A DNA stretch of 42,141 nt from Bacteroidales bacterium. Lineage in GTDB: Bacteria; Bacteroidota; Bacteroidia; Bacteroidales; ML635J-15. This document shows positions 1-42,141 of this stretch, in pieces. Below the pieces are notes generated by a model. That model had not been told where the DNA came from. It did no database searches and saw only the letters and a list, made by a program, of their open reading frames with translations. Both the position numbers and the translations under genes were made by a program. Numbering within the stretch: position 1 is the stretch's first letter; each line of letters begins with the position of its first letter. The DNA lies in NCBI GenBank assembly GCA_017994175.1, contig JAGOLH010000023.1, forward strand, positions 1 to 42,141, read 5' to 3'.

Positions 1-26
1 GTTTATAATCATAGTGAATAATTGTT

Positions 27-470
27 ATGCAAAAAATAAAAATCGGAATTATCATCTGCAATCGTTACCATACTTGTGCCGGTGGCAAATGTTTCAGAGC
101 ATTGCAAAACAGAGAAGGTGCTTTTTATGAATACAAGGATAAAGAAGTAGAAATTGCTGCATATACTACCTGTGGCGGTTGTCCGGGTGGCAATATTGAG
201 TATGCACCCGAAGAAATGAAAAAAAACGGCGTAACCGTAATTCATTTTGCAACAGGTATGGTAGTTGGCTATCCGCCTTGCCCAAGAATTGATTATTTCA
301 AAAAATTTATCGAAGATAAATATAATTTAAAAGTTGTTATCGGAACCCACCCAATTCCGCAAAAATATTTTTTACCACATAATAAACTTAAAACATGGCA
401 AAGTAAGTTTTGGCAAGAGGCTATAATGCCCACTATTGCAGATGAGCAAACTCGATTGGAATATGATTAA
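27..470 (+). CDS. CGGC domain-containing protein
   Basis: This 147-residue cytosolic protein has the hallmark CGGC motif (about residues 49-52, followed by PGGN). An N-terminal cysteine group (ICNRYHTC, then GGKC) and a later PPCPR motif complete the pattern. This matches the CGGC-domain family, small proteins of anaerobes thought to bind a metal or Fe-S cluster; no reaction is established. The length is normal for the family. It is the first gene of a plus-strand run with two MinD/ferredoxin ATPases and a ferredoxin, and its stop lies 10 nt before the preferred ATG of the next gene. The context suggests a role in Fe-S or redox-protein handling, which is inference. Family assignment is fairly sure; function is not. 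Confidence 0.85.
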   Translation: MQKIKIGIIICNRYHTCAGGKCFRALQNREGAFYEYKDKEVEIAAYTTCGGCPGGNIEYAPEEMKKNGVTVIHFATGMVVGYPPCPRIDYFKKFIEDKYNLKVVIGTHPIPQKYFLPHNKLKTWQSKFWQEAIMPTIADEQTRLEYD

Positions 471-480
471 AATTGAAAAA

Positions 481-1347
481 ATGAAAATTGCTATTGCCAG
501 TGGAAAAGGAGGAACAGGGAAAACTTTAATTTCTACCAATCTGTTTTATGTGCTTCAACAACATAATATCAATATTTCATTGGTTGATTGTGATGCCGAA
601 GAGCCAAACGATTTGGTATTTTTTATCGGAGAGAAAGAAAAATCTTTTGAGGTAAACCAAAAAGTTCCTGTAATAGATGAAAGCAAATGTACTTTCTGCG
701 GAAAATGTCACGAATACTGCAATTACAACGCAATTTTTATTTTACCTCCGGCAAAAATAATTAAAGTGATTGAAGATTTATGTCACGGTTGCGGAGCTTG
801 CACAGTAGCCTGTAAACTTGATGCAATCAGCGAAAAAGATGTTTCGCTTGGTACCGTAAGTTGCTTTAGTAATACCGAAAAATCTACAATTATCGAAGCC
901 AAAATGAAAGTAGGCGTTTTTTCGCCCGTTTCTATAATCAAAGAGGCAATTAAAGAAGCTGGTAACAATGGGATTATTCTTTTAGATTCTCCTCCGGGTA
1001 CTTCGTGCCCTTTTATTCAGACCGTTGTCGGAGCTGATTTTGTTATATTGGTTACCGAACCAACGCCTTTTGGTTTAAGCGATTTAAAGCAATCGGTTGA
1101 GACGCTGAAAACCATGAATAAAACCTGTGGTGTAATTATAAACCGTGCAGGTCTTGGTGATAATGAAATTTATGATTATTTAAAAAAAATACAAATTCCA
1201 TTATTAATGGAAATTCCCTTCGATAAAGAAATAGCATCTTTTTATTCAAAAGGAGAATTATTTGTGAAATATAAACCGGAATGGGAACAGCACTTCATTT
1301 CAATGTATAACTCAATAGTTGAAGAATATGGAAATAGCCGTAATTAG
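481..1347 (+). CDS. MinD-superfamily P-loop ATPase with inserted ferredoxin domain (first copy)
   Basis: The 288-residue protein opens with a deviant Walker A motif (SGKGGTGKT) of the MinD/Mrp/NifH type. A two-cluster ferredoxin insert follows, with CTFCGKCHEYC near residue 62 and CHGCGACTVAC near residue 86, then the later ATPase motif LLDSPPGTSCP. This is the COG1149-like group of MinD ATPases with an inserted ferredoxin, which are not cell-division MinD; they are probably involved in Fe-S or cofactor assembly or electron-transfer coupling. I chose ATG 481 because the Walker A begins within ten residues of it. ATG 463 and TTG 436 would add residues that overlap the previous gene. In both clusters the last cysteine is not followed by proline, unlike classical ferredoxins. 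It overlaps the next gene by 20 nt, which suggests translational coupling. Confidence 0.9.
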   Translation: MKIAIASGKGGTGKTLISTNLFYVLQQHNINISLVDCDAEEPNDLVFFIGEKEKSFEVNQKVPVIDESKCTFCGKCHEYCNYNAIFILPPAKIIKVIEDLCHGCGACTVACKLDAISEKDVSLGTVSCFSNTEKSTIIEAKMKVGVFSPVSIIKEAIKEAGNNGIILLDSPPGTSCPFIQTVVGADFVILVTEPTPFGLSDLKQSVETLKTMNKTCGVIINRAGLGDNEIYDYLKKIQIPLLMEIPFDKEIASFYSKGELFVKYKPEWEQHFISMYNSIVEEYGNSRN

Positions 1348-2191
1348 CGGGAAAGGAGGAACAGGAAAAAGTAGCATAAGTGCTGCCTTTGCAACATTAC
1401 CCGAAAAAGTTGTTTTGGCTGATTGTGATGTGGATGCCGCTAATTTGTATATTCTTTTCAATCCTACACAAGAAGAAGTACAGGTATATATTGGCGGACA
1501 AAAAGCAGAAATTAACTATTCATTATGTACGAATTGCAAGTTGTGCATTGATTATTGTCGTTTTGGAGCTATTTCATTATTGAATGATAAGGTGATTATT
1601 TCAGACACCTCATGCGATGGCTGTAAACTATGTTCACGTATTTGTCCTGCCTCGGCAATTAGCATGATTGACAGTAATAAAAGCCGTATGTATGCAGGAA
1701 CATTTCGCAATGGGAAAATGGTATATGGTCGCCTTGCACCAGGTGAAGAAAATTCAGGAAAACTTGTAAATATTGTTCGTGATAAAGCTAAAACAATAGC
1801 CAAAGCAGAAAATATTGAAACAATAATTATTGATGGTCCTCCGGGTATTGGTTGCCCTGTAATTTCAACAATCACAGGCGTTGACCATGTTGTAATTGTA
1901 ACAGAGCCAACTATTTCGGGAATACATGATTTAAAAAGAACTATCGAAATTACAACAAAATTTAATTTAAAAACTTGGGTAATTATTAATAAGTATGACT
2001 TGAATTCTGAAATGACTAACCGGATAGAGGATTATTGCAATAGTATCAATATTAGTATTGTCGGAAAACTTCTTTTTAATCCCCATGTGGTTGAAGCGAT
2101 GGTTAATTGTAAAAGCGTTGTGGAATATGCTCCGAAATCGGATTTTGCAACAGGAATAAAATCTGCTTATAACATAATTACTAATAAATAG
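1328..2191 (+). CDS. MinD-superfamily P-loop ATPase with inserted ferredoxin domain (second copy)
   Basis: The 287-residue paralogue of the preceding gene has the same layout: Walker A SGKGGTGKS at the N terminus, then CTNCKLCIDYC and CDGCKLCSRICP ferredoxin motifs (about residues 61-100), then IIDGPPGIGCP. Proteins of this type usually occur as adjacent pairs, and the two copies here probably form a heterodimer. ATG 1328 is preferred over TTG 1319 because the ATPase motif starts immediately after it. It lies inside the end of the upstream gene (20 nt overlap) and is followed after 12 nt by a ferredoxin gene. Substrate or client protein is unknown. A role in maturing or driving a redox complex is suggested by the decayed hdrC gene just downstream. 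Confidence 0.9.
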   Translation: MEIAVISGKGGTGKSSISAAFATLPEKVVLADCDVDAANLYILFNPTQEEVQVYIGGQKAEINYSLCTNCKLCIDYCRFGAISLLNDKVIISDTSCDGCKLCSRICPASAISMIDSNKSRMYAGTFRNGKMVYGRLAPGEENSGKLVNIVRDKAKTIAKAENIETIIIDGPPGIGCPVISTITGVDHVVIVTEPTISGIHDLKRTIEITTKFNLKTWVIINKYDLNSEMTNRIEDYCNSINISIVGKLLFNPHVVEAMVNCKSVVEYAPKSDFATGIKSAYNIITNK

Positions 2192-2203
2192 ATAACTTTC
2201 GTC

Positions 2204-2482
2204 ATGACATTAGCAAAACAAATACTTAGTATAGATAATTGGAAATGTGTAATGTGTGGTAAATGTGTGCAGGTTTGCCCCAAAAATGCAATTGGAAAAA
2301 TACAAAATCAAAATTGTAGTAAATGCATTAAATATTGCATTTCGTATGAAGTCCCATGTAACCCTTATAAATATGTAATATGCCAGGAAAAGTGTGATTT
2401 ATGCCTCAAATGTATCTCTGTTTGCAATGAGAAAGCTATAAATTGGGTTATGATTCCTAAAAAAAATGAAAATATTATTTGA
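2204..2482 (+). CDS. Cysteine-rich ferredoxin-like protein (13 Cys in 92 residues)
   Basis: This small iron-sulfur protein has a first classical motif CVMCGKCVQVCP (about residues 15-26). A middle group follows with the spacing CxxCxxxC plus two further cysteines, and then a last motif CDLCLKCISVCN. The two end motifs would bind two [4Fe-4S] clusters. The extra central cysteines could hold a third cluster or a different site, which is inference. It probably acts as an electron carrier for its neighbours. It sits 12 nt after the second MinD/ferredoxin ATPase, and its end overlaps the start of the hdrC remnant by 17 nt, so it was once translationally linked to a heterodisulfide-reductase-like subunit. 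Confidence 0.85.
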   Translation: MTLAKQILSIDNWKCVMCGKCVQVCPKNAIGKIQNQNCSKCIKYCISYEVPCNPYKYVICQEKCDLCLKCISVCNEKAINWVMIPKKNENII

Positions 2483-2780
2483 ATTTTTAAATAAAGATAT
2501 TCGCATCATGGAAGGATTAAATGCCTGCTAAATGTGGTACACATGCATAGCAATTTGTCCCGCTGCATAGTTTTATGACTATGATCCCCGGATTATTGTT
2601 GATACAGTTCAGAAAGCAAATGAAACTGACATTGAACGCTTATTGAAAAGCGATACTATCTGGTATTGTGGCGAATGTCTTTCCTGTAAAACATGATGTC
2701 CGAGAAACAACACGCCCGGGTATATCATTCAAGCCTTGCGCACATTATACGGTAGTATTCCAGCCAACATCACAACATAA
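2466..2780 (+). pseudogene. hdrC: Decayed heterodisulfide reductase subunit C (hdrC) remnant
   Basis: Frame 3 from ATG 2466 reads as HdrC: an N terminus MKILFEFLNKDIRIMEGLNAC, then AICPAA, FYDYDPRIIVDTVQ, SDTIWYCGECLSCKT, CPRNNTPGYIIQALRTL. It is broken by TAA at 2529-2531, TAG at 2568-2570 and TGA at 2694-2696, and closes at TAA 2778-2780. That is about 104 codons, against roughly 180-190 as I recall for the family. At 2526-2546 the cluster motif looks scrambled: shifting the frame recovers K-C-G-T, as if a 2-nt loss was later offset by a 2-nt CA duplication (inference). The TGA stands where an arginine codon (CGA) is expected. No hdrA or hdrB is visible nearby. The identity is secure from the SDTIWYCGECLSCKT block; the gene is very unlikely to be functional. 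Confidence 0.85.
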
Positions 2781-2887
2781 TGTCACGAATCAAGTCCGGT
2801 GTAACTGGACAGTATAATAACCGGAAACCGTTACGTTTCATACCCGCGGCTGTTGTCTTGACATTTTTAGTACTGTTCAAAACAGTG

Positions 2888-3457
2888 TTATTTATGCAGC
2901 ACTACATCTTTCATGGCTTTGCGCATGCGGGGTTGTTGTTCACGCTGCAGTAGTTGTTCATTAGCACCCGAAGCTTCGCTATGGTATCCGAAAGCAATTA
3001 CTGAGCAAATCTCTAACTCTTCGGGAATGGCAAACAATTCTCTCATTTTATCGTAATAAATTCCTCCCATGCTATGTGAGAAAATACCCATCGAAGTAGC
3101 CTGATTTATCATAAACGCATTGGCAGCTCCGGTATCGTACATATAGTGATAGTTCGGTTTACCGTCGTGCGAATAGATTTTCTTTGCAAGGCTTACCACA
3201 AGCAGTGAGGCTTCTTTTGCCCATGCATGATTGAACTCTATCAGTGCTGCGAGTATTTTATCGAATTTCTCGCTTCCCTTATGTGCAACTATATACCGCC
3301 AGGGTTGCTCATTGTAAGCACTGGGTGCCCACATTGCCGCTTCTACCAGAGTATTTGCCTGTTGCTCACTGATAGTTTTACCATCGAATAGTACAGGGCT
3401 CCATCTTTTTTGTATGATATCAATCACAGGGTATTGAAATATTGCAGTTTTTTCCAT
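2888..3457 (-). CDS. Nitroreductase family FMN-dependent oxidoreductase
   Basis: The 189-residue protein has the nitroreductase signature: an N-terminal RWSP (R18) for flavin phosphate binding, then WAPSAYNEQPWRYIV (about residues 43-57) and a C-terminal glycine/hydrophobic region. Such enzymes are cytosolic flavoproteins that reduce nitro groups, quinones, enones or other acceptors with NAD(P)H; the substrate cannot be told from sequence. Length is typical. It lies downstream on the same strand as the KASIII-SDR operon, separated by 144 nt with no visible terminator, so it may be a distal member or an independent gene. A flavin reductase that could saturate an enone or enoyl intermediate would suit that operon, but this is speculation. 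Confidence 0.9.
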   Translation of the reverse strand: MEKTAIFQYPVIDIIQKRWSPVLFDGKTISEQQANTLVEAAMWAPSAYNEQPWRYIVAHKGSEKFDKILAALIEFNHAWAKEASLLVVSLAKKIYSHDGKPNYHYMYDTGAANAFMINQATSMGIFSHSMGGIYYDKMRELFAIPEELEICSVIAFGYHSEASGANEQLLQREQQPRMRKAMKDVVLHK

Positions 3458-3601
3458 TGTTTAAGTTTTAAAAGTTTATTGTTATAACATTTAATTCACG
3501 TGATTGTTCAGAATATTATCTCTAAAAACACAGTATTACTCCCGATAATTTTTCTGCGGTACGGTATAATATGAAAAGCAATACATAGTTGCAAATTAAA
3601 T

Positions 3602-5407
3602 TTATAAATCAACCATGGGTTTGAATCCGTCGCATCGCAACACCATTGCATTTTCGTAATAGCTCCATGTGTTTTCCACCTTAAGTATATACAATGATTG
3701 AACTATTCTATCCGACAGCTCGTTTATGCTGAGAACTTGTTCCTGACCCGCCTGCATCATTAGCCTGAATCTTGATCTTTCATCCATTTGCAGCGTAGTA
3801 TCATCCTCGGTAAATCCGGGTATATAATAAATCAGGCGAATACCATAACTCAAAAATTCACCGGAAGCCGAGGCCAATGATCCGTGCAAGGCAGCCAGCG
3901 ATGAAACATAGTCGTGTTTATCGGGAAACCCCACGTTCTCCGAAATGTTGCCTACTGCAACAATACATTGTGGCTTTTGCGGTACACTCGCTTTTATTAT
4001 CTCCAACGGTGAAAAAAAGTTGTTATTTTCCGGTTGTGTTAACTCCGATGAGGTCTGAATAAGATAATCAATAGCTATTTCAGAGGCTGATAATTGTATT
4101 GCCAACGAATTTACATCTTTGTCGCTGGAAAAATCACAAAAAATGTACTGCAGATGATTGTGCTGTATGTGGGGGAGTGCTCCATTACCTGTTATTACAG
4201 CAAATACACGGGCTCCATATTCAATGAGTTTTTCAGCGATTGCTCTCCCAAGGCCAGATTGTGCTCCCAGTACCATAGCTGTTTTGCCTTCCATTTCATG
4301 AATGATTTTATTGGGGTACGAAACGGAAAACTCGGGAACTAAATAGGTAAAGGCACCATAGTTGCCGCCAACACCTGCCATTGCTGATAAAATTTTAGTG
4401 CCCGGGCTAAGCTTGTTTTGCTGGTGTAAAAGCGATAAACTCATGGGAACGGTTGCCCCCGAAACATTTCCGTATTGCATCTGCGCATCTGTAAAAAGTT
4501 TACTACGCGGAATACCCAGCTTTTCAATTGCCGGAAGTAAAATAGCGTTACCTGTTTGATGAGGCACAAAGAAATCGATGTCGGTAGTCTGCCAGCCTGT
4601 ATTGCGAAGCGCTGATTCAGCTGCTGCCGGAATGTTGATTATTGCCCTGTCTTTAATTACGTTGTCATCCATAAAAAGATCCCATCTTTTGTCGACTCCC
4701 ACAAAATCGACCATGGAAACATCGTGATAATTGACTATATTCAGTAAACCCTGTGGTAAGGGAGTTTCAACTTTCGATAACACTACTGCAGCGGCACCAT
4801 CGCCGAAGGTTACAAACGGAACAAACTTGATACGGTTCGTAAGAAACGAAGACATGGTTTCGGAATGAACAACTACAACATGTGTCGATTCAGGGTGAAA
4901 CTTTAGGTATTCAACTGCTCTCTCAAGGTTAATATTGAAGCCGGCGCAACCCGAGGTTAGCGTAAATGCCGGAGTGGTATTGTTGATGCTCACCAGATAC
5001 GACTTCATGCTGGCTGCCATTCCCGGAGCCTGTTCGTGAGGTGAAACAGTGCTTAAGAACCACGCAGCCACCTGAGAAGGATGTACACCACTGTTGTTCA
5101 GAGCATTTCGTACTGCGCGTACTGCCAGATCAAGTGATGACTCGGCAAAGTAAATCTTTTTGTTGGTGGGAGGGAAAGGAGTTACATGATGCCGAACGGA
5201 GAAACCCATTTTTTCTTCGGTGAAATAGTCGAATGCTGTTTTTCCCGGTTGTCGCTTCAGGAATTCCTGATAATTCCTGCTGCTTACAACCTTATCGTTG
5301 CTGAATCCACTGAGATGATAATTGTGTAACGCAGTGCCAATTTCGTTGTTGGTAATTTTAAAACGGGCTTCTGCGTGCCCTATGCCTGAAAATATGTACG
5401 ATTCCAT
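3602..5407 (-). CDS. KASIII-like ketosynthase fused to a degenerate SDR domain (fusion B)
   Basis: The 601-residue protein has two parts. Residues about 1-365 are a FabH/KASIII-like condensing enzyme with an apparently intact triad: Cys154 (TSGCAGF), His283 (VPHQTGN) and Asn314 (YGNVSGA). Residues about 370-601 form a short-chain dehydrogenase/reductase domain. Its cofactor loop reads LGAQSGLG (the usual Thr is Leu), and its active-site block is YVSSL at Tyr500, so the catalytic lysine of YxxxK is missing. I infer a functional condensing half and a reductase half that is inactive or structural. It is the last gene of a four-gene unit, 4 nt after the ALDH-like gene. It is a paralogue of fusion A (6673-8535). 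Substrate is unknown. Confidence 0.85.
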   Translation of the reverse strand: MESYIFSGIGHAEARFKITNNEIGTALHNYHLSGFSNDKVVSSRNYQEFLKRQPGKTAFDYFTEEKMGFSVRHHVTPFPPTNKKIYFAESSLDLAVRAVRNALNNSGVHPSQVAAWFLSTVSPHEQAPGMAASMKSYLVSINNTTPAFTLTSGCAGFNINLERAVEYLKFHPESTHVVVVHSETMSSFLTNRIKFVPFVTFGDGAAAVVLSKVETPLPQGLLNIVNYHDVSMVDFVGVDKRWDLFMDDNVIKDRAIINIPAAAESALRNTGWQTTDIDFFVPHQTGNAILLPAIEKLGIPRSKLFTDAQMQYGNVSGATVPMSLSLLHQQNKLSPGTKILSAMAGVGGNYGAFTYLVPEFSVSYPNKIIHEMEGKTAMVLGAQSGLGRAIAEKLIEYGARVFAVITGNGALPHIQHNHLQYIFCDFSSDKDVNSLAIQLSASEIAIDYLIQTSSELTQPENNNFFSPLEIIKASVPQKPQCIVAVGNISENVGFPDKHDYVSSLAALHGSLASASGEFLSYGIRLIYYIPGFTEDDTTLQMDERSRFRLMMQAGQEQVLSINELSDRIVQSLYILKVENTWSYYENAMVLRCDGFKPMVDL

Positions 5408-5411
5408 TACA

Positions 5412-6641
5412 TTATTTATTTTCCTGAGTAATCAGTGAATACAAATCAAATTTACCACCGTTTTTAACGTATCCGCTTTCTTTCGAATAGGTGAATGCCG
5501 AATTTTTAAATCCACCCCAGTGTCCGCGATAGCCTATATTTGTGCGTAGTATATCAAGAAAATCACAATTGTCGAAAACAAAAGCATGATCAGCCTGTAA
5601 GTCTGCAATAATTTCATCTTTCATGTCCGTGCCAAATACTGATACAGCGAGCTGATAGTCGTTGTGACGTATAAAGCTGCTGATTTCTTCGGGTTTACAC
5701 TGCACAATGCTCAGTACCGGAGCAAAGTGATACTTCTGCCAAAGATCTGAATTTGGATGTGGATTTGCAATAATTGCCGGTGTAACCATTACTCCATCTT
5801 CAAGAGTTTTAATCTTGAAGTGTATTAACTCAGCACCGTTTCCGGCTGCTTCATTTACCCTCTCGGCTACTGTGCTGATAATACTTTCGAAACCAATAGG
5901 GGTAACCACTGATGTTCTGACATCAGTTCCCGTAGTAACTCCCTTAAATTGAGTGCTTAGAAGCTGCAGTACATCGTTAAAATCAACATTGGAGCTTACA
6001 ATGCATCTTTTAAAACAAACCGCAGCCTGGCCCGAGAGTATCGTGGTAAGGCGGGTGATAGAATGAATGGCCTGAGTCAGGTTGCTCTTATCGAGTATTA
6101 CAGCAGTGTTGTTGCCTGGTCCAAAATATATCAGTGTTTTTTCATGATCCCTGATACTGCCCAGATAGTTGTTTATCCAATCATCGCCAAAAACAACGAT
6201 TGATTGTATGTTGGGTGAAGTAACCGATTGCTCGAAAAAATCACGATGGCTGCCAACGAAGGTTATGTTTGGAAATAATCCACTTTCATCAACAATCTGC
6301 TTAAAAATACTGCGATAACTACGAAGCACTGTTGGAATATAAATGTGTATTGCAGTATTATTTCCGTTTGCCAGAATTGCCGGTGGCAGGCAAAGCCCCA
6401 GAAGAACGAATGAAGGGTCGCTGTAACAAGAGTAAATGGCTAGCCCTCCTTTGGTTTTGCCATCAACTGAGGCAGACCCCGATGCCCATTCTCGCATTGC
6501 TGCAATGCCTCGTTCAATATTGTCGCTGTTTACGCTAAGATTGGTGCCAATATCAGTACTGTTTGCAGTAGCAAGTTCTGCTTTCTTGTTGTAGAAAAGA
6601 TCAGCTAATTTTAGTAGTAATATTTTGTTATTAATAATCAA
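5412..6641 (-). CDS. Aldehyde-dehydrogenase-fold protein lacking canonical catalytic residues
   Basis: The 409-residue protein has ALDH family order, though shorter than the usual ~480: a Rossmann region with FGDDW in place of the FTGS loop (about residue 151), FGPGNNTAVIL (173-183) in place of ELGGK, SGQAAVCFKR (203-212) for the nucleophile loop, and HFAPVLS (305-311) for EIFGPVL. By eye, the nucleophile Cys is Ala207 (a Cys remains at 209), the general-base Glu is Phe173, and the NAD-ribose Glu and oxyanion Asn are also replaced. It may be a pseudoenzyme, a scaffold, or an enzyme of changed chemistry such as acyl reduction using Cys209. It lies between the two KASIII-SDR genes (31 nt and 4 nt gaps), which argues for a shared pathway. 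Confidence 0.75.
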   Translation of the reverse strand: MIINNKILLLKLADLFYNKKAELATANSTDIGTNLSVNSDNIERGIAAMREWASGSASVDGKTKGGLAIYSCYSDPSFVLLGLCLPPAILANGNNTAIHIYIPTVLRSYRSIFKQIVDESGLFPNITFVGSHRDFFEQSVTSPNIQSIVVFGDDWINNYLGSIRDHEKTLIYFGPGNNTAVILDKSNLTQAIHSITRLTTILSGQAAVCFKRCIVSSNVDFNDVLQLLSTQFKGVTTGTDVRTSVVTPIGFESIISTVAERVNEAAGNGAELIHFKIKTLEDGVMVTPAIIANPHPNSDLWQKYHFAPVLSIVQCKPEEISSFIRHNDYQLAVSVFGTDMKDEIIADLQADHAFVFDNCDFLDILRTNIGYRGHWGGFKNSAFTYSKESGYVKNGGKFDLYSLITQENK

Positions 6642-6672
6642 TAATTCAATTTATTAAATTACCATAATTTAA

Positions 6673-8535
6673 CTAATACTTGAAGTACCCGTCTTTTCGT
6701 ACCAGCAAATTATTCTCGAAGCTGTCACGGGTATTGGTAACTTTGGGCAGGTATAGCGACTTAACCATTCTTTCAGCTATGCGGCCGGTTTCTAAAGGTT
6801 CATTTTGTTCAATTTGCATCATTCCTGCAGCTTTTTGTTCTCTGTTCAGTAAATTTCCCATTCCACCATCAATAATCCCCGGCATATAGTAAATACATCT
6901 GGCGCCTGTATTTTGAATTTTTGTGGATATGCCTGCCGCATAAGCATGCAATGCATTTTTCGATGCAACATAAGCAGATGAGCCGGCAAAACGTGCATCT
7001 TCAGCTACCGAGCCAGTGAATAAAACGGTTTCGCTTACAAGATGCATAAGCTTATCGGTAATATGTTGGATAGCGGTTTTATTCACCATGTAGGCACGCT
7101 GCATTTCGGAATGTGGTATTTTAGTAGCACGGTCAACCATTCCCGATATTGCCGCCGTATGTACCATATACTCGATGGAAGCATATTCTCTCTTAATTTC
7201 ATCGATCATTTTGTCCATTGAATCCGGTTTGCCGAAATCGCATTGAATGCAATGAAGTTTTATTTTGTATTTACCGAGCACATCCTTCAAAAGCTTAATC
7301 TTTTCGGTATTACTATTAAATACAACTATCAGGTTTGCTCCATGCTTTGCAAGATGAGCAGCTATGGCTGAGCCAAGAGCACCTGTGGCACCGGTTATAA
7401 GTGCCGTTTTGCCTTTAAGGTGAAGTGCTTCGGAGTTGAATCCCCTGAAATCGGGAACAATGTAACTGAATCCTCCGAATTCCCCGCCCAGGCCCGCCAC
7501 GGAAGCAATAAGCCTGTTGCCTGGCAAGAGTCTTCCCGATTCATGAAGCATTGCAATGACTGCCGGTACCGATGCGCCCGAAAGGTTCCCCATTGTTTGC
7601 TGCACATCCTGAAACATCATATCAGGCAAAAGACCCATATTGCGTGCCACTTCATGCACAATAGCGTTCCCTGTTTGGTGTGGTACAAAATGACTGACTT
7701 CCGATTTGCTCCACCCCGATGTTGTAAGTAACTCATTGAAAACTGAAGTAATATTCGGTACGGCCCTGCGTTTTACCATGCGGGCATTCATATATAGCTC
7801 CCTTTGCTTATTTGCTCCCAAAAAATCGAGCATCTGCACATCTTCATAATTAACGATGTTCATTACTCCTTCGGGTTGGCGGGTTGTAATGCGACTAACA
7901 ACCACGGCTGCCGCACTGTCGCCGAAAGTTACAAAGGGCACAAAATCGGTTTCGTTCACAAGTAGTTCCGACATTACTTCGGCATGTGCAACAACAATAT
8001 GCTTCGCTTCAGGGTGATTACGCAGAAACATTACAGCACGCTCCAGATTATAGTTGAATCCAACACAGGCCGAAGTTAGTGTCATTGTCTGAGATTTATT
8101 CTCAAACCCGGTAAAATATCCTTTTAATGTTTCAGCAAGACCCGGTGCCTGTTGATGCGGTGTTGCGGTAGAAACCATCCATGCATCTACTTTTTCAGCT
8201 TGAATGCCAGAACATGCAATTGCATTTTCAACAGCCTGAATACATAAGTCAAGGCTATTCTCTGCAATACTATAACGTGCAGAAGAGGGTGGAAAAGGCA
8301 CTACATAGTAACGGGTTGTAAAACCCATTACTTGCTCGGCAAAGTAGCGGAATGGCGATACTTCGGGGTGATTGGCAGCAAAACTCTTATAGTCGCCTGA
8401 TTCCTCAATTCGGGCTTTGTCAAATCCTTTCAGAAACCCTCTTTCGATAGCGTTTTCAATTTCTGAATTTTCTATGCGATGTTTTCCCAGCGAATAGCCC
8501 AATCCGCTGAATATAATGCTATCAAATGTTGTCAT
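6673..8535 (-). CDS. KASIII-like ketosynthase fused to an intact SDR ketoreductase (fusion A)
   Basis: This is a 620-residue bifunctional protein. Residues about 1-365 form a KASIII-type condensing domain with Cys157 (TSACVGF), His286 (VPHQTGN) and Asn317 (MGNLSGA). Residues about 372-620 form a classical SDR with TGATGALG at 381-388, Ser509 and YVASK (Tyr522, Lys526) at normal spacing. The expected chemistry is Claisen condensation followed by NAD(P)H-dependent reduction of the 3-keto group. I use ATG 8535 rather than the upstream ATG 8622: the domain aligns with fusion B from this methionine, and it overlaps the crotonase stop by 14 nt, a normal coupling arrangement. No carrier protein is encoded nearby, so CoA-linked substrates are plausible (inference). 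Confidence 0.88.
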   Translation of the reverse strand: MTTFDSIIFSGLGYSLGKHRIENSEIENAIERGFLKGFDKARIEESGDYKSFAANHPEVSPFRYFAEQVMGFTTRYYVVPFPPSSARYSIAENSLDLCIQAVENAIACSGIQAEKVDAWMVSTATPHQQAPGLAETLKGYFTGFENKSQTMTLTSACVGFNYNLERAVMFLRNHPEAKHIVVAHAEVMSELLVNETDFVPFVTFGDSAAAVVVSRITTRQPEGVMNIVNYEDVQMLDFLGANKQRELYMNARMVKRRAVPNITSVFNELLTTSGWSKSEVSHFVPHQTGNAIVHEVARNMGLLPDMMFQDVQQTMGNLSGASVPAVIAMLHESGRLLPGNRLIASVAGLGGEFGGFSYIVPDFRGFNSEALHLKGKTALITGATGALGSAIAAHLAKHGANLIVVFNSNTEKIKLLKDVLGKYKIKLHCIQCDFGKPDSMDKMIDEIKREYASIEYMVHTAAISGMVDRATKIPHSEMQRAYMVNKTAIQHITDKLMHLVSETVLFTGSVAEDARFAGSSAYVASKNALHAYAAGISTKIQNTGARCIYYMPGIIDGGMGNLLNREQKAAGMMQIEQNEPLETGRIAERMVKSLYLPKVTNTRDSFENNLLVRKDGYFKY

Positions 8536-9298
8536 TACTTTTTTTCTTATTACTGAAGAAATCCTGAATTTGCTTTTTTCCGAATCGGTTAAGCAGACTG
8601 CCAAATTCTCTTGATTCAGCAATGAGGCATTCGTCGATAGGCCGGCTGAGATTCATCCATGCCAGACGCTTTGCAGTAGCAACTACTTCTGGTTGCAAAA
8701 TGTTTATGCTATTTGCAAGAGATAAACATGTGTCGTATAATTCATCGACGGAGCACACTTCCTGAACCAGTCCGAGTCGAAATGCAGTGTCTGCATTCAT
8801 TTCTCTTCCTGAAGCGAGGTAATATAGCGTATTGTTAATCCCAATAAAGCGCGACATCATGCCAATACCTCCGGCACCAGGTATCAAACCATGTTTTATC
8901 TCAGGTAATGATAGTCTGAAACCTGATGATGCAATTCTTATGTCGCAATATAAGGCCAACTCTGCACCTCCACCGGCCACCAACCCATCGAGACAGGCGA
9001 TTACCACCTGAGGCAAAATTGAAATTTTTGCAAATACTTCCTGAACAGCTATTCCGGTAATGGGAGCGTCGGATTCATCTATATCTGCAATGTCTTTCAG
9101 ATCGCCCCCTGCTGAAAATAGCCCTCCGTTACCTTTTATTATTACAGTGTTGCAGCTTTTATCAGTGGCAATACCACGAAAAGCATCATCAAGTTCATGG
9201 AGCATAGCAAAACTGATGGCATTTTTCTTTTCAGGCCTCGATAAACTCAGTATACGGGTTGCTCCGGCTTTCTCGATTTCAATGCAACGGTAAGTCAT
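8522..9298 (-). CDS. Enoyl-CoA hydratase/isomerase (crotonase) family protein
   Basis: The 258-residue crotonase has the two oxyanion-hole segments, FSAGGDL (about residues 61-67) and GLVAGGGAEL (about 105-114). Both glutamates of the hydratase mechanism appear present: one in GGGAEL and one in LPEI exactly 20 residues later, the spacing of rat mitochondrial hydratase Glu144/Glu164. The GLIPGAGG loop follows. It is therefore probably an active hydratase or dehydratase of acyl-CoA thioesters. It is the first gene of the minus-strand unit and overlaps fusion A by 14 nt. In this setting it could dehydrate the 3-hydroxyacyl product of the ketosynthase-reductase. No clear promoter box was found in the 123 nt upstream. 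Confidence 0.9.
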   Translation of the reverse strand: MTYRCIEIEKAGATRILSLSRPEKKNAISFAMLHELDDAFRGIATDKSCNTVIIKGNGGLFSAGGDLKDIADIDESDAPITGIAVQEVFAKISILPQVVIACLDGLVAGGGAELALYCDIRIASSGFRLSLPEIKHGLIPGAGGIGMMSRFIGINNTLYYLASGREMNADTAFRLGLVQEVCSVDELYDTCLSLANSINILQPEVVATAKRLAWMNLSRPIDECLIAESREFGSLLNRFGKKQIQDFFSNKKKSNDNI

Positions 9299-9421
9299 AT
9301 TTTATATTTGTGGTAAAATTAACATATTATCAGCAATTCCGAAAAGAAGTGCTCAAACAGAACGCCCAATTACTTAAAATATTTCAGCGAAACAACCGTC
9401 CTGTCATTTCAGGGAATAGTT

Positions 9422-11071
9422 TTATTTTTTTATCAGTTCAATTATTGGTTGTCCACTGGAATGAGAGGGCATTGGCATCTGCAGCATTTGAGATATAGTT
9501 GGTGCGATGTCGGTTATATTTACGTTATCAAGCACGGTATTCTTCTTCACTTTCCAGCCGTACCAAAGCAATGGAACATGAGTATCATAATTATACGCAG
9601 AACCATGGTCGGCCGAATAGCTTACGTCGTAGATCCAGCCGGGTTTCAGCGCTATCATTATGTCGCCGCTTCGCTTTGGGTGAAATGAATTTTTCATTTT
9701 CTGCAATATCCCGTCATTTGCTGCATAGTTCGACATGTTATGGGTACTTATGGCATAGGCTACAGCTTCGCTGTTGATTATAAATGAGGCAATTTTATCC
9801 TGCATTTCGTTCAGTGGAATTTTGGAATCTTCTATGAGCAGCCGGTTCAGATAGATTTGCTGATTTGCAAAATCAATGATCCAGGTACCTTCGGCATACA
9901 GAGCTTTAATATAGGACGTGAGCAAAGCTGTCATATAGTGCTGTTTAAACACCCCGGCAGGTATACGGTTATCTTGCAGGTATGAAGGCACGGTGCTTAT
10001 TCCGCTGGTTGAAGTGAGATAGATAAGTACGTTGTTTTTACCGATGGTTTCTTCGAGCACCGATAAAAGCTGTGCAATTTCTTTATCAAGTCGTAAGTAC
10101 ATATCTTCAGTTTCTACAGCATCAGGGCCGAAGTATTTACTTATAACTCCGGCTGGAGAATAGCTCACAAAAAGGAAGTCGGTTATATTATCTTTGCCCA
10201 GTTCTTCGTTGAAAAGGGCATTTACAGCAAAATCGGTTGTAAGCGTATTCCCTTCGGGAACCATGGTAAGCAGTTCGTATTTTTTTACGGATTCTCTGAT
10301 TTTAGGATATACATACGGGAAAGTTTTATAAAGGCCGTCGATGCCATACTCATAAATACTTGTATCATTGAGCGATTCCTTATATTCACTTAGAGGAAGC
10401 ATGGGAATCCAGGTACGGGTAAGATAGTTTTCAGGCTGTTTTTTACTGTTTATTTCATCGACCCATTGGGGTAAAACTTTCATATAATACGTGCCCGAAA
10501 CCCAGTTTCCGGTTTCACGGTCGAACCAGTAGGCGGCATCAGCAGCAAAGCCGCCCATTAACGCTGCGCCGGTGCTGTTCATCGAAATGGAAATTACTTT
10601 CGACTGATTCCGGTTTGCCAGTTTTATTTCATCGCTGAGCGTGGGAGCCAGCAGATTTACAGGCGAAAACGCTTCAGCATTTTTGGAGCCACCAATACAT
10701 TTTGTGTTTTTGTCTTCGGTGCTTTGCACTTTTTTACCGGTAAGCGGCACATACCAGTAATCTGAAACAATTCCATGTTCAGAAGGCTCGGCACCGGTTG
10801 CAATGGTTGCATAACCGGGCGAAACTTGTGTAATACTGTAGTTTAAATTGGCATTCTGGCAGTTGGTTCCATAAATATAGAGCTTCTTAAAGCCATTTTC
10901 TCCGAATTTGTCCCAGTAACGTGTCAGGTAATCGTAACGCATCTGTTCAACCACAATGCCAACAACTAATTTGGGTTTATCGGCGGGTATTATCGGATTG
11001 TCCTGTGCCTTAATGTTTTGATAAAACAATGATAATGCAATAATGAGAATGAAAAAAAATCTTTTGTTCAT
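9422..11071 (-). CDS. Secreted PafA-like alkaline phosphatase homologue, probable pseudoenzyme
   Basis: The 549-residue protein has a signal peptide (residues 1-22, ending KAQ). The whole protein follows the PafA-type alkaline phosphatase/phosphodiesterase superfamily: VVGIVVEQMRYDYL, SPGYATIATGAEPSEHGI, AAYWFDRETGNW, FGPDAVETEDMYLRLD, YDTHVPLLWYGW. Compared with remembered PafA motifs, the first metal Asp is Glu42, the nucleophile Thr is Val83, the Asp/His pair becomes Gly308/Lys312, the Asp-His pair becomes Thr355-Ser356, and the phosphate-contacting Lys/Arg become Asn165/Thr167. Only His489 of the zinc site remains. Fold conservation with loss of catalysis suggests a binding, regulatory or structural role in the periplasm. 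Start is ATG 11071, which restores the signal peptide, 16 nt after kdsD. Confidence 0.85.
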   Translation of the reverse strand: MNKRFFFILIIALSLFYQNIKAQDNPIIPADKPKLVVGIVVEQMRYDYLTRYWDKFGENGFKKLYIYGTNCQNANLNYSITQVSPGYATIATGAEPSEHGIVSDYWYVPLTGKKVQSTEDKNTKCIGGSKNAEAFSPVNLLAPTLSDEIKLANRNQSKVISISMNSTGAALMGGFAADAAYWFDRETGNWVSGTYYMKVLPQWVDEINSKKQPENYLTRTWIPMLPLSEYKESLNDTSIYEYGIDGLYKTFPYVYPKIRESVKKYELLTMVPEGNTLTTDFAVNALFNEELGKDNITDFLFVSYSPAGVISKYFGPDAVETEDMYLRLDKEIAQLLSVLEETIGKNNVLIYLTSTSGISTVPSYLQDNRIPAGVFKQHYMTALLTSYIKALYAEGTWIIDFANQQIYLNRLLIEDSKIPLNEMQDKIASFIINSEAVAYAISTHNMSNYAANDGILQKMKNSFHPKRSGDIMIALKPGWIYDVSYSADHGSAYNYDTHVPLLWYGWKVKKNTVLDNVNITDIAPTISQMLQMPMPSHSSGQPIIELIKK

Positions 11072-11087
11072 AAAAATATCTTCTGCG

Positions 11088-12065
11088 TTATACAACACCT
11101 TCTCTGATCAGATCGTGCAGATGCACCATCCCCAGATAATTGCTTCTGCTGGTAACAATTATCTGTGTAATACTGTTTTCTTCGAGTATTCTCAAAGCTT
11201 TTACTGCCAGCTCCGATTCGTCGATGGTTTTAGGGTTTCGCGACATGATATCCTGTGCTGTCAGCTCACTTATAACTGCCAGATTCTTTTGAAGCATTCT
11301 TCTCAAATCGCCGTCGGTAATGATTCCAACCAGATTTTCGTTGTTATCAATTACTGCAGTCGCGCCCAACAGCTTACTGGTCATTTCCATGATTATGACA
11401 TCTACCTTATCGTGTATGCTTACCTTCGGCACCTGATTTTGTTTACATAGTTCGCTAACCCGCATATATAACTTACGTCCGATTGATCCTCCGGGATGAT
11501 ATCTGGCAAAATCTTCTGTTGTAAAGCCTTTCAGCTCGAGGAGGCAAACCGCCATAGCATCGCCCATTACCAGCTGAGCGGTAGTACTGCTTGTGGGTGC
11601 AAGGTTATTTGGACAGGCTTCATGTGCAACTGTGGCTTTTATAACATAATCGGCTTCCGTTGCCAGAAATGAACTGATATCCGACACCATGCCTATGAGT
11701 GTGTTACCAAGCCGTTTAATAAGCGGAATAAGTACTTTTATTTCGGGAGTATTACCACTTTTCGAAATGCATAGCACAATGTCATGTTCCTGAACAATGC
11801 CAAGATCGCCATGGATTGCGTCAGCAGCATGCATAAATATTGCGGGTGTGCCTGTGCTGTTAAGTGTTGCAACAATTTTTTGCCCGATAATCGCACTTTT
11901 TCCAATCCCAGTAACAATTAGTCTGCCTTTTGATTTTGAAATGAGATGCACCACCTCGGCAAATCTTTCATCGCAGTATTCGGGCAGGTTCTCAAGCGAT
12001 TTAATTTCCAGGATAATGGTTTTTTTTGCGACATCGAGTACGAAATCTTTTATTTTTTTATTCAT
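11088..12065 (-). CDS. kdsD: D-arabinose 5-phosphate isomerase (KpsF/GutQ family)
   Basis: The 325-residue enzyme has an N-terminal SIS sugar-isomerase domain with VTGIGKSAIIGQK (about residues 51-63), FMHAADAIHGDLG and SKSGNTPEI, followed by two CBS domains (about residues 205-325). It converts D-ribulose 5-phosphate to D-arabinose 5-phosphate, the first step toward KDO for lipopolysaccharide. The length is typical, and the SIS-CBS-CBS order separates it from simple SIS proteins. It is divergent from recQ and probably co-transcribed with the pseudophosphatase gene 16 nt downstream. A candidate TAnnTTTG box lies just upstream of its start. Paralogous GutQ-like isomerases cannot be excluded by sequence alone. 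Confidence 0.93.
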   Translation of the reverse strand: MNKKIKDFVLDVAKKTIILEIKSLENLPEYCDERFAEVVHLISKSKGRLIVTGIGKSAIIGQKIVATLNSTGTPAIFMHAADAIHGDLGIVQEHDIVLCISKSGNTPEIKVLIPLIKRLGNTLIGMVSDISSFLATEADYVIKATVAHEACPNNLAPTSSTTAQLVMGDAMAVCLLELKGFTTEDFARYHPGGSIGRKLYMRVSELCKQNQVPKVSIHDKVDVIIMEMTSKLLGATAVIDNNENLVGIITDGDLRRMLQKNLAVISELTAQDIMSRNPKTIDESELAVKALRILEENSITQIIVTSRSNYLGMVHLHDLIREGVV

Positions 12066-12082
12066 TTTCGTAAGGCTTGCTG

Positions 12083-12090
12083 CAAAAATA
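12083..12090 (-). promoter_or_regulatory. Candidate Bacteroidota -7 box for kdsD
   Basis: On the minus strand this reads TATTTTTG, matching the Bacteroidota -7 consensus TAnnTTTG, 17 nt before the kdsD ATG. No convincing -33 element is found at the normal distance, so this is a weak prediction. Confidence 0.35.
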
Positions 12091-12214
12091 ACATTATCGA
12101 CAAACGATTATTGCTTCAATAGTATGATTTAATCAACAATCTGGTATTTATAATTATTAAAAAAATAATTCTAAAAAAAAGCATGAAAATTTTATCAATG
12201 GAACAGATTTATAT

Positions 12215-12222
12215 TAACTTTG
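12215..12222 (+). promoter_or_regulatory. Candidate Bacteroidota -7 box for recQ
   Basis: TAACTTTG matches TAnnTTTG and lies 24 nt before the recQ ATG in the AT-rich recQ/kdsD divergent region. The -33 region is T-rich but lacks a clean TTTG. Confidence 0.45.
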
Positions 12223-12246
12223 AATTAGAACATCATCTGAGAAATA

Positions 12247-14430
12247 ATGCAATTCGAAGAAAAGCAAATTTTTAGTCTGCTGAAAAAGTATTTTGGTTTC
12301 GATACTTTTAAAGGGCCGCAAAGAGAAATCATTATCAGCCTTTTGGAAGGGTCCGACTCTTTTGTGCTGATGCCAACCGGGGGTGGTAAATCGTTGTGCT
12401 ATCAGTTACCGGCTCTCATGTATCCGGGGACGGCCATTATAATATCTCCGCTTATTGCACTGATGAAAAATCAGGTGGATTCGATGCGTGGATTCAGCAC
12501 CGAAGATGGTGTGGCTCATTTTATGAATTCATCACTCAGTAAAGCCGAAATACTTAAGGTAAAGGAAGATCTGGTTGCCGGAAAAACAAAACTCCTGTAT
12601 GTTGCTCCCGAATCGCTGACGAAACGCGAAAATGTCGATTTTTTGAAAAGTGTTCAAATATCTTTTTATGCCATCGACGAAGCGCATTGCATTTCGGAAT
12701 GGGGACACGACTTCCGACCAGAGTACCGGCGTATACGACCCATTATTGATGAGATTGGTAAAGCTCCCTTGATTGCCCTAACCGCTACCGCTACCCCGAA
12801 GGTTCAGCACGATATTCAAAAAAACCTTGATATGCTCGATGCCAAGGTATTTAAATCGTCGTTCCGCCGTCATAATCTCTACTACGAAGTTCGCCCGAAA
12901 GAGCATACGACCAAGGAAATCATCAAATATATTAAGAACAACCAGGGAAAATCAGGTATCATTTATTGCCTGAGTCGTAAAAAAGTGGAAGAGCTAGCCG
13001 AGAACCTGGTGGTAAACGATATTAAGGCTTTGCCGTATCATGCCGGTATGGATGCTGCTACCCGTTCGCGGAATCAGGATATGTTTTTAAATGAAGAAGC
13101 CGACATAATTGTTGCTACTATTGCATTTGGAATGGGAATCGACAAACCCGATGTGCGTTTTGTTATTCATTACAACATTCCTAAGAGCCTTGAAGGATAT
13201 TATCAGGAAACCGGACGTGCCGGGCGCGATGGAGGCGAAGGAAACTGTATCGCTTTTTACAGTTACGACGATATCCAGAAGCTTGAAAAATTCATGCAGA
13301 ACAAACCCGTAAGCGAACAGGAAATCGGTAAGCAACTGCTGCTCGAAACGGTATCCTACGCAGAGTCGTCGGTATGCAGGGTAAGGCAATTGCTGAATTA
13401 TTTCGGCGAAGTGATGGAAGAAGATTGCGGCAACTGCGATAACTGCCGTAACCCAAAACCAAAATTCGAAGCTACCGAGCAATTACAGGTACTGCTGGAG
13501 GCAATCGATCTAATGAAAGAACGCTGTAAGGGGGAACACGTGGCAAACGTACTTGTTGGAAAATCGACTGCTGAGATCAATACTTTTAAACACGATAAAC
13601 TACCTATTTTCGGTACCGGTTCCGACGAATCTGTCAAGTTCTGGAAAGCTCTGATACGTCAGGCTCTGATTGCACAGCTTATCGAAAAGGATATTGTGAA
13701 CTACGGCCTGCTGAAAATTACAAAAGTCGGCAGGGAATTCCTCAAGAAACCCCACCGGTTCATGATGACCCGCGATCACGATTATGAAGAGCAGGACGAT
13801 AACAGCGAAAATGTTACCGGTGGCACGGCTGCTGCCGATATGGTGCTGTTCTCAATGTTGAAAGATTTAAGAAAGACACTCGCAAAACAATACAATTTGC
13901 CTCCATTTGTGATTTTTGGAGACCCTTCGCTGCAGGATATGGCAATTCAATACCCTATTACCATCGAGGAGCTTACCAAGATTTCGGGAGTGGGAGTGGG
14001 TAAAGCCCAGAAATACGGAAAACCATTCGTGGAGCTTATTCATGCCCATGTGGTTGAGAACGAAATTGAACGCCCGCAGGACATGGTGGTGAAATCGGTG
14101 GTAAATAAGTCGGGAAATAAGGTTTACATCATTAAGAACATCGACTTAAAAGTTCCCCTCGACGATATTGCCGAAGCCAAAGGCCTCGAAATGATTGAAC
14201 TCATTCAGGAGATTGAGGCAATTGTGAATGCGGGAACGCGTCTTAATATCGACTACTACCTGAACAACATTATGGATGAGGACCATATTATGGATATTTA
14301 CGATTATTTCAAAGATGTTGCCGACACCGAATCGATCGAAGATGCTTTAAAAGAACTGGGTGAAAATGAGTTTTCGGAAGAAGAAGTGCGTCTGGTAAGA
14401 ATTAAGTTTATAGCCGAAATGGGTAATTAA
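12247..14430 (+). CDS. recQ: ATP-dependent DNA helicase RecQ
   Basis: The 727-residue superfamily 2 helicase carries Walker A MPTGGGKS (residues 42-49), DEAH (about 143-146), FGMGIDKPDVR and the QETGRAGRDG motif VI. An RQC zinc-binding cysteine set follows (CRVRQ...CGNCDNC, about residues 377-403), then an HRDC domain in the C-terminal third. It unwinds forked and recombination DNA intermediates for repair. It is longer than the E. coli protein (about 610 residues) because of a C-terminal extension after HRDC, as I recall for Bacteroidota RecQ. Transcribed alone and divergent from kdsD, it converges with the glycosyltransferase gene, overlapping by 4 nt at the stops. Confidence 0.96.
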   Translation: MQFEEKQIFSLLKKYFGFDTFKGPQREIIISLLEGSDSFVLMPTGGGKSLCYQLPALMYPGTAIIISPLIALMKNQVDSMRGFSTEDGVAHFMNSSLSKAEILKVKEDLVAGKTKLLYVAPESLTKRENVDFLKSVQISFYAIDEAHCISEWGHDFRPEYRRIRPIIDEIGKAPLIALTATATPKVQHDIQKNLDMLDAKVFKSSFRRHNLYYEVRPKEHTTKEIIKYIKNNQGKSGIIYCLSRKKVEELAENLVVNDIKALPYHAGMDAATRSRNQDMFLNEEADIIVATIAFGMGIDKPDVRFVIHYNIPKSLEGYYQETGRAGRDGGEGNCIAFYSYDDIQKLEKFMQNKPVSEQEIGKQLLLETVSYAESSVCRVRQLLNYFGEVMEEDCGNCDNCRNPKPKFEATEQLQVLLEAIDLMKERCKGEHVANVLVGKSTAEINTFKHDKLPIFGTGSDESVKFWKALIRQALIAQLIEKDIVNYGLLKITKVGREFLKKPHRFMMTRDHDYEEQDDNSENVTGGTAAADMVLFSMLKDLRKTLAKQYNLPPFVIFGDPSLQDMAIQYPITIEELTKISGVGVGKAQKYGKPFVELIHAHVVENEIERPQDMVVKSVVNKSGNKVYIIKNIDLKVPLDDIAEAKGLEMIELIQEIEAIVNAGTRLNIDYYLNNIMDEDHIMDIYDYFKDVADTESIEDALKELGENEFSEEEVRLVRIKFIAEMGN

Positions 14431-15542
14431 CGTATTTTCCTTCCTTTCCATAACGGATGCCAGAATAAACTCAGAATACCTACCATAATAATATAGATAG
14501 GGTATAAAAGTTCAACAGGTACAATATACCACAAATACTTGCTTTTATTGTAATGTTGCAGATAGCTCAATAAAAAAGCAAAATCGCATCCTGTCTTAGT
14601 CAGAAACACGGCCATAGGTACCCACCATGATAATACCCCCGAAAATGCGAGTAAAACGCTTGTTATTATAGCGATACACATGAACAGCACAATTATCCCC
14701 TGAAAAATACTGTCGAAATCGTGATACGAACCCGATTTCGATGCCCAGCGAACCCGTTGCCGCAGAAATGCCCCAAATGTCTTTGGTCCTGATGTTTTAA
14801 CTGATGCCTCCGGCGAAGCGTTGAAAACAATTGTTCCGCCTTTTCGTTTAAGATGATGCATCATAAAAATATCGTCACCCGAACTGCGTTCAGCACCTTC
14901 AATTTCTGTGAGGGCAGGGTATAGTTCTTTCTGCACAGCCATACTGGCTCCATTACAAAGGCTGGCTCTGTTCAGCGATATTGCAGCGGCCCCTGTGGCG
15001 ATGAGGCTTTGAAATTCAAGGTACAGAAGCTTTGAAAAAAAACCGCGGGTTTCGGTATATTCAATCCGCGAGCTCACAAAAGCAGCTTTTTCGGTAATCA
15101 TTGCCGATACCATGTGCTGTATCCAGTTCAGCCCCAACGTACAATCGGCATCTGTAAAGAGCAGGAAATTGGATTGTGCATTTTTTACACCTTCGCGTTG
15201 TGCTGCCTTTTTCCCTTCTTCATCATCAAGTTTGATGATTTTAAACCTTGTGTCTGAAGAAATAACACTTTTAGCAGCATTTACCGAATTATCAGTGCTA
15301 TGGTCATCGATAAGCAAAACTTCGAAATTTGTATAATGTTGCTGTTTCAGCGACTGCAGTAACAGGGGTAAGCTGGATTCTTCGTTACGGAATGGCACAA
15401 TAACGGAAACATTGGGTAACTTTTCAATTGCTGTAACAGGCTCTCGTGTAATGATTTTTCGCCATCCTGTAATAAAAATTACAATCATCGTAAAATATAA
15501 AAGCGAAAAAGATAAAAGGTGTATTATAACGATGAGTTCCAA
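14427..15542 (-). CDS. Membrane-bound family 2 glycosyltransferase
   Basis: The 371-residue protein has an N-terminal membrane segment (about residues 5-27), then a GT-A domain. It starts VSVIVPFRNEE, with LLIDDHSTD, the TDADCT metal motif (about residues 131-136) and QRVRW (the QxxRW acceptor-site motif) near residue 266. Two or three hydrophobic segments follow at the C terminus. This is the layout of processive or polyprenyl-linked GT2 enzymes facing the cytoplasm. The sugar and acceptor are unknown. It stands alone between recQ (convergent, 4 nt overlap) and DUF1015, with the DUF1015 terminator just upstream, so it likely has its own promoter, which I did not identify. Confidence 0.9.
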   Translation of the reverse strand: MELIVIIHLLSFSLLYFTMIVIFITGWRKIITREPVTAIEKLPNVSVIVPFRNEESSLPLLLQSLKQQHYTNFEVLLIDDHSTDNSVNAAKSVISSDTRFKIIKLDDEEGKKAAQREGVKNAQSNFLLFTDADCTLGLNWIQHMVSAMITEKAAFVSSRIEYTETRGFFSKLLYLEFQSLIATGAAAISLNRASLCNGASMAVQKELYPALTEIEGAERSSGDDIFMMHHLKRKGGTIVFNASPEASVKTSGPKTFGAFLRQRVRWASKSGSYHDFDSIFQGIIVLFMCIAIITSVLLAFSGVLSWWVPMAVFLTKTGCDFAFLLSYLQHYNKSKYLWYIVPVELLYPIYIIMVGILSLFWHPLWKGRKIR

Positions 15543-15603
15543 GTTTGTTTGTTTTTAGTAAAGAAAACGATTTTTTGGTCAAATGCCAAAATTGTGAAAT
15601 AAC

Positions 15604-15633
15604 AAAAAAAGCAGTCACCGTGGCAACTGCTTT
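15604..15633 (-). terminator. Rho-independent terminator after the DUF1015 gene
   Basis: An AAAGCAGT...ACTGCTTT inverted repeat (15608-15615 with 15626-15633) is followed on the minus strand by a run of seven T. It lies 22 nt past the DUF1015 stop, ending the serA-DUF1015 transcript. Confidence 0.75.
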
Positions 15634-15654
15634 ACAGTATATCGCGAAAGGATG

Positions 15655-16902
15655 CTAATCAAGCATATGAATAACCAAGCCAGACCGCAACTTGGGCTCA
15701 AACCATGTGGTTTTGGGTGGCATGATATTTCCTGTATCGGCAATATCAATCAGTTGTTTCATCGAAACCGGGAAAAGGGCAAAGGCAGCCACCATTTCGC
15801 CATTGTCGACACGTCTCTTCAGTTCACCCAGGCCTCTGATACCGCCTACAAAATCGATCCTGTTACTTGTGCGCAGGTCTTTTATACCCAGAATTTCGTC
15901 GAAAACAAGTTTCGAAAGAATGGTAACATCGAGTACTCCAATGGGATCGTTGTCGTTGTATGTTCCCTGCTTTGCATTGAGTTTATACCACTTGCCGCTG
16001 ATATACATACTGAATTCATGAAGCTTCGAGGGTTTATATATCGCGGTGCCCATTTCACCAATGTCGAAATACTTACCGAGCTTTCCGAAAAACTCGCTTT
16101 CGGTCATGCCGTTCAGGTCTTTGATAACACGGTTATAGTCGATAATATTCAGCTGATAATCAGGGAAAATAACGGCCATGAAAAAGTTGTATTCTTCGGT
16201 GCCTTTGTGGTTTGTATTTTTCGATGCTTTCTCCATGCCAATTCTTGCTGCAGCAGCAGTTCGGTGGTGACCGTCGGCTACATACATGAACGGCACTTTT
16301 TCAATGAATAGTTTTTCAATCTTGCGGTTGGTTTCTCTGTCGGCGATAACCCAGAAATGGTGACCAAAGCCATCATCGGAAGTGAAATCGTATTCGGGCG
16401 GGTTGCTGATAATACCATTCACAATAGTATCGATTTCGGGAACAGCACGATACGAGAAGAATACAGGCTCAATATTCGCATTTGTATAACGTGTAAGCAC
16501 CATTCGGTCTTCTTCTTTTTCGATACGGGTGAGTTCGTGTTTTTTGATGATACCGTTGCGGTAATCTTCGCATGATGCACAGCCTACAATGCCATATTGT
16601 GTCTTGCCGTTCATGGTTTGTGCATAAATATAGAAGCGGGCTTCAGCGTCCTGAGCCATCCATTTCTTTGCCTGAATGTTCAGAAAGTTCTCTACGGCTT
16701 TGTTATAAACTGTTTCACTGTGCACATCGGTTCCTGCAGTACAATCGATTTCGGCATGGGTTACATGCAGCAGCGACTCGGGTTTACCAGCAGCCATTTT
16801 AGCTGCCTCTTCGCTGTTCATAACATCATAAGGCAGGCAGGTCAGATTCTCAACAACAGATTTATCAGGACGAAGTCCTTTAAATGGTTTTACAATTGCC
16901 AT
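15655..16902 (-). CDS. DUF1015 family protein
   Basis: The 415-residue cytosolic protein begins MAIVKPFKGLRPD, the usual DUF1015 opening with a PYDV block at residues 24-27, and contains VADGHHRTAAAARIG (about residue 216). That motif resembles the DGxHR signature of ParB/sulfiredoxin-fold proteins. Molecular function is not established for the family. It follows the phosphoglycerate dehydrogenase gene by 30 nt and is bounded by a terminator. This pairing is common in Bacteroidota, usually with serC in front, and suggests a link to serine metabolism. serC itself is absent here. Family call is firm. Confidence 0.93.
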   Translation of the reverse strand: MAIVKPFKGLRPDKSVVENLTCLPYDVMNSEEAAKMAAGKPESLLHVTHAEIDCTAGTDVHSETVYNKAVENFLNIQAKKWMAQDAEARFYIYAQTMNGKTQYGIVGCASCEDYRNGIIKKHELTRIEKEEDRMVLTRYTNANIEPVFFSYRAVPEIDTIVNGIISNPPEYDFTSDDGFGHHFWVIADRETNRKIEKLFIEKVPFMYVADGHHRTAAAARIGMEKASKNTNHKGTEEYNFFMAVIFPDYQLNIIDYNRVIKDLNGMTESEFFGKLGKYFDIGEMGTAIYKPSKLHEFSMYISGKWYKLNAKQGTYNDNDPIGVLDVTILSKLVFDEILGIKDLRTSNRIDFVGGIRGLGELKRRVDNGEMVAAFALFPVSMKQLIDIADTGNIMPPKTTWFEPKLRSGLVIHMLD

Positions 16903-16932
16903 CTTTAAAAAATATTAAAATGAATTATTAGT

Positions 16933-17856
16933 TTATTTGTTCACCTGAAAAGTTTTATCGCCTTTTTCGAAAAAGCCTACGATTTGGTTGATGGCAGCAA
17001 TTCCGGCATTGTTGTTGGCTTCCGATGTTTGAGCACCCATTTTTTTGGGTGTGAAAAAGAAGCGTTTTGCAAATTTTTCCTGAAAAGTTGCTATGGCAGC
17101 AGGGGCAATGTCAGAAACATATTTTATGTCTGGGCGTTCTTCCATTATTTTAATCAATCCGTCCTCGTCGATTACTTCAGCGCGGGCAGTATTAACTAAA
17201 ACCCCATTTTTCGGCATCATGCTTACTACACCGTGACCAATCGATTTTTTGGTTTTATCGTTTGCAGGTATATGCAACGAAACGTATTGACAGGTTTTAT
17301 ACAATTCTTCAACCGAATGCACGGGTTTTACACCGTCTTTAGCAATATCTTCGTCTTTAATAAACGGATCGAAAGCATAGATATCCATTTTAAAGCCTTT
17401 TGCAATTTCAGCGACATATTTTCCTACATTTCCGTAAGCATGTATCCCTAATTTTTTACCTCTTAATTCGGTTCCTGTGCCACCATCGAAGCATCCGCGT
17501 GCCATATAAAGCATCATACCAAAAGCGAGTTCGGCAACAGCATTCGAATTCTGCCCCGGAGTATTCATTACCACAACGCCATGCTCGGTTGCAGATTTCA
17601 AATCCACATTATCGTAGCCGGCACCTGCGCGTACAACAATTTTAAGGTTCTTCGAATTTTCAATTACCTCTTTATCGATAATGTCGCTTCTGATAATTAC
17701 AGCTTCAGCTTTTGCGCAAGCGTCGATCAATTCCTGCTTGGCAGTATATTTTTCGAGCAGCGCAATTTCGTAACCTGCTTTTACCGCAACAGCTTTAATA
17801 GCTTCGACAGCGTCTTTTGCGAATGGCTTGTCGGTTGCAATCAATACTTTTTTCAT
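16933..17856 (-). CDS. serA: D-3-phosphoglycerate dehydrogenase (Bacteroidota type)
   Basis: The 307-residue NAD-dependent 2-hydroxyacid dehydrogenase should oxidise 3-phosphoglycerate in the first step of serine synthesis. It has VVRAGAGYDNVD (about residues 78-89), a Rossmann motif GIHAYGNVGK (about 135-144) and NTARAEVID with the substrate Arg. In place of the usual catalytic PH..GAST motif it reads TPKKMGAQT, and the region of the usual acidic partner reads SDIAPA. I recall the same wording in Bacteroides SerA proteins, so it is a lineage form and not a local defect. There is no regulatory ACT domain. ATG 17856 is preferred to 17862. DUF1015 follows in the same operon. Confidence 0.88.
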   Translation of the reverse strand: MKKVLIATDKPFAKDAVEAIKAVAVKAGYEIALLEKYTAKQELIDACAKAEAVIIRSDIIDKEVIENSKNLKIVVRAGAGYDNVDLKSATEHGVVVMNTPGQNSNAVAELAFGMMLYMARGCFDGGTGTELRGKKLGIHAYGNVGKYVAEIAKGFKMDIYAFDPFIKDEDIAKDGVKPVHSVEELYKTCQYVSLHIPANDKTKKSIGHGVVSMMPKNGVLVNTARAEVIDEDGLIKIMEERPDIKYVSDIAPAAIATFQEKFAKRFFFTPKKMGAQTSEANNNAGIAAINQIVGFFEKGDKTFQVNK

Positions 17857-17899
17857 AATCAATGTATTTTGATGAAACTTAATTTTGTTTTAACTGAAA

Positions 17900-17907
17900 C
17901 AAAATTA
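17900..17907 (-). promoter_or_regulatory. Candidate Bacteroidota -7 box for serA
   Basis: The minus strand reads TAATTTTG (TAnnTTTG), 43 nt before the serA start. No clear -33 box is seen. Confidence 0.35.
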
Positions 17908-17995
17908 GTAAATAAGTCGGATGTACTTCTTGTAATAAAATATTTTACAGCATAAATGCCGTATACTCATTTATTGTAAAAAACCTGATTTTGTG

Positions 17996-18685
17996 TTAGT
18001 TGCGAACAAACAGCCATTTTACCGAATAATACAATCCCAACCCAACATATCCGATAATCCCTGGCTTTTTCTTTTCCTGGAGGCTGACGGTAATGGTTGA
18101 GAATTCGGTAAGGTGGTCAATACGGTTGATTTTGCCCTTATACAGTTCAATGGTTTCGTTTAACCTTTCCAGTTCTTTTTCCACTTTAAGCGCAGCTTCC
18201 ACGTTTTCTGCCCTGGCAAGCAGCTCAAGGTATCGCTCACGGGCTTTTTCGGCATTCTCGAGCCTGATCTGGTAATCCTGATACTCTTCGCTCACATCCT
18301 GTCCTGCCACATTTTTACTCTTTACTTTCCCAATCAGGCAGATATCTTCTACAGCCATGTCGAGGTTTTCGCTTTTTACACGAATGGTAACCGAATAGGT
18401 TCCGCTCTGTTGTACGTACCCATTGAACTGCTCAGCAATTCTAATTATCTGATTGCTTGCTGTGTCCATATTTTTTACTGCAAGTGTAAGATAAGCTGAA
18501 TAAATAATTTTTCTTGGTTCGGGAGTGGTTACATTATCGCTCATGCCTGAAAGTGATTTTGTTTCTGAATAGCTTTCCCCGTAGCTACTCAAACTCATGT
18601 CATGTTTATAACTACGCGAACTTGCACAGCCGGTGGCAATGAGTGCAGCGATAAACATAAATAATATTAATGCCAGTTTTTTCAT
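17996..18685 (-). CDS. DUF4349 domain-containing lipoprotein
   Basis: This 229-residue predicted lipoprotein has a signal peptide with lipobox ATGC (Cys20). A serine-rich linker follows, then a DUF4349-type region: a beta segment (IIYSAYLTLAVKNM), an alpha-helical coiled region with alternating charges (about residues 140-195), and a final hydrophobic segment GYVGLGLYYSVKWLFV near the C terminus that could be membrane-inserted. DUF4349 proteins are envelope proteins of unknown function. It appears to be a single gene, with 93 nt to the next minus-strand gene upstream. Confidence 0.88.
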   Translation of the reverse strand: MKKLALILFMFIAALIATGCASSRSYKHDMSLSSYGESYSETKSLSGMSDNVTTPEPRKIIYSAYLTLAVKNMDTASNQIIRIAEQFNGYVQQSGTYSVTIRVKSENLDMAVEDICLIGKVKSKNVAGQDVSEEYQDYQIRLENAEKARERYLELLARAENVEAALKVEKELERLNETIELYKGKINRIDHLTEFSTITVSLQEKKKPGIIGYVGLGLYYSVKWLFVRN

Positions 18686-18779
18686 AGTTTGAAGGTTTAA
18701 TCGTATTTAACTATAAATCTATTTTCTTTTACCTGCCAATTGGGTCGTCTTAAATACCGAAATTGTTTCTGTATATTAA

Positions 18780-19748
18780 TTACTTAAGCTTAAACGTCCT
18801 TGCAACGCTTTTAAATAAGTCCAGATTGTCTTCGAAGTACTTGAATGCCAGTCCGCTTACCAGATAATAGTAATCGCCATTGTACAACACCAACTCATAC
18901 ACCAGTTGCGGGCGGTTATTATCTTTGTTCACAGCCAGCCCGTACACTTCGTAGCCGCTCAGACCTTCAAGCTCAATGGGTATGGGTTCAGGTTTCTCAT
19001 TATTGGGCCATTTTACAGGAAGCATATCAAGAAGGGATGATGCAAATACTTTTTTGTCTTTGATAGGTACAGCGGGTTTGGTGCGACTGGCCATCATCAC
19101 AACTTTGGCTTCAGTTTTCGGTGGAAGAATGCCATCATCGGTATAAATCATCGAGTTAATTAATATGCTAACCTGCTTTAACCCAGATTCTTTAAAGTCA
19201 AGCGTGAAGTCGTAGCGTTCGGAAGATGATGCCTTTTTTGCAGGTTGATACACAACTGATAGAAGGCACTTTTTAATAGCCTCGGCATGATCCATGCTCG
19301 TTTCGGCAGGAGCGGATGCATTCAGAAGAAAAGTTTTCTGATTGTCGCCAATAACCAGCAGCCAACGGCGGTACATCTTTCCGTAAGCGCTTTGTTGCCC
19401 GTACTGCAGCAAAGCATCAAAGCCGTTTATTAAATATAATTCCTCCTTTTCGATTAGCAGCCCGCGCTGGATAAGATTCACTCTTCCAAAAGCAAGAAAA
19501 TTCTTTCTTACCTCACCCGGAACCTCAGTGATTACTATGGATGTTCCGGCAATCTTATGCTCGAACCCCACAAACCTGTCGGAAGCAACAAAACCGGAAG
19601 GGAGAAGAAGGCTTATCTGCGTTCCTGTTACTTCTGAGTAATCGCTGGTTAACTCGTTCTTAACGGTAATGGCTTGATTATTGATGCCTTGTGAAAAACA
19701 CGACAGCGAAATTATGATGAAAATTGCCAAGCAAAAATACCCCTTCAT
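18780..19748 (-). CDS. Secreted hypothetical protein
   Basis: I do not recognise this 322-residue protein. It has a signal peptide ending near CFSQG (about residue 22), so it is exported to the periplasm or surface. The body is mixed alpha/beta with no obvious catalytic motif, repeats or further membrane segments. ATG 19748 is chosen because it begins the signal peptide; the more upstream start 19817 would add 23 unlikely residues and run into the divergent gene. The start is about 90 nt from the T9SS plug gene on the other strand, so they share a divergent promoter region, which may hint at related envelope roles. Confidence 0.75.
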   Translation of the reverse strand: MKGYFCLAIFIIISLSCFSQGINNQAITVKNELTSDYSEVTGTQISLLLPSGFVASDRFVGFEHKIAGTSIVITEVPGEVRKNFLAFGRVNLIQRGLLIEKEELYLINGFDALLQYGQQSAYGKMYRRWLLVIGDNQKTFLLNASAPAETSMDHAEAIKKCLLSVVYQPAKKASSSERYDFTLDFKESGLKQVSILINSMIYTDDGILPPKTEAKVVMMASRTKPAVPIKDKKVFASSLLDMLPVKWPNNEKPEPIPIELEGLSGYEVYGLAVNKDNNRPQLVYELVLYNGDYYYLVSGLAFKYFEDNLDLFKSVARTFKLK

Positions 19749-19838
19749 TGTCTTATTTTTTTGTAAAATTACGCAATTATTTATTAAGCAGTTATTTAAT
19801 TTCAATAAATGTACCAATTGCTAAACCGGCCAACTGAT

Positions 19839-21128
19839 ATGAAACGTAAATCTCCGCTATTTATTCTATTAGCAGCTTTATTAATGTTTTTTTCTTTTAC
19901 GGTATATGGAACGGGGTTCGAAAACCTGGAATACCGCAACAAAGTTTACGTAAAATTTATTCATTCGGTCAGGATGACTGTTGGTGGGTGGGAGGTAGCT
20001 TACCCTGTTCTGGCGCAAGATTCTGATACGTATTTTGAGTTTTCGTTCGATGATATTGAAGCTGATGTTAAGGATTATTATTATACGGTCGTACACTGTA
20101 AGAGCGACTGGACGCCATCCGATTTGCAGTATTTCGAATATGCTTCAGGTTTTGAGGAGAACCCGGTACGCAACTATCAGGCCTCGCGGAATACTCTTCT
20201 GCAATACACACACTATTCCATTGAATTGCCCAATGAAGACCTGCAATTGAATTATTCGGGGAATTACCTCCTGGTGGTTTATACCAATGATGATGAAGGT
20301 AAAAAGCTGGTGTGTTCGTATAGGTTTATGCTGTACGAAAATAAAATGCCAATTACCGGAGGTGTCTATCAGCCTACCGGTGCAGAATATAGTACAGGTC
20401 AAAAAGTAAGTTTCATCATCGACCGGAGAAACTACCCTCTGTATAATCCTTTTGTTGAACTAAATGTAGTTGTAATTCAAAACAATGATTGGAGTACAGC
20501 CAAAACAAAAATGGAGCCTATGTTTGTTAAATCGGATGAGCTGGTGTTTGATATTGAAGATAAGCAGATTTTTTCCGGTTCAAACGAATTTCGCTACTTC
20601 TCCACACGCAACCTGAAGATATTGATGGACAAAATAAGATCGGTTGAGTATCATAAACCTTATTATTTTGTGGAATTATTCAGTGAAAGCTCGCGGTATT
20701 TCGATAAGTACAGCTCAGTGGAGGATATTAATGGTTGCTATGTTATTAAATCGGAGGAAGAAACCGTAATCGACAATAACACTGATGCCGATTACACATT
20801 TGTACATTTTGTGTTAAAGACGGACATGCTCACTGCAAACCGAAAGATTTATGTGTATGGTGCGCTTACAAACTGGGAATTTGACGAATGGTCGGAGATG
20901 AAATATAATAAGGACTTAAAGGGGTACGAATTGCTGTTACTGCTAAAGCAGGGGTACTACAACTATCGTTATGTACTTGCCGCCGATGGACAATTCGATA
21001 ATGTGCACTTTGAAGGAAGTTTTTGGCAAACTGAAAACGATTACCAAATATTTGTGTATCACAACGATATAAGCGCTGGTTACGAACGTCTGGTTGGTTA
21101 CAATAAAATCAGTTCACGCAACCGATAA
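19839..21128 (+). CDS. Type IX secretion system plug protein (DUF5103)
   Basis: The 429-residue exported protein has a signal peptide (about residues 1-24) and the DUF5103 signature: YPVLAQDSDTYFEFSFDD, then DVKDYYYTVVHCKSDWTPSDLQ (about residues 72-95) and YTHYSIELPNED. This family includes the Plug protein that closes the SprA translocon of the type IX secretion system on the periplasmic side. ATG 19839 is used because it opens the signal peptide; the alternative at 19809 adds ten residues. It converges with the dihydroorotate-dehydrogenase-like gene, leaving only 2 nt between the stops. No T9SS cargo with a C-terminal sorting domain was identified in the window. Confidence 0.88.
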   Translation: MKRKSPLFILLAALLMFFSFTVYGTGFENLEYRNKVYVKFIHSVRMTVGGWEVAYPVLAQDSDTYFEFSFDDIEADVKDYYYTVVHCKSDWTPSDLQYFEYASGFEENPVRNYQASRNTLLQYTHYSIELPNEDLQLNYSGNYLLVVYTNDDEGKKLVCSYRFMLYENKMPITGGVYQPTGAEYSTGQKVSFIIDRRNYPLYNPFVELNVVVIQNNDWSTAKTKMEPMFVKSDELVFDIEDKQIFSGSNEFRYFSTRNLKILMDKIRSVEYHKPYYFVELFSESSRYFDKYSSVEDINGCYVIKSEEETVIDNNTDADYTFVHFVLKTDMLTANRKIYVYGALTNWEFDEWSEMKYNKDLKGYELLLLLKQGYYNYRYVLAADGQFDNVHFEGSFWQTENDYQIFVYHNDISAGYERLVGYNKISSRNR

Positions 21129-21130
21129 AT

Positions 21131-22114
21131 CTATTCCAGGGAGCTGAAGTATTTAATGAATTGTGCCCTCTCATAGGTCTCAGGGTCAGTAATGTTGGAG
21201 TAGGAGAGTTTCCCTCTGAAGTTGCTTAGGCTGGTATATTTATGATCATCCATCCATTCCTTCATTTCATCAATCATTAATTCAATCACTTTCATGCCCT
21301 TTTTGTAAAGTACCGAGCAAACCTGAACAGTCTGAGCTCCGGCAAGTATTTCTTTAATAACTGCAGCCCCGTCGTGAATTCCGGTGGAAGCCGACAGCTC
21401 AACATCTTTTACCAGGCTATTAATCATCCCAATCCACCGCAGATTGCCTCGAATATCGGTTTCTTTGCTGAAAACACTCGACGACACCATTTGAAGCGTG
21501 TCGATATTGATATCGGGTTCATAAAAGCGGTTAAACAGCACAAAAGTATTAATGCCCCTGATTTTCATTTGATTAACAAACCACGGAAGGTTGCTGAAAT
21601 AGGTTCCGATTTTAATTGCAACGGGAATAGATATGTTTTTTAGCAAAGTCTCTATTATTTCGAAATATTTCTGTTCAACAACTCCGGGTGCCTGATTAAT
21701 GTCTTTAGGAATAATATACATGTTCAATTCAAGTCCATTGGCTCCGGCTTGCTCAATATCTTTTGCAAAACCCATCCATTCTTTATGGCTGATACAATTA
21801 ATACTGGCAATAACAGGAATCGACACTTCTCTTTTAATATTTTTAATATGCTCAATATATTCCGAAACAGAATTATGCCTTGAATAATTATTGATATAGT
21901 CTTCTGCTTCAGGGTAATGATTATGCGTATCGGTAATAGCTTTACCAGCATCGTGACGTATTTGTTCTTCGAACAACGATTTCATTACAACTGCACCTGC
22001 TCCGTAGCCTGCAGCATTAACAATCTGTTCCGGACTTTTACTTAAACCAGAACTGCTCACGATAATCGGACTCGAGAGCTTCATGCCCATATAAACCGTA
22101 GAAATATCTGCCAT
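21131..22114 (-). CDS. Dihydroorotate dehydrogenase-like FMN protein
   Basis: The 327-residue TIM-barrel flavoprotein resembles class 1 dihydroorotate dehydrogenases: PIIVSSSGLSKSPEQI near the N terminus, IPVIASINC (about residue 98), a KIGTYFSNLP substrate-lysine region and a C-terminal STGIHDGAAVIKEILAGAQTVQVCS phosphate-binding segment. The family is often annotated as dihydroorotate dehydrogenase-like; proteins of this branch are separate from true PyrD in many anaerobes, so pyrimidine synthesis is not certain. Transcribed alone, opposite to the plug gene. A 153-nt gap upstream contains the terminator of the next gene. Confidence 0.85.
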   Translation of the reverse strand: MADISTVYMGMKLSSPIIVSSSGLSKSPEQIVNAAGYGAGAVVMKSLFEEQIRHDAGKAITDTHNHYPEAEDYINNYSRHNSVSEYIEHIKNIKREVSIPVIASINCISHKEWMGFAKDIEQAGANGLELNMYIIPKDINQAPGVVEQKYFEIIETLLKNISIPVAIKIGTYFSNLPWFVNQMKIRGINTFVLFNRFYEPDINIDTLQMVSSSVFSKETDIRGNLRWIGMINSLVKDVELSASTGIHDGAAVIKEILAGAQTVQVCSVLYKKGMKVIELMIDEMKEWMDDHKYTSLSNFRGKLSYSNITDPETYERAQFIKYFSSLE

Positions 22115-22219
22115 TTTTTTAAGTTTTATAAAACGGTAAATCTAATAAAATTTGTTCTTACTTAAAAAGCTTTTCATGTAAAGTTTTAACAGCTTTGTTT
22201 CGAAAATGTTTTAATTATA

Positions 22220-22251
22220 AAACAAAGAAAGCAGGCTTAAGACCTGCTTTC
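22220..22251 (-). terminator. Rho-independent terminator after the small lipoprotein gene
   Basis: A perfect 9-bp stem GAAAGCAGG (22227-22235) pairs with CCTGCTTTC (22243-22251) around a 7-nt loop. On the minus strand it is followed by TTTGTTTTATAATTAA. It sits 16 nt beyond the lipoprotein stop codon. Confidence 0.8.
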
Positions 22252-22267
22252 TTCAGTATTGTTAAGT

Positions 22268-22789
22268 TTATTTCTTTTTCTTCAGCGCATCCAGTTTGTT
22301 GTTGCCTTCGGTTTGAATGCCTTCGATCTTGTTTTCAACTTCATTCGAAATGGCTTGCAGGCTGTCTTCTACAGAAGGCATTTCATCCTGCATCATATCG
22401 AATGTAAGCTTCATAATGGCCTCTTCAATAGGCTTTGCTTTTTCATCAGATTTCTTTTCGAATTCTTTGAATTTATCAGGGCATTCAGTTTTATATTTTT
22501 CACCCTCGGTTTCGAACTGACCAAGAAATGAAACCAGATCTTTAAACTCAGCTTTTGCTTTTTCGTCGCCGGCATCCGCTTTTTTAACTGTAGCAACCAT
22601 TACATCCAGCATTTCATCGGCAGCGGCAAAATACTCGTCGCAATCCTTGAATTGTTTACCATCGTACTTCGTTTTAAGATCAGCCAGATTTTCTGCTTTT
22701 TTGGTTTCTTCTTTGTCTTTCTTATTTCCGCATGATACAACAGCAATGCTGATGCTTAGTGCTAAGAAAAGATACATGAAATTTTTCAT
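22268..22789 (-). CDS. Small charged lipoprotein, hypothetical
   Basis: The 173-residue predicted lipoprotein has a signal peptide and a lipobox VVSC (Cys20), followed by a lysine- and glutamate-rich, largely helical body ending in a run of lysines. One DxCDEYF segment and a second Cys in TECPDKF are the only distinctive residues. I do not recognise the family. It is monocistronic, ends at a strong terminator, and is preceded by the tricorn protease gene on the same strand across 106 nt. An envelope location is likely. Confidence 0.8.
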   Translation of the reverse strand: MKNFMYLFLALSISIAVVSCGNKKDKEETKKAENLADLKTKYDGKQFKDCDEYFAAADEMLDVMVATVKKADAGDEKAKAEFKDLVSFLGQFETEGEKYKTECPDKFKEFEKKSDEKAKPIEEAIMKLTFDMMQDEMPSVEDSLQAISNEVENKIEGIQTEGNNKLDALKKKK

Positions 22790-22895
22790 AATTATAATTT
22801 AATTGATTAAACGTTAAAATTCGCTGTAAAAATATAAAATCTTACAAAACAATATTCAAATTAAAATAAAAACTTAAGAAATCAGAACAATCATA

Positions 22896-25800
22896 TTATC
22901 GCGACTTATCCGGGAATTCTGGTATGCCGGGCAAATTATAATTGTTGTTTTTTAACTCCTCAAGGGCTACTTCAATAGCTTTGTCGAGTTGAGTATCAAC
23001 GCCGGTAAATTCCAGATACGGATCATTGTCAATATAAATGTCAGGATCTACGCCATATCCTTCAATTATCCAACCTTTTCCTTCGGCAGAATAGTGCGCA
23101 AATTCGGGTTTCATCAACAGTCCACCATCAATAAAAGGCAACGATCCTCGGATACCGACAACACCACCCCATGTGCGCACTCCGATTACTTTCCCGAGCT
23201 TGTGCTTTTTAAATTGGTACGGGAATAAATCACCGTCGGAGGCTGAATATTGGTTTATCAGTAATACCTTGGGTCCGTTCAGGAGTTCGCGCGGTTTGGT
23301 ATAAGGTATATCAGCGTTTCTACCCATGGCCATCATCGAAACTTCACGTCTAAGGCGCTCAATGAGCATGGGCGACACATTGCCTCCGCCATTCCCGCGA
23401 TCATCGATAATAATTGCTTTTTTTGCAAGTTGCGGATAGAAGTATTTTACAAATTCGTTCAGGCCTTCCTGACCCATATCAGGTACATGAATGTACCCAA
23501 CTTGTCCGTTGGTAGCTTTGTTCACATAGTCGATGTTATGCTGCACCCAAGTGTAATAATAGAGCTTATCTTCGCTATCAACGGGTACGATTATATATTT
23601 CCGTGTGTTTTTTCCATCGGGTTTGCTGCTGAACGTTATTTCCACTTGTACATCGGCTTTCCCAACGAGCAAACTGTAGATATCGGGAACGTCCTTCAGG
23701 TATTTACCGTTGATAGCAATAATGAAGTCACCTTCTGTAATTTCCATTCCTTGCCCCACCAGTGGTGACCTGCAGTTGCTTACCCAGCTTTCACCAAGTA
23801 GAATCTTGTCAATTCTGAAATAGCCACTTTCGTGTTTGCTAATCTCAGCTCCCAATAGTCCGGTTTTCACTCTTTGCGGCTGCGGACATTCGCCTCCACC
23901 AGTGTAAGCATGCCCGATATTCAGTTCACCAATCATTTCACCGAGGATGTAATTAAGGTCGTGCCTGTTGTTTACAAATGCAACCAAAGGTTCATATTTC
24001 TTCCTGATGTCAGCCCAGCTAACTCCGTGCATTCCGGGATCGTAGAAAAAATCGCGCATTTGTCTCCATGTTTCTTCGAAAATTTGATTCCATTCCTGTT
24101 GAAGATCCACCCACACATACATATTGTCCAAATTTACACTGGCAGATTGGTTTACATTGATATTGGCTGTAGGTAGGTCAATTATATAGTAGTTGCCCGA
24201 TTGGGGCAATGCCATTTTTTTTCTGTTTATCGATATTTCGAAACTGCTGTAGTTCCCAAGGTTTTTTTCTTCTTTTTTCGATAAGTCAAACAACCTTAGC
24301 GAGGCAGATTCATTCATCCTGGAATAGTTGTAATATACCTTATTATCGAATACGCACAGATTCCAATAATTGCCTGCTTGAACCGGAAGTGCCGAAATGC
24401 GTTGACCAATGTTTTCAAGGTCAATTACTACGGGTTTAACTGCGTTGCTGTTTTCATTTTCTTTCTCTTTTTCTCTTGATTTGCCTTTATCGGTTTTGAT
24501 ATTTTTTACTTCATCAGGAGCTACTTCAACCTCCTGGTTTTTTGGGGCCAATGGCGATAAATCGTTTCGATTCAATGTAATAAAATAAATTTTAGCCCTG
24601 TCCTGATAGGCATGATTCCACTCGGTTTCGCTATATATGGGGTTGAAATCACGATCTGAAACAAAAAACAGATACTTTCCGCAGTCGCTGAACACTGGAT
24701 TGTAAGAATCGTACCAGTCGGAAGTAATTTGATGGCTCTTTTTTGTTTCGGTACTGAAAAGAAAAATTTTTGCGATACGCGAAGTATCACTGTTCATGTA
24801 AGCAATCCATTTACTATCGGGCGACCAGTTGTAATCGCCGGTTTCTGTAACCTCTGAAGCACAAACCAGCACTGTGCTGCCTGAAACGATATCGGTGTAC
24901 TGCAAACGCATTCTTTTATCGTGGTACAATATTTTTTTACTATCGGGCGACCATTTCAGGGAATAGGTATAGGTGTCGGCAGCTTTTGTTACCTGAACTG
25001 GTTTTTCGCTACCGTCAGCCTTGCTGTAAAATACTTCGGTTTCACCGGTTTCATCCGAAATATAAGCAATATATTTCCCATCGGGCGACCACCGCACATT
25101 GCGTTCATGAACCCCTGACGTGGATGAAATGTTCCTTGAAATGCCTTCTTCAGCAGGTACCGACCAAACGTCGCCGCGTGCACCAAAAGCAATGCGCACT
25201 CCATCGGGTGATAGCGACCAGGAGTTAATTCTTTCTGATGCATTTTTGTAGCTTATTCTTGAGCCACTGTTATCCTCCGAAACCGTGATATACAGAAGCT
25301 CAACATTTTTTTTCTCGAAACTGTAATAGTATAACCATCCGCCATTTTCGAAGATAATACCGTTGTTGCCGATATTGGGAAATTTAATATCGTAAAGGGT
25401 GAAGTTGGTAAGCTTTGATGTTTTTTTGGTTATGGTGTCATAGGCAAAAAGATTCATAGTGCGGTCGCGGTCAGAAAGAAAATAAACAAGATTTTTATGC
25501 CACATCGGGAAAATATCCTGAGCATCGTTATTTGTAATATTCTCCGTCGTTTGCGTTCTAAAATCGTGTATTCTTATATCATCAGCCATACCGCCCCTGT
25601 AATATTTCCATGTTCTGAATTCCCTGAAAACCCTGTTGAAGGCAATCATCATTCCATCATCCGAAAACGAACACCAGCTTCCAGTTGAAAAGGGTATTTG
25701 CTCCGACATTCCACCCTCTACCGGAACCATGAATAAATGTCCGACGAAGTCGTTGAATGTGGCTTTCCGGCTGCGGTATATAACTTTTTTACCATCGTGG

Positions 25801-26174
25801 CTCCATCCCATTACAATATTGTTAGGGCCCATGCGATCGCTCAGATCATCCCGCGAAAGTGTGGCAGTGTAGGTAAGCCTCAAAGGAGTTCCCCCTTCCG
25901 AAGACATTACATATACCTCGGTGTTGCCATCGTATTGTGCGGTAAACGCTATCATGCTGCCATCGGGCGAAAAATGGGCAAATATCTCATTTCCCTGCCC
26001 TGAAGTGAGCCGCCGTGCGGTTCCGCCCGCTAACTCACCCGTATATAAATCGCCGGCATAAGTAAATACTACCTGATTGTCGTAAACATCAGGAAATCGC
26101 AGAAGTCTTGAAAATTCTTTTGATTGTACCGATAAAAAACACAACACAAAAATAACCAATGCAGCATATTTCAT
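22896..26174 (-). CDS. Tricorn-type periplasmic protease (PD40 propeller, PDZ, S41 peptidase)
   Basis: The 1092-residue exported protein has a signal peptide (about residues 1-18). Repeated WD40-like PD40 blades with SPDG motifs follow, then a charged linker (about 545-580), a second propeller region, a PDZ segment near residue 800, and an S41 peptidase core. NQYSASDGDLFP carries Ser979-Asp980, the position of the Tricorn nucleophile. Glu1038 (IIEGYGVDPD) and His755 (GHAYTGG) match other Tricorn catalytic positions. The residue before that histidine is Gly754, where I recall Ser745 in Thermoplasma Tricorn. It likely degrades peptides in the periplasm. Single gene by spacing. Family assignment is strong. 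Confidence 0.92.
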   Translation of the reverse strand: MKYAALVIFVLCFLSVQSKEFSRLLRFPDVYDNQVVFTYAGDLYTGELAGGTARRLTSGQGNEIFAHFSPDGSMIAFTAQYDGNTEVYVMSSEGGTPLRLTYTATLSRDDLSDRMGPNNIVMGWSHDGKKVIYRSRKATFNDFVGHLFMVPVEGGMSEQIPFSTGSWCSFSDDGMMIAFNRVFREFRTWKYYRGGMADDIRIHDFRTQTTENITNNDAQDIFPMWHKNLVYFLSDRDRTMNLFAYDTITKKTSKLTNFTLYDIKFPNIGNNGIIFENGGWLYYYSFEKKNVELLYITVSEDNSGSRISYKNASERINSWSLSPDGVRIAFGARGDVWSVPAEEGISRNISSTSGVHERNVRWSPDGKYIAYISDETGETEVFYSKADGSEKPVQVTKAADTYTYSLKWSPDSKKILYHDKRMRLQYTDIVSGSTVLVCASEVTETGDYNWSPDSKWIAYMNSDTSRIAKIFLFSTETKKSHQITSDWYDSYNPVFSDCGKYLFFVSDRDFNPIYSETEWNHAYQDRAKIYFITLNRNDLSPLAPKNQEVEVAPDEVKNIKTDKGKSREKEKENENSNAVKPVVIDLENIGQRISALPVQAGNYWNLCVFDNKVYYNYSRMNESASLRLFDLSKKEEKNLGNYSSFEISINRKKMALPQSGNYYIIDLPTANINVNQSASVNLDNMYVWVDLQQEWNQIFEETWRQMRDFFYDPGMHGVSWADIRKKYEPLVAFVNNRHDLNYILGEMIGELNIGHAYTGGGECPQPQRVKTGLLGAEISKHESGYFRIDKILLGESWVSNCRSPLVGQGMEITEGDFIIAINGKYLKDVPDIYSLLVGKADVQVEITFSSKPDGKNTRKYIIVPVDSEDKLYYYTWVQHNIDYVNKATNGQVGYIHVPDMGQEGLNEFVKYFYPQLAKKAIIIDDRGNGGGNVSPMLIERLRREVSMMAMGRNADIPYTKPRELLNGPKVLLINQYSASDGDLFPYQFKKHKLGKVIGVRTWGGVVGIRGSLPFIDGGLLMKPEFAHYSAEGKGWIIEGYGVDPDIYIDNDPYLEFTGVDTQLDKAIEVALEELKNNNYNLPGIPEFPDKSR

Positions 26175-26259
26175 ATTTTTTTCTTTTTGAAAATAAGAAG
26201 TAAAGATAAGTGAATTTTATGCTAAAGTAATTCCTGTAGGTAACTTTATTCGGATGAAT

Positions 26260-26291
26260 AAAAAAATACAGGCAGCTTCTCACTACCTGTA
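26260..26291 (-). terminator. Rho-independent terminator after the four-helix-bundle gene
   Basis: Inverted repeat TACAGGCAG (26267-26275) and CTACCTGTA (26283-26291) forms a 9-bp stem with one G-T pair. On the minus strand it is followed by seven T. It lies 25 nt past the stop at 26317. Confidence 0.75.
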
Positions 26292-26316
26292 AGTTGTTTG
26301 CAGCCTAATACCCTGG

Positions 26317-26682
26317 TTAGGTGTCTTTCCTGAAGTCGGGTGTTTGAGTTCTCAGGTTTTCCTCAATTTTTTTCATAAGCATTTGCCCCATCATGGTTAG
26401 TTCAGGGTCTTTGGGGTAATTTTCACTGTTCAGGCATTGTTTAAGCCAGTAAATCGACTCATCGGTGTTACGCAATGCATTTTTCATACTAAAAAGGTAA
26501 TCGGTCTGCCTTTCCGCTTTACGGGCCTGATACAGGTTTGAACTTATTGCAAAGCCAGCCTCAAGGAGCTTTTTGGCTATTACTTTTTTTCGAGCATCTT
26601 CCAATTCGCCCGAGAAATCGATAACTCCTAACGCATAGTTAAGACTCATCTTTAACAATGGAAAGCTATCAAAATTTTTCAT
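26317..26682 (-). CDS. Four-helix-bundle protein (S23/IVS-like)
   Basis: This 121-residue protein is predicted to be all helical and carries the pattern of the S23/intervening-sequence four-helix-bundle family: LEAGFAISSNLYQARKAERQTDYLFSMKNALRNTDESIYWL (in short blocks, about residues 41-81). Relatives are encoded inside 23S rRNA insertions or stand alone in many Bacteroidota; function is unknown. Here it is free-standing, with its own terminator. There is no reverse transcriptase or variable repeat nearby, so it is not evidence of a diversity-generating element, although the Avd accessory protein is a distant relative. Confidence 0.82.
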   Translation of the reverse strand: MKNFDSFPLLKMSLNYALGVIDFSGELEDARKKVIAKKLLEAGFAISSNLYQARKAERQTDYLFSMKNALRNTDESIYWLKQCLNSENYPKDPELTMMGQMLMKKIEENLRTQTPDFRKDT

Positions 26683-26809
26683 GACGTAAGAATTTAAGAT
26701 GTTAATAACACATTCTCTTTATTTTAAAGACGTAAATAGCCTATAAAGAGTTGCATTATTAGTAGGGTTTTTACCTGATTTTTATGAGAAAAAAAGAAGC
26801 ATTTTAGTA

Positions 26810-27742
26810 TCAAAACCAGTCTTTCTTTCTGAAAATCAGTAAGCCTGTTATCGACAAAAGTACCGAAAACAACAAAATACCGACCAGGGCAAGATTTGAG
26901 TCTTCCATGAAATTCGGTACATTCATTCCAAACAAGCTGGCTATCAATGTGGGGATCATAAGCAGAATGGAAATGGCTGTGAGTCGCTTCATTACAATGT
27001 TCAGGTTGTTCGAGATAACTGAGGCAAAAGCATCCATCATTCCGCTTTGAATGTCGCTGTATATGTTCGACATTTCGATAGCCTGTTTGTTCTCAATTAT
27101 AACGTCTTCGAGCAAGTCTTCTGAGAAATCGTTGTTTCTGATAAAACTTGAATTTTTTAATTTAGCGAGAATGTATTCGTTCGACCGCAAAGAAGTTGTA
27201 AAATATACAAGGCATTTTTCAAGCTTCAGTAATCCCTGAAGTTCTTTGTTACGTATGGAACGTTCCAGGTCTTTTTCAACCAGATTGGTTTGGGCATTGA
27301 TTTCACGCAGGTAGTGATGATACAGGTTATTGGCATGAAGAAATAAATAAAGCACAAGGTCAACCTTATTCTGTGGAAAGAATTTGCGCCGCATTTGCTT
27401 GTTGAAAAAGCCATTGATTACCTGATTTTCTTTTTGGCAAAGCACAAATATGTTCTGACCTTTGATGAAAACACCCATGGGGATGGTATTGAAAGGAATC
27501 CCGCTTTCATTGTTTATTACGGGAATTCTCATAATCATAAAAACAAAGTCATCCTCAAACTCGATTCTGGACCGTTCGTCAAGGTCAAGTACGTCAGCGA
27601 TAAGGTCTTCAGGAAGGCCGAAAGTAGTGGTAAGAATATTGAACTCCGCCGTTGACGGGTTTACAACATTAACAATACATTCCTTGGTAAATTCCGAAAT
27701 AGGTGTGATACCGTTTGTAATAATTTGCCAGTACGAAATCAT
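26810..27742 (-). CDS. corA: CorA family magnesium/divalent cation transporter
   Basis: The 310-residue protein has a long cytosolic alpha/beta and coiled region, then two C-terminal membrane helices. The signature GMN lies at residues 272-274 at the end of the first helix (FGMNVPNF), and the second helix ends in a basic RKKDWF tail. CorA pentamers admit Mg2+ (or Ni2+, Co2+, Zn2+) across the inner membrane. The length is typical. The gene is single, bracketed by gaps of 127 and 164 nt, and has an unusually good Shine-Dalgarno sequence (27750-27757). Metal preference cannot be read from the sequence. Confidence 0.93.
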   Translation of the reverse strand: MISYWQIITNGITPISEFTKECIVNVVNPSTAEFNILTTTFGLPEDLIADVLDLDERSRIEFEDDFVFMIMRIPVINNESGIPFNTIPMGVFIKGQNIFVLCQKENQVINGFFNKQMRRKFFPQNKVDLVLYLFLHANNLYHHYLREINAQTNLVEKDLERSIRNKELQGLLKLEKCLVYFTTSLRSNEYILAKLKNSSFIRNNDFSEDLLEDVIIENKQAIEMSNIYSDIQSGMMDAFASVISNNLNIVMKRLTAISILLMIPTLIASLFGMNVPNFMEDSNLALVGILLFSVLLSITGLLIFRKKDWF

Positions 27743-27749
27743 TGGTTAA

Positions 27750-27757
27750 CCCTCCTT
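27750..27757 (-). promoter_or_regulatory. Strong Shine-Dalgarno sequence for corA
   Basis: The minus strand reads AAGGAGGG with 7 nt to the ATG at 27742. This is close to the full anti-Shine-Dalgarno complement, which Bacteroidota genes seldom carry. It also fixes the start codon. Confidence 0.65.
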
Positions 27758-27906
27758 GCATTTTAGCTTGCCGAAGGGATGGATTACCACTTCAACAAGG
27801 TTGATTAATAATTGCCCGCTTCGTGATAATCGTCCATTTCTTTGAATGATTTTTGTGCAAATTTAATTTTTTAACCGATAACGACAATAACGAAATAAAT
27901 ATTTTT

Positions 27907-29154
27907 TCAACTTTTTGCTTCTATTTCATTAATTCTTTTTATTCGGTGCAATAGCGGAGGGTGGGAGTAATTAACAAAAACAAACCATGGATGCGGTGTG
28001 AGATTCACCATGTTGTGAGAGCTAAGTTTTTTCAATGCACTGATAAGGGAATTTGCATGGTATTGCATTGTTGCATACTTGTCGGCTGAAAATTCGTGTC
28101 GTCGGCTGCTCATATTGGTGAATATCCCGGCTAAGGCTGAAATAGGGGTAAACAGAATTCCAAAAACCAACAGTCCCGAATGAAAACTTGCATTTTCGAT
28201 GTTGATTGCCTGTGAGAACTCGGGAAATTTTAGGAAGAGTGATAACAAGTAAAGCACGCAGGCAGTTGAAACCGATGAAACAATCAAATTAATCAGAACG
28301 TGTTTTTTCTTATAGTGCCCTATTTCATGGGCCAAAACGGCAACAATTTCATCGGTCTGCATTTCGGCAATGAGGGTGTCGTATAAAACAACCCTTTTGC
28401 GCGACCCGAATCCACTGAAATATGCATTTGCTTTTGTGCTGCGTTTTGAGCCATCGATTACCATGATTTTTTTCAATGAAAAACCTGCTTTGGCGGCAAA
28501 GTCACTGATTGCAGTGCGCAATTCACCCTCTTCGAGCGGTTTCTGTTTATTGAAAAGAGGTACAATTAAATCGGAATACAGAAAATTGGCAACAATACTG
28601 AATAAAAAAATAGCCACCCATGTTAAAACCCAGAAATATTCTGCCGTGTAATAATATACCCAGGTAATGAGTGTAATCAGTCCGCCTCCGATTATGGCCA
28701 TCAGAAGCCATGACTTAATTTTGTCGGTAATATAAATTTTGGGGCTGGTTTTGTTAAATCCGAACTTCTTCTCAATTACAAAGGTGTCGTAAACATCGAA
28801 AGGAATGCTGAGTATTTCGTTTGCAAAAGCGAGTAAAGCAAAGAATATTAGGCTTGTAAAAACCTCGCTGACTCCGATTGTTCTTGCCAGATTATCGGCA
28901 TAGCTGAAACCATCGAAAATCAGCATCAGCAGAATAACAATCAAACTGAACAGGGAATTCACGTTCCCAAAACGGTGGTTTGCTTTCATGTAAGCTTGTT
29001 GTTCCAAATATTTATTATTATCGTAAATCCCATCGAGTAATTGAGGAATGGGTTGCCTGGAGCTTCTATAGTTCAGATACGATAAAAACATATCAATCAA
29101 AAATCCGGCGATAAGTATTGTAAGTATCAGATAAAAAATAAATTCAGCGGTCAT
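27907..29154 (-). CDS. M48 family metalloprotease (Ste24-type)
   Basis: The 415-residue integral membrane protease has several hydrophobic segments in the N-terminal two thirds, the zinc motif HEIGH at residues 276-280, and a downstream SSRRHEFSAD block supplying the third ligand Glu. This is the CAAX-protease Ste24p type of M48. In bacteria such enzymes act in membrane-protein quality control; specific substrates here are unknown. It starts 12 nt after the YicC stop, so the two genes are probably co-transcribed. Confidence 0.92.
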   Translation of the reverse strand: MTAEFIFYLILTILIAGFLIDMFLSYLNYRSSRQPIPQLLDGIYDNNKYLEQQAYMKANHRFGNVNSLFSLIVILLMLIFDGFSYADNLARTIGVSEVFTSLIFFALLAFANEILSIPFDVYDTFVIEKKFGFNKTSPKIYITDKIKSWLLMAIIGGGLITLITWVYYYTAEYFWVLTWVAIFLFSIVANFLYSDLIVPLFNKQKPLEEGELRTAISDFAAKAGFSLKKIMVIDGSKRSTKANAYFSGFGSRKRVVLYDTLIAEMQTDEIVAVLAHEIGHYKKKHVLINLIVSSVSTACVLYLLSLFLKFPEFSQAINIENASFHSGLLVFGILFTPISALAGIFTNMSSRRHEFSADKYATMQYHANSLISALKKLSSHNMVNLTPHPWFVFVNYSHPPLLHRIKRINEIEAKS

Positions 29155-29166
29155 GGATATTTGTCA

Positions 29167-30042
29167 TTACAAAACATTCAGCAATTGCTCCTTCACTTTT
29201 TCGAGTTCATCTTTCATTTGTACAACAATAATTTGAATGTCGGAATTGTTGGCTTTCGAACCCAATGTATTAATTTCCCGGCCTATTTCCTGAGAAATGA
29301 ACCCCAACTTTCGACCTGAATTTTCTTCGGTATTAAAGGTCTCTTTGAAATAGTCGCAATGTTTTTTAAGCCGGATTTTTTCTTCGGTGATGTCTAGTTT
29401 TTCATTATAAAAAATAAGTTCCTGCTCGAGCCTTCCGCCATCTATATCAGATTGTCGCATTAATTCTGAAAGCTGTTGCAATAACTTTTCTTTAATAAAA
29501 CTTATCCGCTGCTTTTCGAATTTTTCTACCTGAATTAGCAAATCGAGTATATTATTAATGTGGAGCATAATATCACAACCAATAACATTGCCTTCGCTTT
29601 TTCGGAATTCAGTTAACTGCTCAACCGCTTCCTTACAGGCGCATTTAATAATTTCCCATTCGTCGGTCGAAAGTTCATCATTTCTTGAAGTCATTACATC
29701 AGGCATTTGTAATGCTTTTGAAATTATTTCTGGGCCGGGAGAAATATTGTGCTTTTCGCAAAGCGAAATCATTTCAGCTATATATTTCGATGCCAGTTCG
29801 TGATTGATTATTGTTGGTTGAAAACCGGGGTCGAGTTCGGCATAAAGGGCAAAGTCGATTTTACCGCGAAGAAGTTTTGTAGATAGCAACTCCCTGATTT
29901 CTGATTCTTTTTCTTTATAAAATGAAGGAAACCGCAACGAAACATCGAGCTGCTTGCTGTTGATTGATTTGATTTCAATACTGATGTTTTTGCCATTCAC
30001 TGCTACTTTGGTGCGCCCGTAGCCCGTCATCGAAACTATCAT
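29167..30042 (-). CDS. YicC family endoribonuclease-like protein
   Basis: The 291-residue protein starts MIVSMTGYGRTKV, the family's typical N terminus, and has INSKQLDVSLRFP (about residues 25-37) and a C-terminal EIGREINTLGSKAN block, both characteristic of YicC/YloC. The E. coli member is linked to RNA decay, with endoribonuclease activity reported. ATG 30042 is preferred over 30063 because a candidate promoter box (30061-30068) overlaps the longer start, and relatives begin this way. The M48 gene follows. The gene is divergent from the alpha-2-macroglobulin gene. Confidence 0.92.
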   Translation of the reverse strand: MIVSMTGYGRTKVAVNGKNISIEIKSINSKQLDVSLRFPSFYKEKESEIRELLSTKLLRGKIDFALYAELDPGFQPTIINHELASKYIAEMISLCEKHNISPGPEIISKALQMPDVMTSRNDELSTDEWEIIKCACKEAVEQLTEFRKSEGNVIGCDIMLHINNILDLLIQVEKFEKQRISFIKEKLLQQLSELMRQSDIDGGRLEQELIFYNEKLDITEEKIRLKKHCDYFKETFNTEENSGRKLGFISQEIGREINTLGSKANNSDIQIIVVQMKDELEKVKEQLLNVL

Positions 30043-30060
30043 ATCGCTTTGTTTTATTTG

Positions 30061-30068
30061 CAAATGTA
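30061..30068 (-). promoter_or_regulatory. Candidate Bacteroidota -7 box for yicC
   Basis: The minus strand reads TACATTTG (TAnnTTTG), 18 nt before ATG 30042. It overlaps the alternative start at 30063, supporting the shorter protein. No clear -33 element is seen. Confidence 0.4.
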
Positions 30069-30211
30069 ATGTATTGATTCAATTTAGGAAGCGATTTCTT
30101 AACAAATTGCAATTACCGAGAAATTAAAAATAGTTGAAAAAAAATATAACGAAGCATGTGAAATTTTTGCATCTTTAACATCTAAGTCGTGTTAACTAAA
30201 AAATCTTTACT

Positions 30212-33200
30212 ATGAATACTTTGATGTTTAAAATTGCCTTGTTTGCAATAATTATTTCGGTTTTTTCGGGTGAGTTCTATCAGAAAAACGTAATTACCCC
30301 TCCCGATAAAACGTATGAAGAGTTATGGAATGAAGTAAAGGAATTCGAATCGAAAGGTCTGCCAAAATCAGCCTTAGAGGTGGTAGAGGCGATTTACAAA
30401 AAAGCAATGGCGGAACAAAACAGCGAACAGGTTACAAAAAGCTGTTTGTACAGGTATAAATACATGTATGCTCTCGAGGAAGATGGTTTGAGCAAAGTAA
30501 TAAAACAACTTGAAGCGGATATTAACATCATGCCCGGTAAGTCGAAATATTTCGGGTATATGCTTCTTGCAGAAATTTACAGCGATTACCTTGAAATGAA
30601 TTATTATGTCATAGGCCAGCGAACACGCCTGAGCGAATTTACACCTGATGACCTGGCCACCTGGGATGTTAGTCATTTTAAAGATAAGATCATTAAAAAC
30701 TATGTGCTGGCATTAAACAATGAACTGAAAACGGAGCCCATCGAAAAATACCCGGAACTCATTGAATTTACCGAAAAAGGAAAGAAATCATGTCCGACAG
30801 TTTTCGATTTGTTTTCGCACATGGCTTACAGGCTTTTTTCAACTCCGGTTTCAAACTGGTACAGCAACAACTACGACAGAAATGAAGCGATTATTACCAA
30901 CATTCAATACTGTGAAACTGCTGAAGTTTTTTCAGAGACCGATTTTCTTGCAAACGATTCAATATCTTATGCTTTCTATACGCACAAAGTGCTGAAAGAT
31001 TGGATTAATTTCAGGCTCAGTGACCCAAAATCCGCGGAAGCACTGGTTTTCGCTGACCTGATCCGGCTGAATTACTACCGGATTCATGTTCAGCATCCCG
31101 AAAAGGATAAAGTATGGATGAATACCATGCAGGCATTACACGATAAATTTTTTAAGAATCCGGTAATTGCAGAAATCGATATACTCATTGCAAACTACTA
31201 CTACGCCATTGGCTCGAAATACTCTTACAGCGATACATTATCCTGGAAAAATGCTCCCTACATGCGAAAAGCATACGATTTGGTCGATCAGGTAGTGAAA
31301 ATGTATCCCGACACTACCATATCGGCAAAGTGCATGAACCTGAAATCTTCAATCGAAAAGAAGGAAGCCGGAATGTATTCATTGCATAATAGTGGAAGCG
31401 GAAAAAACACTCAAGTTCAGATATATTACCGGAATGTGAATAAAGTTAACCTGAGCTTGCTAAAGATCGACTATGAAGATTACCGCAAAATAGAGAGAAA
31501 ATACTACGACAGGGAAGATAAAATTGCTGAATTATTGTCGAAGTCAACGATTGTAAGCACTGAGAAAATTGACCTCGGCAACGAAACCGACATGAACATG
31601 CATGCGAGGAACTATTTTGTTAAACCGTTGCCCAAAGGCCACTATTTGTATGTGTTACATCAATCCGATAATATTGCTGACGAAAGAATGCTTTTGTCGT
31701 ATAATGCCATTTTTATAACAGATTTTGTTTATACTCACAGGGCCAGCGAATCAGGTGACCTGGAGTTTTTTGTAATGGATAGAACATCCGGAGACCCTGT
31801 AAAAGGTGCTCAGATAACTTTTTACACTGAGAAATATAATTACATTACCAGCTCTTATAACTACGATAGGGTAAAGCAGCTTTTCACTGATACAAACGGT
31901 TATGTTTGTTTTAATCCAGATGATGATGACTACAGAAGCTATTATGCTGATATCAGAAAGGGTGACGATTTTGTTGCTGTAAACAATTATTTATATTCCT
32001 ACAATTACAATTATAACGACGATGACTCCGAGACGGTGACACTTTTTACCGACAGGGCTATTTATCGTCCGGGGCAAACAATATATTTCAAAGGAATTGC
32101 AACCAGTACAAAATTAATGGTTACAAAATTACTTCCCAAACTTTCAACCACAGTTGAGTTGCGCGATCCGAATTATCAGGTGGTGGGCAGTGCACAGGTT
32201 AAAACCAATAACTTCGGAAGTTTTGCAGGTAGTTTCGAAATCCCTTTAGGAACCGTTACCGGCCAGTTCCAGATATCCTGTATCGGAGGAACAAAATACA
32301 TTAGTGTTGAAGAATATAAACGTCCCAACTTCGAAGTGGTTTTTAAACCCGTGGAAGATGAATACAGAATTGGCGACAGTATCAAAGTTACTTCAAAAGT
32401 GCAGTCGTATGCAGGTTCTAACATCACCGATGCAAAAGTGAAATTTACTGTTACACGTCAGGTTTCATGGAGGGGCTGGCCATACTATTATTCATATATT
32501 CCCGCAAAAGAGGTTTGTTTTGGGGATGTGGTTACTGATGAAAATGGAGATTTTACGGTAAGCTTCAGGGCAGAGCCCGACAACGAGGTGCCGGGGCAGC
32601 AAAATGTTTGCTTCCAATACTCTGTTAGCGCAACAGTTACCGATATTACCGGTGAAACACAACAGGGTTCTACTTACGTTTTTGCAACCAATAAAAGCTT
32701 GTTGCTTGAATCAGATCTACCTGAAATGGTTAACAAAACCAGTATTGATACGCTGAGAATATACGCCAGAAACATTAATGGCAAAGATATCAATACTCAG
32801 GTAAAGGTGAGATTTGTGGCTCTGGAAGATACAAAGAACCTGCTCCAGCCTGATTTGTTTGGCAAAACTGACAGGTCGGGATACTCAAAAGAAGAATGGT
32901 ACAGTTTGAATCCGGGTGTTGCCTATTCCAACGAAAACGATTACAGAACCTTCCGTGAGTTGAAAACAGTTCTGAGTTATGATGTGAAAACCGGGGAAAA
33001 TTTCAAAATACTGATAGCCAACGATATACGTAAACTTAACCCGGGAAGATATTGTCTGAAATTGCAGGCAAAAGATAAATTTGGTGGCGATGTTGAAGAA
33101 CTGAAATATTTTACTGTGTACGACCCGGGTGTAACTGCAATGCCATATATGGCAGCGACCTTATTCATTCAGGAAAACGCTACCGTATTACCAGGGGAAA

Positions 33201-36200
33201 AAGCGATATTGTATCTCGGCACATCATTCAAAGATGTTAAATTGTCGTATGAGCTTGAACACAAAGGCGTTATTGCAGAACGAAAATGGATTAATGTAAG
33301 CAACGAAATCAAAAAAATAGAGATTCCGGTTACCGAAGATTTCCGTGGGAATTTTACTGTTCACGTGCTCTTTGTTAAAAACGGCAGACAATACACATCG
33401 ACCTTCATATTTTATGTGCCGTGGACAAACAAAGAACTGAACATTAAGCTCGAAACCTTTCGCGATAAAATTGAACCCGGTTCTAAAGAGGAATGGAAAA
33501 TTAGAATTACAGATAATGATGGAAAACCTGTCTCAGCCGAAATGCTTGCAGGCATGTATGATGCTTCTCTCGATGCTTTTACAGCCAATTCGTGGTGGCT
33601 CAACACCAATCCTTATTATTACTCTTTCCGCTATTGGGGTACATCGTGCTATAGTTTGAATGGATCCCGCTTTTTATATACATTCCCAATGAGCTATGCC
33701 AAAGTCCCCAATGATTATGTAATGTTTAACTGGAATGGTTATTCTCATGGGGGATATTATTACAGTTACGATATGAGTGGTGGGTATGAATATGAGGGCG
33801 ATATGAGGAATTATGACCGTATGGCGGTATCGGACAGTCAATCCGGCATGGCAGGCGGAAGAGAAAAAGCTGCAAAAGAAGAAGCTCCCTCAGCTGCTTA
33901 CGGTATGGCAGAAATGAGCCTTGTTGATGCTGATGAAACAGTAACAACAGCAACTCGAAACGGACCTACTTCAGGAGAAGGTAAAATGGGGCAGCAACCA
34001 AAGATAAGAGCCAATTTTAACGAGACAGCATTCTTTTATCCGCAAATGGTAAGCGACTCCAATGGAGTTATTATGCTTACATTTACTGCCCCCGAAAGCC
34101 TTACCCGCTGGAACCTGATGGCGCTTGCACATACCACCGATCTAAAAATTGGCTCTTTAAATAAACAGATTGTTACGCAGAAAGAGCTTATGCTTATGCC
34201 TAATGCCCCCAGATTTATCAGAGAAAACGATACGTTGATATTTTCGGCAAAAATAAGTAATATCAGCGAAAAACAAATTACTGGCAATACAACTGTTCGC
34301 CTATTCGATGCAATTACAATGCGTGAAATTACAAACGAATTGTTGTTGTCATCACCCGATATGCAGAAATTCGATGTTAAAGCAGGTGGCAATGTTGAAG
34401 TAAACTGGAAAATCTCGGTACCATCAGGCTTGGCAGGAGTTGTTTACCGAATTACTGCCGAAAGCGAAACCCACAGCGACGGCGAAGAGAAATACCTTCC
34501 CGTACTGCCAAACCGTATGTTGGTTACCGAATCAATACCTTTGCCAATAAGAGGGGGACAGACAAAAAAGTTCAGTTTTAATCACATGAAGCAATCTATT
34601 CAGTCATCAACTCTGACGAATTATAAACTTACCCTTGAATTTACATCGAACCCTGCATGGTATGCTGTTCAAGCGTTACCTTATCTGGCAGAATACCCGT
34701 ATGAATGTGCCGAACAAACTTTCAGCCGGTATTATGCAAATAGCCTAGCCGCATATATTGCCAACAGCGACCCAAAAATAAAAAGGGTATTCGATGTGTG
34801 GAAAAGCACTCCCGGCAGCGACGCGCTGAAATCGAATCTGGAGAAAAACGAAGAGTTGAAAGCCTTGTTGCTGGAAGAAACCCCCTGGGTGCTTGAAGCT
34901 CAGGATGAAACAGAACGCAAGCATCGTATTGCCCTGCTTTTCGATGTTAACCAGATGAAAAACCAATTGAGTACCGCATTATCAAAACTTAAGAAAATGC
35001 AGGTGTACAACGGAGCATGGCCATGGTTTGACGGAATGCCGGAAGATCGCTATATCACACAGCATATTGTAGGAGGCATAGGTCATTTGCAAAAACTGGG
35101 CGTGGTTGATGTTTCATCAAACAACGAACTGTATTCAATGGCAGGAAAGGCTATCGATTATATGGACAATGAATTGGTAAAAGATTACAAAGCCCTGCTG
35201 AAGTATTATACTCCCAAAGAAATGGAACTTAATCATCTGGGATATTATCAGATTCATTACCTCTATGTGAGAAGCTTTTATAAAGATATATGGCCAATAC
35301 CGGAAAAGTCAAAAACAGCCTTCGAATATTATAAAAAGCAAGCCGAAAAATACTGGTTGAGCAACAATCGCTACATGCAGGGAATGTTGGCCCTTGCACT
35401 CTTCAGGTTCGATGAAAAAGAGGTTGCTTCCGATATTGTGGCATCACTGAAAGAGTATTCACTGCAAAGTGAAGAAATGGGTATGTACTGGAAATCCGAT
35501 GCCGGATACTATTGGTATGAGGCACCTATCGAAACACAGTCGCTGATGATTGAAGTTTTCAATGAAGTAAGCTCCGACAGTATTGCAGTTGAAGAAATGA
35601 AGATATGGTTGCTGAAACAAAAACAGACACAGGACTGGAAGACAACCAAAGCCACCGCTGATGCTATATATGCTCTGTTGCTTACCGGTATGGAATTGCT
35701 CAGCGATGACCAGTTGGTTGAAATTACACTGGGAACAGAAAAGATTAACCCGGCCGAAATGAAAGACTTGAACGTGGAAGCAGGAACGGGATATTTTTCA
35801 AAATTTTGGAGTGGCTCTGAAATTAAACCGGAAATGGCAGATATTACAGTAAAAAAGCCCGGTAAAGGGATTGGATGGGGCGCAGTGTATTGGCAATATT
35901 TTGAGCAATTAGATAAAATTACATCGTTCAAGGATACACCGTTAAAAATCGATAAGAAACTGTTTGTCGAACTGCGTAAGGATGGTAAAGTAGTAATGAC
36001 CCCTGTAACAGAAAAAACTCAGCTTCATGTTGGCGACAGGGTTATTGTAAGAATTGAGATACGGACAGACAGAAACATGGAATATGTTCATCTGAAAGAT
36101 ATGCGTGCTGCCTGTTTCGAACCGGAATCGGTGTTCTCGGGGTATAGATATGAACACGGATTGGGTTTCTACCAGAGCATCCGGGATGCGTCAATGAATT

Positions 36201-36358
36201 TCTTTATTTCATATCTTCATCAGGGTACCTATGTCTTTGAATATCCCCTGATAGTTTCTCAGAGAGGAGAATTCAGCAATGGCATTACTACGATGCAATG
36301 TATGTACGCCCCCGAATTTACCACACACAGTCAGGGCATTCGTGTCAAAGTGCAATAG
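30212..36358 (+). CDS. Alpha-2-macroglobulin family protein with CAEQ thioester motif
   Basis: The 2048-residue exported protein has an N-terminal hydrophobic signal without a lipobox, then a ~600-residue helical region. MG2-like blocks follow (TDRAIYRPGQTIYFKG, about residues 609-624), several macroglobulin beta domains, an A2M segment (AFFYPQM...LTRWNLMALAHT, about 1272-1310), and the thioester domain with ECAEQ: Cys1499 and Gln1502 can form the thioester. C-terminal helical repeats and a receptor-like beta domain end it. Such proteins trap proteases in the periplasm. A Tyr/Gly/Ser-rich stretch (about residues 1125-1260) occupies the bait-like region. The usual partner PBP1c is not adjacent. 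It ends in a terminator. Confidence 0.93.
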   Translation: MNTLMFKIALFAIIISVFSGEFYQKNVITPPDKTYEELWNEVKEFESKGLPKSALEVVEAIYKKAMAEQNSEQVTKSCLYRYKYMYALEEDGLSKVIKQLEADINIMPGKSKYFGYMLLAEIYSDYLEMNYYVIGQRTRLSEFTPDDLATWDVSHFKDKIIKNYVLALNNELKTEPIEKYPELIEFTEKGKKSCPTVFDLFSHMAYRLFSTPVSNWYSNNYDRNEAIITNIQYCETAEVFSETDFLANDSISYAFYTHKVLKDWINFRLSDPKSAEALVFADLIRLNYYRIHVQHPEKDKVWMNTMQALHDKFFKNPVIAEIDILIANYYYAIGSKYSYSDTLSWKNAPYMRKAYDLVDQVVKMYPDTTISAKCMNLKSSIEKKEAGMYSLHNSGSGKNTQVQIYYRNVNKVNLSLLKIDYEDYRKIERKYYDREDKIAELLSKSTIVSTEKIDLGNETDMNMHARNYFVKPLPKGHYLYVLHQSDNIADERMLLSYNAIFITDFVYTHRASESGDLEFFVMDRTSGDPVKGAQITFYTEKYNYITSSYNYDRVKQLFTDTNGYVCFNPDDDDYRSYYADIRKGDDFVAVNNYLYSYNYNYNDDDSETVTLFTDRAIYRPGQTIYFKGIATSTKLMVTKLLPKLSTTVELRDPNYQVVGSAQVKTNNFGSFAGSFEIPLGTVTGQFQISCIGGTKYISVEEYKRPNFEVVFKPVEDEYRIGDSIKVTSKVQSYAGSNITDAKVKFTVTRQVSWRGWPYYYSYIPAKEVCFGDVVTDENGDFTVSFRAEPDNEVPGQQNVCFQYSVSATVTDITGETQQGSTYVFATNKSLLLESDLPEMVNKTSIDTLRIYARNINGKDINTQVKVRFVALEDTKNLLQPDLFGKTDRSGYSKEEWYSLNPGVAYSNENDYRTFRELKTVLSYDVKTGENFKILIANDIRKLNPGRYCLKLQAKDKFGGDVEELKYFTVYDPGVTAMPYMAATLFIQENATVLPGEKAILYLGTSFKDVKLSYELEHKGVIAERKWINVSNEIKKIEIPVTEDFRGNFTVHVLFVKNGRQYTSTFIFYVPWTNKELNIKLETFRDKIEPGSKEEWKIRITDNDGKPVSAEMLAGMYDASLDAFTANSWWLNTNPYYYSFRYWGTSCYSLNGSRFLYTFPMSYAKVPNDYVMFNWNGYSHGGYYYSYDMSGGYEYEGDMRNYDRMAVSDSQSGMAGGREKAAKEEAPSAAYGMAEMSLVDADETVTTATRNGPTSGEGKMGQQPKIRANFNETAFFYPQMVSDSNGVIMLTFTAPESLTRWNLMALAHTTDLKIGSLNKQIVTQKELMLMPNAPRFIRENDTLIFSAKISNISEKQITGNTTVRLFDAITMREITNELLLSSPDMQKFDVKAGGNVEVNWKISVPSGLAGVVYRITAESETHSDGEEKYLPVLPNRMLVTESIPLPIRGGQTKKFSFNHMKQSIQSSTLTNYKLTLEFTSNPAWYAVQALPYLAEYPYECAEQTFSRYYANSLAAYIANSDPKIKRVFDVWKSTPGSDALKSNLEKNEELKALLLEETPWVLEAQDETERKHRIALLFDVNQMKNQLSTALSKLKKMQVYNGAWPWFDGMPEDRYITQHIVGGIGHLQKLGVVDVSSNNELYSMAGKAIDYMDNELVKDYKALLKYYTPKEMELNHLGYYQIHYLYVRSFYKDIWPIPEKSKTAFEYYKKQAEKYWLSNNRYMQGMLALALFRFDEKEVASDIVASLKEYSLQSEEMGMYWKSDAGYYWYEAPIETQSLMIEVFNEVSSDSIAVEEMKIWLLKQKQTQDWKTTKATADAIYALLLTGMELLSDDQLVEITLGTEKINPAEMKDLNVEAGTGYFSKFWSGSEIKPEMADITVKKPGKGIGWGAVYWQYFEQLDKITSFKDTPLKIDKKLFVELRKDGKVVMTPVTEKTQLHVGDRVIVRIEIRTDRNMEYVHLKDMRAACFEPESVFSGYRYEHGLGFYQSIRDASMNFFISYLHQGTYVFEYPLIVSQRGEFSNGITTMQCMYAPEFTTHSQGIRVKVQ

Positions 36359-36372
36359 ACTGCAAGGATATC

Positions 36373-36404
36373 AAAAAAAAGGAGCAGTAATGCTCTTTTT
36401 TTTT
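36373..36404 (+). terminator. Rho-independent terminator after the alpha-2-macroglobulin gene
   Basis: GAGCA-GTAA-TGCTC forms the stem core, extended by the A-run before it pairing with the T-run after it (nine T). It lies 15 nt past the stop codon and separates this gene from the bamD operon. Confidence 0.8.
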
Positions 36405-36488
36405 GCTTCCGGGTATGCTCTCAGGTTACGATGTTTTTTATCCTGCAGCGGCAATAAAAAAAAGCTTTTATAGTTAAGTATTTAAGTT

Positions 36489-36496
36489 TATATTTG
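36489..36496 (+). promoter_or_regulatory. Candidate -7 box at the bamD operon, close to the start codon
   Basis: TATATTTG matches TAnnTTTG and ends only 5 nt before the bamD ATG (36502), with a T-rich stretch about 20 nt upstream. If used, the transcript would be leaderless or nearly so. Confidence 0.4.
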
Positions 36497-36501
36497 CAGC
36501 G

Positions 36502-37293
36502 ATGAAAAAAAGGCTTTTATATCTTGTACTGGCAGTTGTAGTTGTTATTACTGTTTCTTGTTCCGAATATCAGAAACTGCTAAAAAGCGACAATTATGAG
36601 TTGAAATACACTAAAGCAGTTGATTATTTCGGGAAAGGTGACTATTATAGGTGTATGACATTGTTGGACGAATTGAGCAGCGTATACAGGGGCAGGGCAG
36701 AGGCTGAAGATATTCACTATATGATGGCCCAATGTTATTTTAATAACGAAGAATACAATATGGCAGCGTACTATTTTAAAACCTTTTCTGAAGTTTTTCC
36801 AGTAAGCCGGAAAGTTGAGGAATGCGATTACATGGCTGCCTACTGTTTTTACCTTTTATCGCCCGGGCCTACACTTGACCAGACTTTTACACTAAGGGGC
36901 ATTCAGGAACTTCAGCTTTTTCTGAACCGGTATCCTCAGTCAGAACGCCGTGATAGCGTGAATATACTCGTGGACAATTTATATCTCAGGCTCGAAACCA
37001 AAGCCTACAACAATGCCAAGATGTATTTTGATATCGGTGATTTTAAAGCCGCCATTACATCTCTGAAGAATGTTCTAATCGATTATCCCGATACACAATT
37101 CCGTGAGCAAGCCATGTACTATATCGTAAAATCAGCCTATTACCTTGCGGAGAATAGTGTGGAAGAGAAGAAGAAACAGCGCTACAAAGATACCGTAGAA
37201 TACTATCAGTCATTTGTTGACAGGTATCCGGAGAGCAGATACGTGAAAGAAGTCGAAAAAATATATACACAATCACTAAAGCTGATAAACTGA
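36502..37293 (+). CDS. bamD: Outer membrane assembly lipoprotein BamD
   Basis: The 263-residue lipoprotein has a signal peptide and lipobox TVSC (Cys20), followed by five TPR-like helical repeats. These include DYFGKGDYYRCMTLLDEL (about residues 42-59), YNMAAYYFKTFSEVFP and YPESRYVKEVEKIY. BamD is the essential lipoprotein of the BAM complex that inserts outer-membrane beta-barrels. The size and repeat spacing fit the Bacteroidota form. It heads a conserved operon with rpoZ (7 nt), coaBC, DUF4835 and recN. Confidence is high. Confidence 0.95.
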   Translation: MKKRLLYLVLAVVVVITVSCSEYQKLLKSDNYELKYTKAVDYFGKGDYYRCMTLLDELSSVYRGRAEAEDIHYMMAQCYFNNEEYNMAAYYFKTFSEVFPVSRKVEECDYMAAYCFYLLSPGPTLDQTFTLRGIQELQLFLNRYPQSERRDSVNILVDNLYLRLETKAYNNAKMYFDIGDFKAAITSLKNVLIDYPDTQFREQAMYYIVKSAYYLAENSVEEKKKQRYKDTVEYYQSFVDRYPESRYVKEVEKIYTQSLKLIN

Positions 37294-37300
37294 CATAATT

Positions 37301-37642
37301 ATGGATTTTAAAAAAACAAAAGCACCGATTACCACTGTGACCAACAACCTGAGCGATATGGAGAGCAAAGTTGGCAATATCTACGAAGCTGTTGTGATTT
37401 GCGCAAAAAGGTCGAACCAGATATCGCAGGAAATTAAACAGGAATTGAGTGCCAAGCTGAACGAGTTTGCATCATACAGCGATAACCTTGAAGAAGTTTT
37501 CGAAAACAGGGAGCAGATTGAAGTAAGCAAATACTATGAAAGACTGCCGAAGCCAACGCTTATAGCACTTGATGAATTTCTTGATGATAAATTGTATTAT
37601 CGGCGTCCTGAAGCAGATAGTGCTAATATTGAATCGGTGTGA
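37301..37642 (+). CDS. rpoZ: RNA polymerase omega subunit (RpoZ/Rpb6-like)
   Basis: The 113-residue protein matches Bacteroidota omega/Rpb6-type subunits: a start with KAPITTVTNNLSDM, a helical core IYEAVVICAKRSNQIS (about residues 27-42) and an acidic middle, ending in PKPTLIALDEFLDDKLYYR. Omega assists assembly and stability of RNA polymerase beta-prime. It sits in the conserved bamD-rpoZ-coaBC order, and its TGA stop overlaps the coaBC start by one base. Confidence 0.92.
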   Translation: MDFKKTKAPITTVTNNLSDMESKVGNIYEAVVICAKRSNQISQEIKQELSAKLNEFASYSDNLEEVFENREQIEVSKYYERLPKPTLIALDEFLDDKLYYRRPEADSANIESV

Positions 37643-38847
37643 TGTTGCATGGCAAGAAAATCTTACTGGGTTTAACTGGGAGTATTTCTGCCTACAAAGC
37701 CGCTTTTCTGGCCAGATTATTAGTAAAGCAGGGAGCTGAGGTAAAAGTGATTATGACGCCTCTGGCTAAAGAGTTTATTTCACCGCTTACTATGGCAACT
37801 CTTGTTAAAAATCCAGTACTTGTCGATTTCTATAACCCTGAAAATGGAGACTGGAATAGTCATGTGGATTTGGGCTTATGGGCTGATGCCTATTTAATCG
37901 CACCTGCTACGGCAAATACTATCGCTAAAATGGCTTCCGGCATAGCCGATAACCTACTGCTTACTACGTATCTCTCTGTTAGATGCCCTGTTTTTGTAGC
38001 TCCGGCTATGGACTGCGATATGTTTGAACATCCGGCTACTCAACAAAACCTGAAAAAACTTGCTTCTTGTGGTGTTATTTCAATTGAACCAGCCGAAGGA
38101 GAATTGGCAAGCGGATTGACGGGAAAAGGAAGATTGGAGCAACCTGAAAATATTGTCAATGATATTATCCAGTATTTCGATAATCAAAACATTCTGAAAG
38201 GAAAAAAAATTTTGGTAACAGCAGGACCAACCTATGAAAAGATTGACCCGGTTCGTTTTATCGGAAACTACTCCTCCGGTAAAATGGGATATGCCATAGC
38301 AGAAGAACTTGCAAAATATGGTGCAGATGTAATTTTGGTTAGCGGTCCGACACACCTCAAAGTTATTTCTGAGCATATTGAATTGATTCGAGTGAATAGT
38401 GCGAATGAAATGTTTCAGGCATGCATTAGTTTCTTTTCAGGCTGTGATGCTGCAATTATGAGTGCTGCTGTTGCTGATTTTACCCCGCTTGCTCCTGCCA
38501 GAAACAAAATTAATCGCGAAAACAGCAATATCACTATTGAATTAAAACCTACAAAAGATATCGCTGCCGAGTTGGGTAAACTCAAAAAAGAAAATCAGAT
38601 TCTTGTGGGTTTTGCTCTGGAAACAGAATTTGAGAAAAACAATGCCGATAAAAAGCTGAAAAAGAAAAACTTCGACTTCATTGTGCTAAATTCGTTACAA
38701 GACGCAGGTGCAGGTTTTAATTTCGATACCAACAAGGTTAGTATTATCGAAAAGAATGGGTCGGTTACCGATTTCGAATTGAAACTCAAAACCGAAGTGG
38801 CAAGCGATATTGCCGAAAAAGTAATTACATATCTGAATACCATTTAA
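37642..38847 (+). CDS. coaBC: Bifunctional phosphopantothenoylcysteine decarboxylase/synthetase
   Basis: The 401-residue protein has two halves. Residues about 1-180 are the flavin-binding decarboxylase (CoaC): LLGLTGSISAYKAA at the N terminus, NSHVDLGLWADAYLIAPATANT with the active His, and PAMDCDMFEH where E. coli has PAMN. Residues about 185-401 are the synthetase (CoaB), with VTAGPTYEKIDPVRFIGNYSSGKMG and a DFIVLN block. It converts 4-phosphopantothenate to 4-phosphopantetheine in coenzyme A synthesis. ATG 37642 sits in a TGATG junction with rpoZ; the GTG at 37639 is rejected. The PAMD variant is familiar in Bacteroidota. Confidence 0.95.
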   Translation: MLHGKKILLGLTGSISAYKAAFLARLLVKQGAEVKVIMTPLAKEFISPLTMATLVKNPVLVDFYNPENGDWNSHVDLGLWADAYLIAPATANTIAKMASGIADNLLLTTYLSVRCPVFVAPAMDCDMFEHPATQQNLKKLASCGVISIEPAEGELASGLTGKGRLEQPENIVNDIIQYFDNQNILKGKKILVTAGPTYEKIDPVRFIGNYSSGKMGYAIAEELAKYGADVILVSGPTHLKVISEHIELIRVNSANEMFQACISFFSGCDAAIMSAAVADFTPLAPARNKINRENSNITIELKPTKDIAAELGKLKKENQILVGFALETEFEKNNADKKLKKKNFDFIVLNSLQDAGAGFNFDTNKVSIIEKNGSVTDFELKLKTEVASDIAEKVITYLNTI

Positions 38848-38859
38848 AAGCATCAGTTT

Positions 38860-39765
38860 ATGAAAACCTTGATGATTTTCGTTTTTTCGTTGTTTTGCCT
38901 CTTGCGACTCAGTGCACAGGAGCTTGACTGCCGCATACAGGTAAATTACTCCAAATTGCAGGGGACCAGTAACCAGCAAATATTTACAACCTTTCAACAG
39001 GCTTTATATGAGTTCCTGAATAATACAAAATGGACCAACAATGTTTTTCAGAAAGACGAACGGATTGAATGTAATTTCAATTTTAACATAACCGAACAAA
39101 TATCTTCTGATGAGTACAAGGGAACACTGCAGATTACCTATAGCCGACCTGTATTTGGAACCTCTTATAATAGCCCGATACTGAATCATTTGGACAATGA
39201 TATTCAGTTTAAGTATGTTGAATTTCAGCCGCTCGATTTTAACGTAAACAGTTTTTCATCGAACCTTACATCAATTCTTGCATTTTATGTGTATATCATA
39301 ATTGGTTTAGACTATGATACCTACGGTATGAATGCAGGAAGCGAATACTATTCAAAAGCGGAAGCCATTGTTCAAAATGCTCAGTCTGCACCAGAAAAAG
39401 GATGGAAGGCATACGAAAACCTGAAAAACAGATATTGGTTCGTTGAAAATCTGCAGAATGATCAGTATTCACAGGTGCGCGACTTTTTGTACGTATATCA
39501 CCGCCAGGGTCTCGATAAGATGGCCGATAAGCCTGCAGATGCACGCGCAAGAATAGAGGAATCACTCGAATATCTGAGGAATGTTCACCGTAGGAAACAG
39601 GGCACATTTTTAATGCAGATTGTTACGACTGCAAAGGGCGACGAAATCGTAAATATTTTCAGCGAAGCTTTTCCCGACGAAAAGGCCAGAGTGTATAATA
39701 TCATGAAAGAAATCGACGTTGCCAATGTTACGAAATACGACGATATCATGAAAAACCCGGAATGA
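38860..39765 (+). CDS. DUF4835 family protein (PorD-like, type IX secretion)
   Basis: The 301-residue exported protein has a signal peptide ending LSAQE (about residue 21) and the family opening LDCRIQVNYSKLQGT. QITYSRPVFGTSYNSPILN and YIIIGLDYDTYGMNAGSEYYSKAE follow. DUF4835 proteins are restricted to Bacteroidota and are annotated in some databases as the T9SS protein PorD; the exact role is not settled. It follows coaBC by 12 nt and precedes recN by 9 nt, a conserved position, so it is expressed with these housekeeping genes. Confidence 0.9.
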   Translation: MKTLMIFVFSLFCLLRLSAQELDCRIQVNYSKLQGTSNQQIFTTFQQALYEFLNNTKWTNNVFQKDERIECNFNFNITEQISSDEYKGTLQITYSRPVFGTSYNSPILNHLDNDIQFKYVEFQPLDFNVNSFSSNLTSILAFYVYIIIGLDYDTYGMNAGSEYYSKAEAIVQNAQSAPEKGWKAYENLKNRYWFVENLQNDQYSQVRDFLYVYHRQGLDKMADKPADARARIEESLEYLRNVHRRKQGTFLMQIVTTAKGDEIVNIFSEAFPDEKARVYNIMKEIDVANVTKYDDIMKNPE

Positions 39766-39774
39766 TAATTTCGT

Positions 39775-41442
39775 ATGTTGAAATCAATTTCAATCAGAAA
39801 CTATCTGTTAATTGAAAATCTTGAACTCAGTATTCCGGATGGCTTTATTGTTCTTACGGGAGAAACTGGGACTGGTAAATCAATTATAATTGATGCGCTG
39901 GGCCTGATACTTGGCAACCGGCTTAGCACAGGCATACAAATTTCGGGAGATAATAAATGTGTCGTAGAAGCATCATTTAATATATCGGGGAAACCCGCTA
40001 TTTATTCGATGTTGCACGAAAATGATATTGACAGGGATGATGTTATGCTGGTACGCCGCGAAATAAACAAAACAGGGAAATCGAGGGCTTTTATAAATGA
40101 CACACCGGTTAATCTGCAAACCCTCGAAGCAATTACCTCAAGGTTGGTTGATATGCATAACCAGTTTGCCAATCTCGAAATTGCGAAACCTGCGTTCCGC
40201 CTGAGTATTGTTGACAGTGTAGCCGGAACAAGGAAAGATTTTGCGGATTATAAACTGATTTATAGTGAATTCACTGCGCTTAAAAATATACTGAACGAAA
40301 AGAAGCAGCAACATGAGGCAATTATTAAAGAGGCCGATTTTTACGAATACCAACTTAAGCTTTTACAGGAAAGCGGAGTAAAAAGCAACGCCGAATACGA
40401 GGAGCTTGAATCGGAATTGAACACCCTAATGCATGCAGGAGAGATTAAAGAAAATTTGTATGAATGCATGCTTACCTTATCGAAAGGTGATAACGATATG
40501 GTTACTCAGTTGAAAAACTGCATAACAATCATGACAAAAGTTATGCGCAATTCCGACATGGCAACTCCGTTGAAAGAGCGCCTCGAATCGCTCCTTGTTG
40601 AGTTGAAGGACATCGACTCTGAAATCAGTGCTCTGGAAACACGTGTTGAAGTCAATCCGCAGCGACTTGAAATGGTTACTGGCCAGATTGATAAAATCAA
40701 TTCATTGTTGTCGCGTTTTCGGGTAAATACTGTGGATGAACTCCGGATGCTGGAGAATGAGTTTGCAACCAAAATCAGTCAGGCCTCAACGCTTACTGAT
40801 GAAGTACTTTTGCTGCAAAAAGAGTGCGATACGCTTCAGACCAAAGTTGAAAACGCTGCTGCGGTATTAAGTGGCAAACGCTCAAAGGTTTTTGGCAGGA
40901 TAAAGGCCGACTTGGAAGAGATGCTTCAATCACTAAATCTGAATGGAGCTCGCTTCGAAGTTGTTAACAAAATCTCGCAGCAACCCGATGCGTCTGGGAT
41001 TGATAATATCGATTTCTTATTCAGTGCCAACAAGAATATGGCACCTGAAAATCTGATGCAAACCGCATCAGGCGGCGAATTATCGCGCATTATGCTTTGC
41101 CTGAAATCGTTGATGTCGTCGGAAGATGCAATCCCAACACTTATTTTCGATGAAATTGATGCAGGGGTATCCGGCGAAATAGCCGATAAAATGGGAAGAA
41201 TTATGCAGAAACTTTCGGTCGGCAGGCAGGTAATCAGTATTACACATTTGCCCCAGATAGCTGCCAGAGGAAAGAGCCATTTTAAAGTTATTAAAACCGA
41301 AAAGACTGACAGAACGGTAACCTCTGTGAAATTGCTCAATCAGAATGAAAGAACCGAGGAGCTGGCGTCGATGCTTAGCGGAGCTGAAGTAACCGCTGCT
41401 GCCCGTGCAAATGCCACGAACCTGTTGCAGAATTCCTTATAA
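39775..41442 (+). CDS. recN: DNA repair protein RecN
   Basis: The 555-residue SMC-like ATPase has Walker A GETGTGKS at residues 29-36, a long coiled-coil middle (about 160-360), the ABC signature SGGELSRIMLCLKSLM near residue 436, and Walker B TLIFDEIDAGVSGE. RecN helps hold and repair double-strand breaks. It is the last gene of the bamD operon, and its stop overlaps the stop of the convergent beta-barrel gene by 6 nt. Length is typical. Confidence 0.96.
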   Translation: MLKSISIRNYLLIENLELSIPDGFIVLTGETGTGKSIIIDALGLILGNRLSTGIQISGDNKCVVEASFNISGKPAIYSMLHENDIDRDDVMLVRREINKTGKSRAFINDTPVNLQTLEAITSRLVDMHNQFANLEIAKPAFRLSIVDSVAGTRKDFADYKLIYSEFTALKNILNEKKQQHEAIIKEADFYEYQLKLLQESGVKSNAEYEELESELNTLMHAGEIKENLYECMLTLSKGDNDMVTQLKNCITIMTKVMRNSDMATPLKERLESLLVELKDIDSEISALETRVEVNPQRLEMVTGQIDKINSLLSRFRVNTVDELRMLENEFATKISQASTLTDEVLLLQKECDTLQTKVENAAAVLSGKRSKVFGRIKADLEEMLQSLNLNGARFEVVNKISQQPDASGIDNIDFLFSANKNMAPENLMQTASGGELSRIMLCLKSLMSSEDAIPTLIFDEIDAGVSGEIADKMGRIMQKLSVGRQVISITHLPQIAARGKSHFKVIKTEKTDRTVTSVKLLNQNERTEELASMLSGAEVTAAARANATNLLQNSL

Positions 41443-42012
41443 CCGGAATCGAAGCCCGGCATTAATTGTTAAAACATTCACTTTATTGTTTATGGTGGGA
41501 GATATATCAGATACACCAAACTCATAATGACAGTCGAGACTGAAAATTCCGATGTGCATTCCAAGTCCAAGATTCATTCCAAACACAGCGCTCCTGAAAT
41601 CTTCGTTTTCAAAACCGAACTGATTCCCGTGCACATTTGTGAAAACCGATAGGGTTGGACCAGTGTAAACACGAAAAACCCACAAGTTTAACCCAAAGAA
41701 AACAGGAACTTTCAGGACATTGTAATCCACATTTTCACGAATGTTGTCGGAGGTTAATTCACTGAAGTGATATAAATCGTTGCCCTGCCTTGAGAAAAAA
41801 ATGCCGGGTTGAATAAAAACAGTGTTCAGGGTGCTAATAAAAAGCCCTGCCTGATATCCGGTGCGCGAATGATAATCCTGCTCAACCGGTTCATTGGCAA
41901 ACTTAGAGAAATTTAGACCCACCTGTGGAATGATGGCAATTTTCTTATTTTCCTGAGCATACACACCTATACCCATCATTATAAACAAGAACGCAATAAT
42001 TAGCTTTTTCAT
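41437..42012 (-). CDS. Outer membrane beta-barrel protein (PorT/OMP_b-brl_2 family)
   Basis: The 191-residue exported protein has a signal peptide (ending VYAQE, about residue 20). The body is of amphipathic beta strands: IAIIPQVGLNFSKF, TGYQAGLFISTL, VFIQPGIFFSRQG, VPVFFGLNLWVF and a terminal strand ending in GLRFRL. This is an eight-strand-type barrel of the PorT/outer-membrane-protein-beta-barrel group. Whether it is the T9SS PorT itself cannot be decided. It converges with recN and has a candidate promoter box just upstream. Confidence 0.88.
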   Translation of the reverse strand: MKKLIIAFLFIMMGIGVYAQENKKIAIIPQVGLNFSKFANEPVEQDYHSRTGYQAGLFISTLNTVFIQPGIFFSRQGNDLYHFSELTSDNIRENVDYNVLKVPVFFGLNLWVFRVYTGPTLSVFTNVHGNQFGFENEDFRSAVFGMNLGLGMHIGIFSLDCHYEFGVSDISPTINNKVNVLTINAGLRFRL

Positions 42013-42034
42013 GACTTTATTTTGTTTTCAAATA

Positions 42035-42042
42035 CAAAGATA
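42035..42042 (-). promoter_or_regulatory. Candidate Bacteroidota -7 box for the beta-barrel gene
   Basis: The minus strand reads TATCTTTG (TAnnTTTG), 22 nt before the ATG at 42012, giving a plausible short leader. No perfect -33 element is seen at normal spacing. The rest of the window end (to 42141) holds no gene. Confidence 0.45.
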
Positions 42043-42141
42043 TTGCCAGATAAGAGAAATAATTTCTTTTCAAATTAATATTTTCAACAAACCAGGTTTA
42101 TTACCGAATTAGTTCTTCTTAATTTTTATATAATTGCATTA

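Follow-up and report, generated by a model that had tools for sequence, protein, structure and literature searches.

In plants and yeast, very-long-chain acyl elongases (KCS/ELO, KCR, HCD, ECR) lengthen chains that are already made: the condensing enzyme, which is KASIII-like in plants, works with an SDR ketoreductase, and the dehydratase is a separate protein. The cassette described here is like them in its working scheme only, being in contrast soluble, fused and bacterial, with a crotonase in the place of the dehydratase and a core devoid of a dedicated enoyl reductase. Its constituents also resemble single enzymes of fatty acid synthesis, namely FabH/KASIII and the FabG-type SDR 3-oxoacyl reductases, as well as OleA/OleABCD, PqsD/PqsBC and the dialkylresorcinol (DarB), flexirubin and aryl polyene enzymes, which likewise carry out thiolase-superfamily condensations outside housekeeping FAS II. 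To our knowledge, none of the Ole, Pqs, DarB, flexirubin and aryl polyene clusters has paired KASIII-SDR fusions together with a crotonase, and a condensing enzyme joined with a ketoreductase in one chain is unusual outside large type I synthases. The literature search returned no description of a KASIII-SDR fusion cassette, which is no proof of novelty, and no named pathway with this gene set was found, in line with the original prediction. Thus, the parts belong to known families, while their pairing and fusion match no characterised system that we found.

Organization and distribution of the cassette

The analysed window is a stretch of 42,141 nucleotides from a Bacteroidales bacterium (GCA_017994175.1, contig JAGOLH010000023.1), in which the cassette consists of the following genes:

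3602..5407, minus strand: KS2, KASIII-SDR fusion (Pfam KASIII N- and C-terminal domains and adh_short)
5412..6641, minus strand: ALDH-fold protein (Pfam Aldedh, 2e-28)
6673..8535, minus strand: KS1, KASIII-SDR fusion (Pfam KASIII N- and C-terminal domains and adh_short)
8522..9298, minus strand: crotonase of the enoyl-CoA hydratase family (Pfam ECH_1, 9e-46)

All four predicted genes are present at these positions, and along the minus strand the order is crotonase, KS1, ALDH-fold gene and KS2, with the 14-nt overlap followed by 31-nt and 4-nt gaps that had been claimed for the unit. The start of KS1 was taken as the ATG at 8535, since its homologues begin there, although a longer TTG-started frame extends to 8622; the ALDH-fold gene starts with TTG. 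Pfam domains confirm that KASIII and SDR are joined in one chain in two genes. As 90 fusion sequences of like length and identical architecture could be assembled and the AlphaFold2 model of KS1 is a single confident two-domain protein (pLDDT 91, pTM 0.91), the fusions are not artefacts. In comparison with NCBIfam profiles, none of the four proteins came near the cut-offs. A seemingly natural KS1-KS2 fusion of 1,094 residues in one relative (locus L114 of genome G320, 9944-13228) was rejected, as the translation contains a run of X and the scaffold a run of N, i.e., a scaffold gap.

We found that the four-gene order, for which a conservation check had been proposed, recurs among 57 surveyed loci as crotonase-KS1-[ALDH-fold]-KS2, well above chance expectation; the cassette is thus real and conserved. 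The crotonase and KS1 genes are neighbors in 24 loci, mostly at a spacing of -8 to +68 nt, and KS2 directly follows KS1 in 26. All six loci that possess the ALDH-fold gene have it between the two fusions. Beyond the unit, the neighbors track lineage synteny and vary between lineages, so that the cassette is self-contained and its flanks are not conserved. This includes the downstream nitroreductase, whose suggested membership was abandoned after the 57 loci yielded one weak match (27%). In turn, the reported lack of a carrier protein, ligase or enoyl reductase extends to the whole conserved core, in which no acyltransferase was found either; across the 57 loci, there are also no conserved genes for release, cyclisation, export or regulation. 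The neighbor survey revealed none of the companion genes of the OleABCD, PqsBC, DarB, flexirubin and aryl polyene clusters. Elsewhere in the window, positions 27-2482 encode consecutively a CGGC-domain protein, two MinD/NUBPL-like P-loop ATPases with ferredoxin inserts and a small ferredoxin, and ATPase/ferredoxin genes are also found near the cassette crotonase of locus L156 (genome G321). Positions 30212-36358 encode a bacterial alpha-2-macroglobulin family protein of 2,048 residues.

Within the window's family, 30 of 31 genomes have the KS pair, among them all 21 of good quality. Of 295 genomes sampled across the order Bacteroidales, it was detected in 12, and of 395 in a phylum sample in one, the window's own. 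A scan of one genome per species (approximately 85,000 species) returned 54 loci: 52 belong to records named as Bacteroidota, Bacteroidetes, Bacteroidales, Bacteroidia, Salinivirgaceae or Marinilabiliales, one to a 'Candidatus Delongbacteria' bin, possibly mis-binned, and one is an unrelated weak SDR match. The pair is, therefore, essentially confined to Bacteroidales. The sources of carrier records include rumen, reticulum, omasum and groundwater, and a search of viral contigs revealed no relative of the cassette. The cassette is a marker of an uncultured Bacteroidales family that inhabits the rumen and further anaerobic sites.

Condensing and reducing domains of the fusions

The condensing triad Cys-His-Asn, which corresponds to C157/H286/N317 in KS1, is intact by alignment in all 90 fusions, including KS1 and KS2 of the window. 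The first 360 residues of the KS1 model fit the KASIII fold, with Z up to 43.7 to FabH structures (311 residues, rmsd 1.6), whereas the SDR domain was assigned by Pfam and alignment, as the KAS domain fills the structure-match list. OleA and PqsD are among the structural matches. Apart from this fold (Z ~43) and triad, the fusions share 22-26% identity with FabH and differ from it by the fused SDR domain and an insertion of ~25-30 residues near the N-terminus. The two fusions of the window score 117 and 114 bits against the FabH profile TIGR00747, below the cut-off of 292, while FabH of the same genome reaches 329 bits and is encoded in a plsX-fabH pair. As this pair is located elsewhere in the genome, we rejected the fusions as candidates for housekeeping FabH.

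Asn247 and Arg249, together with Trp32, Arg36 and Arg151, count among the CoA/ACP docking residues of FabH. The FabH of the window genome retains all five, but none survives in KS1 or KS2, as judged from an alignment to E. coli FabH in which the residue identities at the named positions were checked. Trp32, Arg36 and Arg151 of FabH stack on or bind CoA (PMC4606726), and the five replacements together speak against ordinary CoA priming. In 88 of the 90 fusions, Ala stands where FabH has Phe87, the gate residue that limits FabH to short acyl chains. Small residues at this site go with a preference for long acyl chains (PMC3734052), and the change to Ala suggests a longer acyl pocket in the fusions. 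Taken together, these residues suggest a longer acyl substrate that is delivered in a non-standard manner.

The SDR domain of KS1 has in common with FabG-type reductases the Gly-rich nucleotide motif and an intact Ser509/Tyr522/Lys526 site, but is the C-terminal domain of a KAS protein and is degenerate in most KS2 proteins. In the window KS2, N, Y and L are found where S, Y and K are expected, and the YxxxK motif reads YVSSL. The original prediction of two ketosynthase-ketoreductase chains hence stands as far as both KAS domains are concerned, but needs refining for the reductase of KS2, which is very probably dead as judged by these residues. The unit would therefore comprise two condensing enzymes and one working reductase.

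This asymmetry is reflected in the whole set, in which Ser-Tyr-Lys is retained in 55 of the 90 fusions. In the maximum-likelihood tree of KAS domains, the root of which is uncertain given a very long FabH outgroup branch, first-position genes form one clade (29 rows, SH-aLRT 100) and all of them have Ser-Tyr-Lys. Second-position genes fall outside this clade and their SDR site is mostly degenerate, except for the f82 and f90-like lineages, where it is intact. On this tree, the SDR state switched three times or more, in each case outside the first-position clade. We conclude that KS1 and KS2 arose by an ancient duplication and that, by its catalytic residues, the SDR function of second-position genes has been lost repeatedly. 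In the 18 genomes with both genes, mean identities of the KAS domains are 55% for KS1 and 57% for KS2, compared to 46% and 36%, respectively, for the SDR domains, and the SDR of KS2 is less conserved than that of KS1 in 151 of 153 pairs. Since the KAS domain of KS2 is as conserved as that of KS1 and only its SDR is less so, KS2 is retained for condensation, with its reductase in decay.

Two condensations with unequal reduction would fit a short polyketide-like synthase of defined length, in which KS1 condenses and reduces, the crotonase dehydrates, and KS2 adds a malonyl unit whose keto group is left. The resulting 3-oxo-4-enoyl product would be released, decarboxylated or cyclised to a small signal or antibiotic. 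Both the crotonase-KS1-KS2 order and the fact that it is the second reductase which was lost agree with such a scheme, and PqsD, AbyA1 and the R1128 priming KS, FabH-fold relatives with roles of this kind, are among the structural matches. We nevertheless consider it unlikely: with the second SDR intact in the f82 and f90-like lineages, the product would change under an unchanged gene order, no release, cyclising, export or regulatory genes are conserved at the 57 loci, and a secondary metabolite would not usually be retained almost throughout one family.

The crotonase and the ALDH-fold protein

The crotonase had been described as active-looking, and both catalytic Glu residues are indeed there (window residues 113 and 133, equivalent to E144 and E164 of rat ECH). 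Among its relatives, they are kept in 38/39 and 39/39, respectively, and both together in 38/39. Among solved structures, that of a short-chain enoyl-CoA hydratase is closest (5e-37), and the cassette crotonase is the only one matched in the window genome. In several rumen genomes, the crotonase is located away from the fusions, beside the lysine aminomutase genes kamA and kamB, and given this placement it may serve a second pathway. At loci L150-L155 of rumen relatives, genes for lysine 2,3-aminomutase (kamA) and the kamB reactivase are positioned closely upstream of the lone crotonase. The nearby crotonase of locus L122 was rejected as a cassette member, as one catalytic Glu is missing; its neighbors include carboxyltransferase, acyl-CoA ligase and HMG-lyase-like genes, and it probably belongs to leucine breakdown. 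In some relatives, two contigs (G192:C249 and G309:C75) carry a separate second cluster of crotonase, 3-hydroxyacyl-CoA dehydrogenase, thiolase-like and NMO/FabK-like genes.

The short-chain nearest relative of the crotonase relates to another reading, a C4-CoA route in which the cassette would replace thiolase and 3-hydroxybutyryl-CoA dehydrogenase, turning acetyl-CoA and malonyl-CoA into acetoacetyl-, 3-hydroxybutyryl- and crotonyl-CoA, with the last reduced to butyryl-CoA by acyl-CoA dehydrogenase/Etf. The window genome would suit it, as it has no clear thiolase or 3-hydroxyacyl-CoA dehydrogenase, contains a single crotonase with the above short-chain relative and possesses acyl-CoA dehydrogenase and Etf genes. 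Among the 26 KS-positive genomes, however, 13 have a full thiolase and 11 a good 3-hydroxyacyl-CoA dehydrogenase match. With half of the carriers having thiolase, replacement is not the rule, and a substitution of thiolase/Hbd by the fusions was rejected for want of such a co-occurrence pattern. Moreover, the Phe87 to Ala change widens the acyl pocket rather than restricting it, the CoA-contact residues are gone, and a malonyl-CoA route is costly for a fermenter; overall, we regard this route as very improbable. In the window genome, the genes for acyl-CoA dehydrogenase and the Etf subunits (EtfB/EtfA) adjoin that of an HpaB-family protein in one cluster (L170, G000:C71, 5798-10355). By eye, we take this HpaB-family protein to resemble 4-hydroxybutyryl-CoA dehydratase, and the cluster is possibly a route from 4-hydroxybutyrate to butyrate.

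As for the ALDH-fold protein, it has the fold of the aldehyde dehydrogenase superfamily (succinate-semialdehyde dehydrogenase type): its best model (pLDDT 82, the remaining four being far lower) aligns with succinate-semialdehyde dehydrogenases at Z 37.5 over 383 residues. In contrast to these enzymes, it is devoid of about the first 45 residues, the catalytic Cys and the general-base Glu, and in the window protein the oxyanion Asn is missing as well. The catalytic Cys is absent from all six relatives, which have GQAA or GQVA at the motif, whereas the f82-type relatives retain the general-base Glu and the oxyanion Asn. The Cys column is Ala in PDB 3vz3 and Cys in PDB 3vz1. As Cys, Glu and Asn are missing, the window protein is unlikely to be a dehydrogenase and is probably a pseudoenzyme. 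Among 393 Bacteroidales genomes, its gene was found in five (5 of the 26 KS-positive ones), each copy inside the cassette between the fusions, which makes it part of the system, though an optional one.

Proposed function and linked enzymes in relatives

With its paired fusions, the repeated decay of one partner's reductase and an ALDH pseudoenzyme specific to it, the cassette looks like a small machine for building chains that yields a product of its own. The prediction that the set could condense, reduce and dehydrate a thioester chain holds in principle, considering that catalytic residues are intact in the crotonase, in both KAS domains and in the SDR of KS1. In some uncultured gut and sediment Bacteroidales, the cassette probably serves to produce or extend a fatty acyl chain of an unusual kind. 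In the reading that we prefer and to which we give about an even chance, it is a module devoted to elongating acyl chains, which supplements normal type II fatty acid synthesis. The KASIII domain of KS1 and/or KS2 would join a medium or long acyl thioester to a malonyl thioester in a decarboxylative condensation, after which the KS1 SDR would reduce the 3-oxo product to 3-hydroxyacyl and the crotonase would dehydrate this to the 2-enoyl thioester. KS1 and KS2 would function as a pair, possibly a PqsBC-like heterodimer, with the KS2 reductase redundant and decayed, and the ALDH-fold protein, if present, would be a non-catalytic partner. The carrier and the final enoyl reductase would come from the FAS II of the cell, or the last reduction might be performed by a FabK-like enzyme, crotonase-linked in some relatives; the product would be handed to an acyltransferase, probably into lipid. 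Gene content, tight spacing, conservation, the intact or lost catalytic residues and the ancient duplication are observations, whereas the chemistry, chain length, carrier, heterodimer, product and lipid destination are the parts of the proposal that we infer.

In favor of the elongation module we count the triad in 90/90 fusions, the intact SDR of all first-position genes, the equal conservation of the two KAS domains, the retention in 30/31 genomes of the family, the Phe87 to Ala change, the Glu pair of the crotonase, the genome's own fabH and the FabK-like and acyltransferase genes linked in relatives; against it, the absence of a carrier, ligase, enoyl reductase and acyltransferase from the conserved core, the crotonase that lies elsewhere in several rumen genomes, and the short-chain nature of the nearest characterised crotonases. 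The usual carriers differ, CoA for crotonases and ACP for elongation by FabH, and the CoA-contact residues are replaced; the carrier is thereby ambiguous, which also counts against this proposal. A more specific version is tentative and has, in our view, somewhat less than an even chance: an acyl elongase specific to Bacteroidales, built from two paired fusions of which one has a reductase in decay, plus a crotonase and, as scaffold, the ALDH pseudoenzyme; its lipid or signalling acyl product would be nearly universal in the family.

Enzymes that could complete or use such a chain are linked to the cassette in a minority of loci. At L100, L101 and L103, genes for a FabK-like enzyme, an LpxL-like acyltransferase and the crotonase lie side by side and converge on the fusion genes (the L100 FabK-like flavoenzyme scores 160 bits against TIGR03151, below the cut-off of 453), and at L148 and L149 a FabK-like gene adjoins the crotonase. 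A PlsC-like acyltransferase gene is located immediately upstream of the crotonase at L070, and its relative takes the equal position at L071. The occurrence of LpxL-like and PlsC-like acyltransferases beside the cassette or the crotonase in several lineages would agree with the supply of 3-hydroxyacyl or 2-enoyl chains for a specific Bacteroidales lipid (acylated amines, glycine/serine lipids, lipid A), the crotonase running in the hydration direction or as an isomerase. This we hold to be quite unlikely, since conserved acyltransferase neighbors are absent from most loci, and LpxL relatives, found once per genome in nearly every genome, are also housekeeping. An acyltransferase preceding the crotonase was rejected as a general partner, as only family c46 (L070, L071) of the upstream candidates is of this type, while c41 resembles an ion channel and c48 a lipoprotein. 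Likewise, the presumed ACAD/Etf operon partners at L099-L103 proved to be an endonuclease/phosphatase-type protein, the FabK-like enzyme and the LpxL-like acyltransferase.

Follow-up and report, generated by a model that had tools for sequence, protein, structure and literature searches.

The gene at positions 9422–11071 of the window (the whole stretch of 42,141 nucleotides of Bacteroidales DNA that was analysed) encodes a protein that carries the fold of the alkaline phosphatase PafA from end to end and in which nine of the ten residues of the PafA active site are substituted. It is not a local oddity but belongs to a pseudoenzyme that is core to much of Bacteroidales, a large group that includes gut and environmental bacteria. 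We propose, with a probability of roughly 0.4 for the statement as a whole, that this exported pseudophosphatase has been kept for binding or scaffolding, most likely as a periplasmic partner of envelope lipid handling, the best-supported form of which is lipoprotein N-acylation.

The window gene and its product

The reading frame contains no internal stop over its 549 codons (Table 1). An in-frame GTG is found at 11098, upstream of the ATG at 11071, and a start there would overlap kdsD. The predicted product begins with a hydrophobic leader of 22 residues, followed by Gln23; a Gln after the signal peptide is the pattern named the Bacteroidetes Q-rule in published abstracts, and conservation of Q23 is at least 95% both in the Lnb-linked group of homologues described below and in the window-family group.

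Pfam PF01663 matches the protein with an E value of 3.6e-32, and its best sequence match among solved structures, as judged by phmmer, is PafA (5TJ3; residues 31–547, E 1.6e-105). An AF2 model built from 87 sequences predicts the whole fold confidently (mean pLDDT 95.8, pTM 0.92), and PafA tops the chains re-aligned to this model with VIA-align (Z 63.8 for 5TOO and 63.0 for 5TJ3), with an rmsd of 1.7 over 511–513 aligned residues and 35–36% identity. The PF01663 domain is thus part of a PafA fold that runs end to end. As the PafA equivalog model of NCBIfam, NF042991, gives 576.6 bits against a cut-off of 650, the protein does not qualify as a PafA enzyme by this measure. The intact frame, the signal peptide and the end-to-end fold had all been part of the original prediction, which these data bear out. 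In the window genome, the sole match to the window protein is its own gene; a second, partial PF01663 match there corresponds to a 517-aa frame located elsewhere.

Loss of the active site

We read ten PafA site positions from an alignment of the window protein with PafA and 48 homologues. Asp38, Asp305, His309, Asp352, His353 and His486 of PafA are presumably its zinc ligands; Thr79, Asn100, Lys162 and Arg164 are the residues mutated in entry 5TOO, according to the title of that entry. Taken along the sequence, the site letters are D, T, N, K, R, D, H, D, H, H in PafA and E, V, D, N, T, G, K, T, S, H in the window protein, so that H486, the equivalent of His489, is the only one of the ten to be kept; it is also kept in all 35 sequences of the window's family. 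The substitutions at Glu42, Val83, Asn165, Thr167, Gly308, Lys312, Thr355 and Ser356 and the retention of His489 had been predicted with every residue and number correct, and Asp104 adds a further substitution to that list.

Table 1. Features discussed in the text, in window coordinates
Feature	Position	Strand	Basis or remark
PafA-like pseudophosphatase gene	9422..11071	(-)	549 aa, ATG at 11071
Type I signal peptide, residues 1-22, Gln23 next	11006..11071	(-)	sequence; Bacteroidetes Q-rule type
PafA-fold domain, residues 31-548	9428..10981	(-)	phmmer 31-547; VIA-align
Glu42 at PafA Asp38, zinc-ligand position	10946..10948	(-)	alignment
Val83 at PafA Thr79, nucleophile	10823..10825	(-)	alignment; 5TOO title
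Asp104 at PafA Asn100, phosphate contact	10760..10762	(-)	alignment; 5TOO title
Asn165 and Thr167 at PafA Lys162 and Arg164, phosphate contacts	10571..10579	(-)	alignment; 5TOO title
Gly308 and Lys312 at PafA Asp305 and His309, zinc-ligand positions	10136..10150	(-)	alignment
Thr355-Ser356 at PafA Asp352-His353, zinc-ligand positions	10004..10009	(-)	alignment
His489 at PafA His486, sole active-site residue kept	9605..9607	(-)	alignment
kdsD/kpsF-type sugar-phosphate isomerase	11088..12065	(-)	16 bp upstream of the pseudophosphatase gene, co-directional
Ketoacyl-synthase-III/short-chain-dehydrogenase fusion proteins, two	3602-5407, 6673-8622	(-)	
Aldehyde-dehydrogenase-family protein	5412-6641	(-)	
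Enoyl-CoA hydratase	8522-9298	(-)	

The PhoK outgroup and 37 active-type homologues share all ten letters with PafA. As controls we took the 76 columns outside the site with at least 97% conservation among these 37 active-type sequences. Since the window protein retains 67 of the 76 control columns but only one of the ten site columns, the loss of the site exceeds what chance would give. Homology to enzymes combined with loss of the catalytic residues, as expected of a pseudoenzyme, is therefore what the window protein displays.

Distribution of degenerate and intact forms

The homologues examined, 229 in number and drawn from family, order and named genomes, form a non-random sample that comprises 28 family loci, the best 80 matches of one collection scan, 119 order loci, one further locus (L030) and the window. 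All ten site residues are kept in 37 of them, nine in one, six to eight in none and five or fewer in 191; the survey of orthologues that had been suggested as a check thus found extensive substitution to be common. All 28 family-level loci that were read are degenerate. A homologue was found in 49 of the 61 genomes searched (own, family and order). The order-wide draw, whose counts are a fairer figure than those of the 229-homologue collection, gave a match in 149 of 247 genomes; the site was read in 130 of these 149, and 124 had a degenerate copy (119 a degenerate copy only, five also a separate intact copy), the others being five genomes with an intact copy only and one with a nine-of-ten copy. 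Given these counts and the empty class of six to eight residues, active and degenerate forms represent two distinct regimes, the degenerate one being the rule in the order. As far as the accessible text of searchable papers goes, we found no account of the PafA-like family as a pseudoenzyme or of its link with Lnb.

Two further observations concern individual copies. Intact PafA copies (L042, L259, L262, L263 and L268) occur beside a degenerate copy in the same genomes, which provides a clean contrast between paralogues. The triad D305/H309/H486 is retained in 22 of the 191 degenerate homologues, a possible single-metal form; in L062, L064, L070, L072, L079, L084 and similar loci, this triad is kept while T79 and D352 are lost.

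Purifying selection and confinement of erosion to the pocket

Pairwise dN/dS values were taken from pairs with 80–99.5% identity and dS below 2, which left 105 of 145 degenerate pairs and 15 of 20 active-type pairs usable. The median was 0.053 for the degenerate pairs and 0.063 for the active-type pairs, figures that are descriptive, the pairs being overlapping and non-independent. Purifying selection on degenerate copies is as strong as on active ones, the medians being taken from relatives of the window gene. The dN/dS test put forward in the original prediction therefore came out in favor of constraint for these relatives but excluded the window gene itself, whose nearest relative found is 58% identical.

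The active-type residue is retained in a mean of 0.81 of the degenerate sequences at the 76 control columns, as against 0.26 at the ten site columns (Mann–Whitney p 2.4e-6), and the least-retained control columns, D163, H83 and Y112, are near site residues in the sequence. Erosion is confined to the pocket. With sites degenerate in most homologues and purifying selection, another hallmark of a pseudoenzyme, acting on the relatives, the family very probably has a non-catalytic, selected function, in line with what had been proposed from the window gene alone; for the window protein itself, we hold this conclusion slightly less firmly.

History of the site loss

The nearest active-type relatives of the window protein (L166, L171, L165, L170, L179 and L065) are 45–50% identical to it and come from other families. 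An S8 peptidase gene adjoins two of them, L166 and L065, as well as eleven degenerate loci, and L166 also has the pcrB-PPTase-gldD block; because these neighbors are common to both forms, eroded and intact homologues occupy the same genomic slot.

For the phylogenetic analysis, the 229 sequences were thinned at 70% identity to 138 rows, which were thinned again by identity to give a 67-row tree; L258, L250, L047, L260, L051, L040 and L259 were barred from this tree as long-branched or ambiguous. The active-type sequences L165, L170, L065, L166 and L171 nest among degenerate ones, and none of 200 bootstrap trees groups all degenerate sequences on one side; a single active/degenerate split was not rejected by the AU test (p 0.469). 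No site residue is lost in all 191 degenerate homologues; depending on the residue, between 6 and 93 of them still carry it, and no fewer than two lesions are required to account for every degenerate row. There must therefore have been, barring reversals, at least two separate first lesions, and the site has likely eroded in parallel.

The window's family (n=35) has a pattern of its own: E at position 38 in 33 sequences, T79 in 29, E at 305 in 34, K or R at 309 in 34, N at 352 in 32 and H353 in 29, in addition to the invariant H486. In window numbering, the commonest pattern reads E42, T83, E308, K/R312, N355, H356 and H489. The window protein departs from it by V83, G308, T355 and S356 and is thus more eroded than most of its family.

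Genomic context and the link with Lnb

The window gene is flanked by kdsD and by an enoyl-CoA hydratase gene. No other conserved neighbor was found across the window's family; neighbors vary, and none points to lipoproteins. In the wider collection, two contexts recur. One consists of pcrB, a PPTase gene, gldD, gldE and ssb, with pcrB within 7 kb in 56 of the 229 loci; in the other, the gene sits between lnb and secA, both of which are present in 28 of the 229 loci, secA being within 1 kb downstream in 29. Promoter and terminator scans of the window returned nothing usable, and no tRNA gene was found in it.

Passages of PMC13103446 and PMC12994826, citing the original paper, describe Lnb as the enzyme that attaches the third acyl chain of lipoproteins, and a passage of the latter describes three contexts in which DUF4105 genes are displaced by lnt. 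Lnb (PF25221) is present in 114 of the 247 order-draw genomes. Among the 96 genomes in which both genes could be placed, lnb lies 6–239 bp upstream of the phosphatase gene in 40, on the same strand in all 40; in the 229-homologue collection, lnb is adjacent at 29 loci, 28 of which also have secA no more than 1 kb downstream. In 7 of 81 genomes of one family (f42), from five genera, Lnb and the pseudophosphatase are even joined in a single open frame without a stop, with 31–48% identity to the fusion of genome G071 outside the genus of the latter. In the six of these seven fusion loci that were read (L388, L389, L390, L391, L392 and L393; L264 is the same fusion as L388), the two domains are close to full length and the phosphatase site is degenerate, and in three further f42 genomes the two halves are in line with one stop between them. 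The G071 fusion has a signal-peptide-like segment before its phosphatase part, and the chain may be cut in two after export. A mixed alignment of the fusion was discarded as unusable, the free phosphatase rows having been placed onto the Lnb half. In two genomes of another genus (L039 and L197), lnt is located 387–411 bp upstream.

The window gene lies outside this Lnb-linked branch, as lnb is neither directly upstream of it nor fused to it. A PF25221 search detected no Lnb in the window genome, which has Lnt, encoded on a different contig from the pseudophosphatase gene.

Across 111 families, the phosphatase gene co-occurs with Lnb (raw Fisher p 2.6e-9). We rejected this co-occurrence as evidence after correction with a SecA tree: only about one to two of ten independent pairs that differ in Lnb also differ in the phosphatase gene. 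This tree was made from 90 chosen representatives of the 111 families, 87 of which entered; the 21 left out had ordinary combinations and were dropped by hand at even steps. It contains a clade of 32 families without the PafA-like gene and, with few exceptions, without Lnb, and this one clade accounts for the raw signal. Since the independent-pairs test gives no support, the presence of the phosphatase gene does not follow Lnb as such. Outside the clade, nearly all families have the gene, whether they use Lnb or Lnt, a distribution that fits a core envelope function with either acyltransferase and fits an unrelated function equally. The adjacency to lnb may go back to a single old event within one clade. 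The SecA match of G061 (L355) contains three TGA and three TAA codons, indicative of a frameshift, decay or an assembly error.

Other genes of the window

The region 3602–9298 (-) harbors a co-directional gene set that resembles a small acyl or polyketide-like pathway (Table 1). Two adjoining MinD/ParA-type NTPases, each with 4Fe-4S ferredoxin motifs, are encoded at 436–2191 (+), and a bacterial alpha-2-macroglobulin of 2048 aa at 30212–36358 (+).

Proposed role and alternatives

In the role that we propose, the window protein would be exported to the periplasm and be unable to perform the zinc-dependent phosphoryl chemistry of the PafA family. It would be the local member of the Bacteroidales core pseudoenzyme family, in which purifying selection preserved the fold while the site was eroded, presumably in several lineages. 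The partner acyltransferase would be Lnb in one branch and Lnt in others, and the old phosphate pocket might serve as a docking site for the head group of the acyl donor or for the substrate lipoprotein, or might keep the acyltransferase in a complex. For the window protein, whose genome is Lnt-positive and Lnb-negative, a role in lipoprotein N-acylation is our best guess, extrapolated from another branch. A broader version, which we regard as rather doubtful, is that lipoprotein N-acylation throughout Bacteroidales has an as yet unrecognised partner in the periplasm, a dead alkaline phosphatase that works with either Lnb or Lnt; catalysis would then have been lost in parallel because the non-catalytic function predated the loss in an active ancestor, and one family would have fused the partners into one chain. 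The original prediction was partly right in its interpretation; the order-wide family and the linkage and fusion with Lnb had been missed.

The conserved pseudoenzyme might instead act as a chaperone or adaptor in the periplasm, in the export of proteins or their secretion to the cell surface (Sec, gliding/type IX). We consider this unlikely: the recurrence of secA and of the pcrB block near the gene argues for it, but these neighbors are housekeeping blocks that may persist by synteny alone, lnb in f42 remains next to the gene or fused to it even where secA is far away, and we saw no fusion to a secretion gene. The chances are smaller still that the protein is an altered enzyme, i.e. not dead, with a pocket reshaped to carry out different chemistry or to hold a single metal. 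The triad kept in some degenerate homologues and the altered pattern that is fixed in most of the window's family are consistent with such an enzyme; however, the window protein departs even from the family pattern, and the site letters scatter across the order, whereas a new active site would be uniform.

A role linked to LPS through kdsD, which had been raised originally because of the proximity of the two genes, is improbable. The co-directional kdsD is indeed only 16 bp upstream, and it lies within 1 kb of the homologue in L016, L019 and L055 as well, but these four loci out of 229 all belong to the window's family; the linkage is not conserved beyond three genera of that family, and kdsD is not beside the homologue in the sampled g2 and g4 genomes. 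Least probable of all, and hardly credible in our view, is recent decay, by which a former PafA would be turning into a pseudogene. The original prediction had taken intact close orthologues as the sign of such decay, and the intact homologues at 45–50% identity, two of which (L166 and L065) share the S8 peptidase neighbor with degenerate loci, weakly agree with it, as does the stronger erosion of the window protein relative to most of its family. Yet these homologues belong to other families, none of the 28 family-level loci is intact, and the dN/dS of degenerate copies is close to 0.05, which argues against recent decay, as do the intact frame, the control columns kept and the confidently predicted fold.

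If the preferred reading of an exported pseudophosphatase kept for binding or scaffolding is correct, a core pseudoenzyme under strong selection points to a core envelope function yet to be recognised, and the Lnb fusion provides a direct hypothesis on lipoprotein maturation, a process that shapes TLR2 sensing of gut Bacteroidales. Database names of the 'alkaline phosphatase' type would be wrong in most of the Bacteroidales genomes examined, with consequences for phosphorus-cycling surveys based on PafA gene counts. Occupying the same genomic slot, the homologues with full sites and those with eroded ones also constitute a natural series for the change from enzyme to scaffold.

Comparison with known systems

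PafA is exported, as predicted for the window protein. The PafA of 5TJ3 and 5TOO, which we take to be the Elizabethkingia enzyme, has in common with the window protein the whole fold and a PF01663-type domain, but the window protein has nine of the ten active-site residues replaced and scores below the NF042991 cut-off. PhoK/SPAP of Sphingomonas (3Q3Q) has the same fold (Z 45.5, 23% identity) and, unlike the window protein, all ten active-site letters. Members of the ENPP/nucleotide pyrophosphatase family, which are active with two metals, resemble it in the core fold (Xac NPP, ENPP5–7; Z about 30, 12–17% identity). Lnb of Bacteroides (DUF4105; PF13387 and PF25221) is not homologous to the window protein; it is the neighbor or fusion partner of the pseudophosphatase in the Lnb-linked branch.
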